A stretch of 64,000 nucleotides of DNA from Stigmatella ashevillena (lineage in GTDB: Bacteria > Myxococcota > Myxococcia > Myxococcales > Myxococcaceae), in contig NZ_JAQNDM010000002.1 of the NCBI RefSeq assembly GCF_028368975.1, positions 2,180,007 to 2,244,006 on the forward strand. The letters are read 5' to 3'. Shown here piece by piece: positions 1 to 64,000 of this stretch; positions within the stretch are counted from its first letter, which is position 1, and every line of letters begins with the position of its first letter. The position numbers and the translations under genes are program-made. The notes under the pieces are model-generated. The model made no database searches and was not told the origin of the DNA. It was given only the letters and a program-made list of their open reading frames with translations.

Positions 1-2856
1 CTGACCTGCCTGGGCATGCCCATGCCCCCCCATCCCTCCCGGGAGGAGGTGGAGGCAGCCAACGCGGAGGTGTGGACCCTGCTGGGGGAACGCCCCATCG
101 CGAGCCTCCTTGAGCTGCCGCTCATGACGGACCCGGACATCCAGGTGGTGATGAGCGTCCTCGCCGCCCTGTTCACGCCCTCGCTCTTCACGGACGTCAA
201 CCTGCTCGTCCTGCACCTGTGCCGGATGATCTCCCTGTCCTTGCGCCACGGCAACAGCGAGGCCATCACGAATGGGTATGCGTGGTACGGCATCACGCTG
301 GGCGACCTGTTCGGGCGGTACCGGGAGGGCCATGCCTTCGGCGAGCTGGCCCTCGCCCTCGTCGAGCGCCACGGCTACACCACCTCCCGGGCGAGGATCC
401 TCTACTCGATGGAGATCCTCAGCGTCTGGACCCAGCCGCTCACCCTCTCGCTGGAGCACATCCGCAATGCCTTTCAGCAGGCCGTTCCGGCGGGTGATTT
501 CCAGACCGCCGGCTACTGCTGCAACCACATCATCACGGATCGCCTCGCCCTCGGGCACAACCTGGACGAGGTCCACCAGGAGTCGATCGCGCGCATGGAC
601 TTCGCGCGCAAGGCCAGCTTCCAAGCCGTCCAACAAGTCATCCAGCACACCCAGCGCTACATACAGCAACTGCGCGGCCTGTCCCCGTCCTTCGACTCGC
701 TGAACGGTGAGGGCTTCGACGAGGACGCCTTCGAGGCCAGGCTGTCGTCGATACCGCACATGAGCACCGCGGTGTGCTGGTACTGGATCACCAAGACGCA
801 GTCGCGCGTCATGTGCGGCCGGTACGAGGAGGCATGTCAAGCATCCGCCAGGGCCCAGGAGCTCCTCTGGTCCTCGCTCGGCCACATCCAACGGGTGGAC
901 TTCCACCTCTACAGCGCGTTGGCCCTGTCCGGCCGCTGCGAGGACGCGGCGCCCGAAGCACGACGGGAATACCTCGAGGCCATGCGGCGGCACCAACGAC
1001 AGCTCGAGGAGTGGGCGCAGCACAACCCCGGCACCTTCCGCGCGGCCGAGCGGATGGCCGCCGCGGAACTCGCCCAGCATCAGGCGCAATGGGACGAGGC
1101 GGTGCACGCCTACGATGCGGCGATCCAATCGGCGCGCGAGCACGGCTTCATCCAGAACGCCGCGCTCGCCAACGAGTTCGCGGCGCGCTTCTGGCGCAAG
1201 CGGGGGGTCAAGACCCTCGCCCTGGCCTCCGCCCGCGAGGCGCGGGAGGCGTACCTGGCGTGGGGGGCCCACGGCAAGGTCAAGCACCTGGAGGACCAGT
1301 GGCCCCTGCTCTCGGACACGGCGAGCACGCAGGACCGCGGATTCGATACGACCTCGATCCATCTCGATGCGCTCACCGTGGTGAAAGCCCAACACGCCAT
1401 CTCTGGGGAGATCGACCTGGAGCAACTGGTGTCCACGCTGCTGCGAGTGGCCATGGAGAACGTTGGCGCCCAGCGCGGCGCCCTGCTGCGCCCGCTCGGC
1501 AACAAGCTGCGGCTGGTGGCCATCTCCAGCGTGGCGGAAGGGGGCGCCGTGGTGCTTTCGGAAGACCACTCCACCCACGCGCTGCCCTGGTCGCTCCTCA
1601 CCTACGTCAAGCGCACGCGCGAGCACGTGCTCATTGGTGATGCCTCCCGGCCCCATCCCTACGCCTCCGACGACTACTTCGAGCGCGGCCAGGCCAAGGC
1701 GGTGCTCTGCCTGCCGCTGCTGCGCCAGGAGGAGCTCGTCGGCGTGCTCTACTTAGAGAACAGCCTCACCGCGGATGCCTTCACCCCGGCCCGCATCACG
1801 CTGCTCGGGCACATCGCCTCCCAGGCCGCCATCTCCATCGAGAACGCTCGGCTCTACGCCGACATCAAGCAGGCCAAGACCGCCCTGCGCGACGCCAACG
1901 ACGAGTTGGAGCGGCGCGTGGACGAGCGCACGCACGAGCTCAAGGAGGCCCAGGCCCGGCTGGTGGAGATGGCACGCGCGGCGGGAATGTCCGAGATCGC
2001 CTCCAACGTGCTGCACAACGTGGGCAACGTCCTCACCAGCGCCGTCATCAACCTCGAGACGACGCGTCACGAGGTGGGCGCGTCACGGGTCGTCCGGGTG
2101 CGGCAGGTGGCCGGGCTGATCCAGGAGCACCGTGAGACGCTGATGGACTTCCTCACGAAGGATTCCCGGGGGCGCCGCCTGCCCGACTACCTGTCCGCGC
2201 TCGCCGCCGAGCTCATCAAAGAGCAGACGCACCTGCAGGAGAGTCTGGAGGCCATGAACCGGCACCTGGAGCACATCCGCGCCATCGTCCAGGTGCAGCA
2301 GACCTACGCGAAGACGCCACTGCTCACCGAGGAGTGTGATCTGATGCAGCTCGTCGACGACACCCTGCGCATCCAGTCCTCCTCGATCCAGCGCCACGGC
2401 ATCATCCTCACCCGCGATTTCGCCCGCCTACCCCAGGTGTGGCTCGACAAGCACAAGGTGATGCAGATCCTGGTCAACCTGATCGCCAACGCCAAGGACG
2501 CCATGGACGCCATGCCCGAGCAGCAGCGGCACCTGCTCGTGCGGCTCACCACGGACAACGGGTGGGCACGCATCCAGGTGACGGACAGTGGCGTGGGCCT
2601 CACGCCGGAGATCCTCGGCAAGCTCTTCACGCATGGTTTCACCACGCGGAAGGACGGCCACGGCTTCGGCCTGCATTCGAGCTCGCTGGCGGCGCAGATG
2701 CTGGGAGGGCGTCTGACACTGGAGAGCGAGGGGCCCGGCAAGGGAGCCACGGCCACCCTGGAGATTCCGCTCACGCCCGAGCCCAGGAAGTTCCCCCCGG
2801 GGGCCCAGCGGAAGGAACCTCACGTGGGTCCCCCTTCCCCCGTGAAGGAGCGTTGA
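1..2856 (+). CDS. C-terminal part of a giant hybrid sensor kinase (TPR-like, GAF, histidine kinase); 5' end outside window
   Basis: The reading frame is open to the left edge, so the protein is truncated here and about 950 residues are visible. Numbering from the ATG at position 16: residues 1-440 are helical TPR-like signalling sequence, roughly 455-615 are a GAF sensor domain, then a coiled-coil linker. An atypical dimerisation helix carries the likely phosphoacceptor His667 in the motif LHNVGNVLTS. A GHKL ATPase domain follows, with N-box (NLIANAKDAMDA), DSGVGL and HGFGLH boxes. This matches the C-terminal half of myxobacterial proteins that begin with a Ser/Thr kinase and an AAA-type ATPase. 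That missing N-terminus is inferred from the family. No cognate response regulator is adjacent. Confidence 0.88.
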   Translation: MTCLGMPMPPHPSREEVEAANAEVWTLLGERPIASLLELPLMTDPDIQVVMSVLAALFTPSLFTDVNLLVLHLCRMISLSLRHGNSEAITNGYAWYGITLGDLFGRYREGHAFGELALALVERHGYTTSRARILYSMEILSVWTQPLTLSLEHIRNAFQQAVPAGDFQTAGYCCNHIITDRLALGHNLDEVHQESIARMDFARKASFQAVQQVIQHTQRYIQQLRGLSPSFDSLNGEGFDEDAFEARLSSIPHMSTAVCWYWITKTQSRVMCGRYEEACQASARAQELLWSSLGHIQRVDFHLYSALALSGRCEDAAPEARREYLEAMRRHQRQLEEWAQHNPGTFRAAERMAAAELAQHQAQWDEAVHAYDAAIQSAREHGFIQNAALANEFAARFWRKRGVKTLALASAREAREAYLAWGAHGKVKHLEDQWPLLSDTASTQDRGFDTTSIHLDALTVVKAQHAISGEIDLEQLVSTLLRVAMENVGAQRGALLRPLGNKLRLVAISSVAEGGAVVLSEDHSTHALPWSLLTYVKRTREHVLIGDASRPHPYASDDYFERGQAKAVLCLPLLRQEELVGVLYLENSLTADAFTPARITLLGHIASQAAISIENARLYADIKQAKTALRDANDELERRVDERTHELKEAQARLVEMARAAGMSEIASNVLHNVGNVLTSAVINLETTRHEVGASRVVRVRQVAGLIQEHRETLMDFLTKDSRGRRLPDYLSALAAELIKEQTHLQESLEAMNRHLEHIRAIVQVQQTYAKTPLLTEECDLMQLVDDTLRIQSSSIQRHGIILTRDFARLPQVWLDKHKVMQILVNLIANAKDAMDAMPEQQRHLLVRLTTDNGWARIQVTDSGVGLTPEILGKLFTHGFTTRKDGHGFGLHSSSLAAQMLGGRLTLESEGPGKGATATLEIPLTPEPRKFPPGAQRKEPHVGPPSPVKER

Positions 2857-3020
2857 CTGGGCGCCGTGGCACCTTGGCCCCACCGCGCCGGGGGCCCATC
2901 GCGACATGCTTGCTGTTGGGCCCTCGCCTCAAGGCCCCTGGCTTCCTCAAGCTCATCCTCATCGAGACCGCCTACCAGGGCTCGTCCGGCATCACCGCTA
3001 GCAACAGCGGCGGCGGCCCC

Positions 3021-3650
3021 TCACTTCTTGGTGCGACGGCGCCTCGGCGACTCGTGCCGCGATGCACTCAGGGTGCGCGCGGTGCCTGCGGTGATGGCTC
3101 TGAGCTCGCCGAACGCCATTCGGACGTGTTGCGATAGATCGCGCGGCAGGGTGCCGGTCACCCATCGCTCGAACGCCACCTTGAAGACTGCGATCCCCGC
3201 CTCGGCGGTCAGACTCGCGGCGGGCTCTGCGACGCCGCGCTTGCGAAGCGCGTGCGCAACGGCCGACGCGAGCGACGCGAGCTTGATCAGCTCGCGCTCT
3301 CGAAGCTCCGCGTGAGCCGTGACGAGGGCATGCCGTGCCTGGACGTAGCTTTCGTCACGCACCTGTTGGAGCGCGGCGGCGGCGGCTTCGAGTGCGGCAG
3401 CGACTGCGTCGAGCGGTGCGGTCTCCTTGGGAGCGCCGGTGGTGGCGTCTGCGATGAGCTTCTGGAGATCGCTCGAGCCTGAGAACAAGACCTCGCGCTT
3501 GTCGGTGAAGTAGCGGAAGAAGGTGCGCTCCGTGAGCCCCGCGCGCGCGGCGATCTCCTCCACCGTCGTTCGGACGTACCCGCGCTCTTGAAAGAGCTCC
3601 ATCGCGGCTTGCTCCAGCCGTCCACGTGCGTTGGGTTCCCAGCGGGCCAT
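3021..3650 (-). CDS. TetR/AcrR family transcriptional regulator
   Basis: This 209-residue protein has the TetR layout. The N-terminal helix-turn-helix lies at about residues 8-55 (EEIAARAGLTERTFFRYF), followed by an all-helical ligand-binding domain that is not identifiable in detail. It is divergently transcribed from an SDR/epimerase gene. The 80-bp gap between them holds a perfect palindrome and extra CTGA-NN-TCAG half-sites, so it most likely represses that neighbour and itself. The ligand cannot be deduced. The basic C-terminus (RRRRTKK) is a small oddity. Confidence 0.92.
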   Translation of the reverse strand: MARWEPNARGRLEQAAMELFQERGYVRTTVEEIAARAGLTERTFFRYFTDKREVLFSGSSDLQKLIADATTGAPKETAPLDAVAAALEAAAAALQQVRDESYVQARHALVTAHAELRERELIKLASLASAVAHALRKRGVAEPAASLTAEAGIAVFKVAFERWVTGTLPRDLSQHVRMAFGELRAITAGTARTLSASRHESPRRRRTKK

Positions 3651-3700
3651 CGGCTCCCAGTATACCTGATTGCAGGGACTGACATCAGGTGTTAAAGGTT

Positions 3701-3717
3701 ATGTCAGCTTCTGACAT
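3701..3717. promoter_or_regulatory. Putative TetR operator, perfect 7-3-7 palindrome
   Basis: ATGTCAG and CTGACAT flank CTT, giving a perfect inverted repeat in the gap between the divergent TetR gene and the SDR gene. It lies just upstream of the AGGAGG ribosome-binding site of the SDR gene. Related CTGA-NN-TCAG elements start at 3679 and 3711, with a weaker one at 3667. Assignment to the adjacent TetR protein is inferred from position and symmetry. Confidence 0.65.
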
Positions 3718-3730
3718 CAGGAGGTTTGCC

Positions 3731-4606
3731 ATGCGTGTCTTCGTCACCGGAGCAAGCGGTTTCATCGGCTCAGCGGTCGTCCCCGAACTTCTGGGCGCGG
3801 GCCATCAGGTGGTCGGACTTGCTCGCTCGGATGCTGCGGCTCAGGCCCTCGCCGCAGCCGGAGCCGAGGTGCATCGGGGTTCGCTCGACGATCTCGACAG
3901 CCTGCGCGCCGGCGCGGCGAAGTCGGACGGGGTCATCCACCTCGCGTTCGTCCACGACTTTTCGCAGTACGAGGCGGCGCTGCGCACCGACACGCTCGCC
4001 ATCGAGAGCCTCGGCACCGCGCTCGAGGGCTCCGATCGACCGTTCGTCATCGCCTCGGGCATGTTGGGGACCACCGAGACCGACTCGCCGCGCGCCAACT
4101 CGCCGCGCAGCCGTTCGGAAGAGATGGTGCTCGCGCTGGCCGCGCGCCGCGTGCGCACGTCCATCGTGCGACTCCCGCCGACGGTCCACGGCAAGGGCGA
4201 TCACGGCTTCGTGCCGCGCCTCATCGCTATCGCTCGCGCAAAGGGCGTCGCCGCGTACGTCGGAGACGGCGCGAATCGTTGGCCTGCCGTGCACCGGCTC
4301 GACGCGGCGCGCCTCTTCCAACTCGCGCTGGAACGCGCTCCGGCAGGCACCAGGCTCCACGCTGTCGCCGACGAGGGCGTGCCCACCCGCGACATCGCGA
4401 GCGTCATCGCGCGTCGGCTCGGCGTGCCGGTCGTCTCGAAATCATCCGAAGAGGCGAACGAGCACTTCGGCTTCTTGGGACGGATCTTCTCGCTCGATGT
4501 CCCAGCATCGGCGGAGCGTACGCGAGAACAGTTCGGCTGGCGCCCCGTCGAGCCCGGACTCATCGCCGACCTCGACGACGAGCACTACTTCGCGGCAGCC
4601 ACGTGA
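3731..4606 (+). CDS. NAD(P)-dependent SDR/epimerase family oxidoreductase
   Basis: This is a 291-residue extended SDR-type protein. It starts directly with a Rossmann nucleotide-binding motif ([14 protein letters not shown], GxxGxxG). The family's usual inner-membrane-free, cytosolic NAD(P) epimerase or reductase fold is expected, and the substrate is unknown. I chose the ATG at 3731 because AGGAGG sits at the right distance and the Rossmann strand begins immediately. An in-frame ATG at 3689 would add 14 unlikely residues and lies in the operator region. The gene is divergent from, and probably repressed by, the TetR gene. It is followed by a convergent DUF1569 gene 50 bp away. Confidence 0.9.
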
Positions 4607-4656
4607 CCGGCATATGGCGCAGAACATCCCCGCTCAACGGCCAGCGCCGGGTGAGA

Positions 4657-5190
4657 TTACAGATGCCCTTCGCGGCTGCCGCTTACCTCACTCAGATGAT
4701 TCTTCACATGCAGGCAATGAGCACTGTCATACTGAGCCTTGCTCAGCTTCCCATAGGCAAAGTGCGGGGCCAGCTCACCTTGCCAAGCCATGAATTTTTC
4801 CAATTCACTCACCAACTCGGCCAGAGCAACTTCGTTCGGCAATCCACTGACCAGTGCGGGTGCGCCGGGGATGGCTTCATCCAGTGGATGCTGCATTTTT
4901 CCTGCTGCAGAAAACACATTGAGGGCCGCTGCACCGGCTGTGTTCTGAAACAGGGCAGATTTCGCCTGCGGATAGCCAAGGCGTGAAAAACGGATGCTCT
5001 GAGCACAATGCTGGAATATCTCACTGACGCTCCAGCGTCCTGTGCTGCGCAGTTTGTCCGCGGGCAAGCTTTGCAACTGGGCCAGCAATTCTGACAGCGC
5101 GCCATGGCGTGCCATGGATGCGGTTTTTACCCCCAGGACCAGAACCACAGGTGTCGCGATGGCTGTATACAGAAGCTTTCTGCGGTTCAT
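4657..5190 (-). CDS. DUF1569 (DinB-like) family protein
   Basis: The 177-residue protein begins with a basic N-terminus and one hydrophobic segment (LLYTAIATPVVLVLGV), possibly a twin-arginine-like or uncleaved anchor. A DUF1569/DinB-like four-helix domain follows, with WSVSEIFQHCAQSIRFS. In DinB-superfamily proteins the histidine contributes to a metal site, and the function of this branch is unknown. The start at 5190 is the first residue of the hydrophobic leader; upstream in-frame sequence does not look coding. The gene is clearly less GC-rich than its neighbours and uses many A/T-ending codons, which suggests recent horizontal acquisition. Confidence 0.82.
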   Translation of the reverse strand: MNRRKLLYTAIATPVVLVLGVKTASMARHGALSELLAQLQSLPADKLRSTGRWSVSEIFQHCAQSIRFSRLGYPQAKSALFQNTAGAAALNVFSAAGKMQHPLDEAIPGAPALVSGLPNEVALAELVSELEKFMAWQGELAPHFAYGKLSKAQYDSAHCLHVKNHLSEVSGSREGHL

Positions 5191-5505
5191 GGCATCTCCG
5201 GGCGGGAGGTGAGAATCGCTGACGATCGGACGTGCGGCCACCCATGGGTGGTGCCCAGCGCCTCCGCCAGGGCGCCGACGCTCATCGGCCCCTTCAGCGC
5301 AAGCGGGTTCAATCTCACAGAGTCCATTCTCACCCCTCTCCTGATACGTAGGAGACAATGTAACATACGAGAAACTCCGGTCATCGGTCAGAGCACTCGA
5401 AGAGCCCAGCAACCGTTCAACCTTCGCCGACGCCCTGCCGGGGGGGCTCCAGGCGGAGGCGCCCTCCTGGTAAAATGAGCCCTTCTTCTGAGAAAGGGGT
5501 CTGTC
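5191..5505. other. Gap of 315 bp, with a possible winged-helix regulator remnant on the minus strand
   Basis: On the minus strand between about 5330 and 5240 the sequence reads MDSVRLNPLALKGPMSVGAL and then AEALG, which resembles the first helices of a MarR/ArsR-type winged-helix regulator. The similarity stops abruptly and no full domain follows, so at most it is a decayed fragment joined to the DUF1569 gene. The right part carries the ribosome-binding site (GAGAAAGGGG) of the gene at 5506. Nothing else is recognisable. Confidence 0.3.
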
Positions 5506-6078
5506 ATGCGGATGTTCAAGCTGCTACTCGGTGGGGCCGCGCTCGTGGGGGCGGCACTGGGGCCAGGGTCCGCGGAAGCCGCAGCCAAGGTGATCGGCCC
5601 TGGGTTCGGCCGCATCTGCTACGAGTATGCCCGGGCCGGACATGCCTCGGACACAGGCCTCGCGGCCTGCAACCAGGCGCTCGCCGAGCAGAACCTGGCT
5701 TCGGACGATCGGGCCGCGACCCTCGTCAACCGCGGGATTCTCCACATGTATGCCAAGGCGCACGCGCTCGCGCTCGCCAGCTACGAGCAGGCACTGAGGG
5801 TGAATCCGGATCAGGCCGAGGCCTACGTGAACCAGGGCATCGCGCTGGTGAACCTCGGCCGGGACGCCGAGGCAGTGGCGGCGGTCAACCGAGCGCTGGA
5901 GCTGAACACCGCACGGCCCGAGCTCGCCTACTACACGCGCGGCGTCGCCTACGAGATGCTCGGCAACGACCGCGCCGCCTTCAACGACTACCGCCAAGCC
6001 GCCGCGCTCAAGCCCGATTGGCAGGAGCCGCACACGCAGCTTCGGCGCTTTTCGGTCGTCCCCAAGGAACAGGGCTGA
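5506..6078 (+). CDS. Secreted tetratricopeptide-repeat protein
   Basis: The 190-residue protein has a cleavable Sec signal peptide (hydrophobic LLLGGAALVGAALG, likely cleavage after SAEA). About three TPR units follow, covering residues 65-165; the typical TPR signature ALASYEQALRVNPDQAEAY is visible. It is probably periplasmic and acts as a protein-binding scaffold, with partner unknown. Two consecutive ATGs (5506 and 5512) are possible starts. It converges on the gene ending at 6098 with only 19 bp between. Confidence 0.85.
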   Translation: MRMFKLLLGGAALVGAALGPGSAEAAAKVIGPGFGRICYEYARAGHASDTGLAACNQALAEQNLASDDRAATLVNRGILHMYAKAHALALASYEQALRVNPDQAEAYVNQGIALVNLGRDAEAVAAVNRALELNTARPELAYYTRGVAYEMLGNDRAAFNDYRQAAALKPDWQEPHTQLRRFSVVPKEQG

Positions 6079-6097
6079 AGCCCACATGGACATGCGG

Positions 6098-6796
6098 TCA
6101 CCTTAGCGCGACGACCCCGGCTCCAGTCCGGTAGCGCGCCGGCAGCCGGTCCAGCGAGGCCCGGGCGGCAGCCGCACTCTCGAAGACGCCCGCCGTGACC
6201 TCGACGCCTGCCACCCGGGCCTCGCGGGTCCGGCAGGGCAGACATCTCGCGTAGAAGACCTGTCCCTCAGGCACCACGCCCTCTGCGTCGAAGCGCTCGG
6301 CGAAGCGGGCGGCCTCGGCAGGGCTGGCAGCGGCGTGGAGACGGAGCGTGTAGAGCGGAGCGTCCGGGGGCTCCGGCGGCAGCGCCAGCGCCCGACTCAG
6401 CGCGGCCGAGGCTTGGCGCAGAACCTCGACCTGCACCTCGGGGCTGTCTGGCGCGCCCTCGGCGATGCCCGCCAGTGGCTGCGAGGTGCACGGGCGGTTG
6501 CAGGCCGGGTCGCGCGGCCCGCAGCGGCGCAGCGTGACCTGGAGCGGGCCTTCGGTCTCTTGCGCCAGCAGCAGCCCTGCATCGGCCGGCAGGGCTGAGG
6601 CCAGCCGACGTGCCCAGCGAACGAAGGCCCGGGCCTCGTCGGCCTCCCAGCCCCCCACACCCGCGCCATCGTTGAAGCCCGAGCGGGTCACGCGCACCTC
6701 CAGTCGCCCTACCCGGCCTCCCCAGGTCCAGGCGTCGGCATGCGCTGCGGGCGTGGCGAACAGGAGCAGCAGGGCGAGCGCGGTCCGGAGCGTCAT
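6098..6796 (-). CDS. Secreted protein with C-terminal SPOR-like module
   Basis: This 232-residue protein has a clear signal peptide (ALALLLLFATPAAHA). The middle part contains four closely spaced cysteines (RRCGPRDPACNRPC), and a second Cys pair occurs in CLPC. The C-terminal 80 residues resemble a SPOR fold: a strand, then helix SPAEAARFAERFDAEG, then a second strand and helix (VTAGVFESAAAARASLDRL). SPOR domains bind denuded peptidoglycan, but this one is divergent. The start at 6796 is chosen because the signal peptide begins there, although the same frame stays open upstream into a disrupted lipoprotein gene. Confidence 0.7.
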   Translation of the reverse strand: MTLRTALALLLLFATPAAHADAWTWGGRVGRLEVRVTRSGFNDGAGVGGWEADEARAFVRWARRLASALPADAGLLLAQETEGPLQVTLRRCGPRDPACNRPCTSQPLAGIAEGAPDSPEVQVEVLRQASAALSRALALPPEPPDAPLYTLRLHAAASPAEAARFAERFDAEGVVPEGQVFYARCLPCRTREARVAGVEVTAGVFESAAAARASLDRLPARYRTGAGVVALR

Positions 6797-6797
6797 G

Positions 6798-7107
6798 GCG
6801 CCTTCAGCAGCCTGCGAGTAGACGAGGCGCTCGACGGTGTCGGTAGGTGTGCCGCCCGCATCATTGGGGAAGCCACCCGCAGCGGAGACGAAGGCGCGGA
6901 AGAGGACGTTGCCAGAGAGGTAGCGCGGGCTGCCGTTCAGGTAGGACACCGAGGTGGCGTTGAGGGTGCCGTCGAAGCTCGCGGACTCCGTGCACTTCGC
7001 GGGCTCTGTTCCTGTCCCGCCGCAGCGGAGACGGTCGGGGTCGACCCCTTGGTGGTGCTGGAGCACGCCACGAGGGTGAACAGGGCTGCTGCGACGGGAA
7101 AGCGCAA
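6798..7107 (-). pseudogene. Frame-disrupted small lipoprotein, open into the downstream gene
   Basis: A lipoprotein leader starts at a TTG at 7107 behind GAGGAG and reads LRFPVAAALFTLVACSS, with lipobox LVAC. After about 30 residues this frame loses coding character and stops near 6937. From about 7046 leftward a different frame has strong G/C third positions (for example FDGTLNATSVSYLNG), so coding appears to switch frame near 7025-7040. That second frame has no stop before the next gene's ATG at 6796. The simplest reading is an indel plus loss of the 3' end. A sequencing error is an alternative. Confidence 0.5.
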
Positions 7108-7141
7108 AGGGGGTTCTCCTCGGTCAGAACGAGGTTCGACC

Positions 7142-8152
7142 TTACCCTGAGGAAGACATCGAGAAAGGTGGACTCGTTCCAAGACTCGACGCGGTGGCGC
7201 CATCGACAAAACGAACGACTTCGATGCCCTTCTCCGTGCCCACGGCAAAGCGTCGGCCGACCGGATCCAACGCGAGGGGGGGAAGAGGCGCAAGGTGATG
7301 GATAATGCTGCTGCACTGGAAGCCCGTGGAGAGATCAGGCCAGCGCTCCACAGTGCGCCCAGTCGACAGTTCGATGAGCGAGGGGTGCTCGAAGAAATGC
7401 ACCATGTGCCCCCCCATCACCATCATCCTGCCCACCCCCTGCTCGAACGGAACCTCGGACACAAGGCGGCGCTCCGTCAGCGAGTACAGCCCCAGCGCCT
7501 CCGGCCCGGACCCGCTCAGAACCAACGTGTCGCCTTCTCCGAAGGCGGCGGAGTGAAGCTCCATCCCCCACTCGCCGGTCTCCAACGACCCCTCGTCATC
7601 CAGAGACTCAGGCTGCTCGAGCGCGCGAGGCACATCAAAGACGCGCACGCTGTCGATCGGGTGCCAGATCCATCCCGCGCTGAGCAGGTAGCGGCCATCA
7701 CCACGGAACTGGAGGCGAGAGTGGAAGAAGTCCGGGGACTGACTCGTGCGCTGGGTGAGCCGCTGGCCGGTCTCGATGTCTTCGATTTCAAGACGGCAAT
7801 AGTCGTCGGGGCAGTGGGCCAAGATCGTCCGGCCACTCGGGAAGGTGTGTAGCGCGATGGGGTACTCGTAGGCGGTGGCATGGTAGAAGCTGCGGCTGAG
7901 CTCTCGCAGCACCTTCCCCTCCTTCAGCACCAACCCCTTCGTCCCCAACACCTCGTAGAGGACGGTGTAGCGCCCATCGGGAGACATCACCGCGCGATCA
8001 AAGCGGTAAGCGTAGCGGACCGACGGATCGGAGGAGCGTCCATCGAGCGAGTGGACGATGCCACCCGAGACCCAGTCGACGAGGGAATCCTCGAACCAAC
8101 ACAGTGAGCGGGGAGGACAGGGCGTCGGAAGGAAAATGCGTTCAGTCTTCAT
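7142..8152 (-). CDS. Beta-propeller-like (WD40-type) protein of unknown function
   Basis: This is a 336-residue protein with no signal peptide. It shows repeated propeller-like blades: DRAVMSPDGRYTVLYEV, HSRLQFRGDGRYLLSAG and LALDPVGRRFAVGTEKG, each a short Asp/Gly turn between strands as in WD40-like proteins. The start at 8152 (MKTERIF) is preferred because upstream in-frame sequence is not coding-like. It may act as an interaction platform. No catalytic signature is seen, and neither neighbour suggests a specific pathway. Confidence 0.7.
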   Translation of the reverse strand: MKTERIFLPTPCPPRSLCWFEDSLVDWVSGGIVHSLDGRSSDPSVRYAYRFDRAVMSPDGRYTVLYEVLGTKGLVLKEGKVLRELSRSFYHATAYEYPIALHTFPSGRTILAHCPDDYCRLEIEDIETGQRLTQRTSQSPDFFHSRLQFRGDGRYLLSAGWIWHPIDSVRVFDVPRALEQPESLDDEGSLETGEWGMELHSAAFGEGDTLVLSGSGPEALGLYSLTERRLVSEVPFEQGVGRMMVMGGHMVHFFEHPSLIELSTGRTVERWPDLSTGFQCSSIIHHLAPLPPLALDPVGRRFAVGTEKGIEVVRFVDGATASSLGTSPPFSMSSSG

Positions 8153-8605
8153 GGGCTTCGTGCGTTTCTCGGAACCGGCTTGCCGGCTTCGGGGTTCGCC
8201 GCCCGAGGACGCTCTCATGGCAAGGCTCCTGACATTCAGAATGAGCGATAAGGGCGGGTGACCGTGAAGCACTTGAGCCGCGGCTCGACAGGCGCTCAGC
8301 GGAGACCATCGTCTCCGACTCCCCCTGGCGCAGAAGGAGCTGTTCCGCACGGTGTATGACCATTACGAGTCGGAGGTGCAGCGCAGCTCCGGCAAGGACG
8401 ACGCGGTCTCCAAGTACGGCAGTGCCGATTGGGACAACCTCGACCCTTGCGATCAAGGACGTCGCCGTGGACCGGATCTACCGGGGGGATGACACGTCCA
8501 AGAAATCGAATCCAGGGAATTACATTTTAATCCACTTTGCCTAGATTTCACGGTAAATCTCCACCAAGCCTTCACTTCCACCAGGCCTCTCAAGGAGATA
8601 CGAAA
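8153..8605. other. Gap of 453 bp containing a gene remnant and the upstream region of the next lipoprotein
   Basis: The left quarter is the upstream region of the leftward propeller gene. The central part holds the frame-shifted remnant described separately (8298-8539). The last 60 bp are AT-richer than the surroundings and end with AAGGAGATACGAAA, a strong ribosome-binding site for the lipoprotein starting at 8606. Confidence 0.5.
8298..8539 (+). pseudogene. Remnant of an unidentified gene, split by a frameshift
   Basis: From 8298 the plus strand reads sensible protein (RLPLAQKELFRTVYDHYESE, then YGSADWDNL). Near 8445 the coding character moves to another frame (TLAIKDVAVDRIYRGDD), which ends at a stop at 8542-8544. 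The two pieces join smoothly if one base is lost, so this is probably the decayed 3' part of one gene. No start codon or complete domain remains. The family is not recognised. Confidence 0.4.
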
Positions 8606-9142
8606 ATGCTCAAGCCGCTTTCTCTCATCATCCTCACCGGCAGCTTGCTGCTGGCTGGCTGCGGTGTCTCGGATCCTTCTTCCTCGATGGATTCGGAGGT
8701 TGATCTTCAAACGGCCGGTGATGAGTCCCTGGAGCAAAGCACGGAAGAAGGAGTGGCCGACAACGCCTTGGCTGCCCTGGCCATCTGGGAGAGCGTCAGA
8801 ACATATGGCTATACCTCCAATACAAAAGCTTGCAATGGAGTGCTTGGAAGTCCGTGTACGACGCCTGGCGAGGTGTGTACGTGGTTCTCATCCAATACCC
8901 CTGGAAGCCCCTACTCCATCTCCAAGGTTTGCCGCACGGTCAACGGAACCTACAAGGAGATCGAGTCCGCGAGTGAGTATTGCCCGGGCTCCTCAAGCAG
9001 TTACACGGCTTGCCCGACCGGGAATGCTCCGGGGGGTAGCACCGCGGGTCTGCCCTGCGGCCACAAAGGGAGTTATTGCATCCGGCAATGCTACACCTCC
9101 TATCCCGGCCCCAGGATCACGCTTCGCGCCTACTGTGAGTAA
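8606..9142 (+). CDS. Small cysteine-rich lipoprotein
   Basis: This 178-residue precursor has a textbook lipoprotein signal (LILTGSLLLAGC-like; lipobox LAGC), so it should be anchored in the outer or inner membrane. The first 50 mature residues are acidic and low in complexity. The rest contains eleven cysteines in spaced pairs (SPCTTPGEVC, LPCGHKGSYCIRQC), suggesting a disulfide-stabilised extracellular domain. The start at 8606 follows AAGGAGAT at ideal spacing. Base composition is lower in GC than the neighbours. I do not recognise the family. Confidence 0.78.
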   Translation: MLKPLSLIILTGSLLLAGCGVSDPSSSMDSEVDLQTAGDESLEQSTEEGVADNALAALAIWESVRTYGYTSNTKACNGVLGSPCTTPGEVCTWFSSNTPGSPYSISKVCRTVNGTYKEIESASEYCPGSSSSYTACPTGNAPGGSTAGLPCGHKGSYCIRQCYTSYPGPRITLRAYCE

Positions 9143-9165
9143 GACGGTTCTGTGCGCCTGTCTCC

Positions 9166-10812
9166 TTACTTCTCTCTCAGAATGAGCAGACCTCGCGAGG
9201 TGTCCACCGCGTAGATATACCCATCCCCCGGTACGCGAATGCCAATCGCGCCATCGAGGTAGTTCCCCCGGCCCGGATCATTCTCTCGGAAGGTGTTGAA
9301 GTACGCCACCTGCTGGGGCTGGGTGGGATTGGACACGTCCAGCACCCGGACCCCCTCTTGATACCAGGAGAGATAGAGGCGCTTGCCCACCAAGACCATG
9401 TTGTGAATCGAGACCACGGGACGAAGCTGGAACATCCCCATCTTGACCATCCGGGCCGGGTCCGTGACGTCGAGCACGCGGAGGTGCTCGAAAGGCCCCT
9501 CCCCTCCCATGAAAGCGATGGTGCGGCCACCGAAGGTGGCCACCGCGCTCGCGTGGCTGTAGTGGTCGTAAACACTGTACGCGCCCAGGGTCCGGAGGTC
9601 CTGTGGGTTGCTCACATCCACGGCGATCAAGCCCTCGGTGGCATAGTTGACGTAGAGCCGGTCACCCCTGGCGAACATGTCGTGCGGGTTGATGCCAGGA
9701 AAAGGCGCGTAGCGGTTGAGTTCGATGGGCTCCAGGGCATTGGAGACGTCATAGAGAATCACCCCCGCGAGATCCGTGGCATAGAGTCGATTGCCTTCGA
9801 CAAAGACGGTGTGCACGCTGTCGTTGCTCGTGGACAGGCTGCGCAGAAACTGCGGGTCAGCCGGATGGCGGATGTCAAAGAGAAGCACGCCCCGATGGGC
9901 ACTCGCCACGTAGAGTGCGCCGTCCTTCGCCCACACCCCATTCCATTCCGTGTCGCCCGGAAACTGGAAGGTCTTCACGTGCACCGGAGCCGCCTTGTCG
10001 CTCACGTCGAAGACGCTGAGTCCTCCAGGCTGGCCGTCCCGAGAGAGGCCCACGACGTAGGCATGGTTCTGGGTCACATACACATCCGCTGGCATGGCCA
10101 GGTTCACGAAACGCTCGGAGACCCGTTCCAAGCCAAAGGCCTCGGACTCCCCACGGGCCCATGTCATCCGCTCCGCCCGGAAGGTGGCCTGGTTGGACAT
10201 CCTCCCGTTGAGACAGGACGCGTAGCATCCGGTGAATCCTGGAGGCTCAGGCGCCTCGCAGGTGACGAGCACTTCGCCGCGCGCGCCGCCATCCGAAGAG
10301 GTCTGAACCGTGGAGAAGAGGCGGGCGCGTCCCTCGCGCTGCTCCGTGGCGGGTTTGCCGTTGAACACCACGGCCCCCCCATCCGCGCCCAGGGCCAAGG
10401 TGGCGGCGAAGTCATAGCGGAAGGCACCGGAGCCGTCCTCCATCCGGCCAGCCAGAAGATACCGTCCTTCCTGCCCCTCCTGCTCCAAAGAGCGGGCGTT
10501 GCACACCCCCAAATCAAAGCTGGAGAACGTTCCGCAGGGCCTCACGGCGGAAAAGATCTCACAGGGTGAATAGCGGCCCGTGTCCACCCTGTTGCCGTGC
10601 TCTTCGAGCGGCACGTAGGTGCCATCCCACTCGCTGCCACCGTCCGTTCCGCCATCAGGGCCGGCGTCACCCCCGTCCGGCCCTTCCTCAGGACCGGCAT
10701 CCGCCACGGGGACGAATGCATCTGGAGAATCCGGAGGCCGCGAATCTTCCGAGCATCCGACCAGCCCCCCTGCAACCACCAGGAGACATCCCACCATGCG
10801 TTTCCAGGCCAT
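9166..10812 (-). CDS. LVIVD-repeat beta-propeller lipoprotein
   Basis: This 548-residue lipoprotein has a signal peptide ending in GGLVGC, then a long Asp/Gly/Pro-rich linker (DGGDAGPDGGTDGGSEWDG) typical of myxobacterial surface lipoproteins. The C-terminal 350 residues are LVIVD-type propeller blades with the recurrent pattern LxVFDVSDPxxP, for example GLIAVDVSNPQDLRTLGAYS. Such proteins are usually outer-surface and of unknown binding partner. I chose the ATG at 10812 because GGGAG lies 8-12 bases upstream; a GTG at 10821 is an alternative. It is convergent with the small lipoprotein at 8606-9142. Confidence 0.82.
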   Translation of the reverse strand: MAWKRMVGCLLVVAGGLVGCSEDSRPPDSPDAFVPVADAGPEEGPDGGDAGPDGGTDGGSEWDGTYVPLEEHGNRVDTGRYSPCEIFSAVRPCGTFSSFDLGVCNARSLEQEGQEGRYLLAGRMEDGSGAFRYDFAATLALGADGGAVVFNGKPATEQREGRARLFSTVQTSSDGGARGEVLVTCEAPEPPGFTGCYASCLNGRMSNQATFRAERMTWARGESEAFGLERVSERFVNLAMPADVYVTQNHAYVVGLSRDGQPGGLSVFDVSDKAAPVHVKTFQFPGDTEWNGVWAKDGALYVASAHRGVLLFDIRHPADPQFLRSLSTSNDSVHTVFVEGNRLYATDLAGVILYDVSNALEPIELNRYAPFPGINPHDMFARGDRLYVNYATEGLIAVDVSNPQDLRTLGAYSVYDHYSHASAVATFGGRTIAFMGGEGPFEHLRVLDVTDPARMVKMGMFQLRPVVSIHNMVLVGKRLYLSWYQEGVRVLDVSNPTQPQQVAYFNTFRENDPGRGNYLDGAIGIRVPGDGYIYAVDTSRGLLILREK

Positions 10813-10897
10813 CCCAACCACTCCCTCGACGAAGTAAAAAGGAGCGTGCTCCGGCCCGGCGCGCCCTCATCAGTCCCTACTTTACATTGAGGCTGGG

Positions 10898-11545
10898 TCA
10901 TGCGGCCTCCAGGCCCCTGCGGAACAAGCGCTGGATGTACTCCCAGGCGAATGTGATCTCCCGGAGCCGCTGTTCGGAGCGTTCGCTCAGCCACGGGTTG
11001 AGATCCGACGCCGTGTCCGGGCAGCACTCCTTCACTTGCGCTTCGTAGGCCGCACGAGCCTGCTCCAGGGTGGCCGGTTCCTGAAAGCCGAGGATCCTCC
11101 AGAAGACCTGCGCCTGAGAGATCTGAAGCTCGGTGGGCCGCGCCTGCGGGCGCGGACGCTCCTCGGCCGGGCGGGCCTCGACGGACAACGGAGGATCGAT
11201 GTGCTGCGCGCTTTCAGCCCGCCTGGGTGGAGAGAACGCGCTCGCACCGCCCACCAAGGACTGCACCCCCAACACATAGGGCCCGACGCGCAGTTCGTCG
11301 TCCGCTGTCATGATCGTGGGCCGAACCACGAGTTCGCCATTGAGGAGCGTCCCATTCGTTGAGCCCTCGTCCAAGACGAGCGCTCCCCCCTCGAAGGCGA
11401 TCAGCCGACAGTGGACTCCCGAGACCGTTTCGTCCCGGAGCACGAGGTGACACTTTTTTGAGCGGCCGACAAAGATCTCTCGGCTGGCCAGTGTGGCCTT
11501 CGTCGTGATCCGCGTTCCACTCACCACCACTGACAGATTGAACAC
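10898..11545 (-). CDS. FHA-domain protein with J-domain-like C-terminus
   Basis: This is a 215-residue cytosolic protein. Residues 20-95 form an FHA phosphothreonine-binding domain with the conserved GRSKKCHLVL, SGVHCRL and DEGSTNGTLLNG motifs. After a Pro/Arg-rich linker, residues 145-210 resemble a divergent DnaJ helical module (ILGFQEPATLEQARAAYEAQ, then LREITFAWEYIQ) but lack the HPD motif, so stimulation of DnaK is unlikely. It is divergent from an FHA-containing sigma-54 activator. This suggests both belong to one Ser/Thr-kinase-linked signalling module. Confidence 0.8.
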   Translation of the reverse strand: MFNLSVVVSGTRITTKATLASREIFVGRSKKCHLVLRDETVSGVHCRLIAFEGGALVLDEGSTNGTLLNGELVVRPTIMTADDELRVGPYVLGVQSLVGGASAFSPPRRAESAQHIDPPLSVEARPAEERPRPQARPTELQISQAQVFWRILGFQEPATLEQARAAYEAQVKECCPDTASDLNPWLSERSEQRLREITFAWEYIQRLFRRGLEAA

Positions 11546-11756
11546 GTGCGCTCCAAGCTCTCCTGCCCGGGGAACAAGCAGGGTTCATCCCCCGAGGTCC
11601 GTCAAAGCACGCGGCATGCCGACTCCTCCGAAAGCCCGTCCCCTCAATCTTTTCAACAGGTTGGAGACCTGGCTCCTCCCAGGGCGGGCATCTGCTCCCG
11701 CAGCCTGTCAAGATTGACATCAGGGCTGACAGGCAACGGCTCCCACGAGGGCTTCC

Positions 11757-13352
11757 ATGACGAGCGGCGATGACCCGAAGGGAAAGCAGCCCGAGGACCC
11801 CCTGGCGCCGCAGCAGGAGCCCCTCTCGGGTCCGTCACTCAACCGGACGACGTTCATCCCCATCCCCACGTCGCTCCAATCCCCTCCCGGGCGCGAATCC
11901 CCTTTCCAGAGCCAGGTGACGACGCGCCGGGAGCGGGCTCTTCGCGAGCCTGCGCCCTACCGCGAGCCCAAGGCCCTGCGTGTCCAGCGCGAGGGAGTGC
12001 CGGACCTGATCGTCCCGCTCTACCCGGATCGCTCTTACGTGTTCGGGCGAGCACCGGAATCCACGGTGGTGTTCGCCCATGACGCGGTGTCACGCCAGCA
12101 CGGACGCCTGGCCTTCCGCGAGGATCACCGGTGGGTATACCGGGATCTCAACTCGCGCAATCGGAGCTTCCTGGGCGAGGCGGAGTTCCCGTTCCAGGGG
12201 GACGAGCGCGAATACTTCCAGGTGATGAACGCCTCGCAGGACTGGATCATCGAGGCGGGCAACGTCATCTTGCTGGGCAACGGGCGCAGCCGGATCCTGC
12301 TGCTGGCCGAGGTGCCAGATGGGCTGGTGGCAGGGGCACGTCCCGAGCAAGCGGGCTCCGCGGCGGCGGCACAACTGGAGCGCTCGATCAACATCTGCGC
12401 ACGGCACCAACTCCCCGTGTTCATCCTGGGCAAGTCCGGCACGGGGAAGACGTTCATCGCCCGGGAGATCCACAGCCGGAACCGGCTGGATGGGAACTTC
12501 GTCAACCTCAATTGCGGCCGACTCCCGCAGGACGCGAGCATGCTGCACAGCGAATTGCTCGGGCACGTGAAGGGAGCATTCACGGGGGCGGCGTTCGCGC
12601 GGGTGGGCAAGTTCTACGTGGCCAATGGGGGCACGCTCTTTCTGGACGAGGTGGAGTTCCTCCCGCCTGCCGCCCAGGACTTCCTGATCGATGTGCTGGA
12701 GGGAACGGGCAGCCTGGCCCCGCTGGGCGCGGCTCCGGACTCGCGGGAGCCGCCGCCGCGCTTCCGGCTCATCTCCGCCTCGAAGACACCGTTGCAACAG
12801 ACAGGGCTTCGGCCGGACCTGGCCCAGCGTCTGGCCACAGGGGACGTGATCATCCTGCCGACGTTGGAGGAGCGGCGGGACGACATCCCAAACCTCGTGG
12901 AGGACTTCCTCCACCGCCTGAAGACCGAGCAGCAGTATGACGCCAGGTTCACCACCGACGCGCTCGCCCACCTTCAACAGGTGGACTGGCCGGGGCAGAT
13001 TCGCGAGTTGGAGACCACCGTGAAGGCCGTGGTGGCCCGTGAGGGGGCAGCCCGCGCCATGGACGGAATGGGTGCCTCGCGGATGGTGATCACCCTGGAG
13101 GCGGTGAAGGCGTACCTGTTCCAGCGAAGAAGAGGGTTTGGTGACTCGGCAGCACCTCTTCCGGCGGCATCCGAAGTGCCAAGCGCTTTGGCCTCCACGC
13201 TGCCCGTGCGCAAGCGCCCCAGCGATCTGACGGAGGCGGAGCTCCGGGCCGTGCTGGAGAAGCACCAGGGCAACAAGACGCGGGCCGCACAAGAGCTGGG
13301 AATCGCACTCAACACCCTCAAGGATCGGATGAAGAAGCTCGGGCTTGCGTGA
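11757..13352 (+). CDS. FHA-domain sigma-54-dependent transcriptional activator
   Basis: The 531-residue protein has three domains. An N-terminal FHA domain occupies about residues 75-185 (FGRAPESTVVFAHDAVSRQH). A sigma-54-interacting AAA+ domain spans roughly 205-440, with Walker A GKSGTGKT near 225, the sigma-54-contacting GAFTGA loop at 273-278 and Walker B GGTLFLDEVEFL. A Fis-type helix-turn-helix lies at the extreme C-terminus (NKTRAAQELGIALNTLKDRM). The FHA domain replaces the usual receiver domain, so activation is expected through Ser/Thr phosphorylation. The upstream gene encodes a second FHA protein. Target genes are not evident. Confidence 0.93.
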   Translation: MTSGDDPKGKQPEDPLAPQQEPLSGPSLNRTTFIPIPTSLQSPPGRESPFQSQVTTRRERALREPAPYREPKALRVQREGVPDLIVPLYPDRSYVFGRAPESTVVFAHDAVSRQHGRLAFREDHRWVYRDLNSRNRSFLGEAEFPFQGDEREYFQVMNASQDWIIEAGNVILLGNGRSRILLLAEVPDGLVAGARPEQAGSAAAAQLERSINICARHQLPVFILGKSGTGKTFIAREIHSRNRLDGNFVNLNCGRLPQDASMLHSELLGHVKGAFTGAAFARVGKFYVANGGTLFLDEVEFLPPAAQDFLIDVLEGTGSLAPLGAAPDSREPPPRFRLISASKTPLQQTGLRPDLAQRLATGDVIILPTLEERRDDIPNLVEDFLHRLKTEQQYDARFTTDALAHLQQVDWPGQIRELETTVKAVVAREGAARAMDGMGASRMVITLEAVKAYLFQRRRGFGDSAAPLPAASEVPSALASTLPVRKRPSDLTEAELRAVLEKHQGNKTRAAQELGIALNTLKDRMKKLGLA

Positions 13353-13407
13353 GGCCAGGGCCTACGTCAGGCTTGACTGAACGTGCTTTCAGGCTCACCG
13401 TGGGACT

Positions 13408-14436
13408 GTGAAGCCACGCCCCATCTCCAATCCCCCCAACCCCTGGGCCAGCACCGAGGTGGAATACCTCGAGGAGATTCCGCCCTCTCGGCTGGAGGTG
13501 CTGGAAGACCACAGCCGCGAGGTGCTGGCGCGCAACAACAGCCCCGACGTCTGCTTCACCTGGAGCGTCAACCCCTACCGTGGCTGCATGCACGCGTGCG
13601 CCTACTGCTACGCCCGGCCCACCCACGAGTATTTGAGCCTCGGGGCGGGAACAGACTTCGAGACGCGCATCGTCGTGAAGCCCCATGCGCCGGAGCTGTT
13701 GCGAGAGGCCTTCGAGCGCCCACGCTGGCAAGGGGAGACCGTTGTCTTCAGCGGCGTCACCGATTGCTACCAGCCGTTGGAGTCCTCCCTGCGCCTGACC
13801 CGCGCGTGCCTGGAGGTCTGCGCCGAGTACCGAAATCCCGTGGCCATCATCACCAAGGCGCCCCTCATTGAGCGGGACCTGGACGTGCTCCAGACCCTCG
13901 CGCGCGAGGCGCAGTTGTGGGTGAGCATCAGCCTGCCCTTCTACAACCCGGAGCTGGCACGGGCCATGGAGCCCTATGTGGCCACGCCGAAGCGGCGCCT
14001 GCACACCATCGAGCGGCTGGCGGCGGCGGGCATCTCGGTGGCGGTGTCCGTGGCCCCCATCATCCCGGGCCTCAATGACGAGGACATCGCCAAGGTGCTC
14101 ACTTCGGCCCGGGCGGCAGGGGCTACACGCGCCCACTACACCCTCCTGCGGCTGCCCGGTCCGGTGAAGGACGTGTTCGAGGAGCGGCTGCGCACGAAGC
14201 TGCCCCTGAGGGCCGAGCGGGTGCTGCATCGCATCCGGGAGACACGAGGAGGCGAACTCTCCGACGCGCGTTTCAAGCACCGCATGCGCGGCGAGGGGCT
14301 CTACGCAGAGACCCTCTCGCAGCTCTTTCACGTCGCGGCGCGCAAGGTGGGCATGCGCATGTCCTCGGTGACAGAGGCCGCGCCCACCTCCTTCCGGCGG
14401 CCCCCGAAACAGACCGCTCAACTCAGCCTCTTCTGA
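13408..14436 (+). CDS. PA0069-family radical SAM protein
   Basis: This 342-residue protein carries a canonical radical SAM cluster motif, Cys60-x3-Cys64-x2-Cys67 (GCMHACAYCYARPTHEYL). The following sequence (GAGTDFETRIVVKPHAPELL) is characteristic of the PA0069 or spore-photoproduct-lyase-like group. The enzyme should bind a 4Fe-4S cluster and cleave S-adenosylmethionine; the substrate is unknown. Translation starts at a GTG. The gene is followed by a strong bidirectional hairpin and a convergent gene. Confidence 0.9.
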   Translation: MKPRPISNPPNPWASTEVEYLEEIPPSRLEVLEDHSREVLARNNSPDVCFTWSVNPYRGCMHACAYCYARPTHEYLSLGAGTDFETRIVVKPHAPELLREAFERPRWQGETVVFSGVTDCYQPLESSLRLTRACLEVCAEYRNPVAIITKAPLIERDLDVLQTLAREAQLWVSISLPFYNPELARAMEPYVATPKRRLHTIERLAAAGISVAVSVAPIIPGLNDEDIAKVLTSARAAGATRAHYTLLRLPGPVKDVFEERLRTKLPLRAERVLHRIRETRGGELSDARFKHRMRGEGLYAETLSQLFHVAARKVGMRMSSVTEAAPTSFRRPPKQTAQLSLF

Positions 14437-14437
14437 G

Positions 14438-14463
14438 GCCCCGCCCCCTTCGCCGGGCGGGGC
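14438..14463. terminator. Bidirectional hairpin terminator
   Basis: GCCCCGCCC and GGGCGGGGC form a perfect 9-bp stem with an 8-base loop. It fills the 36-bp gap between two convergent genes ending at 14436 and 14473. There is no T-run on either side, so it may act as a Rho-independent terminator only weakly or as an mRNA 3'-end stabiliser. Confidence 0.6.
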
Positions 14464-14472
14464 AGCGCCACA

Positions 14473-15486
14473 TCACTCCAGCGAGAGCGTCACCAGCTTC
14501 CCGTCCGCGTAGACGAAGGGCGCCCGGCTCTCGTGGACGAGCAAAAGGCGCTCGGGGCCGATGACTTCGAGCCGGATCATCCCCGGTGATACACCGATGG
14601 CGTTGGGCTCTTGTGCGTACGGCAGTTGCCCCAGCGCGCTGAGTTCCACCGGCTTCCCTTCTTCGAAACGCACCAAGCTGTTCTGCTCGATGCCGTAGAG
14701 CACCTTCCGCGCGTCATCCCAGGCCACCGTCTGGATGTATTTGGATTTGAGCTCCGGGTACTCTTTCGCGACGGTGGCATCCAGCCGGTGGACGCGCAGA
14801 AGCGTGTTGGCCATGAAGTGGCTCATCGACCAGCTCACCCAGAGGTTGCCCTTCCCATCGCCGGAGATGCCCGTCACGTAGTGCAGGCTGTCCTTGGACT
14901 GCGCCCATTGCCCGCTCTTCAGGTCGAGCCCGAAAAGACACCCGCCCCACTCCCCATAACCCGTCCCTACCCAGACATGGGTTCCCGATGCATGGACGGC
15001 CAAGGCTCGGAAGCCCTTGGCAAAGGCGTTCTTCAACTTCGACAGCGGATGGACCTTGCCCGTCAGGGCCTCCACCACGCTCGACGTGTATACGACCACC
15101 GGCCTGTCACCCACGACGGCCAGGTCAATCGCAGCCTCCTTGCGCGCCGGAAGCGATCCCTCGGAGGTCCACGCGCGCTCTTTTTCGGACCAGCGGTAGA
15201 CACGCGCCAGGTCCGTGCCCCACAACTGACCGCCCCCCGTGGCCAGCAGCAGCATGCGCTGGCTCGCGAGGGCACGGGCGTAGTCCGGGTCGGCACCGAG
15301 ATCCCCCAACCGCCAGGCATGCACCTTTCCTTCGCCCGACAGGTGCACGATGTGCTCGCCCTGAACCACCACCGAGGGGCCCCTTTTCTCAAGGGACGGC
15401 TGTGGCTTCTCTGCTGAGGTCTTCGGGGCAGCCAGCACCGTCAGAGACCCCAGCAGGACCACCCCCCAGACCCAGGGTGTCGTCAT
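14473..15486 (-). CDS. Secreted beta-propeller-like protein, unknown function
   Basis: This is a 337-residue protein with a signal peptide (VWGVVLLGSLTVLAAP). Recurrent propeller-like strands and turns follow (ALASQRMLLLATGGGQLWG, ALAVHASGTHVWVGTGYGEW, GDGKGNLWVSW). It is most likely a periplasmic propeller; no catalytic motif is recognised. Its ATG shares one base with the TGA of the upstream chalcone-isomerase-like gene (TGATG), so the two are almost certainly translationally coupled and may act together in the envelope. Confidence 0.75.
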   Translation of the reverse strand: MTTPWVWGVVLLGSLTVLAAPKTSAEKPQPSLEKRGPSVVVQGEHIVHLSGEGKVHAWRLGDLGADPDYARALASQRMLLLATGGGQLWGTDLARVYRWSEKERAWTSEGSLPARKEAAIDLAVVGDRPVVVYTSSVVEALTGKVHPLSKLKNAFAKGFRALAVHASGTHVWVGTGYGEWGGCLFGLDLKSGQWAQSKDSLHYVTGISGDGKGNLWVSWSMSHFMANTLLRVHRLDATVAKEYPELKSKYIQTVAWDDARKVLYGIEQNSLVRFEEGKPVELSALGQLPYAQEPNAIGVSPGMIRLEVIGPERLLLVHESRAPFVYADGKLVTLSLE

Positions 15487-16052
15487 CAATCGTCCTTGCC
15501 GAGCATTCCGTCCTTGAGTCCCCCGTCCACGGGGCTCTTGCCGAGCCATACGCCGAAGAGCGCGTCCGCGAAGTCCTTGCCCTCCACGGAGATCTCCTGG
15601 CCTGTCTTGCTCTCCACGCGCGTGCCCTTGCCCGGCACATAGGTGAGCACCAGTTCATCGCCCTTCTTCAAATCCGGGATGGCCGACTTGAAGGTGTCCA
15701 GCCGTTGTTGCAACGCGGGCATCTGCGCCTTGTTGTTCTTCGCGATGCCGTCGGAGATGGCGTCGGTGATCTTCGCCTTCTCCAAGTCACGCAGCATCGT
15801 CATGCGCACGCGCTTGATCTGATCCGAGCTGATGATCTGCGCGGCATCCTGAGACGGCGTCTCCAGGTAGAGGCCCACGGTGTAGACCTTGAAGATGGCC
15901 TTGGTGCGCAGGCCCGCCCCGTTGAGCTTCAGCTCCTTGCCCTCCACCGCCAGCGTCGCGGGGAACTTCACCCCCGCCACCGTCTTTTCCTGGGCAACCG
16001 CGGGCAACGCAAGGGACAGGGACAGCACGAGGGCGGGCAACATCGCTTTCAT
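15486..16052 (-). CDS. Chalcone-isomerase-like periplasmic protein
   Basis: This 188-residue protein has a signal peptide (LPALVLSLSLALPAVAQ) and then a bacterial chalcone-isomerase-like domain (VKFPATLAVEGKELKLNGAG, KAIFKVYTVGLYLETPS, VEGKDFADALFGVWLGKSP). In bacteria this fold is usually secreted and is thought to bind lipid-like ligands rather than isomerise chalcones. The start at 16052 follows GGGAG. It overlaps the propeller gene by one base. It lies 35 bp downstream of serC, so it could share that transcript. Confidence 0.85.
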   Translation of the reverse strand: MKAMLPALVLSLSLALPAVAQEKTVAGVKFPATLAVEGKELKLNGAGLRTKAIFKVYTVGLYLETPSQDAAQIISSDQIKRVRMTMLRDLEKAKITDAISDGIAKNNKAQMPALQQRLDTFKSAIPDLKKGDELVLTYVPGKGTRVESKTGQEISVEGKDFADALFGVWLGKSPVDGGLKDGMLGKDD

Positions 16053-16087
16053 GGACTTCTCCCGGTGAGGCGGTGGAGGAGACGAGC

Positions 16088-17176
16088 CTAGCCCCGGGCC
16101 CGGACGAATTGGTCCATGAAGGACACCAACGTCCGGACATTGTCCACTGTCACCGCATTGTAGAGCGAGACGCGGATGCCCCCCGCGCTGCGGTGACCCT
16201 TGAGCCCCACCATCCCCGCTTTCTTCGATTCCGCCACGAAGGCCTCGTCCAGCGCCTCCGTGGGCAGCGTGAACACCACGTTCATGTACGAGCGGGAGTC
16301 CTTCTCCACGGGCGCCCGGTAGAACTCGGGGTGCCGATCGATGGCCGCGTAGAGCAGATCCCCCTTCTCCCGGTTCCACTTCTCCAGTTGCGTCAGCCCG
16401 CCGACATCCTGGATCCAGGACAACACGTTGCGGCACAGGTAGATCGCGAAGGTGGGCGGCGTGTTGTAGAGCGAGTTGTTCTCCGCATAGGTGCTGTAGC
16501 GGAAGACCTTCGGGATGTCCTTGCGCCCCCGGGCCATGAACTCCTTGGCCACCACCGTGATGACAATGCCCGAGGGGCCCACGTTCTTCTGGGCCCCCGC
16601 GTAGAGCAGCGCGAACTTGCTCACGTCGATCGGCTTCCACAGCAGATCCGAGCTCATGTCCGCCACCAGCGGCACAGCGCCCACCTCCGGGAAGGTGTGC
16701 CACTGCGTCCCGTAGATGGTGTTGTTGCTCGTCATGTGGATGTACGCCGCCCGGGGATCCACGTGCAGCTCGTCCTGCCGGGGGATGCGCGTGTAGCGCT
16801 TGTCCGCATTGATCGTGGTGGCCGCGATGCGCGGCTTTCCGTAGTACTTCGCCTCGTCAAAGGCCTTCTCGCTCCACACACCCGTCATCAGGAAGTCCGC
16901 GCTGGTCTCCGGGGTGAGGAAGTTCATCGGAACCTGCGCGAACTGCTGCGAAGCGCCTCCCTGCAGGAAGAGCACCTGGTGGGTGTCCGGGATGTGGAGC
17001 AGCTTCGTGAGCAGGGAGATGGCCTCCTCGTGGACAGCGTCGTACTCCTTGCCACGGTGGCTGTGCTCCATGATGCTCATGCCCGAGCCCTGGAACTCGA
17101 TCAGCTCGTCGCGGGCTCGCTCCAGCGCCGGCAGGGGCAGACCGGCGGGTCCAGGGTTGAAGTTGATGACGCGCAT
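16088..17176 (-). CDS. serC: Phosphoserine aminotransferase
   Basis: This 362-residue protein is full length for SerC. It starts with the family signature [11 protein letters not shown], followed by [14 protein letters not shown]. The PLP-lysine lies in [12 protein letters not shown], and the C-terminus contains [17 protein letters not shown]. It transfers the amino group from glutamate to 3-phosphohydroxypyruvate in serine biosynthesis and also serves pyridoxal phosphate synthesis in many bacteria. I chose the ATG at 17176 because the conserved N-terminus begins there. No other serine-pathway gene is adjacent. Confidence 0.97.
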
Positions 17177-17296
17177 TGGCGGTGTCCTCGCGGAAAATGA
17201 ACGGCGCCACGCATTCTCTCCAAGCCGCCCCCAAGGGCCAGCACGAAGCATGAGCGGTGTTGAGCGGCTGGCCGGAAGGAGGCCGACGCACCCTGC

Positions 17297-18010
17297 TCAA
17301 GGGCGGAGGATGAAGCCCTCGCGGACGCACTCCTCTACCGCGCGGTGGATATCGGCCTCCGGGACGCCTGTCGCCGCCGCCACCGACTCGGCGGAGAGCC
17401 CCTCCAGGGCCATCTTCACCACCAGGAGGGCCCGGTCATGGCCGGGCATGAACCACGTCGTCAGCTGCTGGGGATGACGCCACAACAGCGCCATTTCCTC
17501 CCCCTCCTGCGGCGCGGGGGCTGCGCATTGGCCTCGAACCCAGGCACAGAGTCGAAACGGGTGCTGGAGGATGGCGAGCGTCGGGTTCACCGTGAGCTGC
17601 TCCACCTTGCCAGGCAGTGCTTCCTCCGAGGTGTACACCGTCCAATCCGTCCACTCGAAGCGCGCCAGCGCGGGGATGAACGCCTTCAGCCCGTGGGCCT
17701 CGGCCCTGTCCGCCACGAACGCCGGGAACCCCTCCCCCATCTGGTTCATCTCGTAGTGCCGGGCCGGTCGTTGGACCTCAAAAGCATCCAGCAACGCCTC
17801 CCAGCGCTCGGGGCCTACACACGCCTGGGTGAACGGATAGAGCTTCGCCAGCGTCGTGCGCACGTGGTGGCTCACGAACTCGCCATAGAGCGCGACGCGG
17901 GACGGGGACTCGTCCCACCCCGGGTGCGCCGCCCGCAGGCGCTCCAGTCCGGAAGGGGGCGCCAGGAAGTCCTCCATCGAGTCGAAGAAGTGACGCAAGC
18001 CGGGCTTCAT
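17297..18010 (-). CDS. DUF2063 protein, bufferin/methanobactin-type maturation partner (BufC/HvfC/MbnC-like)
   Basis: This 237-residue protein has the DUF2063 N-terminal region (LAKLYPFTQACVGPERWEAL, MGEGFPAFV) and a winged-helix-like C-terminal part (ALEGLSAESVAAATGVPEAD). Family members pair with DUF692 oxygenases and help recognise the precursor peptide that is modified on cysteine. Its ATG overlaps the stop of the DUF692 gene by four bases (ATGA), so expression is coupled. The order precursor-DUF692-DUF2063 is the canonical layout for this RiPP class. Confidence 0.88.
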   Translation of the reverse strand: MKPGLRHFFDSMEDFLAPPSGLERLRAAHPGWDESPSRVALYGEFVSHHVRTTLAKLYPFTQACVGPERWEALLDAFEVQRPARHYEMNQMGEGFPAFVADRAEAHGLKAFIPALARFEWTDWTVYTSEEALPGKVEQLTVNPTLAILQHPFRLCAWVRGQCAAPAPQEGEEMALLWRHPQQLTTWFMPGHDRALLVVKMALEGLSAESVAAATGVPEADIHRAVEECVREGFILRP

Positions 18011-18852
18011 CGTGCTGCCTCCCGCAGACCGTCCCGCGCCCTGTCCGCCTCGTCCAGCACGGCCTCCAGCGAGGGGATGCTCTGGTCCCATTCGATGAGC
18101 GTGGACACCGGCCCGGTGCGCTCCAGCACGTAACGGTAGAGCGACCAGACCTCATCGCACACGGGGCCGCCATGCGTGTCGATGAGCACGTCCGGCCGGC
18201 GCTCGTGCCCCGCCAGGTGGAGTTGCACCACGCGCTCCAGCGGCAGCGCGTCCACGAAGGCCCGGGGCTCGTAGCCGTGGTTCTGCGCGTTCACATAGAT
18301 GTTGTTCACATCCAGCAGCAGGCCGCAGTCGGCTTCCTCGGCCACGCGCCGCAGGAAGGTGGCCTCGTCCAGCGTCCCCCCGGGCATGCGCGCGTAGTAG
18401 CTCGGGTTTTCCAGCAGGAAGGGGCGCCCCACCCGGTCCATCACCTCGCGGACACGGGGGACCACATGCTCCACGGCCTCGTCATTGAAGGGCAGCGGCA
18501 ACAGGTCATGCAGGAACACCCCGCCCAGGCGCGAGTAGCAGAGGTGATCCGAGAAGAACGGCGCATCCAGCCGCCGCGTCAGCGCCGCCAGCCGGGTGAC
18601 ATAACCGTCATCCAGCGGGTCCGGCCCGCCGATGTTCAGCCCCACGCCATGGGGAAGCACCTGCCAGCGCTCGGCACAGGCGTCCAGCGCCCGTTGAGAG
18701 CGTCCGCCCAGGGACAGGAAGTTCTCGGGGACGATCTCCACCCAGTCGAGCGCGCGCCCGGTGCACGGCAGCGTCTCGTAGAACTCGCGCCGCAGCCCAA
18801 TCCCCGCCCCGAGAAACGTCAGTCCATGCCTGTGGGCGTAGCTGTTGGGCAC
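18007..18852 (-). CDS. bufB: DUF692 multinuclear iron oxygenase, bufferin-type maturase (BufB/HvfB/MbnB-like)
   Basis: This 281-residue TIM-barrel protein retains the metal-ligand motifs of the MNIO family: SDHLCYSR (His103), LLENPS (Glu148), LLLDVNNIYVNAQNH (Asp181, Asn184, His192), HLAGHE (His212, His216), DTHGG (Asp225, His227) and LIEWDQ (Glu254). Such enzymes use two or three iron ions and oxygen to convert cysteine into thiooxazole or oxazolone/thioamide groups that bind copper. GTG at 18852 is preferred because GAGGAGG precedes it by five bases. It sits between the precursor and the DUF2063 partner. Confidence 0.93.
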   Translation of the reverse strand: MPNSYAHRHGLTFLGAGIGLRREFYETLPCTGRALDWVEIVPENFLSLGGRSQRALDACAERWQVLPHGVGLNIGGPDPLDDGYVTRLAALTRRLDAPFFSDHLCYSRLGGVFLHDLLPLPFNDEAVEHVVPRVREVMDRVGRPFLLENPSYYARMPGGTLDEATFLRRVAEEADCGLLLDVNNIYVNAQNHGYEPRAFVDALPLERVVQLHLAGHERRPDVLIDTHGGPVCDEVWSLYRYVLERTGPVSTLIEWDQSIPSLEAVLDEADRARDGLREAAR

Positions 18853-18881
18853 CGGTGCCTCCTCGGGTGGGAACAACACAA

Positions 18882-18907
18882 GCGGCGGGAAGACCTCTTC
18901 CCACCGC
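18882..18907 (-). terminator. Terminator/attenuator-like hairpin between RiPP precursor and maturase
   Basis: In the minus-strand transcript GCGGTGGGAAG pairs with CTTCCCGCCGC through 11 pairs (one U-G) around a four-base AGGU loop. It is followed by the U-rich stretch UUGUGUUGUU. It lies 22 bases past the precursor stop and just before the maturase ribosome-binding site. This is what a partial terminator or processing hairpin would look like if the peptide is needed in excess over the enzymes. Confidence 0.6.
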
Positions 18908-18929
18908 CTGGCTTACCTATGCTTCGGTA

Positions 18930-19184
18930 TTACTTCTTGCCACCACACTTGCCTTCACCGCACTTGCCCTCACCACACTTGCCCTCTTCGCCCTTGGGAG
19001 CAGACGGGGCCGCCGTGGTGTCACCGGCCGCGCCCTGCTCGGGATTGGCCGCCTGGCTGCCGGGGGATTGGGTCGAATCCGCGGGGGCCGCCGCGGCCTC
19101 CGCGGACTTGGAGGACGCACAGCCAGTGGCGAGCGCGCTGAGCGAGAGGGTGCCAACAACCGCGGCCAGAGCCTTGACGTTCAT
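18930..19184 (-). CDS. Bufferin/HvfA-type copper RiPP precursor with three EGKCG motifs
   Basis: This is an 84-residue precursor. Residues 1-22 form a signal peptide (LAAVVGTLSLSALATGC), and a disordered Ala/Ser/Pro/Gln-rich spacer follows. The C-terminal core reads EGKCGEGKCGEGKCGGKK, with cysteines 70, 75 and 80 at five-residue spacing. EGKCG is the modified motif in HvfA/bufferin-type peptides, and the DUF692/DUF2063 enzymes are encoded immediately downstream. Function is probably copper sequestration in the periplasm. The leader ends in ALATGC, which could be a lipobox and would make this a lipid-anchored RiPP; a conventional cleavage is also possible. Confidence 0.85.
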   Translation of the reverse strand: MNVKALAAVVGTLSLSALATGCASSKSAEAAAAPADSTQSPGSQAANPEQGAAGDTTAAPSAPKGEEGKCGEGKCGEGKCGGKK

Positions 19185-19263
19185 GGATGCTTCCTTTCGA
19201 GACTGCGTGGAAAGTACTGCGATCTCGGTGGGCGACTGCGCGCCACCGTTCATCCGCCGCCGC

Positions 19264-20724
19264 TTACCGGGCCCCGCTGGCGCGCTGAGCTTCCAGAGAC
19301 TCACGCAGCGGGCTGTCCCGAGCGGACTGCAGCTGGATGCCGCCCGGCGTGAGCGTCACCCCCAACGCTTCTAACAAACCCTCCAACCCAGCAAAAGCGG
19401 GTTCTGGCAGGGACCGGGCCCACAAGGCCTCGAAGAGAGGCTTCCCCGCCACGGCGTCCACGGCCGCGCCATAGGCCACCGGGGTGGAGGTGGGGCCTTG
19501 TCCGGCCAGAAACTCCAGCACGTCTTCCAGCCCGCGCTGGCCCTGCGTGGCTCGGCGCAGTTCCACATCGAGCCGCAACGCCAGGTACGCGCCCACCCAA
19601 TAAATGCCGGGGGGAGCGTCCTCTTCGATCATCTCCTTGAGCGTCCGCCCCGCGGCCTGCTCCTGGCCGCGTTCGAAGCCCTTCAGCAGCTCCGCCCACG
19701 CACGCTCGGGCGTCTGCCGTCCCGAGCGCGCCCGGGCCAGCTCTGTGAAGTAGGTGGCCAGTCCCTCGGAGATCCAGGCCGTGCGCGGCACGAAAGCCGG
19801 ATGAATCATGTGCAGCATCTCGTGGAGCGCCGCCCAGTCCGCCTCCATGGCCTCGGGGCGTGCCTCCTGCCCCACCAGCAGGGAGATGCTCGGAGGCGAA
19901 CTCCACATCAGCATTCCAAAAAGGTTGGGCGTGCGAACCCCTTCCACGGGGACGACGTGTACGGCCACCCGCGGGTACGGAAACGTCCGCCGCACGGTGA
20001 GGAGCTGCTCGGCTGTCCGCTTCAGCCAAGCGCACACCGCCCCGTCCTCCCAGTGGCGCATCGGCGCAAGGAGGGCCACGTCCAGCATGGTGCCAGGCAG
20101 ATGGGCCTGGCACCGTCTTCCCCCGAAGCTGTGAAAGCCCGAGTTCACGAGATCCTCTGCGGTCAGCGCATAGCGCCCCCCGGGGCCTGGAACCCAGGGC
20201 AGCAGCGCCTCCGCCCCTTCCAGCGACAACTCCACGCGCCGGGACGGCGACGCCACCCGTGGCCGCAGCAGCCAGCTCTTTCCCGCCAGGTGCCGTGCCT
20301 CCCCCTGCCCCATGCCGGTGAAGAAGCCGGGCCCCCGCTCGCGGATGAGCTCATCCAGGGGATAGCGGTATCGAAGCGAGTGGGTTCCCCGAGGAAGCCT
20401 CACCGAGCCGCCTTGGACCGGCAGTGCGAGCGGAGCCTCCTTGTCCTGGAACGCCCACACGGTCTTTACCCCGCCGGGCTGGGTAAACAGAAAGTCCTGC
20501 GCCTCCTGCTGATCCAGTTCCAGCGCTACCTCCAGCGCATGCTCGGGCTCGCGCACATAGGTCACGTGGTAGCGCAAGGCCTGGGAGGACACCTCCCGCC
20601 GAAGAGGGGCCTGAGGGGCCACCGTCTGGCAGGCCCCCAGACTCAGGGTGAGCACCAGGAGGCTCGAAAGCCACAGCGGGGCTCTTGGCAGGCAATGGAG
20701 GCGCCCAGCCCCTGTCTTTTTCAT
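19264..20724 (-). CDS. M61/M1-like gluzincin metallopeptidase lipoprotein
   Basis: This 486-residue lipoprotein has leader WLSSLLVLTLSLGAC. Its catalytic part has the zinc site His301-Glu302-x2-His305 (LHEMLHMIHPAF) and a downstream Glu320 in AWISEGLATYF. This arrangement fits M1/M61-type gluzincins such as glycyl aminopeptidases. The N-terminal 200 residues are beta-rich, like the M61 N-terminal domain. Substrate is unknown. ATG at 20724 gives the signal peptide. The gene ends 80 bp upstream of the RiPP precursor and could read into it. Confidence 0.82.
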   Translation of the reverse strand: MKKTGAGRLHCLPRAPLWLSSLLVLTLSLGACQTVAPQAPLRREVSSQALRYHVTYVREPEHALEVALELDQQEAQDFLFTQPGGVKTVWAFQDKEAPLALPVQGGSVRLPRGTHSLRYRYPLDELIRERGPGFFTGMGQGEARHLAGKSWLLRPRVASPSRRVELSLEGAEALLPWVPGPGGRYALTAEDLVNSGFHSFGGRRCQAHLPGTMLDVALLAPMRHWEDGAVCAWLKRTAEQLLTVRRTFPYPRVAVHVVPVEGVRTPNLFGMLMWSSPPSISLLVGQEARPEAMEADWAALHEMLHMIHPAFVPRTAWISEGLATYFTELARARSGRQTPERAWAELLKGFERGQEQAAGRTLKEMIEEDAPPGIYWVGAYLALRLDVELRRATQGQRGLEDVLEFLAGQGPTSTPVAYGAAVDAVAGKPLFEALWARSLPEPAFAGLEGLLEALGVTLTPGGIQLQSARDSPLRESLEAQRASGAR

Positions 20725-20902
20725 GCCGCACCGTGTCAGTAAAAGTTTGACAACCTCCGGCAAAGGCGTTGTTCCCTCCACCCTTGCCCCGCTCACCCTC
20801 GCTACAACCCGTTGATTTTATGAGGCTAAAATGCGCTGGGACTGCCCCGTCGACCCTGTTCGTTGCTCCATCAACAGGGGTTGACGCCTCCTGAAACGCT
20901 GG

Positions 20903-20929
20903 TTGCAAATCGGTAAATCGCCTTGCAAA
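20903..20929 (+). promoter_or_regulatory. Two TTGCAAA direct repeats, candidate RamB-type autoregulatory site
   Basis: TTGCAAA occurs at 20903-20909 and again at 20923-20929, exactly 20 bp apart (about two helical turns), in the leader of a RamB/ScfR-like regulator gene. The described RamB motif of Corynebacterium contains the core TTTGCAAA, so self-binding is a reasonable inference. The flanking bases do not match that consensus perfectly. Confidence 0.45.
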
Positions 20930-20982
20930 AGTGTTTTTGAGCAGGAGGCCCCCGTCCGGGATGCCTCTGTGTGGACCTGGGA

Positions 20983-22545
20983 ATGAACGAGAACGCACTC
21001 AACGCGAACGTGGGCCTGAAACTGCGGGGCCTGCGGCTCGCGCGCAACATCAAGCAGACGGATGCGGCGAAGGACCTGGGAGTCTCTCCTGCGTACTTGA
21101 ACCTCATCGAGAAGGGCAAGCGGGTGATGCCCTTCCCGCTGCTGTGGAAGGCCCTGCGCTACTTCGATCAAGATCCCGAGCAGTTCATGTCCACGCTGGG
21201 CGAAGGGCGCGTGGACGAGGCCCTGGCGAAGCTTTTGGACGAGCCGCTCCTCAAGAGCCTGGACATCGACTCCGAGTCGCTCCAGAGCCTGTCGGCGGAG
21301 CCGAAGCTCGCGGGCACCGTGGCCGCCCTCTTCAACCTCTACAAGAACACGCGCACACAGTTGGAGAACGTGCTGACGCAGCTGTCCGCCGAGGAGCGCA
21401 CCCGCGCCCAGACCGGCCAGAGCGGCGGCACGGGGCCCGGGCTGCGCTTTGACTACTCGCCGTTCGACGAGGTGAGCGACTTCCTGGAGTCCCACCGCAA
21501 CTACTTCCCCGAGTTGGAGGAGCAGGCGGAGGCGATGCGCCGGGACTTTCAGCTGGAGCGGCTGCTCACCAGCGCCCAGCTCATCCGCTTGTTGGAGGAG
21601 CGCTTCGACTTCCGGGTGCGGTTCGAGACCGCGCACAGCGGCTCCTCCGTGGTGCGCCGGTTGGACTTGGAAGAGCAGACGCTCACGCTCTCGCCCGATC
21701 TCACCGAGCAGCCCCTGAAGTTCCAGGTGGCCACCTCTCTGGGCCTGCTGCTCATGGACCGGGAGAAGCTGGTGGAGCGCATCGTCGGCCATGGCCGCAC
21801 CCGCCACGCGGAGACGCAGCGCCTCATCAAGGTGCACCTGGCCAACTACTTCGCCGGCGCGCTCATGCTCCCCTACGGAGACTTCTTCAAGGAGGTGGAG
21901 CGCACGCGCTACGACGTGGAGCTGCTGTCCAACATCTTCGGCACCACCTACGAGACGGTGGCCCACCGCTTCTGCAACCTCTCGGACCCGAAGCGCACCG
22001 GCATCCCCTTCCACTTCCTGCGCGCGGACATCGCCGGCAACATCTCCAAGCGCTACAGCGGCACGGGGCTGAAGTTCGCCACGGGCGGCGGCTCGTGCGG
22101 CAAGTGGGCCGTGCACCTGGCCTTCCTCAACCCGGGCCAGCTCACCCGGCAGTATTCGATGATGCCGGATGGGGCCACCTACTTCTGCTTCGCCAAGGTG
22201 CAGCTCCAGCCCATCGAGGGCTCCATCGTGAAGGGCACCGCCTACTCCATCGGCCTGGGCACCCACGCGGAGAACGCCAAGTACCTGGCCTATGGCCTGC
22301 CCACCAATGATCTGCGCAAGGACGCGGTGGCCAGTGGCATCACCTGCCGCTTCTGCGAGCGGACCGATTGCAACCAGCGTTCGGCGGCCAGCTACCGCTT
22401 CGCCTTCGCTTTTGACGAATACACCAAGAAGGATTGCTTCTTCTCGCCCCTGCTCGTGCACGAGGGCGGCAAGGGCGAGCGCGGCGAACGGCACGACGCG
22501 ATGGACAAGGCGCTCCGGCGCCGCAACAAAGAGGGAGAGGGCTGA
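20983..22545 (+). CDS. RamB/ScfR-family XRE transcriptional regulator
   Basis: This is a 520-residue protein. It contains an N-terminal XRE helix-turn-helix (KQTDAAKDLGVSPAYLNLIE, residues 20-60), a coiled helical linker, an IrrE/ImmA-like fold without an active HExxH (TLSPDLTEQPLKFQVATSLG), and a C-terminal DUF2083 region. The C-terminal region has four conserved cysteines (GGGSCGKW and CRFCERTDC). The family senses short-chain acyl-CoA or nutrient state and controls acetate, propionate or glyoxylate genes. ATG at 20983 is taken as the start; a GTG at 20971 is possible. A TPR gene follows 35 bp downstream, probably cotranscribed. Confidence 0.9.
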   Translation: MNENALNANVGLKLRGLRLARNIKQTDAAKDLGVSPAYLNLIEKGKRVMPFPLLWKALRYFDQDPEQFMSTLGEGRVDEALAKLLDEPLLKSLDIDSESLQSLSAEPKLAGTVAALFNLYKNTRTQLENVLTQLSAEERTRAQTGQSGGTGPGLRFDYSPFDEVSDFLESHRNYFPELEEQAEAMRRDFQLERLLTSAQLIRLLEERFDFRVRFETAHSGSSVVRRLDLEEQTLTLSPDLTEQPLKFQVATSLGLLLMDREKLVERIVGHGRTRHAETQRLIKVHLANYFAGALMLPYGDFFKEVERTRYDVELLSNIFGTTYETVAHRFCNLSDPKRTGIPFHFLRADIAGNISKRYSGTGLKFATGGGSCGKWAVHLAFLNPGQLTRQYSMMPDGATYFCFAKVQLQPIEGSIVKGTAYSIGLGTHAENAKYLAYGLPTNDLRKDAVASGITCRFCERTDCNQRSAASYRFAFAFDEYTKKDCFFSPLLVHEGGKGERGERHDAMDKALRRRNKEGEG

Positions 22546-22580
22546 CTCCCTCTCCCGGCCAGGATAAGAGCCACCTCACG

Positions 22581-23450
22581 ATGAGCCTGACGGACAGCGA
22601 ACACGCCCACATCCAGAAAGCCCTCCAGCAGCAGCGCGACTCGCTCGCGGCCCTGCGCTTCACCGGCAGCCCGGCGGAGGTTGGCCAGGGGCTGATCCAG
22701 CTCGCCGAGCTTCACGGCATGCTCGAGGACCATGCCGGCAGCCGCCAGAGTTACGAAGAGGCGCTCGGCCTCTTCAAGACCGCGGGCCACAAGGCGGGCC
22801 AGGCCCAGGCGCTCTATGGGCTGGGCGTGGTGCGGGCGAACCTCGAAGACCACCCGGGCGCCATCGAACGGCTGGCCCAGTCGGCGGCCCTTTATAATGA
22901 GGTGAAGGATCGCGAGGGCGAGGCGCTCTGCCGCGCCTGCATCGGTGAGTCCCTGCGCGCGCTCGGCCACACGGATGGCGCCGAGGAGAAGTACCAGGAG
23001 GCGCTGATCCTCTTCCGCCAGACGCGCAACTTCCAACGCGTGGCCGCCCTGTTGCTGGACATCGGCGACATCCGCATGGAGGCCGGGGACTATAAGAAAG
23101 CCCGCGAGCGCTTCCTGGAGGCCCTCTCGCTGCTGGAGAAGGGCGATGATCCGGAGCCCCTGGCGCTCTGCCAGCTCCTGCTCGGTGAGGCCGAAGGGCT
23201 GCTCGGCGGCCACGAAGCGGCGCGCCCCCACCTGCTCCAGGCCGTGTCGCTGTACGAGCAGCTCCACGAGCATGCCTTCGAGGCCCGGGCGCGGTGGGAT
23301 CTGGCCCTGGCCTGCTACCACCAGCAGGACTGGCCCGCAGCACGGGTCCAGTTCGAGGCCGTGCTCCCGCTCTATGAGGCGCAGGGCCGCTCGGACGAGG
23401 CGGCCAAGGTGCGCAACGTGCTGGCGCACTTCACGGCGCGGGGCGTGTGA
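22581..23450 (+). CDS. Cytosolic tetratricopeptide-repeat protein
   Basis: This 289-residue protein is almost entirely TPR sequence: about six to seven helix pairs from residue 35 onward, each with the pattern A/G-x2-Y-x2-A-L-x-L (SRQSYEEALGLFKTAGHKAG, AEEKYQEALILFRQTRNF, ARERFLEALSLLEKGDDP). There is no signal peptide or effector domain, so it is likely a protein-protein scaffold. It lies 35 bp behind the RamB-like regulator in the same direction. Its stop is one base from the stop of the convergent DUF1634 gene. Confidence 0.85.
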   Translation: MSLTDSEHAHIQKALQQQRDSLAALRFTGSPAEVGQGLIQLAELHGMLEDHAGSRQSYEEALGLFKTAGHKAGQAQALYGLGVVRANLEDHPGAIERLAQSAALYNEVKDREGEALCRACIGESLRALGHTDGAEEKYQEALILFRQTRNFQRVAALLLDIGDIRMEAGDYKKARERFLEALSLLEKGDDPEPLALCQLLLGEAEGLLGGHEAARPHLLQAVSLYEQLHEHAFEARARWDLALACYHQQDWPAARVQFEAVLPLYEAQGRSDEAAKVRNVLAHFTARGV

Positions 23451-23451
23451 C

Positions 23452-23871
23452 TCAGGCGTGCAGCCCCGCGCCCACCGCGATCGCCAACAGGCTCAAGACT
23501 CCCACGGCGTAGAGGGTGTAACGCCACTCTCCTCGCAGCCCCAGCATGGTTCCTGCCACCGCCAGCCGGGCCACGGGCGTCACCAGCAGCAGGGACGCCG
23601 CGCTCTTGCGCAGCGTATCAATGGACACCGCCACATCCTGCGATGGGGGCAACAGCTCCAGAACCAGGGAGGCGAGAAACATCCCCCCGCTGATCAGCGC
23701 TCCACCCTGAAGAATCCGGACGATCCACCGCTCCCCCGCCGCAGCGCGGCCGATCCGTGCCTTGGCTCGGGTACGGGCGGGCGGCGCGTACGTGGGGTCC
23801 GGCTCGCCCACCAGCACATGTCCCTCCCCCCGCGACGGTGGTACCGGCGCCGTCGCCTCCCTCATTTCCAT
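23452..23871 (-). CDS. DUF1634 membrane protein, partner of the TauE/SafE transporter
   Basis: This is a protein of about 139 residues with three membrane segments (LQGGALISGGMFLASLVLEL, SAASLLLVTPVARLAVAG, TLYAVGVLSLLAIAVGAGLH) typical of DUF1634. The family occurs next to TauE/SafE exporters. Here its first codons overlap the end of that gene (the stop is 23862-23864). The start could be the ATG at 23871 or the one at 23865, which would give an ATGA overlap. The exact role is unknown, but an accessory subunit is the usual inference. Confidence 0.83.
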   Translation of the reverse strand: MEMREATAPVPPSRGEGHVLVGEPDPTYAPPARTRAKARIGRAAAGERWIVRILQGGALISGGMFLASLVLELLPPSQDVAVSIDTLRKSAASLLLVTPVARLAVAGTMLGLRGEWRYTLYAVGVLSLLAIAVGAGLHA

Positions 23872-24641
23872 ATGCTCGGCCACAATCCCTCCCCCCCCTT
23901 CCACAGCATCTGTACCGCCACCACCAGCAGCAGCCCCGCGAACAGCTTCTTGAGCACCGCGGTGGAGACGTAAGGCATCAACCGGCTTCCCCCATGCGCG
24001 CCTGCCAGCACGCCCACAATCAACGGGGAGACGAGCGCCAGTTTGAGGTGGCCGCGCCAGGCATAGGAGGCCACGCTCGCGGCCCCCGTCACGCCAATCA
24101 TCAGACTGCTGGTGGCGCTGGCCACCTTGAAAGGCACCCGCATGCCATAGCTCATCAGCGGCACCTTGAGCGGGCCGCCGCCGACGCCCAGCAGGGCCGA
24201 CAGCCCTCCGGCGACGAATGAGCCGGAGACACCCAGGGGGTAGTTCACCGGCGTGTACATCCCCTGCACCGGCTCTGCTTGGGGCGAGCGCACCAGGAGA
24301 ATCTGCAAGCCGACATAGAGGGCGAAGAGGCCAAACACCACCGCCACCACGGCCGGAGCGATGTAGACCGCCACCAGCCCGCCGATGAGGGCGCCCATCA
24401 CCGTGGCCAGCTCCAGCGTCAGCCCCAGGCGAATGTCACTCAGGCGCTTGTCCACGTAGCTGGCCGCGGCCGCACACGAGCTGGCCACCACACACATGAG
24501 GCTGGCGGGAACCGCCTCTTCCACCGGCAGCTTGAACCCGAGGACCAGCACCGGCACCAGCACCACCCCTCCGCCGACACCGAGCAACGCCCCCGCCAGA
24601 CCCGCCACCCCACCCGCGGCAATGAGAAGTAGAACCGTCAT
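23862..24641 (-). CDS. TauE/SafE family sulfite/organosulfonate exporter-like permease
   Basis: This 259-residue integral membrane protein has the internally duplicated TauE/SafE signature. GxxxGxGGG occurs at both ends (GLAGALLGVGGGVVLVPVL near residue 12 and GGLSALLGVGGGPLKVPLM near 150), and there are about eight transmembrane helices. The family exports sulfite, sulfoacetate or related anions; the substrate here is not known. ATG at 24641 begins directly at the first helix. It overlaps the downstream DUF1634 gene, the canonical pairing. Confidence 0.9.
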   Translation of the reverse strand: MTVLLLIAAGGVAGLAGALLGVGGGVVLVPVLVLGFKLPVEEAVPASLMCVVASSCAAAASYVDKRLSDIRLGLTLELATVMGALIGGLVAVYIAPAVVAVVFGLFALYVGLQILLVRSPQAEPVQGMYTPVNYPLGVSGSFVAGGLSALLGVGGGPLKVPLMSYGMRVPFKVASATSSLMIGVTGAASVASYAWRGHLKLALVSPLIVGVLAGAHGGSRLMPYVSTAVLKKLFAGLLLVVAVQMLWKGGEGLWPSIWK

Positions 24642-24792
24642 TTCCCAACTGAGAATAGGGGGCACCCCCTGCTTCGGATAGCGGCATTCCTCCCCCGCGC
24701 TCCGCGCTCGCCTGGACGGCCGCTTCCCAAGGGCCGTGCATGGCCCGGTGGTACAAGGTGAGCGTTGGGTACGCGTCTGCGCAAGCCCCGGA

Positions 24793-25686
24793 TCAGGCGA
24801 CGCACGCCCCGATGGTGCCCTCTGGAAACTCCTCCAGGAACCGGGCGCGCGTCCGGGGTGTGAACGTGCCGCGCGCCATGTAGACCAACAGGCGGCGCAG
24901 CAGCACCCGGGCTTGTTCCAGCGCGCCATCCACCTCGGTGAAGAAGTCGAAGCCGTCGTGCCGGTACAGCTCGTGGAAGCTCAGCTGCGAGTACGCGGGC
25001 AGGCCCCGCAGGCGCCCCAGCGGGCTGGAGAGGACGAGCCCCTTCATGTAGAGCCCCCTCACCCACCCATCGACCTGGGCCTTGGTAGGCGCCTGCTCGA
25101 TCCGCTCCTGCGAGGCCAGCCGCACCAGTTCGTAGATGCCACGCCCGATGCCCCGGTACGGGAACCCCGAGCTCTTGACGACCTGGAAACGCTCCAGCAG
25201 GTGGAAGGTGCCCAGCAGTTCCTTGCCGTACAGCTCCCGCAGATAGAAGAGCGTCTGCGCCCATTCGATCTGCCGGTGGGCCTCCAGCGCACGCTCTCCC
25301 CGGCGCCGATGGGCCACCACCATCCGCTCCACCTCTCCGTGGAGCCGCCGATCCAGGCACAAGTGCAGGAAGTAGCCCGCCAGCAGCGCCAGGCCCGGCT
25401 CGGTGCCGACCAGGGCGCCCGTGGCCACCAGCTCCGCCATCTTCAGTCCCAGCCCCACCGGCGCGTGCTCGTGATAGAGCCGCGCGAAGGCGGGCAGTTC
25501 CTGTTCCGGCAGCAGCGCGGACACCCCTCCCCGGAGCCCTTCGCACAGCGGGAGCGCCGGCAGCGTGGCCCCAAAGCGCGCATACGGCAGATCCTCGGAC
25601 AAGGCCCGCGCAATGTCCGCGGGCAGGTCGCCCGGTCGGGCGGCGAGCCGCTCGATGGCTGTCAGGTGCAACAACATCGTGGGCAT
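24793..25686 (-). CDS. Conserved protein resembling zinc-dependent phospholipase-C-like family
   Basis: This is a 297-residue protein without signal peptide. The N-terminus (MLLHLTAIERLAARPGDLP) and the early GATLPALPL resemble a group of bacterial proteins labelled zinc-dependent phospholipase C-like, in which several His/Asp residues bind metal. HLCLDRRLHGE and LSFHELYRHDGFDFF could contribute ligands here. The similarity is weak and I cannot confirm the active site. It is divergent from leucyl aminopeptidase. Confidence 0.55.
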   Translation of the reverse strand: MPTMLLHLTAIERLAARPGDLPADIARALSEDLPYARFGATLPALPLCEGLRGGVSALLPEQELPAFARLYHEHAPVGLGLKMAELVATGALVGTEPGLALLAGYFLHLCLDRRLHGEVERMVVAHRRRGERALEAHRQIEWAQTLFYLRELYGKELLGTFHLLERFQVVKSSGFPYRGIGRGIYELVRLASQERIEQAPTKAQVDGWVRGLYMKGLVLSSPLGRLRGLPAYSQLSFHELYRHDGFDFFTEVDGALEQARVLLRRLLVYMARGTFTPRTRARFLEEFPEGTIGACVA

Positions 25687-25812
25687 GCACGGCCACAGCT
25701 ATCCAGCGCGACGCATCATTGCAATGACCGAATGAATCCGGCGCTTTGCGCGTAACAGGTGGGGCGGTACAGTCCGCGCCGCTTCCTCCTACCCCAGGAG
25801 CACATCCTCACC

Positions 25813-27417
25813 ATGAACTTCAGCTTTGCCTCCGGCGACGCCGTGCGGGCCGGTGGCGCCCTGCTCGTCATTCCCCTGTTCGACGGCGACCTGGGAGACA
25901 CCCTCCCCTCCGCGCTGGCTTCCGCCGAGAAAGCCCTGGAGGGCAAGCTGAGAACCGCCGCTGCCCAGGAGGGTTTCAAGGCCAAGGCAGATCAAAGCGT
26001 GTCCATCCACACATTGGGCCGCCTCGAGGCCGAGCGCGTGGTGCTCCTGGGCCTCGGCCCCCGCGCCAAGTTTACCCCCGAGGTGCTGCGTCTGGCCGCG
26101 GGCCGCGCCGCCAAGGCGGTCCAGAAGCTGAAGGTGACGGACTTCTCCTTCGCCCTGCCCAGCACGGAGCAGCCCGAGCTGGCCGTGCGTGCCACCGTCG
26201 AGGGGCTGCTGCTCGGCACCTACCGGTTCGATCGCTACAAGAGCTCCTCCAAGGAGGAGAAGTCTCCGTCCCGGTCCACGTCGGTGCGGCTCGTGCTGCC
26301 CGAGGGGACGCAGAAGGGCCCCGGGCTGGAGCAGGCACTGGAGCTGGGCCGGCGCGTGGCCGAAGCGACCAACTGGGCCAGGGATCTGGTCAACGAGCCG
26401 GCCAACGTGGTGAATCCCGAGAGTCTGGCCCAGGCCGCCCAAGAGATCGCGAAGGAAGCGGGCCTCAAGGCCACCATCGGCGGACAGCGGGACATCGAGC
26501 GCCTGGACATGGGCATGTTCCTCGCCGTGGCCCGGGGCAGCGTGCACGAGCCCCGGCTGATTCACGTGGTCTACACGCCGAAGAACCCCAAGGACGCCAA
26601 GCGGCCTCCCCTGGCGCTGGTGGGCAAGGCCATCACGTTCGACTCGGGAGGCCTGTCGCTCAAGCCCTCGGACTCGATGGTGGACATGAAGACGGACATG
26701 GCCGGCTCGGCCGCGGTGCTGGGGGCCATGAAGGTGATTGGCGCGCTCAAGCCGCCCTTCCCCGTGCACGCCTTCATCGGCGCGTGCGAGAACATGCCCT
26801 CGGGCGATGCGTACCGTCCGGGAGACATCCTCACCTCGCGCCTGGGCAAGACGGTGGAGATCACCAACACGGACGCCGAGGGGCGGCTCGTGCTGGGCGA
26901 CATCCTCACCTGGGCGTGTGAGCACAAGCCCTCGGCGATCATCGATCTGGCCACGCTGACGGGCGCCTGCGTGGTGGCCCTGGGCAACTACATCGTGGGA
27001 GCGTTTGGGGAGCACGACGCCACGGTGGGGGCGGTGCTGGAGGCGGCACGCTCGGCGGGCGAGGAGTTCTGGAGAATGCCGGTCACGGATCTTCAGAAGG
27101 ATGCGCTGCGCTCCGAGGTGGCGGACATGAAGAACTCCGGCGAGCGCTGGGGCGGCGCCATCAACGCGGCCCTGTTCCTTCGCGAGTTCGTGGGCACCAC
27201 GCCGTGGGTGCACCTGGACATCGCCGGCCCCTCGCAGAGCCCCAAGGAGCGCGGCTACTTCAACAAGGGCGCTACGGGCGTCGGCGTGCGCTCGCTGGTG
27301 GAGTACGTGCGGCAGCGCACCGCCGAGGCGGCCCAGGCTCCGGAGGAAGAAGCCGCCGCGCCGGTCAAGCCCGCCAAGGGCGCAAAGCCGGGCAAGGGCA
27401 AGGCGCCGCGCGCCTGA
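25813..27417 (+). CDS. pepA: Leucyl aminopeptidase (M17)
   Basis: This 534-residue cytosolic aminopeptidase has the complete M17 signature. KAITFDSGGLSLKP supplies metal and catalytic lysine residues, MVDMKTDMAGSAAVLG follows, and the hallmark NTDAEGRLVLGD is present. It removes N-terminal amino acids from peptides and uses two divalent metals. The start at 25813 is supported by AGGAG 12 bases upstream. The last 35 residues are a Lys/Pro/Ala-rich tail (VKPAKGAKPGKGKAPRA) absent from most PepA proteins. A hairpin separates it from the convergent lipoprotein gene. Confidence 0.95.
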   Translation: MNFSFASGDAVRAGGALLVIPLFDGDLGDTLPSALASAEKALEGKLRTAAAQEGFKAKADQSVSIHTLGRLEAERVVLLGLGPRAKFTPEVLRLAAGRAAKAVQKLKVTDFSFALPSTEQPELAVRATVEGLLLGTYRFDRYKSSSKEEKSPSRSTSVRLVLPEGTQKGPGLEQALELGRRVAEATNWARDLVNEPANVVNPESLAQAAQEIAKEAGLKATIGGQRDIERLDMGMFLAVARGSVHEPRLIHVVYTPKNPKDAKRPPLALVGKAITFDSGGLSLKPSDSMVDMKTDMAGSAAVLGAMKVIGALKPPFPVHAFIGACENMPSGDAYRPGDILTSRLGKTVEITNTDAEGRLVLGDILTWACEHKPSAIIDLATLTGACVVALGNYIVGAFGEHDATVGAVLEAARSAGEEFWRMPVTDLQKDALRSEVADMKNSGERWGGAINAALFLREFVGTTPWVHLDIAGPSQSPKERGYFNKGATGVGVRSLVEYVRQRTAEAAQAPEEEAAAPVKPAKGAKPGKGKAPRA

Positions 27418-27441
27418 GCCTCGACCCGGGTCAGGCACTGG

Positions 27442-27465
27442 GGTGAGGGGGCCCTCCCCTTCACC
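27442..27465. terminator. Bidirectional hairpin terminator
   Basis: GGTGAGGGG pairs with CCCC-T-TCACC, nine base pairs with a single bulged T and a five-base loop. It lies in the 63-bp gap between the convergent pepA and lipoprotein genes. There is no strong T-run, so its efficiency is uncertain. Confidence 0.5.
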
Positions 27466-27480
27466 GTCCGCTGCCAGGGG

Positions 27481-28053
27481 CTACCCGGGCTCGGGCAAGG
27501 GCCGGACGGCCCCGAAGAGGTCCTCCACACCGCGCACACAGTCGGCGGAAGCATCCGCGGGCCATGTCGCGAGCATCATGAAGAGGCGGCCGGGGCTGCC
27601 CTCCTTCACCGCGACACGGCCGTGCACGCCCTGGCCCACCTGGAAATCGAAGCCCACCGCGCTGTCGGACAGGGGAAGCGGCTCCAGCTCCGAGGCGACG
27701 AAGTCAGGTTGCTCGCTCAGGCCCCGGTTCAGCTGCTCGGCGATTTGTGTGGGAGAGGCCACGGCGGGGGCCACCTGGAGCACCACCTGGGCACCGGTCA
27801 TCCGGTTGCGGAGAATGACGGGGATGGCCGCGCCGTCGGACGACGCCGACTTCTCCGGCTCATCGAGCTGCCACTCCGCGGCGGGCCGGACGATCTCAAG
27901 GCCCAGCTCCGCATCCACATAGTGGCGCGCTGGAACGGTGGCTTCCGCTTTCGAGGCACCCTGCCCGGCCGGCGCTCTGACTGCGGGCTTGGACGCCCCA
28001 CACGCCGTGCACAGCACCCACAACGCACACCCCAGCCACCCCATCCGCCCCAT
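27481..28053 (-). CDS. Small lipoprotein, unknown function
   Basis: The 190-residue precursor has a lipoprotein signal with lipobox TAC after LGCALWVLC. A short spacer precedes a compact domain (VDAELGLEIVRPAAEWQLDE and AIPVILRNRMTGAQVVLQVA). The domain begins like many myxobacterial lipoproteins that resemble PsbP/DUF1795-type folds, but I cannot assign it firmly. ATG at 28053 follows GGGGAG. It is downstream of pyrF in the same direction, with a 90-bp gap. Confidence 0.65.
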   Translation of the reverse strand: MGRMGWLGCALWVLCTACGASKPAVRAPAGQGASKAEATVPARHYVDAELGLEIVRPAAEWQLDEPEKSASSDGAAIPVILRNRMTGAQVVLQVAPAVASPTQIAEQLNRGLSEQPDFVASELEPLPLSDSAVGFDFQVGQGVHGRVAVKEGSPGRLFMMLATWPADASADCVRGVEDLFGAVRPLPEPG

Positions 28054-28143
28054 GTCCCCACTCCCCGCCAGAAGGCCCAAGCGCGACGGTGGCCATGCCC
28101 CCGACCGTCCGCCAGGGGCCAGGGGCCGGAAGCCCCACAGGTG

Positions 28144-28869
28144 TCAACCGGCGGAAACTTCCGCGGCGAGGGCCCGGGCGGCGGCCACCGGATCCGCAGC
28201 GGTGTGCACCGGCCGACCCACCACCAACAAATCCGCCCCCGCGCGCACCGCGAAGGCCGGTGTCTCGGCACGGGCCTGGTCTCCCCGTTCCGCCCCCACG
28301 GGGCGAATGCCCGGCGTACAGAGAAAGGGCGAGGGGCCAAGCAAGCGGCGAAGCCCTTCAGCCTCCCGGGGCGAGCACACCAACCCATCCACTCCAGCTT
28401 GCACCGCCAGTTGGGCCAGCCGCTGCGCCGCCGCTTCCGGGGTGCCGGTGAGGCCCACCGCCGTCACATCCGAGGCGGCCAGAGAGGTCAGCACCGTCAC
28501 CGCGAGCACCCGGGGCGGAGGATGGCCCTGGCCCCGTGCCCCCTCACGCGCGCCTCGCACGGCGGCCTTCAGCATGGCCTCGCCTCCCGCCGCGTGAACG
28601 GTGAGCAGCGCCACCCCCAAAGCTCCGGCGCGCGAAGCCGCCAGCTCTACGGTGTTGGGAATGTCGTGCAGCTTCAAGTCGAGGAAAACCTTCCCCCCGA
28701 GCTTCTGGAAGGCGGTCACCGCTGCGGGCCCATGCTCGACGAACAGCGAGAGGCCCACCTTGGCGTAACCCATGAAGGGCGCCACCCGCTCATAGAGGGC
28801 GAGCCCCTGGTCCAGCGGCAAATCCACCGCGAGGGCGAGGCGCTCACGGGCAGGAGAACCCTCGGTCAC
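28144..28869 (-). CDS. pyrF: Orotidine 5'-phosphate decarboxylase
   Basis: This 241-residue enzyme has the catalytic Lys-Asp motif [11 protein letters not shown], the N-terminal substrate aspartate ([11 protein letters not shown]) and the phosphate-binding C-terminal [12 protein letters not shown]. It catalyses the last step of UMP synthesis. Its start overlaps the end of the upstream DUF4388 gene by four bases. It is the only pyrimidine gene in the window. Confidence 0.96.
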
Positions 28870-30116
28870 GTCAATCCCTCCTGGAGCGCCCGGTAGGTGA
28901 GCGAGAGCTGACCCGCGATGTCGGGGGGCAGCGCGTTCTGCGCGGTGAAGAGTGCATAGGAGACGAACGCATCGAGCGCCTCCAGCGTCAACGCGCGGGA
29001 GAGCGCCTCATCCCCCGAAGCCACGTTGTTGCGAATGAGCGCCACGTCCACCCGCCCGTCTTCATCCAGGGTGACCCCTGAGTACGCCTCCTCCAACCCC
29101 GCAGGCGGCGCATCGAGGAAGCTGCTCAACATGCCCACGTCCCGGCCCACCTCTTGAAGGGCGCGGTAGACCAACGAGAGCAGCAGGTTGTAGCGATCCT
29201 CGGGGCCGAGCGTCTCCGGGGCGGGACCCCAATCGAAGGAGCCGAGGGACGAAGAGGCCACGGGCAGAGGCTCGACAACAAGCTCTCCCGTGCGCAGCCG
29301 ATCCTCCACCCAGGTGAGAAAGGCGTGGATGCTGCCCTCGTAGGCGGGGCGGAGCTCCTTGAGCGTCACCCCATGGCGCACCCGGGCGAACAGGGCCTCT
29401 TCTCCGGGAGGGACCGCCAGGGCTCCCGCCACCACGCGGGTGTCTTCCGGGTACAGGCGGCGCATCCGGTTGGTGGCCTCGCCCCGCTTGATGCCCTGGA
29501 TGACGAGATCCCTCGTGCGCTCGGGCAGCTTCACGATGTCCGCGACGGGAGGCTGCGTCTCCAGGAAGAGGAAGTTGCCCTCCATCATCTCGAAGAGGTT
29601 CAACACCACCTCGCGCACCAGGAACGTCATGGCATTGTAGAGGTTCGACTCGGAGACCGTCCCCTCGGTGACGAGCACCTGGCCCAGCCGCCGCGAGGGC
29701 GTCACCAGCCCAATGGCATGCGTGAGCTGCTCAGAGGTGATGAGCCCAAGCTGGACGATGACGGCGCCCAGGCGCTCGTAGCGCTCGGAGGAGGTGGCGA
29801 AGACGACCTGTCCGTCGCGGAACGACACCGTGCGGCGCAGCGAGCCATGCTGGATGACGAGCTGGCCGCTGCGGATGCCGGACAGGACGTAGGAGAACAC
29901 GTCCTCCATGAAGAGCGAGCCCAGATTGCCGGCGAAGTAGCCGATGAGATCGGGCGGCTCTCGGAGGAGGATCATCCCCTCGGGCGCATGGAAGTGCGCG
30001 GCCAGGGGACGCAGCGGAGACAATCCCGCGGCGAGCGGCCGCTCAAGTTCCAGAGCAACCGCTTCACCGGAGATGCGAGGAGTGGCCTTGGGACGTGGAG
30101 GAACCACGTGCGCCAC
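28866..30116 (-). CDS. DUF4388 domain regulatory protein
   Basis: This is a 416-residue cytosolic protein. Residues 60-150 form a DUF4388 domain ([35 protein letters not shown]). A helical region with a second, divergent copy follows ([32 protein letters not shown]). DUF4388 is abundant in myxobacteria and delta-proteobacterial signalling proteins, with no defined biochemistry. A GTG at 30116 starts two bases past the stop of the DsbA-like gene; another GTG at 30107 is possible. It overlaps pyrF by four bases. Confidence 0.8.
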
Positions 30117-30117
30117 T

Positions 30118-31203
30118 CTACTTCTTCTTCTTCAACTCCGCGTCGATGATGGTCTTGAACTCGGAGGCCGGCACCGCGCCCGAGAGGGCCACGCCATTGA
30201 TGAAAAAGGCTGGGGTACCCGTGACCCCCACCTTCTCGCCATCGGCCATGTCCTTCTTGACGAGCTCTGCCTTCTTGTTCGAGTCCAGGCACTCGTTGAA
30301 ACGGGCGGCATCCAGGCCCAGCTCGGTGGCGTACTTCTTCAGGTCGTCCACCTTGAGGTTCTGCTGGCTGGCGAAGAGCTTGTCGTGGAATTCCCAGAAT
30401 TTGTTCTGGTCCTGGGCGCAGGCGGAGGCCTCGGCGGCCTTGGGCGCATCCGCGTGGAAGCTCAGCGGGAAGTGGCGGAACACCAGCTTCACCTTGCCCT
30501 CGTAGCTCTTCATCACCTCGTCCACGTTCTGGATGGCCTTGCTGCAGAACGGGCACTGGAAGTCGCTGAACTCCACGATGGTGATGGGCGCATTGTCCGG
30601 GCCCTTGGAGGGACCGATGGCGGCCACTTCGGCGCGCTTCTCGGGCAGGTTGATCTGCACGTCCGCCTTTTCCTTCAGCTGGGTGAACAGGGCCTGGGCG
30701 TGCTCGCGCTTGGCCTGCTCGCCCAGCATCTTGACGATCTCGGGCTTCACCTGCTCCAGGGAGACATCCGGGGGCAGCTGGTTGCCGGCCTTCGCCTGGT
30801 CGTAGATCTTCTGGATCTCCGCATCGGACGGCGTGGCGACCTTCGACTCCACCTCGGCCTTGATGAGCGCATCCTCGTTCTCGAGCCCGCGCTTCTTGGC
30901 CTCGGACTGGACGAGCTTCTCGATGATGTAGCCATCGAGGCCGCGCTTGATGAGATCCTGCTTGCGCTTCTCGAGGTCCGCCATGGGAGGACCGATGCGC
31001 GAGGTCAGCTCACCGTAGGTCACCTTCTGCTCGGCCCCATCCAACTTGTAGGTCGCGACGACCGTGTCGGAAGCGGGCTCGCACTGGCCCGCGGAGGCGG
31101 CCGGAGCGGCGGAGGTGGCCGGCGACGTCTGCTTGTTGCAGCCGGAGAGGAAGGAGGCCGCAACAAGCGCGGACAGGACAAGACGGAAGGGGCGCTGGGA
31201 CAT
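30118..31203 (-). CDS. SurA-N-like/DsbA-family thioredoxin-fold lipoprotein
   Basis: This 361-residue lipoprotein (leader LVLSALVAASFLSGC) has two parts. Residues 48-180 resemble the SurA/PPIase-type N-terminal chaperone region (VTYGELTSRIGPPM, LDGYIIEKLVQSEAKKRGL). Residues 195-361 form a DsbA-family thioredoxin domain with Cys217-Pro-Phe-Cys220 (SDFQCPFC) and cis-proline loop GVTGTPAFFING. It probably catalyses disulfide formation or exchange in envelope proteins it captures. It lies 49 bp downstream of lpxC in the same direction and just ahead of the DUF4388 gene. Confidence 0.88.
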   Translation of the reverse strand: MSQRPFRLVLSALVAASFLSGCNKQTSPATSAAPAASAGQCEPASDTVVATYKLDGAEQKVTYGELTSRIGPPMADLEKRKQDLIKRGLDGYIIEKLVQSEAKKRGLENEDALIKAEVESKVATPSDAEIQKIYDQAKAGNQLPPDVSLEQVKPEIVKMLGEQAKREHAQALFTQLKEKADVQINLPEKRAEVAAIGPSKGPDNAPITIVEFSDFQCPFCSKAIQNVDEVMKSYEGKVKLVFRHFPLSFHADAPKAAEASACAQDQNKFWEFHDKLFASQQNLKVDDLKKYATELGLDAARFNECLDSNKKAELVKKDMADGEKVGVTGTPAFFINGVALSGAVPASEFKTIIDAELKKKK

Positions 31204-31252
31204 GGGCCCGGGGTCTTAATCGAGGAGTCCGGGCCTCGCAAAAGAAACTTGG

Positions 31253-32194
31253 CTAAGCGAGCAACGGCCCCAGCTCCAACCCCCCCGGCAACTCCGGAAG
31301 CCGCAGCTCCGAGCGCTCCGATTCCAGCCGCCGGAGCGGGACGAGCTCGTAGCAGCTCGGGTCCGCCAGCACCTTCTGCACCAGCTTGTGGTTGAGGGCG
31401 TGGCCCGTCTTGAAGACCTTCAGGTGGCCGATGACGGGCCTGCCGAACAGGGACACATCCCCGATGGCATCGAGAATCTTGTGCCGCACGAACTCATCCG
31501 AGAAGCGCAAGCCCTCCGGATTGAGGATGGAGGCCTCGTCCACGACGATGGCGTTCTCGAGCGAGCCGCCCCGGGCCAACCCCAGCTTCTTGAGCATCTC
31601 CACATCCCGCAGAAAGCCAAAGGTACGGGCGCGGGAGATTTCGCCGGAGAAGCTCCGGTCATTCATCTCCATCTCGTAGTACTGGCTGGAGATGAGCGGG
31701 TGCTTGAAGTCGATGGAGCAGCTGACACGGAAGCGGCGCGACGGAGACAGCGTGGCCTCCTTGTCCCCTTCCGTCACGGTGACGGACTTCTTGATGACCA
31801 GGTAGCTGCGCGGCTCCTCCAGCTCCCGGATGCCCGCGCTCATCACCATCTGCACGAAGTGCGCGGCGCTGCCGTCCATGACGGGCACCTCGGGACCATC
31901 CACCTCCACGCGCACATTGTCGATGCCAAGCCCCGCCAGCGCCGAGAGCAGGTGCTCCACGGTGCTCACCTTCACCCCGTCCTTGCCCAACGTGGTGGCC
32001 AGCGCCGTGTCCACCACGTACTCGGACAACGCCGGGATGAGCACCGGACGGGGCGTGTCCGTGCGGACAAACAGGATGCCGTGGTGAGCCGGGGCGGGCC
32101 GCAGGGTGAGGTTCACCGTGGCGCCCGAGTGAAGCCCCACGCCTTGGCAGGAGACGGAATGGCCGAGAGTGCGCTGGTTGTCGGTAGAAGGCAT
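31253..32194 (-). CDS. lpxC: UDP-3-O-acyl-N-acetylglucosamine deacetylase
   Basis: This 313-residue zinc amidase catalyses the first committed step of lipid A synthesis. Zinc-ligand motifs are all present: STVEHLLSALAGLGID, RHKILDAIGDVSLFG (His and Asp) and the catalytic GHALNHKL. The N-terminus (TLGHSVSCQGVGLHSG) matches the family start. It is not in the usual cell-division or lpxD-fabZ-lpxA context here. Confidence 0.97.
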   Translation of the reverse strand: MPSTDNQRTLGHSVSCQGVGLHSGATVNLTLRPAPAHHGILFVRTDTPRPVLIPALSEYVVDTALATTLGKDGVKVSTVEHLLSALAGLGIDNVRVEVDGPEVPVMDGSAAHFVQMVMSAGIRELEEPRSYLVIKKSVTVTEGDKEATLSPSRRFRVSCSIDFKHPLISSQYYEMEMNDRSFSGEISRARTFGFLRDVEMLKKLGLARGGSLENAIVVDEASILNPEGLRFSDEFVRHKILDAIGDVSLFGRPVIGHLKVFKTGHALNHKLVQKVLADPSCYELVPLRRLESERSELRLPELPGGLELGPLLA

Positions 32195-32610
32195 TGCCGT
32201 GTCGCCTCTTTCACTGCTCGTGCGGCCTGTCTTGCCGCTGTGTCCTATCGGACGGGATCGGTAACGTGCACTGCTGTCCTGCTTCGATGCGCGGAACAGA
32301 GCAAGCGACGTGCCATTGGCTGGGAGGGCGCGGGCCCTTCCGAAGCAGCGCCATGGGTGCGTATGCCATGGAAAAGATTGGGCTTTTCCCCGCCCCAGCG
32401 GAGGGAACCTGCCCCCTGTGGGGACTGTCCTCCCTCAAGCCGCCGCCTCCACCACCCTCGACCGTGACATTTCTGTCCGACATTCATCACTCCGTTGCTC
32501 CGCGAATTGACCTTGCGGACACCTCGGCCGCGACGCGCCGGGTCCATAACGCAAGGAACTGCCCGGAAGCAAACACTCCCGGGCCCCTTTGGGAGGTTCC
32601 GCGGGGAGCT
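32195..32610. other. Gap of 416 bp, no gene recognised
   Basis: The part next to 32195 must carry the promoter of the leftward lpxC gene. Several open frames cross the gap but none has a plausible ribosome-binding site, domain or coding third-position pattern. I see no strong hairpin or repeat. Confidence 0.5.
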
Positions 32611-34101
32611 TCAGCGGTGGGCGGAGGCCAGGAAGCGGTCCCGGAGGGCCTCGGCTTCCGGACGATCGAACGTGCGGCCCCGGAGGAGGACGCGACGGCT
32701 GACGGTGGCGAAGGTGCTCTCCAGCGTCTGCGAGAAGCGGCGCAAGTCCTCGGTGAGCCGCTGGCGGATGCTGGGCCCTTCGGGTGGCCAGGGCAGCTCC
32801 ATCAGGAGCGCGGTGAAACGGTCGAAGGGCTCGTAGTCCGAGTAGCGCAGGAGCTGGTAGCTCCCCTCCTGGAAATAGCCGAAGTAGGCCTTGAGCGCCT
32901 TGAGCGCCGCCTCGGCGGCCGGGACGGACTCCCCCACCAGGGCATTCTCCGTGGCGCGGCAGAGCTGACCGAAGACCCAGAGATCCTTGCGCAGCCGCAG
33001 GGCCATCTCTTCTGGAGCGGCGAGCCGCGCGAAGGCCCCCTCTCCCGCGAAGCCTCCCGGCTCGAGCGCCTCGGCCAGCGCCACCACCTGGCCCTGCAAG
33101 AGCGTGGTGAAGGCGACGGCGGCCCGCATGGGGGCTTCCGGCTCGCTCTCCAGCTCCACCAGCACCTCGCGGGCGATGCGCTCCGTCTCCTTCATGATGT
33201 CCCGCGCGGCGCGCAGGCCCACGGCCTTGAGCCGCTTGGGGCCGACCCCGGTGGCGAACTCCTGGCGCAGATACCCCACGAGGCTCACCGCCTCGCTGCG
33301 CACCAGCGCGAGCACCACCCGGGCACGGGGCGGAGGCGGATCCTCCCCATCCCGCCCGACGTAGGACAGGTAGTGCAGCAGGCGGAAGAGTGCGAGGAAC
33401 ACGGTGGTGAACAGGGGCCGGGTGTCCTCCGGCTGCTGCGCGAGCAGATCCAGGACGCGGACCGAGTGGATGCGATCGTACTCGATGTGGAATTCCAGCG
33501 GCCGGAAGGGGCGGAAGTAGCGGTTGAGGACGATCTCCCGCAGCGCCAGGTTTCCCACGTCCGAGAAGAGACCCAGGCCACAGGTGGGCAGCTTCAGCAG
33601 ATGATCGATGAGGTTGCGCAGGGACTCGAACGACTCGCGCAACACGAAGAGGCTCTCCTGGGGCGTGTCCTGATCCAGCTCCTCCTCGAGGAAGGCCCGG
33701 CGAACCCGGTCATCCGCGAGCTGGGTCTCCACATACTTCCGGAAGACCAGCTTCGAATCCGAGTCGGGATCCAACAGCCGACGGGCGATGCGGATGGCCC
33801 GGTGAATGGCGTCGCGGACGTCTGCCAGCTCGGTGTGGAAATCGCGGGTGACCAGGGGGCGCGCATGGGCGTCCACCACGCCGTTGTGGAGGTTGAACGA
33901 GCGCTCCACGCCCCGGAGCAGCATCTCGAACTCGAAGAGCTGCTCCTCGCGCCCCTCCACGTTGACGCCGCGCAACCACCGCTCGCGCTCGGCGAGGAAG
34001 CCAAAGCGCGAGGACTGCGTGGCGCGCATCAGGTCCGCGTAGAAATCCCGGGACACCCGGGGCGGCGGCGAGACCGGCTGCTTGGCGCGTGCCTGGCTCA
34101 T
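32611..34101 (-). CDS. Large helical protein of unknown function
   Basis: This 496-residue soluble protein is predominantly helical with many Arg/Glu/Leu residues (SRDFYADLMRATQSSRFGFL, LRESFESLRNLIDHLLKLP). I recognise no domain, signal peptide or membrane segment. ATG at 34101 is preferred because upstream in-frame sequence overlaps the end of ruvB. It begins 16 bp after the ruvB stop in the same direction and is probably cotranscribed. A role near DNA repair is only a guess from position. Confidence 0.75.
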   Translation of the reverse strand: MSQARAKQPVSPPPRVSRDFYADLMRATQSSRFGFLAERERWLRGVNVEGREEQLFEFEMLLRGVERSFNLHNGVVDAHARPLVTRDFHTELADVRDAIHRAIRIARRLLDPDSDSKLVFRKYVETQLADDRVRRAFLEEELDQDTPQESLFVLRESFESLRNLIDHLLKLPTCGLGLFSDVGNLALREIVLNRYFRPFRPLEFHIEYDRIHSVRVLDLLAQQPEDTRPLFTTVFLALFRLLHYLSYVGRDGEDPPPPRARVVLALVRSEAVSLVGYLRQEFATGVGPKRLKAVGLRAARDIMKETERIAREVLVELESEPEAPMRAAVAFTTLLQGQVVALAEALEPGGFAGEGAFARLAAPEEMALRLRKDLWVFGQLCRATENALVGESVPAAEAALKALKAYFGYFQEGSYQLLRYSDYEPFDRFTALLMELPWPPEGPSIRQRLTEDLRRFSQTLESTFATVSRRVLLRGRTFDRPEAEALRDRFLASAHR

Positions 34102-34117
34102 CGGAAGCACTTCCCTA

Positions 34118-35152
34118 TCAGAAGAGGCTCCCCTGAGGGGAGGCGGGAGGGGGAGCCCTCTTGAAATAACCGTAGGCCCGGTGGGTCGCCATGCGTCCAC
34201 GGGGCGTCCGCTGGAGGAAGCCCTCCTGGAGCAGGTAGGGCTCGTACACATCCTCGATGGAGTCGCGCTGCTCGCCCACACTGGCGGCGATCGTCTCCAC
34301 CCCCACCGGACCGCCGCCGAACTTGTCGATGATGGTCAGGAGGATCTTCCGGTCCATGGAGTCCAAACCACTGGCATCCACGCCCAGCCGGTCCAGGGAG
34401 ACATGGGCCAAGTCCTGGGTGATGCGGCCCTCGCCCTCCACCTGGGCGAAGTCACGCAACCGGCGCAGCAACCGGTTGGAGATCCGGGGCGTCCCACGGG
34501 AGCGGGTGGAGATCTCCTTGCTCGCATCGCGATCCAGGGGAACCCCGAGAATGCGCGCGGAGCGGTTGAGAATCATCTCCAGGTACTTGGGCTCGTAGTA
34601 ATCCAGGCGTTCCTGGATCTGGAACCGATCCCGGAGGGGCGAGGTGAGCAGGCCCGTGCGGGTGGTGGCCCCGATGAGGGTGAAGGGCGGCAGATCGATC
34701 TTCATCGCGCGCGCGGCCGGGCCGGTGTCGATGGTGATGTCCAGCCGGAAGTCCTCCATCGCCGGGTAGAGGTACTCTTCGACGGCGGCATTGAGCCGGT
34801 GGATCTCGTCGATGAAGAGGACATCGCGCTCGTTGAGGTTGGTGAGCAGCCCGGCCAGATCGCCCTTGCGCTCGAGCGCGGGCCCGCTGGTGACATGGAT
34901 GCCCACGCCCAGCTCGGAGGCGATGATGTGCGCCAGGGACGTCTTGCCCAGCCCGGGAGGGCCCGAGAAGAGGCAATGGTCGAGCGCATCCCGGCGCTGG
35001 CTCGCGGCCCGCACATAGACCTTGAGCTTCTCCACGACAGCGTCCTGGCCCACGTACTCATCGAAGGTCTGGGGGCGCAAGGAGGCTTCCAAGCGGACGT
35101 CGTCTCCCAGCACCTCTTCCGACAGCGCGTCGGATTTCCGCTTCGTGGCCAT
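34118..35152 (-). CDS. ruvB: Holliday junction branch migration helicase RuvB
   Basis: This 344-residue AAA+ ATPase is full length. It carries Walker [13 protein letters not shown], Walker [10 protein letters not shown], sensor 1 [17 protein letters not shown], and the C-terminal winged helix with [15 protein letters not shown]. With RuvA and RuvC it drives branch migration of Holliday junctions; neither partner gene is in the window. The start at 35152 gives the normal N-terminal length. Confidence 0.97.
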
Positions 35153-35253
35153 GTCAATGCTCACCCTACCAAGAACGGTGCATGTGTCGCCGTCCATCTC
35201 CCAGCGCTAGACTCGAGCCCCACGACGGCCGGCTGGCCAGGGGGCACGAACCT

Positions 35254-36483
35254 GTGAAAGGCCTCGTTTTCGATTTCTCCCTCCCCAAGTATGTCCTCGC
35301 CAAGGGATTGGGGGGACTGTACCCCCGGGTCCACTATGGGCCAGGAAGCTGTCTTTCCCTGAGAGAGCTGCCCTCCCCGGTCCCCCCCGGGCCAGAGTGG
35401 GTCCGTCTGAGGCCCCGGCTGGCCGGCCTCTGTGGCTCGGACATCGCGGCCCTCTTCTTCAAGGTCAGCCTCCAACTGGAGCCCTTCAACAGTTTCCCCG
35501 CGGTGCTGGGACACGAGATCCTCGCCACACTGGAAGAAGCCTGTCCGGGGATCGAGGCCGGACAACGCGTCGCCGTGGATCCCGTCCTGCCCTGCCGCCT
35601 GAGGGGAATCACCCCTCCGTGCAAGCCGTGCGCGGCCGGGCTGGAGAATGGGTGCGAGCGCACCGCGGACGGATGCCTCGCCGCCGGTCAGATGCTGGGC
35701 TACCAACGGGATCTGCCTGGCGGAATGGGCACGGAGATGGTGGGCCACCCCTCCCAGCTCCACCCCGTGCCACCGGGAGTCTCGGACAAGGCGGCGGTGC
35801 TGGTAGAGCCGCTCGCGGTGGGCCTCCACGCCGTCCTCAAGGTGCCCCTGAAAACCGGGGACCGGGTGCTCGTCATTGGAGGAGGCCCCGTGGCCTTCAC
35901 CGTGCTCTGGGCCCTCCGGGCGCTCGGGTACCGCAACCCCGTGACGCTGCTGGTGGCGGAGGACTACCAGCGGAAGCTCGCCGTGCTGCTCGGCGCGGAC
36001 GAAGCCCTGCTCGTGAAGGAGGACGTAGCCGAAGCCGAGGAGGTCGCCCGGCTGACCGGGGCGCGCCTGTACAAGCCCATCCTCGGGCCCCCCACACTCA
36101 CGGGAGGCTTCGAGGTCACGATCGACTGTATCGGCAGTGCCGCCTCCGTGCAGGACTCCCTGCGCTACACCCGGGCGTTGGGAAAGGTGGTGCTGGTGGG
36201 GGCCGCAGGGCTCCTGGACGGGGTGGATTGGACCATGGTGTGGCGTAATGAACTGATGGTGCTCGGCTCCTACGCCTATGGAACGGAACACTTCCGGGGC
36301 GAGCGCAAGCACACCTTCGATCTGGTACTGGATCTGCTTTCCCGGCGGGAGGGGCCGGATCCCTCCGTACTCGTCACCCACGTCTTTCCGCTTTCGCGGT
36401 ACCAGGAGGCCATCGAGGCGAACCTGGAGCGAAAGCGCTGGCAGTCCGTGAAGACCGCTTTCGACCTGACGGTGAACGCATGA
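35254..36483 (+). CDS. Zinc-dependent medium-chain alcohol dehydrogenase-like protein
   Basis: This is a 409-residue MDR-family protein. Catalytic-zinc motifs include GLCGSDIAALFF and AVLGHEILA; the structural-zinc lobe has spaced cysteines (CKPCAAGLENGC). The Rossmann motif is VLVIGGGPVAFTVLWAL. It is somewhat longer than typical threonine or sorbitol dehydrogenases because of insertions. Substrate is unknown. Translation starts at a GTG at 35254 after a GGGGG stretch. Its stop overlaps the next ATG (ATGA), coupling it to an MBL-fold hydrolase. Confidence 0.85.
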   Translation: MKGLVFDFSLPKYVLAKGLGGLYPRVHYGPGSCLSLRELPSPVPPGPEWVRLRPRLAGLCGSDIAALFFKVSLQLEPFNSFPAVLGHEILATLEEACPGIEAGQRVAVDPVLPCRLRGITPPCKPCAAGLENGCERTADGCLAAGQMLGYQRDLPGGMGTEMVGHPSQLHPVPPGVSDKAAVLVEPLAVGLHAVLKVPLKTGDRVLVIGGGPVAFTVLWALRALGYRNPVTLLVAEDYQRKLAVLLGADEALLVKEDVAEAEEVARLTGARLYKPILGPPTLTGGFEVTIDCIGSAASVQDSLRYTRALGKVVLVGAAGLLDGVDWTMVWRNELMVLGSYAYGTEHFRGERKHTFDLVLDLLSRREGPDPSVLVTHVFPLSRYQEAIEANLERKRWQSVKTAFDLTVNA

Positions 36484-37553
36484 CCTCGAGCTTCCGTCCC
36501 CTGCCCTCCCTGGCCGCGGCCCGCGCCGAACCCATCCCTGGCCTTCGCCTCCAGCACCTCCGGCGCGCCGCACAGGAGGCCCGTGAAGCCTTCGTGGCCG
36601 GGGGCCCCGTGGCCGCGGTGGCCACCTGCGACTTGATTACCTTCCCCTACCCCGCCCAGTTCGCCTTCAGCGGGGCGGCGCTGTCGCCGGTGCCGTATGT
36701 GATGATGACGAACCGGATGCAGGTGGTTCAGTTCCACCAGGGCGGGGAGCTGCGCACGCTGCTCTTCAACCCCAGCGACTACGAGCGAGGCCACGCGGCC
36801 CCCTTCTACCGGAGCCTGCGCGAGCGCTACGGCGCCTTCGTCTCGGACAAGATGATGTCCACCCGGCACGGCACGGTGGAGAGCCACCTGGCGGCCCTGG
36901 GACTGAAGCCCGAGGACGTGGACTACCTCGCGTTCGACCACCTGCACGTCCAGGATGTCCGCCGCTGGCTGGGGGGAGAGGGCACTTCGGCCTACTTCCC
37001 CCGGGCCAAGCTGCTGATCCAGCGCGCCGAATGGGAAGCGGTGAAGAACCTGCACCCCATGCAGACGGTCTGGTACGTGCCGAACGGCACGGCGGGGGTG
37101 CCCGAAAGCCGGGTGGAGCTGCTGGAGGGCGACGTGTGGCTGGGGCCCGGAGCCGCCATCCTGGCCACGCCCGGGCACACGCTGGGGAACATGTCCCTGG
37201 CAGTGGCCACGGGCCAAGAGGTGTTCGTGGTGAGCGAGAACGGCGTGGCCACGGAGAGCTACACGCCGCTTCAGTCCGCCATTCCGGGCATGCGCTCCTT
37301 CGCCGAGCACATGGGCCTGGAAGTCGTGCTCAATGGCAACACCCGCGAGCACTCCCTGGACCAGTACTCCTCGATGGTGGTGGAGAAGCTGTTCGCGGGG
37401 CCTTCGGCGGTGGAAGAAGCCTTCGTGAACTTCCACCCCTCGTCCCTGCTCACCGCCTCCTTGATGGCCCCGGGCCTGTCTCCCACCGTGGTCCTGCCTT
37501 CACCCCACTTTGGAGACATCCGCCCGGCGGCCGCCGCCCGCCGCGCCGCGTGA
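36480..37553 (+). CDS. Metallo-beta-lactamase-fold hydrolase
   Basis: This is a 357-residue protein. Metal-binding motifs of the MBL superfamily are visible: FDHLHVQDVRRW (H-x-H-x-D near residue 145), ILATPGHTLGNMSL near 225 and a late LNGNTREHS. The N-terminal 80 residues are not part of the standard fold. Translation is coupled to the preceding dehydrogenase by a four-base overlap, so the two likely act on the same compound, for example oxidation followed by hydrolysis. That pathway is inference. Confidence 0.82.
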   Translation: MTSSFRPLPSLAAARAEPIPGLRLQHLRRAAQEAREAFVAGGPVAAVATCDLITFPYPAQFAFSGAALSPVPYVMMTNRMQVVQFHQGGELRTLLFNPSDYERGHAAPFYRSLRERYGAFVSDKMMSTRHGTVESHLAALGLKPEDVDYLAFDHLHVQDVRRWLGGEGTSAYFPRAKLLIQRAEWEAVKNLHPMQTVWYVPNGTAGVPESRVELLEGDVWLGPGAAILATPGHTLGNMSLAVATGQEVFVVSENGVATESYTPLQSAIPGMRSFAEHMGLEVVLNGNTREHSLDQYSSMVVEKLFAGPSAVEEAFVNFHPSSLLTASLMAPGLSPTVVLPSPHFGDIRPAAAARRAA

Positions 37554-37561
37554 ACCCAGCC

Positions 37562-38218
37562 TCAGTACAGGAAGAGGAGGGGATCCTGCGTGCTGGTGAA
37601 GAAGTTGAGGAAAACCGCCGTGTACCCGGTCCCGGCCCCGTATGCGCACACCGTGGAATAATTGTAGCAGAGCACGTTGAGCCCGTACCCCCCAATCACA
37701 ATCAAGCTCCCGGTGCTATCGGCAAAGACGTGTTGAACGGTCGCGGATCCCGGGCCGCCACCGCCGCCGTTGGGCGGAAGCGCGCCCCCGGTCAACTGGA
37801 CACGCCTGAGGACACCCGCCGTGTTCAGATCCACCAGGACCGCATGGGCTCGACCGAAGATCCCCATGCCCCGGATGCTAAAATATTCTGTATAGCTCGC
37901 CACGAACCCCGCTGGGTCCACGTTGATGAAGATGTCCGGCTCATACGTTGACGTTCCCACCAGGGTGACTGCTGGCGGCGTCAAGCATGCGCCAGAAGGG
38001 TCCGCCTCGATCCGGGCGTAGATATTGAAAGGGGGCTCTGGGTACCCTGTGGGCCTCTCTTTCTCGGTCCGGACCGTGTATGTGCAACCATTCCAGGAAG
38101 CGGATACCTCCTTGCTGAACATGATATCCGTCTTGCTGAAATCATCCCCAGCAGCGGCCCACGCCGGCGCGCACAGAGCCACAACAATCCCAAAGGCAAG
38201 CTTTCCCATCCAACGCAT
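37562..38218 (-). CDS. Secreted protein, unknown function
   Basis: This 218-residue precursor has a signal peptide (LAFGIVVALCAPAWAAA) and a beta-rich, glycine-rich mature part with about five cysteines (SWNGCTYTVRTEK, GACLTPPAV, VLCYNYSTVCAYG). No domain is recognised. The start at 38218 gives the signal peptide. It is convergent with the MBL-fold gene, eight bases apart. Confidence 0.7.
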   Translation of the reverse strand: MRWMGKLAFGIVVALCAPAWAAAGDDFSKTDIMFSKEVSASWNGCTYTVRTEKERPTGYPEPPFNIYARIEADPSGACLTPPAVTLVGTSTYEPDIFINVDPAGFVASYTEYFSIRGMGIFGRAHAVLVDLNTAGVLRRVQLTGGALPPNGGGGGPGSATVQHVFADSTGSLIVIGGYGLNVLCYNYSTVCAYGAGTGYTAVFLNFFTSTQDPLLFLY

Positions 38219-38378
38219 GTCTACAACCTCCTGATGATGTGTCTCGAAGTGATGGGTCACATCGTACAGGCTGCGTCCTAGAAAGACATATGCAAAATGC
38301 GCGATGGTCCGGCGCCATCCACCCGCGGGCGGCGCTGATACCACCGCCCGCAGCCCTCCGCCGTGCTCGCCTTCGTGC

Positions 38379-40544
38379 CTACTGATGACTCGTGGGGTGG
38401 TTGACCGTCAGAGGGATTTGCCCCTTGAACAGCCGGTTGATGTCACCTGCCAGCCTCAAATAGAAGTCCGAGGACACCGCAACGCCATCCGCGTCCAGGG
38501 TGAGGAAGTATTGGTTGGTAGGGATCATCGAGCTGTTCTCCGCCCCCTTGGCGATGGCCGTCCCCTCGTCATACTCGTCGAACATGGCCACGTAGCCGGT
38601 CGAGATGCCCACGCTCTTGAGGTTATAGGCCTGCCGCCACATGAAGTCGCCATGGAGCCGGGGGATCTGGTTGCGGGGCCCCCCGTGCAGGTTGGCCCAG
38701 GAGAACCCCGGCCAGATGACCGCCTGATAGGCGATTCCATACTGCTGCGTGTAGGCGTAATCCGGCTGCCACTGGTTGGCCAGGTAGTGATCCGCGCCCT
38801 CCGTCCCTCCGAAGCGGCCGACGAACCACGGCGAGATCATGTCCAGGGACCGGTAGACATTCTCGAAATCCGTCCTCGAATCATTGATGCCCGTGCGCCA
38901 GTAGGTGGGCACGCCACCGATGACATAGATGCCCTGACCCTTGAACCAGTTGATGATGTCCGTGGCCTCGGCGGCCGTGCCGGGACGATCCGTGAAGCCG
39001 ATGCCCCAAATGCAGACGACCAGCTTGCCGTTCTGCCGGGCATACGCGGAGGACGAGGTCAGGTTCATGGCATTGACGATGTTGGCCGTCCAGTCGTGCT
39101 TGACCGCGTTCACCCAGGTGCTGGGGTTCATGCCGGTGATGTCATACATGACATAGAACTTCCGCCCGTAGGTCTCCGCCGCGTTCTTCACCTTCACCGC
39201 GACACTGTCGCGGTTGGTCCTCCAGCCATCCGGCGAGGTGCTGTCACTGGCACCGAAGCGCTGCAACGCGGCCCCGTCGATGTTGTAGGTCCGCATCCAC
39301 TCGAAGTGCTTGTTGACGGTCTCCGGATCATAGGACGAGAAGAGCTTCGCGGGCTGTCCATTGCCCAGGTTCGCGAGGTTGGTCGAATACAGCTTCGAGT
39401 ACTCCCGGAGGTCCGGGTAGAGATCAAAGTTGACGTTGGAGTTGGGCGTGGGCGCGCTGCTGTTCTTCGACCAGTGAATCCAGCCGTTGTTCGGAGACCC
39501 GTCCCCCGCCGCGTTGAACCACCCTTGATACCCTGCGAACAGCTTGCCGACGACGTCACCGCCGCTGGCCACCGCCGTCGAGAACTTGAACCAATTCACG
39601 TTGAAGAGGCCCCCCGTGCCACTTCCGGTGAACCGCAGGTACAGGTTGTGCACGCCACTCACGCTGTTGATGGCACAAGAGCGGGTGAGCCACGTCTGCC
39701 AGCCTCCCGTGGCCGGGACCGAGCAGGTTCCCGCGAGCGTTCCGGTCACACTGTCGAGCCGGACCTCGATGTTGCCCCCAGCCCCACCGCTGGCAACCCG
39801 AGTCTCGAAGGCCGTCGCGCCACCCCCGAAATCCACGTTGTTGAACGCGATGTAGTCGGCATTGTCGATGAAGGCGACGTTCTGGCCCCCTTCGCTGGAA
39901 GCCTCCAATTGTGTGCCGGACTGGCTGTCATGGCTCGACGCCGCGATCTGGTTGAACGCGGAGCGATTGCCCGTAGGGGGAGCGGAGCCATACACCTCGA
40001 ACTCGGAGAGCTGCCCTCCCGTCGCGCCCGAGTTGGCCGTGAAGTTCAGCCTCACATACCGGGCGCTAACCGCCGCGAAGTTCAACGTGACGGTATTGGC
40101 ACTCGGGCTGAACGTATACGTCGCGGGGGCGAGAATCTGTGCATAGGTGGCGTCGTCGGTGCTCCCCTGAACGGACAGGGTCTGCGTCCTGGCCCCCCAA
40201 GCCGCCGGCAGCTTGAGGACCACTTGATTGACGCTGCTCGCGCTGCCCAGATCCACCCGGATCCAGTTGGGATAGGCGTTGGCGGCCGCCTCCCAGTAGG
40301 TGGATGGGTTTGCGTCGTTCGCATTCGCCGCGACGTAGACTTGCGTGTAACTGCTCGCCGTCACTCCCTGCGCGTTGAGTTTCAGCGGAAACTTGCTCTC
40401 GCCCACTTCATGGGAAGCAGGCGCCTCCGAGACCGGGAACAAGCCATCCTCGGGGGTACAGGCCAGAGCGCTCAACAACAGCCCTCCCATGCCCATCCTC
40501 AGCCACCAATGGCTCCCCATCCCCTTCTTGAAGTTCAAAGTCAC
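38379..40544 (-). CDS. Secreted GH71/99-like glycoside hydrolase lipoprotein with discoidin and CBM6-type modules
   Basis: This 721-residue lipoprotein (leader GMGGLLLSALAC) starts at a GTG behind GAGGAG. Residues 55-190 form an F5/8C discoidin-like module (NANDANPSTYWEAAANAYPN, SARYVRLNFTANSG). Residues 195-325 form a CBM6/35-like module (YIAFNNVDFGGGATAFETRV). Residues 330-721 resemble GH71/99-like enzymes (LFAGYQGWFNAAGDGSP, MYDITGMNPSTW, FDEYDEGTAIAKGAENS). GH99 relatives cleave internal alpha-mannosidic bonds, so a fungal or yeast mannan substrate is plausible but unproven. It probably works on the cell surface. Confidence 0.83.
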   Translation of the reverse strand: MTLNFKKGMGSHWWLRMGMGGLLLSALACTPEDGLFPVSEAPASHEVGESKFPLKLNAQGVTASSYTQVYVAANANDANPSTYWEAAANAYPNWIRVDLGSASSVNQVVLKLPAAWGARTQTLSVQGSTDDATYAQILAPATYTFSPSANTVTLNFAAVSARYVRLNFTANSGATGGQLSEFEVYGSAPPTGNRSAFNQIAASSHDSQSGTQLEASSEGGQNVAFIDNADYIAFNNVDFGGGATAFETRVASGGAGGNIEVRLDSVTGTLAGTCSVPATGGWQTWLTRSCAINSVSGVHNLYLRFTGSGTGGLFNVNWFKFSTAVASGGDVVGKLFAGYQGWFNAAGDGSPNNGWIHWSKNSSAPTPNSNVNFDLYPDLREYSKLYSTNLANLGNGQPAKLFSSYDPETVNKHFEWMRTYNIDGAALQRFGASDSTSPDGWRTNRDSVAVKVKNAAETYGRKFYVMYDITGMNPSTWVNAVKHDWTANIVNAMNLTSSSAYARQNGKLVVCIWGIGFTDRPGTAAEATDIINWFKGQGIYVIGGVPTYWRTGINDSRTDFENVYRSLDMISPWFVGRFGGTEGADHYLANQWQPDYAYTQQYGIAYQAVIWPGFSWANLHGGPRNQIPRLHGDFMWRQAYNLKSVGISTGYVAMFDEYDEGTAIAKGAENSSMIPTNQYFLTLDADGVAVSSDFYLRLAGDINRLFKGQIPLTVNHPTSHQ

Positions 40545-40830
40545 GTCAGTCTCCTCATGTCCCGCTCAGGGCGATTGGCTCGACAGGTCCCTTGCGACCC
40601 GGCCTGAATAAGCCAAGAAAGCCAATTTTTCCATTATTTCATTGAATCATTCAGTGACAGGTTTCTGTTCACTGTATGACTATGGGCCCCAAACACTCAC
40701 TTCAGAGCACGTGGCATGGCGCGATGCGGTGATGACGCAATGCGAAACAACGGAAGAGCGCCTCCGGAGGTGCTGGCGGAACGTCTCGCGGGTTCCGTGT
40801 AGCATGCGCGCTCCTCCTCAAAGGGCTCAC

Positions 40831-41631
40831 ATGTACCGGACCTGGACCATCGCCGTCGTGTCGTTGGGGTTTCTCGTTGCCATGACGGGCACCGCCCACG
40901 CGGACGGGCTCGGACACATCCCTTATGGTGACAATTGCTGGGGAAGCGGCACGGATGCCGATCGCGACGGACTCAACGACCAGTGCGAGTACCAGCTTGC
41001 CTACGGCTTCATGCCGCTCTTCTGGTTCGACAGCGGCGAGAGTGGCTTTGCCCGGCGTCCTTACTACGCGGTGAAGAGCACCAGCTTCGCCACCCGCACG
41101 CTGCAGATCTTCTACCTGGACACCTTCTTCGATGACACCGGTGTCACCACCGGACACGACGGAGACCCCGAGTTTCAGATCCTCGAGGTCCATTACTCGG
41201 GAGGACGGTGGTACCTCGACTGGGCCTACCTGTCCGCCCATCGCAAGAGCAGTTGCGACTCGTCCGCCTGGTACGCCTACAGCCAACTCGAATACGACAC
41301 CGCGATCGACTCTCGCAATGCCTACCGGGGCTGGCCGACCCTCTATGTGGCCGAGGACAAGCATGCCACCTACAACACCCTGAGCACCTGCGATCAAGGC
41401 TGCTTTCTCCAGGACTACTGCAGCCGCCATACTTACCAGTACCTCGATACGGCGGACCGACTCGTCTCCCGGAACGTGGGCTCGACGGCGGTCCAGTTGA
41501 TCAACTCCGTCCTCCTCAATGGCAAGACCGAGCGCCTGCTCGACGATGCCGCGTTCAAGGGGTGGGATGACCAGTGGTACCGGCCCAACTCGGAAGGGTA
41601 CCGCCGTCACCTGGACGACTTCGGGTTCTAG
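40831..41631 (+). CDS. Secreted protein with calcium-binding-type motif, Vps62-like
   Basis: This 266-residue precursor has a signal peptide ([16 protein letters not shown]). The mature part starts with a thrombospondin-type calcium loop ([12 protein letters not shown]), then [43 protein letters not shown] and [13 protein letters not shown]. This order (H-x-G-D-x-E, then S-x-H, then K-H-A) recalls Vps62/necrosis-protein-like secreted families, a weak resemblance. ATG at 40831 gives the clean signal peptide. The next gene begins six bases after its stop, so an operon is likely. Confidence 0.68.
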
Positions 41632-41637
41632 CGCTTC

Positions 41638-42927
41638 GTGCGGAACACCCCCACGCCCTCTGGCCCTCCCCGACGTCCCGGCTCCCGGGCACGCTTCGCC
41701 CTGCTGGGAGTAGGCGCCGCAGCGCTCCTGCTGGCCCTCGTCCTCTCCCGGTGGCCCCCGCCGGGCAGCGAGGCACCAATCCACTCTCCCTCCCCAGAAG
41801 AGCGCAGCCCCGCTGCCCTGGGAGAGCGCCCTTCAAGGCCTCCCGCTCCCTCATCCTCCGCGCGTCTTTCCCCGCCCGCAGCCCCTTCTCCCGAGGACGC
41901 CCTCTCCACGGCCCTGGGCGAGGAACGGGTCACCCTGACGTCCAGCGTCAGGATCGAAGGGATCGAACAGGACCGCCCGTGGGTGTGCGCGGGCGAAGTC
42001 ATGGGCCTCTCCGCCCACCTCGGCGGCGTGGCCGAGCCGGGTTCGGTCACCCGGTGGATCTGGCCCGTCCCGGGAGGACATGCCGAGTTGCACCCCGGTC
42101 CACAGCTCCAATGGAGGGCCCCCCCGGTGGCGGGCAGATACCCCGTGCGATTCCAGGTGTGCAGGGACCTCGGAGGGCGGCGTGTCGGCGTCCTGGCCGA
42201 GCGCCAGCTCGAACTTGAGGTGCGCCCATGCGGAGAGGAGGCGGGACAGCGGCACGAACCCCTTCAGATCGGCGTCACTCAACGCGGCCAGGGGAGCTTC
42301 ACCTTCGAGGCGCTGTACCGAGGCGACGAGCCGATCTCTGCCTACACATGGGACTTCGGCGATGGCTCCCGCTCCACCACGGCCGAGCCCCGCATGGAGC
42401 ACACCTATGCGCTCTCAGGCCTTGGTCCCCAGGAACCCCGGAGCTTCACCGTCACGCTCCAGGCGCGCCGGGAACGGGGGCAGGCCCTGAAGGCCACCAC
42501 ATTCGTGCTCATGCGCGGGCAGCCCTCCTCCGGCCCACCCTCTTCCGTCGAACTCCAGGTCTCCCGCTGGCGCCCCCGTACCGATGAAGACGGTTGGAGG
42601 AGCGACGTGGTGGTGCGCGTCTCGGACAACACGGCCCATACCTGGGAGCGCATCGAGCGCGTGTTCCTGCGCTGGGCGGGAGAGGCGGACATCGACGTGA
42701 GGCCCTGGAACGAGCGGGTACACGTGGAGGAGACACTCGAACACGGTGGCTTTCGGGGCTACGTGACGGTGAGTCCGTCCGAGGCCGGGCCCGAGATCAA
42801 ACAGATCCTCGACTTCCTGTATGGCCGCGACGCCACAGGCCAGGAGGTGGTGGTGTCCTGGAGCCCCTTCAAGCGCGAGCCTCCCGCGGAGCCGCCCAAA
42901 GCGCAGGACCTCGTCCCCGTAAAATAA
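41638..42927 (+). CDS. Membrane-anchored PKD-domain protein
   Basis: This 429-residue protein has an N-terminal anchor (ARFALLGVGAAALLLALVL), a Pro/Ser-rich linker to about residue 90, and then Ig-like beta domains. One is a PKD domain with the hallmark ISAYTWDFGDGSRS, followed by RMEHTYALSG. PKD modules mediate extracellular protein or carbohydrate binding. Translation begins at GTG, six bases after the upstream secreted protein. The C-terminal 130 residues are unassigned. Confidence 0.8.
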   Translation: MRNTPTPSGPPRRPGSRARFALLGVGAAALLLALVLSRWPPPGSEAPIHSPSPEERSPAALGERPSRPPAPSSSARLSPPAAPSPEDALSTALGEERVTLTSSVRIEGIEQDRPWVCAGEVMGLSAHLGGVAEPGSVTRWIWPVPGGHAELHPGPQLQWRAPPVAGRYPVRFQVCRDLGGRRVGVLAERQLELEVRPCGEEAGQRHEPLQIGVTQRGQGSFTFEALYRGDEPISAYTWDFGDGSRSTTAEPRMEHTYALSGLGPQEPRSFTVTLQARRERGQALKATTFVLMRGQPSSGPPSSVELQVSRWRPRTDEDGWRSDVVVRVSDNTAHTWERIERVFLRWAGEADIDVRPWNERVHVEETLEHGGFRGYVTVSPSEAGPEIKQILDFLYGRDATGQEVVVSWSPFKREPPAEPPKAQDLVPVK

Positions 42928-42939
42928 GGGGATGTGGGG

Positions 42940-44385
42940 CTACCCCGCCCGCCGCTTCGGCCTCGCGTAAGGGGCCAAGAGGCCGGGCTGATCCACCAGA
43001 CAGCGCAGGGCCCTCCCGGCGAAGTCCTCCAACCGGCGGATGAAGGCGAAGTCGTGCTCGTCGCCCGCCTCGTGCGCCAGTTCATGCAGGATGATGCCCA
43101 GCGTGCTTGGCTCCAGCGGGTCGTCCAGCCGCACCTGGCCCCGGATGTTCACCCGCAGCAGGTGCCGCTCGCGGTCGTATTCCGCGTCCACCCGGGCGCT
43201 CGGATCGCGCACCTTGCGCTCGAAAAACTCCACCCCCGCCTCCCGTCCCGTGAGCTCCCGCGAGAGGCACCGCACCACCCCGGCGAAACGCTCGGCACGT
43301 GCGCCAGGCTGCACCAGCACATCCCGCGGTGGCCCCTCCATCCGCTCCACGTACGCATCCGCGGACTCCACGAGCGTCTCGAGCTGCTCCACCGCGGAGA
43401 GCGGCATTCCCCGCAGGTCCACCACCTTGGCCCCGAGCTGGCGCGCCCGGTCATCCACCCGGGAATCCACCGCCAGCACTGCCCGGGCCGGCAGCACCTT
43501 CGCGACATAGGCCTCGAGCGCCTCTTGCCCGAGGGTGAAGTGTGCCAACACCTCCGTCACCCACGCCCCCGACAGCTCCTGACGGCTCAGCCCGGGCGCC
43601 ATCGACTCGAGGAGAATGGCCGCCAACGTGCGCTTGTAGGCATCTCGGGCCGCATCACGCTCGGCCGCCAGCGGAATACGCTGCTGCACATCGACGTGCC
43701 ACGGAAGGTGGTGCGGCTCTACCGGCAACCCCAGCTCGAAGAGGTGTGGCGTCTCCCCTGGGCGTGGGAAGTAGAGGTCCACCCTCGTGGCCCGCTCGGC
43801 ATACCGCTCTACCCCCCGGTGCAACTCCACGGTCTCCAAGGGGCAATCCTCCAGCGAGTCCTTGGCGCGGGGAGGCCGGACCACGCGTCCATTGAGGGTC
43901 AACTCGACGTGCGGTGGTGGGATGGTGAGGCGCAGCAACTGCACGGCGGCCTCACGCTCGCTGGCGCTCGTGCGGCGAAAGAGCCGCAGGCAGGTGCCCA
44001 CCTGGCGTGAGTTGGGCTTCACATGGCGTCCGGTGCTGTCGAAGACGAGGGTGCGCCCCACCGTCTCCACCTCGGCCCGGTCGCTCGCCGCGATCATCTC
44101 CTTCAACCCACGGCCCTTGCGGCCGCGCCACGTGGGCGGCGTGTCCTTCTCTCCCAGGAAGACGGTGAAGGCGAACTCGTCACGCGCCAGCCCCGTGGGG
44201 GCATCGTCCTCGATGCGGACCTCGTCCTCGGCCAGGCGCACCTTCACCCGGCGCGCGCGTTGATCAAACGCGTTCTGCAGTGCCTCGCGGACAAGCTGAC
44301 CGAGCGGGCGGGCACGATTGGAGCGCCGCCACCCCTCTTCCGACAACTCGAACCACTCCGAACGGCCGTTCCGGCCCTGGCTCAT
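42940..44385 (-). CDS. GHKL-type ATPase fused to a C-terminal HExxH metallopeptidase-like region
   Basis: This is a 481-residue soluble protein. The N-terminal half is a Hsp90/MORC-like ATPase: N-box LVREALQNAFDQ (Glu35, Asn38), a degenerate IEDDAPTGL box at 58-66, and a glycine-rich lid GRKGRGLKEMIAASD near 88-102. The C-terminal end has a zinc-protease-like site, His434-Glu-Leu-Ala-His438, followed by EAGDEHDFAF with another His444. Both parts are in one uninterrupted frame. Function is unknown; ATP-dependent proteolysis, stress or defence roles are possible. ATG at 44385 is chosen because the conserved fold begins there. Confidence 0.75.
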   Translation of the reverse strand: MSQGRNGRSEWFELSEEGWRRSNRARPLGQLVREALQNAFDQRARRVKVRLAEDEVRIEDDAPTGLARDEFAFTVFLGEKDTPPTWRGRKGRGLKEMIAASDRAEVETVGRTLVFDSTGRHVKPNSRQVGTCLRLFRRTSASEREAAVQLLRLTIPPPHVELTLNGRVVRPPRAKDSLEDCPLETVELHRGVERYAERATRVDLYFPRPGETPHLFELGLPVEPHHLPWHVDVQQRIPLAAERDAARDAYKRTLAAILLESMAPGLSRQELSGAWVTEVLAHFTLGQEALEAYVAKVLPARAVLAVDSRVDDRARQLGAKVVDLRGMPLSAVEQLETLVESADAYVERMEGPPRDVLVQPGARAERFAGVVRCLSRELTGREAGVEFFERKVRDPSARVDAEYDRERHLLRVNIRGQVRLDDPLEPSTLGIILHELAHEAGDEHDFAFIRRLEDFAGRALRCLVDQPGLLAPYARPKRRAG

Positions 44386-44440
44386 CACGGGTCTCCCAAA
44401 CCCAAAGGAACACCTCGGGCCATGAATCTCTTCCCGGCCC

Positions 44441-45838
44441 CTATCCGCTGAGCGCCACCGTGGCGGTCTGTTCCTGCGGCGCGACGAGCACTTGCCGCTC
44501 CCAGGCCCGGCTCTTCCACCGGTACCAGAAGACAAGGCCGCGCATCCACTCGTCCGCCGCGATCGCGAGCCAAATGCCAGGCAGCCCCAGTTGGAACTTG
44601 AAGACGAGCGTGTAGCCCAACGGCAGGCTCAGGCAGACCATGGAGAGAAAGGCCATGTAGACGGTGAACTGCGCGTCCCCCGCGGCGCGCAGCGCGTTCA
44701 CCAGAACCAGGTTGAAGGAGCGTCCGGACTCCAGCACCAGGCTCAGCAGAATGACCTGCGAGGTCAGCAGCAGGATGTCGCCGTTGGCCGTGAACAGGCC
44801 CACCAGCGGTTGGCGCACCAGGATGACGAGCACGTCCACCATCACCGTGATGGCCACGGCCCACTTCAAGCCCGACAAGGCCCGCCGGTAGGCCTCGTCC
44901 GGCTGGCTCGCTCCCACCCTCCGCCCCACCAGGATGGCGGTCCCCATGCCAATCGCCAGGCTGCACAGGAAGACATACTGGGAGATCGCCATCGCGTACT
45001 GCCGGGACGCCAGGGCCGTGGGCCCCAGGAAGGTGACCCAGTACAGGAACACCGTCTGGCAGGAGTGGTAGGTGACCTGCTCGATGGCCGCGGGAACACC
45101 GACCTTCAGGATTTTGCGGATGTACTCCCCCGGAAACGCCAAGTAGTCACGCGGCGCCATCCGCACGTCCATCACCCGGTAGAGCACCCACAGGAAGACG
45201 GCGAGCGCGGCGGCCCGGCTCACCCCCGTGGACACCGCCGCCCCCGTCACCCCCAGCTCCGGCATCCCGAAGTGTCCGAAGATCAGCGCGTAGTTGCACA
45301 GCACGTGGAGCACGTTCATGCCCAGCGACACGTACATGGATTGCCGCGTGAAACCGTAGGTGCGGATGAGGCCGGAGAGAACGTTGATGAGGGCTTGCAG
45401 GAAGAGGAGTCCCCCGGCAATCCGCATGTATGCCCGTGCGTGAACCAGCACCTGCCCCTCCAGGTTCATGTGGCTCAAGATGAAGCCACCGAGCGCCAGC
45501 AGCGTCGCGCTCACCACGAGCCCGAGCATCAGGTTCATCGTGATGGCCAGGGCCGCGATCCGGGCAGCCTCGGTGCTCCTGCGCGCCCCGAGGTACTGCG
45601 CCACGACGATGGAAGCACCGTGGCTGATGACATTCATGATGAGAATGCACAGGAAGATGTACTGATTGACCACCCCCGCCGCGGAGACGGCATCGTCGGA
45701 CACACCGCTGAGCATCAGCACGTCCGAGGTGCCCATCAGCATGAACAACAACAGCTCCAGGAAGATGGGCCAGGTCAACCGGAACAGCCCCAGGGAGGGT
45801 TGCGGTGCATCCATGTCCTTTCGTGTCGCATGCTCCAC
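44441..45838 (-). CDS. MATE family efflux transporter
   Basis: This protein of about 460 residues has twelve predicted membrane helices arranged as two homologous halves (LFRLTWPIFLELLLFMLMGT and, in the second half, ILKVGVPAAIEQVTYHSCQT), typical of MATE antiporters. The family exports drugs or metabolites against sodium or proton gradients; the substrate is unknown. The start is uncertain: GTG at 45838 or ATG at 45814. It is divergent from the GT-C protein gene. Confidence 0.92.
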   Translation of the reverse strand: MEHATRKDMDAPQPSLGLFRLTWPIFLELLLFMLMGTSDVLMLSGVSDDAVSAAGVVNQYIFLCILIMNVISHGASIVVAQYLGARRSTEAARIAALAITMNLMLGLVVSATLLALGGFILSHMNLEGQVLVHARAYMRIAGGLLFLQALINVLSGLIRTYGFTRQSMYVSLGMNVLHVLCNYALIFGHFGMPELGVTGAAVSTGVSRAAALAVFLWVLYRVMDVRMAPRDYLAFPGEYIRKILKVGVPAAIEQVTYHSCQTVFLYWVTFLGPTALASRQYAMAISQYVFLCSLAIGMGTAILVGRRVGASQPDEAYRRALSGLKWAVAITVMVDVLVILVRQPLVGLFTANGDILLLTSQVILLSLVLESGRSFNLVLVNALRAAGDAQFTVYMAFLSMVCLSLPLGYTLVFKFQLGLPGIWLAIAADEWMRGLVFWYRWKSRAWERQVLVAPQEQTATVALSG

Positions 45839-46046
45839 GCGGGCTGTCGAGCCCTCCCTGGCCGCTCGTTCGACGGGCCACTGGGCTCAGCGTCTCAATC
45901 CGTTGGGACTCCATGGATTGAAGTCCTGTTCCTGAGCACTGGCCATCTGAAAACCGATGCTCCAGGATGAGGCGATGACCCAACCGGGCGCGCACCTGCG
46001 AGGGGCTGAACCGAGCAGGGAAGAAACGAAGGGGAATCTTGCGAGC

Positions 46047-47546
46047 ATGAGCCGGATGACGCGCATCGCGCTCCTGCTGTCCATCCTCTTTTCGACCCTC
46101 GCGCTGAGGGGAGAGGACCGCCTCTTCCACCGCCCCCTCGTCGAAGACGCCTATTACTACTTCCAGATCGCGCGTCACGCCGCGGAGGGGCGCGGCATCA
46201 CCGCGGACGGCGAGCACCTGACCAACGGCTTTCACCCCCTCTTCTTCGGCGTGTGCGCCGGCGCCTTCGCGGTGACGCCCGACGACACCTGGGCCATCCG
46301 CCTCATCGCCCTCTTCCTGGCGCTGGTGCAAGCCTTCTCGGCCGTGCTGTTCGGCCGCTTCGCCGCGAGGGTGCTCGGTGACCGGCAGGGTGCGGCGGAG
46401 GGAATCGCCGCCCTGGCCTACGCGGGGAGCATGTTCCTCTTCTGGCAGCACCAGAACGGCCTGGAGACAGGGCTGGTGCTGCTGCTTCTGCTGGCCGTAG
46501 GACTCGCCTTCACGCGAACAGACCCGGCCCGGCCGAGGTCCGCGCTGGCACTGGGCGCACTGTGCGGATTGCTCGTACTCGCGCGCGTCGATACCGGCAT
46601 CCTCGTGGTGATGCTCGCGGGAGCCCTGCTGCTGGCGCGAGGCTCTGGCACCCTCTGGCGCCGCGTGTTGACCAGCGGCGTGGTGGGCGTCCTGTCGACG
46701 CTCGTCTCCCTGCCGTGGTGGCTCTACAACGTCGTCTACTTCGGCTCGTTCGTCCCAACGAGCGGCCGGGCGCAGCAAGCCTTCGCGTTCGAGGCGTTGC
46801 GCGTGGAATCCGCGGTCCATGCGGTGGCCACCGCGGCCTCACCGTTCCTCTACCCTTTTGGTGAGGCGAGCTGGGCCATGGCGACAGCCGTCCTGATGCT
46901 GCCCGCCCTGGCCGTGGCCACGCTGGCCTCGGGCGCGGGAAGGGCCTGGCGCCACGGACTGCCGGACAGCGAGCCGGCGCGGCGGGCCCGCCAATATGTC
47001 ACGCTGCTGGTCGCCTTCGCCCTGCTGCTGGCCGTCTGGTACTGCGCCAGTTCCTGGGCCGCCCACTTCTACCGGCGCTATGTCTCCGCCCTGTCCATCC
47101 CGGGCGCCCTTCTGCTCACCGCGGCGGTGCTCGTCCTGAAGGAGCGCAGCCGGTGGGTGGCGAAGGGCCTGCCGCTCATGCTCATTGCCCCTGGCCTGGG
47201 GTTGCTGCTCCTGATGTGGTTCGCACCGGACCGGCTCATCCGTTCGGGCTTCTTCAATCAGCTCGAGCTGGTGCGCGCGTGGGTTCCCGAGAACGAGCGG
47301 GTGGCCGCGTTCCAATCCGGGACGCTGGGCTTCTTCCGGCCGGCGGTCGTGAACCTGGATGGAAAGGTCAACCCGCAGGCACTGGCGCACCGGGGGCAAC
47401 TGGCCACTTATCTGGACGCCGAGCACATCCACTGGCTCTGCGACGTGCCCTCGATGATCCTTTTCGGGCTGGGAACCTCCCCCGAAGAACTCGGGTGGAA
47501 GCGGGTGGCGAATACAGGCGACTTTACCCTGTACCATCGCCTCTGA
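46047..47546 (+). CDS. GT-C fold membrane glycosyltransferase-like protein
   Basis: This 499-residue protein has an N-terminal transmembrane helix, then a periplasmic loop with an acidic motif (RPLVEDAYYYFQIARHA, near residue 32). About ten further helices follow, then a soluble C-terminal segment. This is the layout of GT-C glycosyltransferases that use polyprenyl-phosphate sugars and a conserved Asp/Glu in the first loop. ATG at 46047 follows AAGGGGA. Acceptor and sugar are unknown. It lies 13 bp upstream of a fatty-acid-hydroxylase-fold gene. Confidence 0.72.
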   Translation: MSRMTRIALLLSILFSTLALRGEDRLFHRPLVEDAYYYFQIARHAAEGRGITADGEHLTNGFHPLFFGVCAGAFAVTPDDTWAIRLIALFLALVQAFSAVLFGRFAARVLGDRQGAAEGIAALAYAGSMFLFWQHQNGLETGLVLLLLLAVGLAFTRTDPARPRSALALGALCGLLVLARVDTGILVVMLAGALLLARGSGTLWRRVLTSGVVGVLSTLVSLPWWLYNVVYFGSFVPTSGRAQQAFAFEALRVESAVHAVATAASPFLYPFGEASWAMATAVLMLPALAVATLASGAGRAWRHGLPDSEPARRARQYVTLLVAFALLLAVWYCASSWAAHFYRRYVSALSIPGALLLTAAVLVLKERSRWVAKGLPLMLIAPGLGLLLLMWFAPDRLIRSGFFNQLELVRAWVPENERVAAFQSGTLGFFRPAVVNLDGKVNPQALAHRGQLATYLDAEHIHWLCDVPSMILFGLGTSPEELGWKRVANTGDFTLYHRL

Positions 47547-47559
47547 TGCGCGGGGCCCC

Positions 47560-48324
47560 ATGAACTTCGAGCAACCGCTCCAGGACTTCGCCCAGCGCGC
47601 CCCGCTCCCGGTGCTGGGCGCCATCACCGCCCTGGGCTTCGCGCTGATCTACTTCGGTCTTGGCGGCCTGGGAACCTGGCTGTCCCGCCGCTATTTCCCG
47701 CAGCGGGGCCTCGGGCATGTGATTGACGAGCGGCCTGTGCGCCCAAGGCAAGTGCGCGAAGAGGTGGGGCTGTCGCTTGTATCGATCGCCATCTTTGGGG
47801 GGTATGGCGCGCTCACGATGGCGCTGGATGCCCGGGGCCTCACCCACATCCGGTGGGAGCTGACCGCGACCGGGCTTGCCGTCGATCTGCTGGTTCTTGC
47901 GCTCTGGAACGAGGTGCACTTCTACGCCTGCCACCGCCTGCTCCACACGCGCTGGCTCTTCCGCCATGTGCATTCCGTCCACCATCGCTCCCGGGTACCG
48001 ACGCCCTTCTCGACGTACAGCTTCCACCCGGTGGAGGCCCTCCTGCTCGGCAGCGTGATGGTGACCCTTCAGCTCTTCTACGACCTGAGCTTCTGGGCTG
48101 CCCTCACCTACCCCGTGGTGAGCCTGTTGATGAACACCCTCGGCCACCTCAACTATGCGCTCGCCACCCCCTCCTGGTGGAGCACCCCGTTGCGCGCCAG
48201 CGAGCACCACTCGCTGCACCATCGCAGGGTGAACGGGAACTTTGGCTTCCAGAGCCCAGTGCTCGATCGGCTCCTGGGGACCGAACTCCCCTCTCAAGAG
48301 CCCATCGCTACTCGGGAAGGGTGA
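47560..48324 (+). CDS. Sterol desaturase/fatty acid hydroxylase superfamily protein
   Basis: This 254-residue membrane protein has the histidine boxes of the superfamily: HFYACHRLLH, HVHSVHH and EHHSLHHRRVNGNFG. About four membrane helices surround them. Members are diiron enzymes that hydroxylate or desaturate lipids, sterols or carotenoids at the membrane. It is 13 bp downstream of the GT-C gene. It converges with, and overlaps by 17 bp, the desaturase gene on the other strand. Confidence 0.9.
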   Translation: MNFEQPLQDFAQRAPLPVLGAITALGFALIYFGLGGLGTWLSRRYFPQRGLGHVIDERPVRPRQVREEVGLSLVSIAIFGGYGALTMALDARGLTHIRWELTATGLAVDLLVLALWNEVHFYACHRLLHTRWLFRHVHSVHHRSRVPTPFSTYSFHPVEALLLGSVMVTLQLFYDLSFWAALTYPVVSLLMNTLGHLNYALATPSWWSTPLRASEHHSLHHRRVNGNFGFQSPVLDRLLGTELPSQEPIATREG

Positions 48325-49180
48325 CGCGGACGGTCGGCTGGGGAGCAGGGCGAAGCTTCCGGGCTTCGATGACCGCTTCGCTGGGAACGTGGAGATCCTT
48401 GGCGAGCCCCAGCCATTCCAGGCAGCGGATGACATGCCAGATGAAATCGAACTGGCCGGGCAGCAGGCCATGGCGGGCACTGGAGGGAAAGCTGTGGTGG
48501 TTGGCGTGCCAGCCCTCGCCCAACGTGAACAGCCCCATGAACAGGCCGTTGCGGGCCTGATGGACCTCGGCATAGGGCCGCTCACCCCAGAGGTGCGAAA
48601 CGCTGTCGATGGCGTCCCCCAGGTTGAAGATGAGCACGAGCATGCCCCAGGCAGTGGCCACGCCCACGGGCCCGAAGAGCAGGTAACCGCCGCCCACGAG
48701 CACCACCCCGTGGAGCGTGCAGAGGATCTGGAAGGGCACGGGCCGGCTCATGAAGGCGTACCAAGGGTCCGCCGCCACGTCCTTCGCCAGGTGGTTGAAC
48801 TGCTGATTGCTCCGGGGCCGGTGCCACCCGTCGTACAGGACCCGCAGCGGCCCCGCGATGGAATAGAGGAAGCACACCACGGGGTTGCGCGTCCCGATGT
48901 ACCACCCCACATGCGCCCACCAGAACCCGTCCAACACAGGCGAGTGAGGATCTCCCGGAACGTCCGTGTGCCCGTGGTGCCAACGGTGGTTGCCAGCCCA
49001 CTGGATGGGCGTGCCTGCGGGCAGGCCCAGGAGCACGAACAGCCGCTCCAGCCAGCGGTTGAGCGTGAGCGCACGGTGCGAAAGCACGCGGTGGTAGGCG
49101 ACGTTGATGGCCAGCCCTGCCAGCAGGAAGTAACCCAGGCAGCACGGCACCAGCCACACCCAGCTCAAGCGCTCAGACAT
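48308..49180 (-). CDS. Membrane fatty acid (acyl-CoA) desaturase
   Basis: This 290-residue protein has the three canonical desaturase histidine boxes: HRVLSH (residues 30-35), HRWHH (65-69) and HANHH near 220. Membrane helices flank them. It introduces a double bond into acyl chains with oxygen and a diiron centre. Its ATG overlaps the last eight bases of the upstream KAS III-diiron fusion gene, so the two are translationally coupled and probably act on one lipid. Confidence 0.94.
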   Translation of the reverse strand: MSERLSWVWLVPCCLGYFLLAGLAINVAYHRVLSHRALTLNRWLERLFVLLGLPAGTPIQWAGNHRWHHGHTDVPGDPHSPVLDGFWWAHVGWYIGTRNPVVCFLYSIAGPLRVLYDGWHRPRSNQQFNHLAKDVAADPWYAFMSRPVPFQILCTLHGVVLVGGGYLLFGPVGVATAWGMLVLIFNLGDAIDSVSHLWGERPYAEVHQARNGLFMGLFTLGEGWHANHHSFPSSARHGLLPGQFDFIWHVIRCLEWLGLAKDLHVPSEAVIEARKLRPAPQPTVRVTLPE

Positions 49181-51098
49181 TTCCCAGCTCCTCGAGCTGC
49201 AATTGGTAGAGCCTCGCCGTCACCTTCGCCGTCTTGACGATGCGGTCAGCCAGCTCGGGCGTGAGGATGCCGGAGCCCAACGCCGCCTCCAGCCGCTCCA
49301 TGTGCGTGCCGTCATTCTCCCCATGGTAGAGAAAGAACCGCACCTGATCCTCCGTGAGCCCGAGCTGCTCCCGAATGGCCAGGCCCCAGCGCCGCGCAAC
49401 GCGATTCCCCAATCCCTCGATGATGAACATGGCACCCAGCAGATCGAACGGGTTTTCCTGGCTGGCGCGGTGGAACATCCACGCGGAGAGCGCCTCGCTG
49501 CCAATGTTCTTTGGCGCGCGAGCGATGTCCTCCTGCCGGCCGCCCAGCGAGACGTAGTGGCGCTCCAGCATCTCGTAGTCGCGGTGCTCATCCCGGGCAT
49601 GGCGGATGAAGGAGGAGCGCAGCGCCAGATGTTCCGCGGTGATGCTGGAGGCGGCACGGGCGATCCACCGTGACCCCTCCACCACCTGCTGACGCAGGTT
49701 GATGAGCAGTTCCTGGTAGTCCTCCACGGTGAACACGCCGCGCGAGAGCTTCTCGAGGATGGGCACTTGCTGGAGCTTCCCCTCGAAGTCCACCCAGACG
49801 TGCGTCAGCTCTCGCACCAGCTTCTCACGAAGGGGATTTCCCGGCGAAGGCGCCAGGAAGGCCGTCTCGGCCCCTGGCACGGCCGCCAGCGGGCTCTGGG
49901 GCTCGCTGGCGATGGTGGGCGAAGAGAAAGCCACCTCGGGTCCCTGGGCACGAACGGGAGGCACCACGGTGAGCATCGCGTAGCAGGTGATGAAGCCGCC
50001 GCTCTCCGGAACCATGCAGAAGATGCGCTCGCCAGGACGAACACGGCCCTCGTTTACCAGCTCCTCCAACATCAGAAAGATGGAGGCGCATCCGGTGTTG
50101 CCACGCGTGGACAGATTGCTGAACCAGCGCTCCTCGGGAATGCGCACACCGCCCTTCTCCAGCAACTGGACGATGGGCTGCTTGAAATGAAGCGACGAGT
50201 AGTGGATGAGGCACCAGTCGATTTCGGCTGGCTTGATGCGGCCCTGATCCATCAACGCGAAGAAGCCGTCCACTCCCAGAGCCACCAGGGCGTCCAGCCT
50301 CCGAATGTCCTGCTTGATGGTGAAGGCCCCCGCCGCCGCGGCCTCGGAGAAGGACGGATAGTCGATCCAGCCCGGACCGAAGCCCCCGTCCACGCCGCGA
50401 TGGGCACCCACGTACATGCCCAGCTCATATTTGTTGGCGTGAGACCGGATGTCGATCCAGTCCACCTTGAGGCTCGGCCGTGTGGGATGGGGGCGGTCCT
50501 GAAGCACGGCCGCCCCCGCGCCATCGGAAAGCATCCACCGCAGGAACTCGGCCTCGAAGGGCACGGCCTTCGAGCTGTCGGCCACCTCCTCGTAATGGCT
50601 GGCCTTGAGCAACCGGCTCACCAGCTCGCTGGCGCAGACGATGGCACGCTCCGCCTCACCGCTGGCCACCTGGAGAGACGCCGCGCGCAACGCCTGCATG
50701 CCGCTGGAGCAGATGCCCTGGAGGGAAGCGACCTCACAGGCAGGTCCCCCCAGCGCCCGGTGGACCTGGCTGGCGAATCCGGGCAGGACGAGATCCGCCT
50801 GGGTGGTCGCGGTGACGAGCAGATCCATCTCGCCCAGGGTGATGGGCGAGCGCCCCAGGGCATCCCGGATGGCGTTGACGGCCAGCTCCCAATTCCGGAA
50901 GCGCGAGCGCTGCTCCCGGTCGATGGCGTAGTGACGCCGGAGGATGCCGTTCTGCGAGAGGACCCGGCTGCGCGCACGCGAGGGCTTGCCACGCACCTTG
51001 CCGAGATAATCTTCCAGCTGATCATTGGAGATGGGCTCGCCCGGAAGAAACTTGCCAAGGGCGGTGATGAACACGTCTTGAGGCATGGGACGGGACAT
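49173..51098 (-). CDS. Ketoacyl-ACP synthase III fused to a haem-oxygenase-like diiron domain
   Basis: This 641-residue protein is one uninterrupted frame. Residues 1-385 are a FabH/OleA-type synthase with an intact triad: Cys130 (LQGICSSGMQAL), His299 (WCLIHYSSLHF) and Asn334 (TRGNTGCASIF). After a 35-residue linker, residues 420-641 are a helical domain with metal-ligand-like motifs: Glu474 (VVEGSRW), His500/His505 (RHARDEHRDY) and His592-x3-Asp596-x2-His599 (HGENDGTH). This is the pattern of TenA/UndA/CADD-like diiron oxidases. ATG at 51098 follows GGAGGGG. It is coupled to a desaturase. The product could be an oxidised or decarboxylated acyl-derived lipid, which is inference. Confidence 0.85.
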   Translation of the reverse strand: MSRPMPQDVFITALGKFLPGEPISNDQLEDYLGKVRGKPSRARSRVLSQNGILRRHYAIDREQRSRFRNWELAVNAIRDALGRSPITLGEMDLLVTATTQADLVLPGFASQVHRALGGPACEVASLQGICSSGMQALRAASLQVASGEAERAIVCASELVSRLLKASHYEEVADSSKAVPFEAEFLRWMLSDGAGAAVLQDRPHPTRPSLKVDWIDIRSHANKYELGMYVGAHRGVDGGFGPGWIDYPSFSEAAAAGAFTIKQDIRRLDALVALGVDGFFALMDQGRIKPAEIDWCLIHYSSLHFKQPIVQLLEKGGVRIPEERWFSNLSTRGNTGCASIFLMLEELVNEGRVRPGERIFCMVPESGGFITCYAMLTVVPPVRAQGPEVAFSSPTIASEPQSPLAAVPGAETAFLAPSPGNPLREKLVRELTHVWVDFEGKLQQVPILEKLSRGVFTVEDYQELLINLRQQVVEGSRWIARAASSITAEHLALRSSFIRHARDEHRDYEMLERHYVSLGGRQEDIARAPKNIGSEALSAWMFHRASQENPFDLLGAMFIIEGLGNRVARRWGLAIREQLGLTEDQVRFFLYHGENDGTHMERLEAALGSGILTPELADRIVKTAKVTARLYQLQLEELGNV

Positions 51099-51220
51099 TA
51101 CCCCTCCCCCACGTCCGAGAGACAGAGCAGTGACCGGTTCGCTATCCAGGGACTGCTCCAACTCATGCTGAGCAGGGGCCGCGCCTCTCCTCCCCTCTCG
51201 TTCGGTCCAGGTCCTGGGAC

Positions 51221-52915
51221 ATGGAACTGCCTCGCCTTGCGGATACGCCGGAGCTGAACAACGCGCTGCTCGTGGGCGCTGCCGTCCTAGCCCTGCTGCT
51301 CTCTGCCTGGACACTGCTCGTCACCTCGAGCTTCCTCATCCACCAGGGTATCCGCGCCAGCGGAATCCAGGCCCTCTCCTCCTTCGGGGAGAGCCTCTAC
51401 AAACGGGCGCGGCTGACGGCCGTGCTCCTCTCGTTCCTGGCGGTCATCACCGGAGCGGGACTGCTCGGTTATGCCCTCTGGCAGGGCATCGATTTGCAAC
51501 CGTCGTTTTCCCTCCTGTTCGCGGAGGTGACCCCCGGGTTCCTCAAGGGCCTGGGCCGGAGCATGGGACTGTTGGCCTTGCTCTTGGCCGGTTTCGCCGT
51601 GCTGCAGCGCGCAAGCAAGCGCCTGATGCCGCGAGTCGAACGGGCACTCCAGGAGCGTCAGATCCACGAGACCCAGCGCATCTACGCCGAGAAGTTCCTG
51701 GCCTCTCTGCCCTCGGTCATCAACCTCGCGCTCGCCCATGCGGTGGTGAGCCTGGCGGTCGCGGCCCTGGGAGTTCCCGCACCCGTGGAGTGGTTCGTCA
51801 CCACGTCCGTGTACATCCTGCTCCTCGTGACGGGCAGCCGGGCGCTCGTGTTCTTTCTCTACTTTCTGTCCCAGCGGTTGCTCGAGGCCTGGTCCGACAA
51901 GAGCCGAGGCACCCGGCTCGAGGAGTACTACACAGCCCTGCACCGGCTGCTCCCGGTGGGGCAGAAGAGCCTCGAAGCGATCATCTACATCTCGGCGGCC
52001 AGCCTGATCGTCCGCAAGTTCCAGAGCCTGGAACCGTTCGCCCCGTACGGGCCTGTCCTGATCCGCATCGTCTCGATGTTCTTCGCTGCCAGCGTCGTCG
52101 TCGAGTTCAGCCGGGTCATGGTTTCCCGGCTGCTCTCGGCCAATTCCTCCACCGCGGACGACGTGCAGCGGCGGCGCAGCACGTTCATCCAACTGCTTCA
52201 GAACATCAGCAAGTACGTCATCTACTTCTGTGTCTGCATGATGGTCCTCAGTGACCTGGGAATCGATCCGACCCCCATCCTGGCGGGCGCGGGCATCGTG
52301 GGCCTCACGGTCGGGCTGGGCTCACAGTCGATCGTCCAGGATCTGCTCAGCGGCATCTTCCTCTTGTTCGAGGACCAGATCCTCAATGGGGACTACATCC
52401 GAATCGAGGACACGGAGGGCACGGTGGAGGAGATCACCCCCCGTGTCACGCGCATCCGAGATCGCTATGGGCGCCTGCACATCCTGCGCAATGGCGAGAT
52501 CAAAAACGTCATCAACTACAGCCGGGGCTGGACACTGGCGGTGGTGGAAATGAGCGTCGCCTACGAGGCCGACCTGAAGAAGGCGATGCAGGTCATCGCC
52601 GACGTGAGCGCCAGGCTGCCGGAGCTGATGCCGGGCAAAGTGATCGGCTCCCCCAAGGTCATGGGTCTCGAATCCCTGGAGGACAGCTGTCTGCGTGTCC
52701 GCGTTGAGACGAGGGTAGCGCCCGGTTGCCACTTCGATGCGAAACGGACCCTGAACCTGCTGCTGGTGGAAGGCTTCCGCGCCAACAACCTGGAGATTCC
52801 TTACCCCAAGTCCGTGTCCGTCGAGCCCTCGAAGCCCAGCGACGAGCCGACACCGCCCCCGCTGGAGCCCGTCAAGGCCGTGAACCGTGTGAGGAGCTCC
52901 AGCGCGGAGACCTGA
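51221..52915 (+). CDS. MscS family mechanosensitive ion channel
   Basis: This 564-residue membrane protein has about six to seven helices. The last is the pore helix, followed directly by the MscS core (GLTVGLGSQSIVQDLLSGIF, DYIRIEDTEGTVEEITPRVT, ILRNGEIKNVINYSRG). The larger N-terminal membrane region places it with the MscK/YbdG-like long forms. It should open on membrane tension to release solutes. A hairpin follows its stop. Confidence 0.93.
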   Translation: MELPRLADTPELNNALLVGAAVLALLLSAWTLLVTSSFLIHQGIRASGIQALSSFGESLYKRARLTAVLLSFLAVITGAGLLGYALWQGIDLQPSFSLLFAEVTPGFLKGLGRSMGLLALLLAGFAVLQRASKRLMPRVERALQERQIHETQRIYAEKFLASLPSVINLALAHAVVSLAVAALGVPAPVEWFVTTSVYILLLVTGSRALVFFLYFLSQRLLEAWSDKSRGTRLEEYYTALHRLLPVGQKSLEAIIYISAASLIVRKFQSLEPFAPYGPVLIRIVSMFFAASVVVEFSRVMVSRLLSANSSTADDVQRRRSTFIQLLQNISKYVIYFCVCMMVLSDLGIDPTPILAGAGIVGLTVGLGSQSIVQDLLSGIFLLFEDQILNGDYIRIEDTEGTVEEITPRVTRIRDRYGRLHILRNGEIKNVINYSRGWTLAVVEMSVAYEADLKKAMQVIADVSARLPELMPGKVIGSPKVMGLESLEDSCLRVRVETRVAPGCHFDAKRTLNLLLVEGFRANNLEIPYPKSVSVEPSKPSDEPTPPPLEPVKAVNRVRSSSAET

Positions 52916-52923
52916 AGGGTGCA

Positions 52924-52937
52924 CCGCTGAAAAGCGG
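52924..52937. terminator. Bidirectional hairpin terminator
   Basis: CCGCT and AGCGG form a 5-bp stem with a GAAA tetraloop, an unusually stable loop class. It sits inside the 24-bp gap between the convergent MscS and methyltransferase genes. There is no clear T-run. Confidence 0.5.
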
Positions 52938-52939
52938 GG

Positions 52940-53824
52940 CTACGGGTGCGCCACGAGCAGCCACGCCGGAGCCCACCAGTAGGAGTACAGCAACCTGCGT
53001 TCGACCCGCGCGAAGCCAGCCTCGCGGAGCATCTGCTCCCAGAGGGTGATCGGGTGCTCGAACGTGGTCCGGGTGACGCTGCGATCCACGTAGCCAAACA
53101 TCACCGGCATCAGGAAGCCTTGAGCGACCGTGTCGAAGTCCGTTCCTGCGTACTCGGCCAACCCTTGCGGGTAGCGCGATAGCACGTACCGCATGGTCTC
53201 GGGGTTCAGCGGCTCGTCCATGACCGGCGCGTCGAACTCGGCGATCAGCAGCGTCTCGCACCGGGAGCGCAGCCAGCGCAGCAGCTCAGGCCTGGCGGAA
53301 GGCGCCAGGGAGTGGAGACTGAAAGTGGCTTGCGCCACCTCCCAGCGCAGAGGCTGCGTGCGGGCCTCGGCCGCGAACGCTTGCAAGTTCCCCGCGAAAG
53401 CTTCGAACCCCACACCCCGGGTGGCGAGTTCCTGTGTGGTGCGCTCGAGCAGCGGGGCCGCGGGCTCCACCAGGGTCACCCGCCGGACCGCAGGTGTCAG
53501 GGCAGGGAGCAGCGCCAGTCCATCACCGACGCCAATATCGAGAAGCTCGAACGGCTCGTTGGGGTAGTAGCGGGCCAATGCCGTGCTCGTCTCCTGGTAC
53601 AGCGGCACGTTGCCACCGCCTCGGATGAAGACACGGAAGCCTTCCGGCGAAACGTAGACATTGCGCTTCCCCTCCCGTGCCACCCGGGCGAGATAGACCG
53701 CCGCAGCACGGGGAAGCAGCGCTTCTGGGTCCGCCTGTGCAGCGCGTTCCGCGAAAGCAGCGGCCTCGGCGTAGCGTTCATTGGAGAAGGCCTGCAATGC
53801 CAGATAGAGAAAGTCATCGCTCAT
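52940..53824 (-). CDS. SAM-dependent methyltransferase-like protein
   Basis: This is a 294-residue protein with a TPR-like N-terminus (residues 5-50: RYAEAAAFAERAAQADPEAL) and a class I methyltransferase core. Motif I is LLDIGVGDGLALLPAL near residue 94; VTLVEPA supplies the acidic residue after strand 2. Substrate is unknown. It is divergent from a cyclase-family gene with about 100 bp between. Confidence 0.8.
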   Translation of the reverse strand: MSDDFLYLALQAFSNERYAEAAAFAERAAQADPEALLPRAAAVYLARVAREGKRNVYVSPEGFRVFIRGGGNVPLYQETSTALARYYPNEPFELLDIGVGDGLALLPALTPAVRRVTLVEPAAPLLERTTQELATRGVGFEAFAGNLQAFAAEARTQPLRWEVAQATFSLHSLAPSARPELLRWLRSRCETLLIAEFDAPVMDEPLNPETMRYVLSRYPQGLAEYAGTDFDTVAQGFLMPVMFGYVDRSVTRTTFEHPITLWEQMLREAGFARVERRLLYSYWWAPAWLLVAHP

Positions 53825-53924
53825 ATGCCCCGTCCCTCACCTCAGTTCAGCCCAGCATATCGCACAGCAAGCGTGCGAAAGCCCACTGGAACTCGGTGGA
53901 TTCACGGCGCATTCGTCACACATA

Positions 53925-54842
53925 ATGCCCGCCATGAACGAACCGTGGCGGGTGCAATTCGATGCGAACGTGACATTCCAGAACGGGGGCGGCCTGCAAG
54001 CGCGCGAATTCCGTTTGGATATCCCAGGAGCGGATATCTCCGATGAAGCGCTGGAGATGCTCTTCGTTCGCGAGCTGGGATTGCTCATGGTGGAGAGCGT
54101 GCGCATCACCCACAAGCAACTGCTGCGCGAGCCCCACAAGGGAACATCGAAGCCGGTGAGAACGGAGAACAGCGCGCCCGCCCGCAGGTTGATCGAGCTG
54201 AGCCACGTGGTTCATCACGGCATGGTGACCTACCCCGGCCTGCCCGCTCCCGAGCTGACGGACCACATGACGCGCGAGGACTCGCGCGCACGCTATGCCG
54301 AGGGTGCGACCTTTCACATCGGCCGCATCTCCATGGTCTCGAACACCGGTACCTACCTCGACACGCCGTTCCACCGGTTCGACGGCCGACCCGATCTCGC
54401 CGCCCTCCCCTTGAGCTCCGTCGCGGACCTGGAGGGCCTCGTGGTCCGCGTGCAGGACCGCCACAGCCGGGGCGTGGATCGCAATCTCCTGCTGCCATTC
54501 GACGTGCGTGGGCGCGCCGTGCTCCTCCACACGGGATGGGACCGGCGATGGGGCACTGAGCAATATGGGGTGGACGCTCCGTTCCTCACGCGGGACGGTG
54601 CTGCCTGGCTGGCGGACCAAGGGGTGGCACTCGTTGGCATCGACTCCGTCAACATCGATGACATGGGTGACAAGAGTCGGCCCGCCCACACCCTTCTGCT
54701 CGACGCGAGCATCCCCATCGTGGAGCACCTCCGAGGCCTGGAGCAGCTCCCTCCGCAGGGCTTCCGCTTCTCCGCGCCCCCCGTGCGCGTCCAGGGGATG
54801 GGGACGTTCCCAGTGAGGGCCTACGCCGTGCTCGGCGGTTGA
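53925..54842 (+). CDS. Cyclase/kynurenine-formamidase-like family protein with altered metal motif
   Basis: This 305-residue protein has a distinct N-terminal region of about 75 residues (VQFDANVTFQNGGGLQAREF). A cyclase (PF04199-type) domain follows: LIELSHVVHHGMVTYPGLP, then MVSNTGTYLDTPFHRF, then LLHTGWDRRWG and GIDSVNIDDM. In the family the motif is HxGTHxDxPxH with zinc-binding histidines; here two of them are Asn and Tyr. The Asp and last His remain. Activity may therefore differ from amidase chemistry. Confidence 0.8.
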   Translation: MPAMNEPWRVQFDANVTFQNGGGLQAREFRLDIPGADISDEALEMLFVRELGLLMVESVRITHKQLLREPHKGTSKPVRTENSAPARRLIELSHVVHHGMVTYPGLPAPELTDHMTREDSRARYAEGATFHIGRISMVSNTGTYLDTPFHRFDGRPDLAALPLSSVADLEGLVVRVQDRHSRGVDRNLLLPFDVRGRAVLLHTGWDRRWGTEQYGVDAPFLTRDGAAWLADQGVALVGIDSVNIDDMGDKSRPAHTLLLDASIPIVEHLRGLEQLPPQGFRFSAPPVRVQGMGTFPVRAYAVLGG

Positions 54843-55341
54843 GCCTCTCCGCTCTTCCGCAGCCCGCTCCATGGCACGAAGCTTCAGGCCCGCTTGGTTC
54901 CGTCCGGAAAACAGCACCGTGGCGTTCCAATAGGGCCGCCCACTGAGCCAGTGTGGCGGCGGTGCAACCCACGTGGGGCACACGCCTACTCAAGCCACCC
55001 TGTGGTGAAAGGAGCAGCAGGAGGCGTGACCATCGCATCCACAGCTGATCAAGGCTCAACACACCATGTGTTGTGAAACTGTTTTCTCGCCGAGCAATGA
55101 AACAGTTTCGGGGAGGGGCGTCGCCTTTCGAGCACCCGTGTGAATCCTTGCCGGCCCGCGGGGCGGGTTCTCCGCAGAGTAGGGGTTACCTAGACTGGGG
55201 GGCCACGCTCTTCCCATTGCCCTGGCGTTGGGGTTGACCACTGCTGGAGTAGGAGCGCTGCCCACTGGAGTTCGAGAAGAGCCAAGAAGTCTCCGCCGAT
55301 GGTGGGCGCCGTGCAGGCCCCGGCAAGCGAAGGGGAACGAG
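54843..55341. other. Gap of 499 bp with two adjacent inverted repeats
   Basis: No plausible gene is seen. The notable content is a 17-bp palindrome (55057-55073) and a second inverted repeat (55075-55109), listed separately. The far right end carries AAGGGGAACGAG, the ribosome-binding site of the gene at 55342. Confidence 0.5.
55057..55109. promoter_or_regulatory. Two adjacent inverted repeats, possible regulator-binding site or stem-loop
   Basis: CAACACACCATGTGTTG (55057-55073) is a perfect 7-3-7 palindrome. One base later GAAACTGTTT (55075-55084) and AAACAGTTTC (55100-55109) form a perfect 10-bp inverted repeat around a 15-base spacer. The arms are AT-rich against a GC-rich background, which favours a functional site. 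It lies 230 bp upstream of the next gene start. Confidence 0.45.
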
Positions 55342-55959
55342 ATGGGATACGCCGAGAACTGCCTTATCTTCAGCTTTACCCTATTCGGCCTCATGATGAC
55401 GGCCCTCCCCGCACTCGCAACTCTGAAAGTGGCCTGCCAATCGAATGCGGATTGTGCCTGCACGGCCGGGCTCATGGACGAAGTGTTGAAAGGGAGCGTG
55501 CTGGCAGGAGAAGTCGAGGGGGTCTCTGTCTGGATGGGCATGGAAATGCACGAAGTGGGAGAGGAAGGTTTCATCCAATTCTGCGTGGTGCGCGCGAAGG
55601 TGCCCGGCCCACTCCCCCGGGGATTTGTCGCAGCACCGCGCCGCTGGACGCCCGAGCCCAGACAGATGCCCGCCGAGAACCTCTTTTCCTCAGGCGACCC
55701 CGAACTCGATGAGATGTATCTCTTCCAAAGTGATGAGCAGAACGAGGGCCGGGCGTTCGTCCAAGATGCCCAGGTTCAGCAAGCCCTGCGCAGCGTGCTG
55801 GGCTCCGGCCAGGTGGCCTTCGTCGAGCAAGGCCATGCCGGCATTGCGTCGGTGGATGGCATCACGGGGATCGAGGAAGCACAGCGCAAGTTCGCCGCTG
55901 TGGCTTACGCAGCCCAAGGGCTCACCGAGTCCCGGGGAAGAGTGGCACTCGGCCGGTAA
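55342..55959 (+). CDS. Membrane-anchored DUF3137-like protein
   Basis: This 205-residue protein has one N-terminal membrane helix (LIFSFTLFGLMMTALPALA). A soluble domain follows, with VWMGMEMHEVGEEGF, ENLFSSGDPELDEMYLF and VQQALRSVLGSGQVAFVEQG. The order of HE-x-G, then S-G-D-x-x-x-D, then a late helix resembles DUF3137; this match is by eye. Two cysteines flank CACTAG. ATG at 55342 follows AAGGGGAACGAG. A strong hairpin ends the unit. Confidence 0.65.
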   Translation: MGYAENCLIFSFTLFGLMMTALPALATLKVACQSNADCACTAGLMDEVLKGSVLAGEVEGVSVWMGMEMHEVGEEGFIQFCVVRAKVPGPLPRGFVAAPRRWTPEPRQMPAENLFSSGDPELDEMYLFQSDEQNEGRAFVQDAQVQQALRSVLGSGQVAFVEQGHAGIASVDGITGIEEAQRKFAAVAYAAQGLTESRGRVALGR

Positions 55960-55961
55960 GG

Positions 55962-55987
55962 CCCGCCCGTGTGAGACGGCGGGCGGG
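55962..55987 (+). terminator. Hairpin terminator
   Basis: CCCGCCCG and CGGGCGGG form a perfect 8-bp stem with a 10-base loop immediately after the stop of the DUF3137-like gene. No T-run follows. Confidence 0.55.
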
Positions 55988-56119
55988 AGAAGGTTCGACA
56001 TGACGAACTCCTGATTTCCGAGAAAACCAATGTGTACTAGGGTAGGCAGGAATCCGTACCGCCGAACCCACCTGGCCACATTGAGTTCAACTTCGTTCTT
56101 GGAAACGCCGAGGAGACGC

Positions 56120-58618
56120 ATGAACAGCCGTTCCTCTTCAAAGGGCTTCTTGCGAGGTGTCTTCTCGCTGCCCATGACCTGGGTCTTGAGCCTGGTGCTC
56201 CTGGCAGGCTGTGGTGAGATGGGCCCGGAAGGCGCCGAGGTCCAAGAGACTGCGGCCCCCTCCACGCAGCAAGCAATCACGGTCCTCGCCGTCCCGTCGA
56301 ACGTGCAATCGTTCTACGCGGAAGGCCGGTGGTCCACCCGCTTCGGAGCGACGGGGCCCTACTACGGCCCCCTGGGCCACCGGGGGCTCGACATCGCCGC
56401 CAGTGCCGGCCAGGGGATTCCCGCGCTGCGCTCGGGCACCGTCCGCCGCGTCCAGTACTCCTCCGTCGTGGGGCACACCATCGCGGTGGAGTCCGCACCC
56501 GGTGATTTCTCCGGGTACGACCACGTCATCCGCACCCGGGTCTCCGTGGGCGATTACGTCCAGCAGGGGGACATCATCGCCTATGCGGCGGGTTATGGGG
56601 ATGATCACGGGTCGGCGTGGTCCGGGCCGCACCTGCACATCACCCGAGGCTCCACGGATCGCTGCGCGTTCGGCGAGAACGTGAGCGATCCCGCACCGCT
56701 CATCCGGAGCGTGCTCGGCACGGGCTCCGGCGGAGGCACCGCCCCCGGGGGAGGCTCTGGGGGAATCCAGGTCAGCATCGAGGAGGGGAAGATCCTCCAG
56801 CGCGTCGCCCAGCGCGGGGGCTACACGGGCTCGGTGGACGGCGTTCCCGGAGTCAATACGTGGAAGGGCGTGCAGACCGTCATCAAGGCCCAGGGCTACT
56901 ACGACGGCCCGGTGGACGGTGTTCCGGGGGAGCAGACCTGGAAGGGCGTCCAGCGGCTCGCCCAGCGCGGAGGATACACAGGCCCCGTGGATGGGTTCCC
57001 GGGACAGTACACCTATGCGGGGCTCACCAACTGGCTGGCCCAGTCTCCTGGAACCCCGCCCCCTTCGGGGATGCAGGGGGTCTACGGCATCGATGTCGGG
57101 ACAACCCAGCGTGATCTCGACTTCAATGCCATTCGCAGTGCCGGCTACCAGTTCGCGATCGTCAAGGCAGGCGGCTCCAATGTCTCGCCCCTCTACGTCG
57201 CGCCGTACTATGCCCAGCAAGTCGCCCGGGCCCGCGCGGCCGGGTTGCTCGTCGGGCACTACTGGATGGCAGGCTCGACCAACCCCGCGAATGACGCCCA
57301 GTACTTCATGGACCACCTGTATGACTACCGGTCAGGCGATCTCCTGGTGCTCGACAACGAGGCGATCGACGACGGCATCTTCTGGAATGACTCCCTGACC
57401 GCGACCTTCATGCAAGCGGTCAAGACCCGCCTGGGCAAAGCCCCGTTCCTGTACACCTACTCGAGCCTGCTCACCTCCAACACCTGGACCCAGACCAAGG
57501 CCGTGGGCTCCAAGCTGTGGATCGCCCACTACACGGGCACTCCAGGTAACCCGAACATCGGCTCGGCCTTCCCCTCGTGGGAGATGCATCAATACACCTC
57601 GTCCGGGAACCAGAACGGCATCCCGCTCGACCTGAACGTCGCCAAGCTGTCCGCGTTCGACGGACTGACCCAGCCACCGAATGGCGTGACCGCTCCCCCG
57701 CCGACCGCCATCCCCGGAGGGGGCTCGGGCGGCGGCGGTGGAAGCGCCCCCGCCATCACGCCCGAGCAGGGACGCATCCTGCAAACGCTGGCGCGCCGGG
57801 GCGGCTATACCGGCCCGATCGACGGCGTCCCAGGGGCCAATACCTGGATCGGCGTGCAGAAGGTCCTTCGCGAGCTGGGGTACTACGAGGGCCCCGCCGA
57901 CGGCGTTCCAGGCATCAACACCTACAAGGGCTTGCAGCTTCTGGCCCAGGACGGTGGCTACACGGGGCCCATTGATGGCATCCCCGGACCCAATACCTAC
58001 AACGGGCTCCAGGAATACTTGAACGGGTCTTCCGGCGGGGTGCCTCCTGTGAGCAACGCTCAGGGCCTGACGCTGCAGCGGATCGCCCAGGCGGGTGGGT
58101 ACACCGGCATCCTGGACGGCGCGCCCGGCGCGAACACGTGGAAAGGGTTCCAGCAGGTCCTCACCGGCTACGGCTACTCGGGGCCGGTGGATGGTGCCAT
58201 GGGCACGAACTCGTGGAAGGCGCTCCAGCGCTTCGCCGCGAAGGGTGGCTACACAGGCCCCATCGATGGCGTCATGGGCACCAACGGCTGGAAGGGCGTG
58301 CAGACCGTCCTGAAGGGCTTTGGCTACACGGGCCCCGTGGATGGCGTCATGGGCACAAACTCGTACGCGGCCCTCCAGCGGGTCGCACGCCTGGGCGGAT
58401 ACATGGGCCCCAGCGATGGCGCCATGGGGGTGAACTCGTGGAAGGGCCTTCAGACCTTCCTGAGCGGCACCGGGTACACGGGCCCCATCGACGGCGTGCC
58501 GGGGACGAACACCTACAAGGCGCTCCAGTCCCTGGCGAGCCGGGGCGGCTATGCGGGCCCGCTCGATGGCATCCCTGGAAGCAATACGTACGCGGGGCTG
58601 GCGAACCTCCTGGACTGA
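56120..58618 (+). CDS. Lipoprotein combining M23 endopeptidase, GH25 muramidase and 13 PG-binding-like repeats
   Basis: This 832-residue lipoprotein has leader TWVLSLVLLAGC. Residues 65-210 form an M23/LytM-type zinc endopeptidase (GHRGLDIAA near 87, SGPHLHITRG near 171). Three repeats of a 40-residue unit with core GGYTGPVDGVPGVNTWKGVQ follow. Residues 321-510 form a GH25 lysozyme domain (VYGIDVGTTQRDLDFNAIRS, acidic motif LVLDNEAIDDG). Ten more repeats end the protein, alternating GGYTGP and GYGYSGP types. It could cut both peptide and glycan parts of bacterial walls, fitting predation or self-wall remodelling. GAGGAG supports ATG at 56120. Confidence 0.9.
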   Translation: MNSRSSSKGFLRGVFSLPMTWVLSLVLLAGCGEMGPEGAEVQETAAPSTQQAITVLAVPSNVQSFYAEGRWSTRFGATGPYYGPLGHRGLDIAASAGQGIPALRSGTVRRVQYSSVVGHTIAVESAPGDFSGYDHVIRTRVSVGDYVQQGDIIAYAAGYGDDHGSAWSGPHLHITRGSTDRCAFGENVSDPAPLIRSVLGTGSGGGTAPGGGSGGIQVSIEEGKILQRVAQRGGYTGSVDGVPGVNTWKGVQTVIKAQGYYDGPVDGVPGEQTWKGVQRLAQRGGYTGPVDGFPGQYTYAGLTNWLAQSPGTPPPSGMQGVYGIDVGTTQRDLDFNAIRSAGYQFAIVKAGGSNVSPLYVAPYYAQQVARARAAGLLVGHYWMAGSTNPANDAQYFMDHLYDYRSGDLLVLDNEAIDDGIFWNDSLTATFMQAVKTRLGKAPFLYTYSSLLTSNTWTQTKAVGSKLWIAHYTGTPGNPNIGSAFPSWEMHQYTSSGNQNGIPLDLNVAKLSAFDGLTQPPNGVTAPPPTAIPGGGSGGGGGSAPAITPEQGRILQTLARRGGYTGPIDGVPGANTWIGVQKVLRELGYYEGPADGVPGINTYKGLQLLAQDGGYTGPIDGIPGPNTYNGLQEYLNGSSGGVPPVSNAQGLTLQRIAQAGGYTGILDGAPGANTWKGFQQVLTGYGYSGPVDGAMGTNSWKALQRFAAKGGYTGPIDGVMGTNGWKGVQTVLKGFGYTGPVDGVMGTNSYAALQRVARLGGYMGPSDGAMGVNSWKGLQTFLSGTGYTGPIDGVPGTNTYKALQSLASRGGYAGPLDGIPGSNTYAGLANLLD

Positions 58619-58660
58619 GCCATCGGGGGCCGCAGCGCCAGCCGCATCCTCAGCGTCCTC

Positions 58661-58999
58661 ATGGACCACTACGCTCTCTCTGGGAGGGAACCGCTCAAGT
58701 TCCTGTACGCGGCGGACTCCATCCTCCGGGAAGACCAGGCGCTCGCGGAGTGGGAGGCGGAGGTGGAGCGCCTTCTTCGCGAGGGCAAGAAGCTCCACGC
58801 CATGAAACGCCATCGCGAAATCGTGGGCTTGAGCTTGAAGGAGGCCATCGAGGCCATCGAGGCCATTGAGGCACGACTCTCCGCTGTGCCCTCGCGCCCG
58901 GCTGCGAACGAGCTCCGGTCCCACCGGAGCCTCTGGAAAGGGTGGCTCGCCGCAGCCGTGGCCTGCGTGCTCATTCTCTGGCTTCTTTGGCGTGGATAG
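58661..58999 (+). CDS. L7/L12-C-terminal-like small membrane protein
   Basis: This is a 112-residue protein. Residues 30-75 (LLREGKKLHAMKRHREIVGL, then SLKEAIEAIEAIEARL) resemble the ribosomal L7/L12 C-terminal fold, found in various bacterial membrane proteins. A C-terminal helix (WLAAAVACVLILWLLW) would anchor it. The frame is open from the stop of the preceding gene and reads GRSASRILSVL before the ATG. There is no ribosome-binding site, so the start is uncertain and the gene may be truncated at its 5' end. Confidence 0.55.
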   Translation: MDHYALSGREPLKFLYAADSILREDQALAEWEAEVERLLREGKKLHAMKRHREIVGLSLKEAIEAIEAIEARLSAVPSRPAANELRSHRSLWKGWLAAAVACVLILWLLWRG

Positions 59000-59087
59000 G
59001 AACCGGCGGCAATCCACATTCACCCACTGCGTCTGCCACCCCGCTGCCGCCGCTGTCCGTCTGCGTCAGGACCTCGGAGCCCGCGCC

Positions 59088-60182
59088 TCAGTACGGGATC
59101 TGCGATACGGCGAGGCCGGGGCTCGCTTCCCAGGACGTGACATAGTTGTCTGGGGTCCGCCGCCACCACTGGCCCCACATCACGCCAGAGGAGTTCCGGT
59201 ACGACCAGGCGGTGTTGGCGTTGAGGCTCAGCCAGCTCTTGATCGACGCATCATTGGCCGCACCCGCCCACCTGCTCGCCCATCGAACGAAGATGCCTTT
59301 GAACCCAGCGGTATCTCCGCTGCCGCCATTGGCATCGTACTCGTCGTTGAGGATGTCGACGATGTGCTGGCCAGTCAGGTTGCGGCGGGTCCAGTTCACC
59401 GCCAGGCCGCCCGCGTCGCGATAGCTCGCGTTTCCGGTCGCCTGGAAGAGCAGGGTCGCCGCACCCGCGAAGGTCCCTTGGTTGTAGGTGAAGGCCCACC
59501 ACACCTTGGTTCCATTGGCCTGGATATGGTCGGCAACTTGGCCCGTTGAGGAATTGTACAGGGTCGACCGGAGCCAGTTGTAGATCTGGTCGGCTTGTGC
59601 CCGGTAGCCGGTATTGACAGTGTTCCGGGCGAGCAACATCGCGGCGATGGTGGCCGGGCCGTTCACGCACGCATTCTTGGTCTGCTTATCCGCCCGCCAC
59701 CAGAAGCCACCACCGAGTTGGCTGTCCCACGCGCGGTTCCAGACCTGGTTGAACTGCCACTGCGCTTGATCGAGGAACGTTCGGTTGCCAGTGATCTCGT
59801 AACCGCGGGTCAGCGCGATGACCGCCCACATGACGTCATCGTTGTACTCATTCCACGAAGCGAAGTCCGTGGTTCCACTGACGACGTTGTTCAACCCGTT
59901 GAGCAGTGAGCGCACCAGATCGCGGTAGGCCGGGTTACCGGTCCGGTCATAGGCGTCCTCGGCCGCTTCGATCTGCTCGCAGACCTTCCAGAAGTGGATC
60001 CGGCCAGGTGCGCCGCGGTTCGTGTCGACCGCGTAGTAGCCGCTCCCGCCGTTCGCGACATAGAACGCGTTGTTGTAGGAGTCGAACGCCAGGTTCTTTT
60101 CCGTGGGGGTGAGGGCGATGGCACTGGGCGCGAACGCCAGGACCAGGGAAGCGGCCCATACAGTCAGGAGCTGCGGGTTCAT
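59088..60182 (-). CDS. Secreted GH76 endo-alpha-1,6-mannanase-like hydrolase
   Basis: This 364-residue protein has a signal peptide (LTVWAASLVLAFAPSAIA) and one alpha/alpha-barrel catalytic domain of GH76. The tandem aspartates lie in WNEYNDDVMWAVIAL near residue 125. The family hydrolyses alpha-1,6-mannose backbones of fungal or yeast mannan. AGGAGAG precedes the ATG at 60182. It has no carbohydrate-binding module. Confidence 0.9.
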   Translation of the reverse strand: MNPQLLTVWAASLVLAFAPSAIALTPTEKNLAFDSYNNAFYVANGGSGYYAVDTNRGAPGRIHFWKVCEQIEAAEDAYDRTGNPAYRDLVRSLLNGLNNVVSGTTDFASWNEYNDDVMWAVIALTRGYEITGNRTFLDQAQWQFNQVWNRAWDSQLGGGFWWRADKQTKNACVNGPATIAAMLLARNTVNTGYRAQADQIYNWLRSTLYNSSTGQVADHIQANGTKVWWAFTYNQGTFAGAATLLFQATGNASYRDAGGLAVNWTRRNLTGQHIVDILNDEYDANGGSGDTAGFKGIFVRWASRWAGAANDASIKSWLSLNANTAWSYRNSSGVMWGQWWRRTPDNYVTSWEASPGLAVSQIPY

Positions 60183-60275
60183 GGAAGCTCTCCTCTTTGA
60201 AAACATGTCTTCCTGGAATGGAAGAGAGGTCCAATTAAGCCACATTTCCATGAAATGAACATTGAAAACAGGAGC

Positions 60276-60893
60276 TCAGGCGGGGACGTGCTCCAAATAG
60301 CCGAAGACGGCCCGATGGACACGTGCGACGAGGGTGGCGTTGTCGCGTTCACCGCGGTCTCCCGCAGCGTCAACGAGGCCTTTCATGATGGCCAGCAGAT
60401 CGCCAGCGGCAAACGGGGAGTGAGACATCGCGGCCATATCGGGCGCGTCGAGGCACCGTTGGAGGGTACGAGCCAACTGCTCGCCCACACGCTGCATCTC
60501 TTGATCGACCGGCAGACGGCGCTCCTCCAAATCGAGGAGCCGCGCGAGGGCCGGACGTCGGAACTGATAGGCAACAGCCACTTCGATCAGCCGTTGGAGT
60601 CCAGCACGCCCACCCGCTTCCACGTCGATGACGGCGACGTCCGCCAGAAGCGCGGCCGTCTCTCGGATCATCAGCGCTTTGGTGATCGCGTCCTTGCTGG
60701 AGAAGTACTGGTACAGCGAGCCGATGCTGACGCCGGCATGCTGGGCCACGGCGTTGGTCGTGTAGCCCTCCAGCCCCTCTGTCTCCAAAATGCGAGCCGC
60801 CGCTTCAAGCACGGCGGCAACGGTCGCCGCCGAGCGCTTCTGGCCCGGCGTTTTCCTCGGATCGAGCGTGTGTGCGGGGGGGCGAGCGGCCAT
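60276..60893 (-). CDS. TetR/AcrR family transcriptional regulator
   Basis: This 205-residue protein has an N-terminal helix-turn-helix at about residues 25-70 (YTTNAVAQHAGVSIGSLYQY) and a helical ligand-binding domain of unknown specificity. It is divergent from the inositol-monophosphatase-like gene. The 75-bp gap carries a 24-bp near-perfect palindrome that probably serves as its operator, which would make this a local repressor of the two-gene unit. Confidence 0.93.
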   Translation of the reverse strand: MAARPPAHTLDPRKTPGQKRSAATVAAVLEAAARILETEGLEGYTTNAVAQHAGVSIGSLYQYFSSKDAITKALMIRETAALLADVAVIDVEAGGRAGLQRLIEVAVAYQFRRPALARLLDLEERRLPVDQEMQRVGEQLARTLQRCLDAPDMAAMSHSPFAAGDLLAIMKGLVDAAGDRGERDNATLVARVHRAVFGYLEHVPA

Positions 60894-60910
60894 GGGCGAA
60901 TGCGAGTAGC

Positions 60911-60934
60911 GAACGTGAGCTTATGCTCACATTC
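60911..60934. promoter_or_regulatory. Putative TetR operator, 24-bp palindrome
   Basis: GTGAGC-TTAT-GCTCAC is a perfect inverted repeat (60915-60930). Extending it to GAAC...ATTC gives a 24-bp palindrome with one mismatch. It lies in the gap between the divergent TetR gene and the IMPase-like gene, the usual place for a TetR operator. Confidence 0.75.
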
Positions 60935-60968
60935 TTCCCCCCACAATCAACACGCTCGAGAGGGACGG

Positions 60969-61772
60969 ATGTCGATTCTGGTTGAGGATGAAGCGCTGCT
61001 GCCCACCGTTGTGACCGCCGTCCAAGCGGCGGGCAGCCATCTGAAGGGCCGTTTCTCCTTCGGCTCGCGCCTTGGGAGTGGAGAGGAAATTGCCGCAGCG
61101 CTCCACGCCAATGACGCGGAATCGCTGGGCGTTCTGCGTGATGTGCTGGCGGCGGCGCGTCCAAGGGCGGGGTGGGTCGAGAACGAGCTCGAGACGGGGG
61201 CTTTGCCACCTGGCGAGTGGTGGATCACAGACCCGGTGGAGGGAAATATCAACCACATCCATGGGATGACCGATTGGTGTGTCACAGCCACGCTGGTACG
61301 GGATAACACGCCGGTGCTGACCGTGGTGAATCTGCCGATGACAGGCAATACCTACACTGCGATCCGGGGCGGCGGCGCGTATCTCGATGGGGTGCGGTTG
61401 CATGCGTCAGCCAAGACGGCGCTGGACGCGGCGCTCGTCGGGACCGGCCAAGCGCAGCCAGGTGAGGACAGGGAAACGTACCGCCGTATCGGCCAGTCCG
61501 TCACCGCGATGCTCGAAGGCGCTCTGGTCTTGCGTGTGTCCGTGCCAGCCACCCTTCAGCTCATTCAGGTCGCGGCCGGGCGGATGGATGTCTTCTGGCA
61601 ATACAGCCAGGTTCGCTCCGGGCTGCTGGCAGGCGCGCTGCTGGTCGAAGAAGCCGGCGGCAGGATCACCGACACCCACGGCCGCCCGTGGAGTTTGACG
61701 AGCAAAGACTTCCTGGCCGCCGCAGCCAACCTCCACCGCGCTGCGGTCGGCGTGCTGTCATCGATCGCTTGA
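60969..61772 (+). CDS. Inositol-monophosphatase-like protein with degenerate active site
   Basis: This 267-residue protein has the IMPase fold signatures, but the catalytic motifs are changed. The usual DPxDGTxN box reads Asp88-Pro-Val-Glu91-Gly-Asn-Ile-Asn. The WDxxAG motif near the C-terminus reads QVRSGLLAG, losing the metal-binding Asp. The GEE-like loop reads WVENELE. A phosphatase with altered metal use, or a non-catalytic role, is possible. It is 38 bp upstream of a reductase gene. Confidence 0.8.
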   Translation: MSILVEDEALLPTVVTAVQAAGSHLKGRFSFGSRLGSGEEIAAALHANDAESLGVLRDVLAAARPRAGWVENELETGALPPGEWWITDPVEGNINHIHGMTDWCVTATLVRDNTPVLTVVNLPMTGNTYTAIRGGGAYLDGVRLHASAKTALDAALVGTGQAQPGEDRETYRRIGQSVTAMLEGALVLRVSVPATLQLIQVAAGRMDVFWQYSQVRSGLLAGALLVEEAGGRITDTHGRPWSLTSKDFLAAAANLHRAAVGVLSSIA

Positions 61773-61810
61773 CCCCGCTCCCCCTTCCCTCTTCAACCCA
61801 CGGAGAACAC

Positions 61811-62449
61811 TTGACCAGCATCGGCATCTTCGGATCGGGCCGTGTCGCCACGGCCCTTGCTACCCAGCTCTCAGCCACCGGGCACAACGTGGTGATCGGC
61901 ACACGGAACGCCTCTGGCGCATCAGCAAAATGGACCGGCCCGGCCGTCACGTTCGCGAATCACTCCCAGACCGCACGCAAGGCCTCCATCGTCATCAATG
62001 CAACGCCCGGCGACACCAGCCTGGAGCGGCTCAGCGCCCTCCGCGAGGAGTTGGACGGAAAGATTCTGGTCGACGTCTCGAATGCGACCCGGCGCGGCGC
62101 GGAAGGGCTTCCGGCGGGCCTGCTCTACCCCGGCAGCAGCTTGGCCGAGCACCTGCAAAAAGCTCTGCCCAACACGCAGGTCGTCAAGACGCTCAACACC
62201 ATGTTCTTCTCCGTCATGATCAACCCGCACAGCCTCACCGTCCCCCCCACAGCGTTCCTGTCGGGCAACGACGACGGTGCGAAGGCGACCGTCAGCAAAC
62301 TGCTTCACGACCTCGGGTGGCCGCCAGCCTGGGTTGAAGATCTGGGTGACATTTCCACGGCACAAGGAACAGAAGCACTCGTCCTGCTTGTGCCACACAT
62401 CATCCGCCGTCGCGGCTTCGCTCCCTTCGCGCTTGCAATCTCAAGGTGA
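61811..62449 (+). CDS. NADP-binding F420-reductase-like oxidoreductase
   Basis: This 212-residue protein starts at a TTG preceded by GGAG and opens with a Rossmann motif ([18 protein letters not shown]). It continues with VVIGTRNASG and KILVDVSNATRR, as in NADPH-dependent F420 reductase and related NADP-binding proteins. TLNTMFFSVMINP is also conserved in that group. It follows the IMPase-like gene by 38 bp and is probably under the same TetR control. Confidence 0.83.
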   Translation: MTSIGIFGSGRVATALATQLSATGHNVVIGTRNASGASAKWTGPAVTFANHSQTARKASIVINATPGDTSLERLSALREELDGKILVDVSNATRRGAEGLPAGLLYPGSSLAEHLQKALPNTQVVKTLNTMFFSVMINPHSLTVPPTAFLSGNDDGAKATVSKLLHDLGWPPAWVEDLGDISTAQGTEALVLLVPHIIRRRGFAPFALAISR

Positions 62450-62597
62450 GGGGCTGACTCAAGCCTATCAAGCAATCTCTGCTGGAGAACTCTCCCGAGA
62501 AGGCGCGCAATCTCCCCCTTACGACAAGGGTTGTTTTCGCGGCTCAATCAAACCTGGGAAGCTCAGCCTGATGGAGCAAGCGCCAGCTTACAGTGTA

Positions 62598-62625
62598 TTG
62601 ACAACTGGGCGACCCCGGCTATTGT
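62598..62625 (+). promoter_or_regulatory. Candidate sigma-70 promoter for the outer-membrane receptor
   Basis: TTGACA at 62598-62603 is a perfect -35 box, followed after 16 bases by TATTGT (4 of 6 matches to TATAAT) at 62620-62625. The receptor ATG is 58 bp further on. This is a pattern match only. Confidence 0.45.
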
Positions 62626-62682
62626 CGCACGCCTTTTGGGGTGCAGTGCAACAAACCCACCCTAGAGGGGTCCCGCGTGAAC

Positions 62683-64000
62683 ATGAGACGGATACTCCGG
62701 GCAACTGGACTGGTCGTGGTCGTGGCTTCGTCCTACGGGACCGCAGCCTACGCTGACAGCGTGATTCTCGGTACGGTCTTCAACGCCGAGACCCAGAAAC
62801 CGGTCGCGGATGTGGTCGTCACGGCCACCTCGCCCAACCTGCAAGGCAAGCAAGAGGTGGTGACGGACGCCCAGGGGCAATACCGCATTCCTCAACTGCC
62901 GCCGGGCGTGTACACCCTGCGCTTCGACAAGGAATCGTTCAATGCCTTCTCGCGCCCGGAGGTCCCGCTGCGGCTGGATCGCACCATCCGCGTCAACGTG
63001 GAGCTGCTGCCCGAGAATGCCACCGAGGCCATCACGCTCGACGTCAAGGGCGTGGCGCCGACCATCGACGTGGGCTCGACGACGATGGGCATCAACGTCG
63101 ACCAGGACTTCATCCAGCGCATCGCGGTGAACCGTCCGGGAGGCAAGTCGGGCTCTGCCCGCTCCTTCGAGAGCCTCGCCGAACTGGCGCCGGGCGCCCA
63201 GGAGGACCTCTTCGGTGTGTCCATCAACGGCACCACCTCACCGGAGAACGGGTATGTGGTGGACGGCCTGTCCACCAACGACCCGGCCTTCGGCGTCAAC
63301 GCGAGCCCGCTGAGCGTGGAGTTCGTGCAGGACGTCAACATCATCACCGGCGGCTACATGCCGGAGTACGGTCGCTCGACGGGCGGCGTGCTCAACGCGG
63401 TCACCAAGTCCGGCTCCAACGAGTTCCACGGCTCCGTTTACGGCACCGTCACCCCGGGAGCGCTCGAGGGCACACGCGATCAGGTGGTCAGCGCCTCCTC
63501 GGTGATCGCGGGCCGCAACGCCCTGGACGTGATGGGCGACGTGGGCGCTACCCTCGGCGGTCCCCTCCTGAAGGACAAGCTGTGGTTCTTCGCCGGTGTG
63601 GCCCCCAACTACAGCCACTACACGCACACGCGCTCGATCAACGCGTACCAGACGGAGATCGACCCGAACTCGGGCCAGCTCGTGGTGAAGACGAATGATC
63701 GCGGCTTCAACCTGTTCACGCAGATCCCGGGCTCGGAGCGCAAGATCGGGTTCCAGGGGAAGAGCCTGCAGTACATCGGCAAGCTGACGTACCTGCTCAA
63801 CCCGGATCACAACCTCTCGGTGTCTGTCATGGGCACGCCGACCACGTCGGGGGGGAACGGCACCATCTCCATCAGCCCGTTGACGGGCCTCGTGCTCCCG
63901 CGCATCGTCGGCAGCCCCGATGCCGAGATCTTCTATACGAAGGCAGTGTCGAGCACCACGTCCACCGCCCTGAAGTACTCGGGTGCCTCCAACGACAAGA
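62683..64000 (+). CDS. Oar-like TonB-dependent receptor, 3' end outside window
   Basis: At least 439 residues are visible and the frame is open to the right edge. A signal peptide (TGLVVVVASSYGTAAYA) is followed by a carboxypeptidase-regulatory-like beta domain, residues 25-110 (ILGTVFNAETQKPVADVVVT). A TonB plug then contains FGVSINGTTSPENGYVVDGL and EYGRSTGGVLNAVTKSGSN, and the first barrel strands follow. This is the layout of Oar and related myxobacterial receptors. GAGGGG precedes the ATG at 62683; a GTG six bases earlier is possible. The ligand is unknown. Confidence 0.9.
   Translation, partial: MRRILRATGLVVVVASSYGTAAYADSVILGTVFNAETQKPVADVVVTATSPNLQGKQEVVTDAQGQYRIPQLPPGVYTLRFDKESFNAFSRPEVPLRLDRTIRVNVELLPENATEAITLDVKGVAPTIDVGSTTMGINVDQDFIQRIAVNRPGGKSGSARSFESLAELAPGAQEDLFGVSINGTTSPENGYVVDGLSTNDPAFGVNASPLSVEFVQDVNIITGGYMPEYGRSTGGVLNAVTKSGSNEFHGSVYGTVTPGALEGTRDQVVSASSVIAGRNALDVMGDVGATLGGPLLKDKLWFFAGVAPNYSHYTHTRSINAYQTEIDPNSGQLVVKTNDRGFNLFTQIPGSERKIGFQGKSLQYIGKLTYLLNPDHNLSVSVMGTPTTSGGNGTISISPLTGLVLPRIVGSPDAEIFYTKAVSSTTSTALKYSGASNDK

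Follow-up and report, generated by a model that had tools for sequence, protein, structure and literature searches.

The locus lies in a 64,000-nt stretch of the Stigmatella ashevillena genome (GCF_028368975.1, contig NZ_JAQNDM010000002.1, positions 2,180,007–2,244,006), referred to below as the window. A minus-strand gene (49173..51098) encodes here a protein of 641 aa, followed by a stop codon, in which a ketosynthase (KS) domain (residues 1–380, 49959..51098) is joined through a linker (residues 381–415, 49854..49958) to a haem-oxygenase-like dimetal oxidase (HDO) domain (residues 416–641, 49176..49853). An earlier note on this DNA had proposed such a fusion at 49173–51098, and an open frame is found exactly there, with both halves scoring far above chance; its strand is minus, whereas the plus-strand reading of the same interval does not give the KS-HDO protein. 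The assignment draws on profile, structure-database, conservation and dN/dS evidence. In comparisons of the window fusion with three fusions of other Myxococcaceae entries (L005, L025 and L024), dN/dS is about 0.10–0.13 for KS and 0.07–0.15 for HDO, and the linker is under weak constraint (about 0.5–0.9 over 23–32 codons).

The start of a fatty acid desaturase gene (PF00487, 9.1e-22; 48308..49180, minus strand) overlaps the stop of the fusion by 8 bases and is followed by a convergent plus-strand gene for a fatty acid hydroxylase family protein (PF04116, 5.6e-27; 47560..48324). By blast, a desaturase is present beside 8 of the 21 related entries with a fused gene and 7 of the 31 with split genes (15/52), while a hydroxylase homologue neighbors nine of the 21 fusions and lies upstream of the fusion in L025 and L031. 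In turn, in split entries KS is preceded by a gene encoding a six-His protein, protein X, which matches nothing in Pfam, NCBIfam or PHROG. Genes of the membrane iron-oxidase type accompany many KS-HDO copies. A relationship of X to the fatty acid hydroxylases is unsupported (hhalign probability 0.1% for A4 against A5, with only 4 rows), and it is only their shared position upstream of KS, X with split and the hydroxylase with fused genes, that suggests equivalent work for the two.

We found that KS directly precedes HDO in 35 of 59 related loci, as a fusion in nine and as adjacent genes in 26; a 36th HDO (L081) is cut by the contig start. Altogether, 52 HDO-linked entries (21 fused, 31 split) were compared with 32 HDO-free KS entries; L142 and L169 represent one locus, and L006 and L025 probably one contig. 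The KS-HDO pair occurs in Myxococcota, Acidobacteriota, Gammaproteobacteria, Obscuribacterales-type bacteria and Poseidoniales archaea, with Corallococcus, Myxococcus and Pseudoalteromonas among the carrier genera. KS and HDO share a single open frame in the window, as they do in 20 further entries, so that the fusion does recur elsewhere. The pairing is not a local accident, and a sequence or frameshift artefact is ruled out by conservation, dN/dS and the single frame in further entries. We found neither KS-HDO fusions nor DUF6999 described in the open-access literature, where most subscription papers are missing; a paper on Acinetobacter baumannii DtpC places an HDO beside katE and contains no ketosynthase under the terms searched.

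The third member of the module is DUF6999 (PF22523), a protein of unknown function, which adjoins KS-HDO in 18 of 21 fused and in all 31 split entries (49/52, as the gene that follows). Among 398 genomes sampled in the phylum of G087, all nine that carry DUF6999 (centre included) have KS and HDO beside it. S. ashevillena possesses one copy, located outside the window and unlinked to the fusion, and a control search matched DUF6999 in Caulobacter vibrioides as well. The model of DUF6999 (18 rows) reaches a pLDDT of 86.1; sequence searches gave no solved relative and Foldseek no match at E<=0.001, and the best VIA Z is 4.8, which does not prove a new fold. The fusion of the earlier note is real and recurrent, but the working unit appears to be larger than one enzyme and to include DUF6999 and the membrane oxidases.

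As for the ketosynthase, its best NCBIfam match is the StlD/DarB model NF005293 (residues 9–379, E=3.6e-118) and its best PDB match the StlD structure 5gk0 (E=3.9e-80), with about 40% identity over 380 residues and the same Cys-His-Asn triad. This triad, named in the earlier note, is intact in 84/84 KS rows and consists of Cys130 (50709..50711), His299 (50202..50204) and Asn334 (50097..50099). Yet the NF005293 score of 394.9 bits is below the curated cut-off of 450; other HDO-linked ketosynthases score 333–414 bits (L161, L031, L043, L140), whereas two HDO-free ones exceed the cut-off (L131, 621.5 bits; L064, 547.2 bits). The DarB model NF053539 gave 356.3 bits against a cut-off of 550, which is not discriminating here, since none of 185 sampled genomes, DarA-linked ones included, reaches it (best 532.9). 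In the KS tree, all 37 HDO-linked rows fall outside a 33-row branch that contains StlD and the DarA-linked ketosynthases (support 98/99). The tree omits 15 of 84 rows as near copies or repeats (L006, L027, L028, L044–L048, L050, L052, L053, L055, L056, L141 and L142), has long rows for L140 and L167, and includes as FabH references only L012 and L015, the two plus-strand ones of four candidates. Generic FabH-type elongation was rejected, as FabH models score 73–96 bits against cut-offs of 249–292, far under the StlD/DarB model. Judged by sequence, the KS half is thus nearest to, yet outside, the StlD/DarB group making cyclohexanediones and dialkylresorcinols; the earlier label of ketoacyl synthase III stands as to a ketosynthase with its triad, but not as to a generic enzyme of that class. 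Because it scores under the cut-off and lies outside the StlD branch, its reaction may differ.

The gene context differs likewise, the KS studied here being fused or adjacent to HDO. PMC3949708 annotates darA as a DAR-aromatase gene beside darB. Of the 32 HDO-free KS entries, 11 have a DarA-like aromatase gene as a neighbor, versus none of the 52 HDO-linked ones, a contrast that is suggestive, since 21 of the 32 HDO-free entries likewise have no such gene and the flanks of several HDO-linked entries span only about 1.5 kb. The window set contains no DarA-like gene, and the absence of a match at E<=1 in the S. ashevillena genome itself is uninformative on its own.

The HDO half matches PF14518 (Haem_oxygenas_2) over residues 508–631 with 45.1 bits against a gathering cut-off of 28.9, and its AlphaFold2 model (pLDDT 90.4) has the seven-helix haem-oxygenase-like fold, in agreement with the haem-oxygenase-like domain suggested earlier. 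Solved HDOs are among the best fold matches (CADD, Z 22.9; FlcD, 19.5; HrmI, 19.1; UndA, 18.8), Z to HDO-fold structures ranging from 19 to 25, and TenA, PqqC and haem oxygenase also give about 20. The closest solved fold is 3dde (Z 25.5, rmsd 1.9, 217 aligned), an HO-fold protein from Shewanella denitrificans whose function is unknown and which, unlike KS-HDO, is not fused and which keeps a His near the Asp507 position in the sequence alignment. A haem oxygenase proper was rejected: the invariant columns (33 rows) hold no conserved His ahead of His500, the proximal haem His of haem oxygenases being located on the first helix.

The metal-ligand positions are conserved in all 52 readable rows at Glu504 (49587..49589, the first canonical ligand), Asp507 (49578..49580), Glu561 (49416..49418) and each of His592, Asp596 and His599 of the HxxxDxxH motif (49302..49325). 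The resulting E-D-E-H-D-H keeps five of the six positions of the HDO motif E-H-E-H-(D/E)-H and departs from the standard at Asp507, which stands in place of the canonical His, is invariant also in alignment A1 (33/33; a subset of the HDO rows) and aligns with the His of six paralogues. The Glu, His and HxxxDxxH motifs noticed earlier are present as conserved carboxylates and histidines, with this one exception. The L038 row, mis-extracted in the 52-row count (gap at every ligand), has the full set in A1. The KS-linked family shares with CADD, UndA, SznF, FlcD and HrmI the fold, PF14518 and the E-x-E-H-D-H positions, and differs from them in the Asp, in its ketosynthase partner, and in an additional conserved His500 and Glu474 (49677..49679; Glu in 51 of the 52 readable rows and Asp in the other). 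Glu474 is a possible seventh ligand, with a presumed equivalent in SznF. Judged by sequence, the site would be a dimetal, probably diiron, one.

In the reading that we favour, with a probability of about 0.4, KS-HDO would be a two-step lipid biosynthetic enzyme around which a conserved module with DUF6999 is built. Following its nearest family, KS would use Cys130 to condense a pair of fatty acyl thioesters, most probably one beta-ketoacyl and one alpha,beta-unsaturated, yielding a carboxylated 1,3-cyclohexanedione as DarB does; the DarB product is given in PMC5515871 as 4-carboxy-2,5-dialkylcyclohexane-1,3-dione. The tethered HDO would then oxidise this product with O2 at its putative dimetal site, in the simplest form by oxidative decarboxylation or an aromatisation replacing DarA, and UndA, as described in PMC13108848, sets a precedent for an HDO coupling O2 to decarboxylation. 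The ring lipid so formed may be of the alkylresorcinol type or more oxidised, with DUF6999 and the membrane iron-oxidase-type proteins (desaturase, hydroxylase or X) acting in the same pathway. The desaturase and hydroxylase neighbors agree with the unusual lipid foreseen in the earlier note; since KS adjoins cyclising ketosynthases, the product is more probably a cyclic dione or of the resorcinol type than a simple ketone or hydrocarbon, the other products it named. Counting against this explanation are the KS score under the family cut-off, the KS position outside the StlD branch, the Asp in place of a ligand His, the unlinked DUF6999 of S. ashevillena and, on an unsystematic look at the neighbors of the module, the lack of any gene for an acyl carrier protein or for acyl activation.

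It is possible, though doubtful, that the order is reversed and HDO first hydroxylates or desaturates an acyl chain which KS then condenses, with the desaturase and hydroxylase cooperating. Such modifiers of acyl chains are indeed nearby (in 15/52 and nine HDO-linked entries, respectively), and the UndA substrate is a fatty acid according to PMC13108848; yet this would bring three types of oxidase to bear on the precursor, and the gene order, KS then HDO, is weak evidence for the opposite sequence. An HDO half that holds one iron or another metal (cf. FlcD with one Fe, CADD with Mn/Fe) and performs different chemistry seems unlikely: Asp507 does replace a ligand of the Fe1 site, and FlcD is described in PMC11363339 as mononuclear after loss of two ligands, but the last three ligand positions and both Glu are all kept here, unlike in FlcD. 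Closest to the idea of the earlier note, and rather improbable, is a KS forming a beta-keto acid or ketone that HDO decarboxylates to an alkene or other hydrocarbon. The fold match with UndA fits, as does the ExxH spacing of the UndA ligands, which resembles E504xxD507; however, the KS-linked HDOs have Asp at one His of what PMC13108848 terms a 3H/3C enzyme, and the products of the nearest ketosynthases are rings rather than ketones (PMC5515871). That the HDO half is degenerate, non-catalytic or regulatory, leaving a plain ketosynthase, is very improbable, for although one canonical ligand is changed, the others are invariant from Myxococcus to Poseidoniales, selection on HDO is as strong as on KS, and HDO is retained as a separate gene in the 31 split entries.

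The recurrent KS-HDO pair, fused or side by side, points to an unknown oxidised lipid. We put forward, as a speculative extension of the two-step reading, an undescribed lipid pathway common to bacteria and marine Poseidoniales, in which a cyclising KS would pass what it makes on to a tethered HDO whose ligands, two His and as many as five carboxylates, would form a new, carboxylate-rich set, O2 chemistry would take the role of DarA and DUF6999 would be a dedicated third enzyme of new fold. KS, HDO and DUF6999 form a compact, widely shared three-protein module to which no product has been assigned. The fusion bears on the role of DUF6999 and on the tolerance of the HDO metal site to change (Asp for His), and an oxygenase-tethered ketosynthase would lend itself readily to the biocatalytic production of oxidised alkyl-ring lipids. 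It also offers an assayable handle on an oxidised lipid that Poseidoniales, Obscuribacterales-type bacteria and myxobacteria may share.

The gene at 49173-51098 (minus strand) encodes a KS-HDO fusion of 641 residues, in which a StlD/DarB-like ketosynthase (KS) is joined to a haem-oxygenase-like dimetal oxidase (HDO) domain. Its start is preceded by a G-rich stretch resembling a ribosome site and lies 122 bases from a divergent MscS-type channel gene (51221). Over residues 9-379 the protein scores 394.9 bits (E=3.6e-118) with the StlD/DarB ketosynthase model and also matches StlD itself (structure 5gk0, 3.9e-80), Cys130, His299 and Asn334 are kept in 84/84 aligned ketosynthase rows, and residues 508-631 score 45.1 bits against PF14518 (cut-off 28.9), which confirms the fusion with an intact Cys-His-Asn triad observed in the earlier note. 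Relative to three other fusions from Myxococcaceae, the two domains each show purifying selection, and the linker hardly any. Near the locus, 53925-54842 encodes a putative cyclase family protein (PF04199, arylformamidase-like), for which no tie to the KS-HDO module was seen.

The AlphaFold2 model of the HDO domain, built from a 33-domain alignment, has a mean pLDDT of 90.4. In Foldseek the top match is 3dde (E=3.0e-7, TM 0.81/0.83), with CADD next, and VIA-align ranks 3dde (Z 25.5) and CADD (22.9) before TenA (20.3), haem oxygenase and PqqC (both 20.0), FlcD (19.5), HrmI (19.1) and UndA (18.8). The choice among these kinds is not made by fold alone; residues decide. PDB entry 3bjd, an HDO now known as FlcD, bears the title of a putative 3-oxoacyl-ACP synthase, and our guess is that KS-HDO fusions could be one origin of it. 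The genome itself is rich in HDOs, with twelve PF14518 matches, ten of them above the cut-off and the fusion among them.

Published work assigns HDO proteins the motif E-H-E-H-(D/E)-H, to which SznF adds a Glu as seventh ligand (PMC11363339; PMC13108848). The six-residue motif forms invariant columns in six PF14518 paralogues of the same genome, in the first of which E to H spans 3 residues and H to the second E 54. The fusion carries Glu504, Asp507, Glu561, His592, Asp596 and His599 at these positions, with spacings likewise of 3 and 54, and Asp507 aligns onto the His of the paralogues (profile alignment, hhalign 97.5%, E=5.2e-12). This Asp is found in 52/52 readable rows and in 33/33 rows of a second alignment that overlaps the first in content. 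The neighbouring His505 is a poorer ligand candidate, since it is Gln in 6/52 rows, and His500 is invariant. Glu474, conserved apart from an Asp in one row, presumably lies roughly where the seventh ligand of SznF would be expected. Judged from sequence, the predicted metal site is thus a variant: its ligands would be up to five carboxylates with two His, or with three should His500 bind. The earlier note had claimed a diiron domain; the predicted HDO fold, the Glu residues and His592-Asp596-His599 agree with it, whereas the standard motif does not hold, as Asp507 replaces a His. The FlcD authors report that some 85% of the groups analysed show E-H-X-H-(D/E)-H and that about 9% were unassignable (PMC11363339); the present family may be among the latter.

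Looked for in other genomes, the same fusion was found repeatedly. When one genome per species was scanned, 59 loci emerged, in 35 of which a ketosynthase directly precedes an HDO, either in a single frame (9 loci: seven Myxococcaceae, one Acidobacteria MAG and one other Myxococcota MAG) or as two genes (26 loci). The latter come from Obscuribacterales-type bacteria, Alkalimonas, Cellvibrionaceae, Granulosicoccaceae, another Gammaproteobacterium, a MAG labelled Actinobacteria and Poseidoniales archaea, although MAG record names are possibly wrong. In one further locus (L081) the contig begins within the HDO, and the remaining 23, chiefly Desulfobulbaceae-type records, have ketosynthases without an HDO in the flank examined. 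A full-length match to the fusion is present in 4/59 genomes of kin (own genome counted), seven further fused copies turned up in a sampling of the phylum or class to which an Alkalimonas genome (G087) belongs, and the split form is also carried by a Pseudoalteromonas megaplasmid. Coupled translation is suggested by a 4-base overlap of the two frames in loci of the Poseidoniales, L043 for example.

In a tree of 72 rows, 37 HDO-linked ketosynthases, not necessarily one clade as the forks beneath them are open, are split with support 98/99 from a 33-row branch comprising StlD, nine gammaproteobacterial DarA-linked ketosynthases and 23 HDO-free loci. The fusion requires two changes on this tree and may have a single origin. 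Against the StlD/DarB model NF005293, the five HDO-linked ketosynthases tested (the fusion, L043, L031, L161 and L140) fall under the cut-off, and two HDO-free ones exceed it. A DarA-like gene accompanies 11/32 HDO-free versus 0/52 HDO-linked entries, several of the latter with only about 1.5 kb of flank. The label rests on the gene's place beside the ketosynthase, an arrangement known from a published cluster in which DarA is annotated as an aromatase (PMC3949708); no Pfam or NCBIfam model matched the gene. Two relatives of the genome (L008, L009) possess HDO-free ketosynthases with a DarA-like gene, thus dialkylresorcinol-type loci occur in this order too. In two Desulfobulbaceae-type loci (L064, L070), proteins judged by eye to be B12-dependent-radical-SAM-like and FAD-oxidoreductase-like adjoin the HDO-free ketosynthase, and are perhaps an anaerobic counterpart.

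We found that a third gene, encoding DUF6999 (PF22523), adjoins the HDO in 18/21 fused and 31/31 split entries, some of which repeat one locus (L142/L169, L034/L141 and probably L006/L025). The fused exceptions are L027 and L028, which both stop at contig ends, and the present locus; the single DUF6999 gene of this genome lies elsewhere (contig C2:5981653-5982474), and neither KS nor HDO was found in the surrounding 19 kb inspected. In taxa whose central genomes were picked as carriers of the module, so that the rates are biased, and with these genomes counted, DUF6999 was detected in 9/398 genomes of the phylum of G087 (KS and HDO adjoining in 9/9), 17/96 of the order to which the Poseidoniales genome G089 belongs (KS and HDO in 5/5 loci inspected) and 2/60 of the class of G090 (KS and HDO in 2/2). 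Within the order of the fusion's own genome it occurs in 2/60, as the unlinked copy and as a fragment in G060 (L093), where the 3.2 kb examined contain neither KS nor HDO. This fragment consists of two adjacent pieces, 86-89% identical and in different frames, and looks like a decaying module remnant. In L010 a diverged HDO (31% identical) stands beside DUF6999 at a contig end, so that any KS would fall outside the contig. A control search of 14 genomes matched DUF6999 in Caulobacter vibrioides only.

Membrane partners differ between the two forms. A small hydrophobic protein of about 190 residues is encoded upstream of KS in 29/31 split versus 0/21 fused entries; it has six invariant His in 13 rows (L043:9423-9998 and 12 homologues), matched nothing in Pfam, NCBIfam or PHROGs, and is a candidate new metal enzyme of the membrane. 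Proteins of the fatty acid hydroxylase family adjoin KS-HDO in 9/21 fused versus 0/31 split entries. Desaturases were detected by blast in 8 of the 21 fused and 7 of the 31 split entries, and a Pfam scan covering L161 and L166 among Pseudomonadota loci revealed further ones, one flanked by hydroxylase and KS in L161 and one upstream in L166. Beside the fusion, an 8-base overlap joins the desaturase start to the fusion stop, and the hydroxylase gene runs convergently.

The DarB product is given as 4-carboxy-2,5-dialkylcyclohexane-1,3-dione (PMC5515871), and UndA is described as an HDO able to couple O2 to decarboxylation (PMC13108848). We infer the metal, reaction, order of steps and product of KS-HDO as follows: the KS half would form a condensed, probably cyclic, product related to that of DarB, which the HDO half would then oxidise with O2. 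What the analysis observed is the fusion, its conservation, the predicted fold, the synteny and the lack of a nearby DarA-like gene; on the simplest reading the HDO would act on the KS product in place of DarA. The first interpretation, an unusual lipid, ketone or hydrocarbon made by such a fusion, is partly supported: the fusion, the triad and the predicted HDO fold stand, the metal motif departs from the standard one, and the product would probably be cyclic. Many HDO-free records bear family names of sulfate reducers, a life style that would fit a proposed O2 dependence of the HDO branch. No description of this combination with the altered motif and DUF6999 was found in the open-access literature searched. 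KS-HDO brings together two enzyme families, each already known, in a conserved pairing whose metal motif is altered and whose third partner is unstudied.
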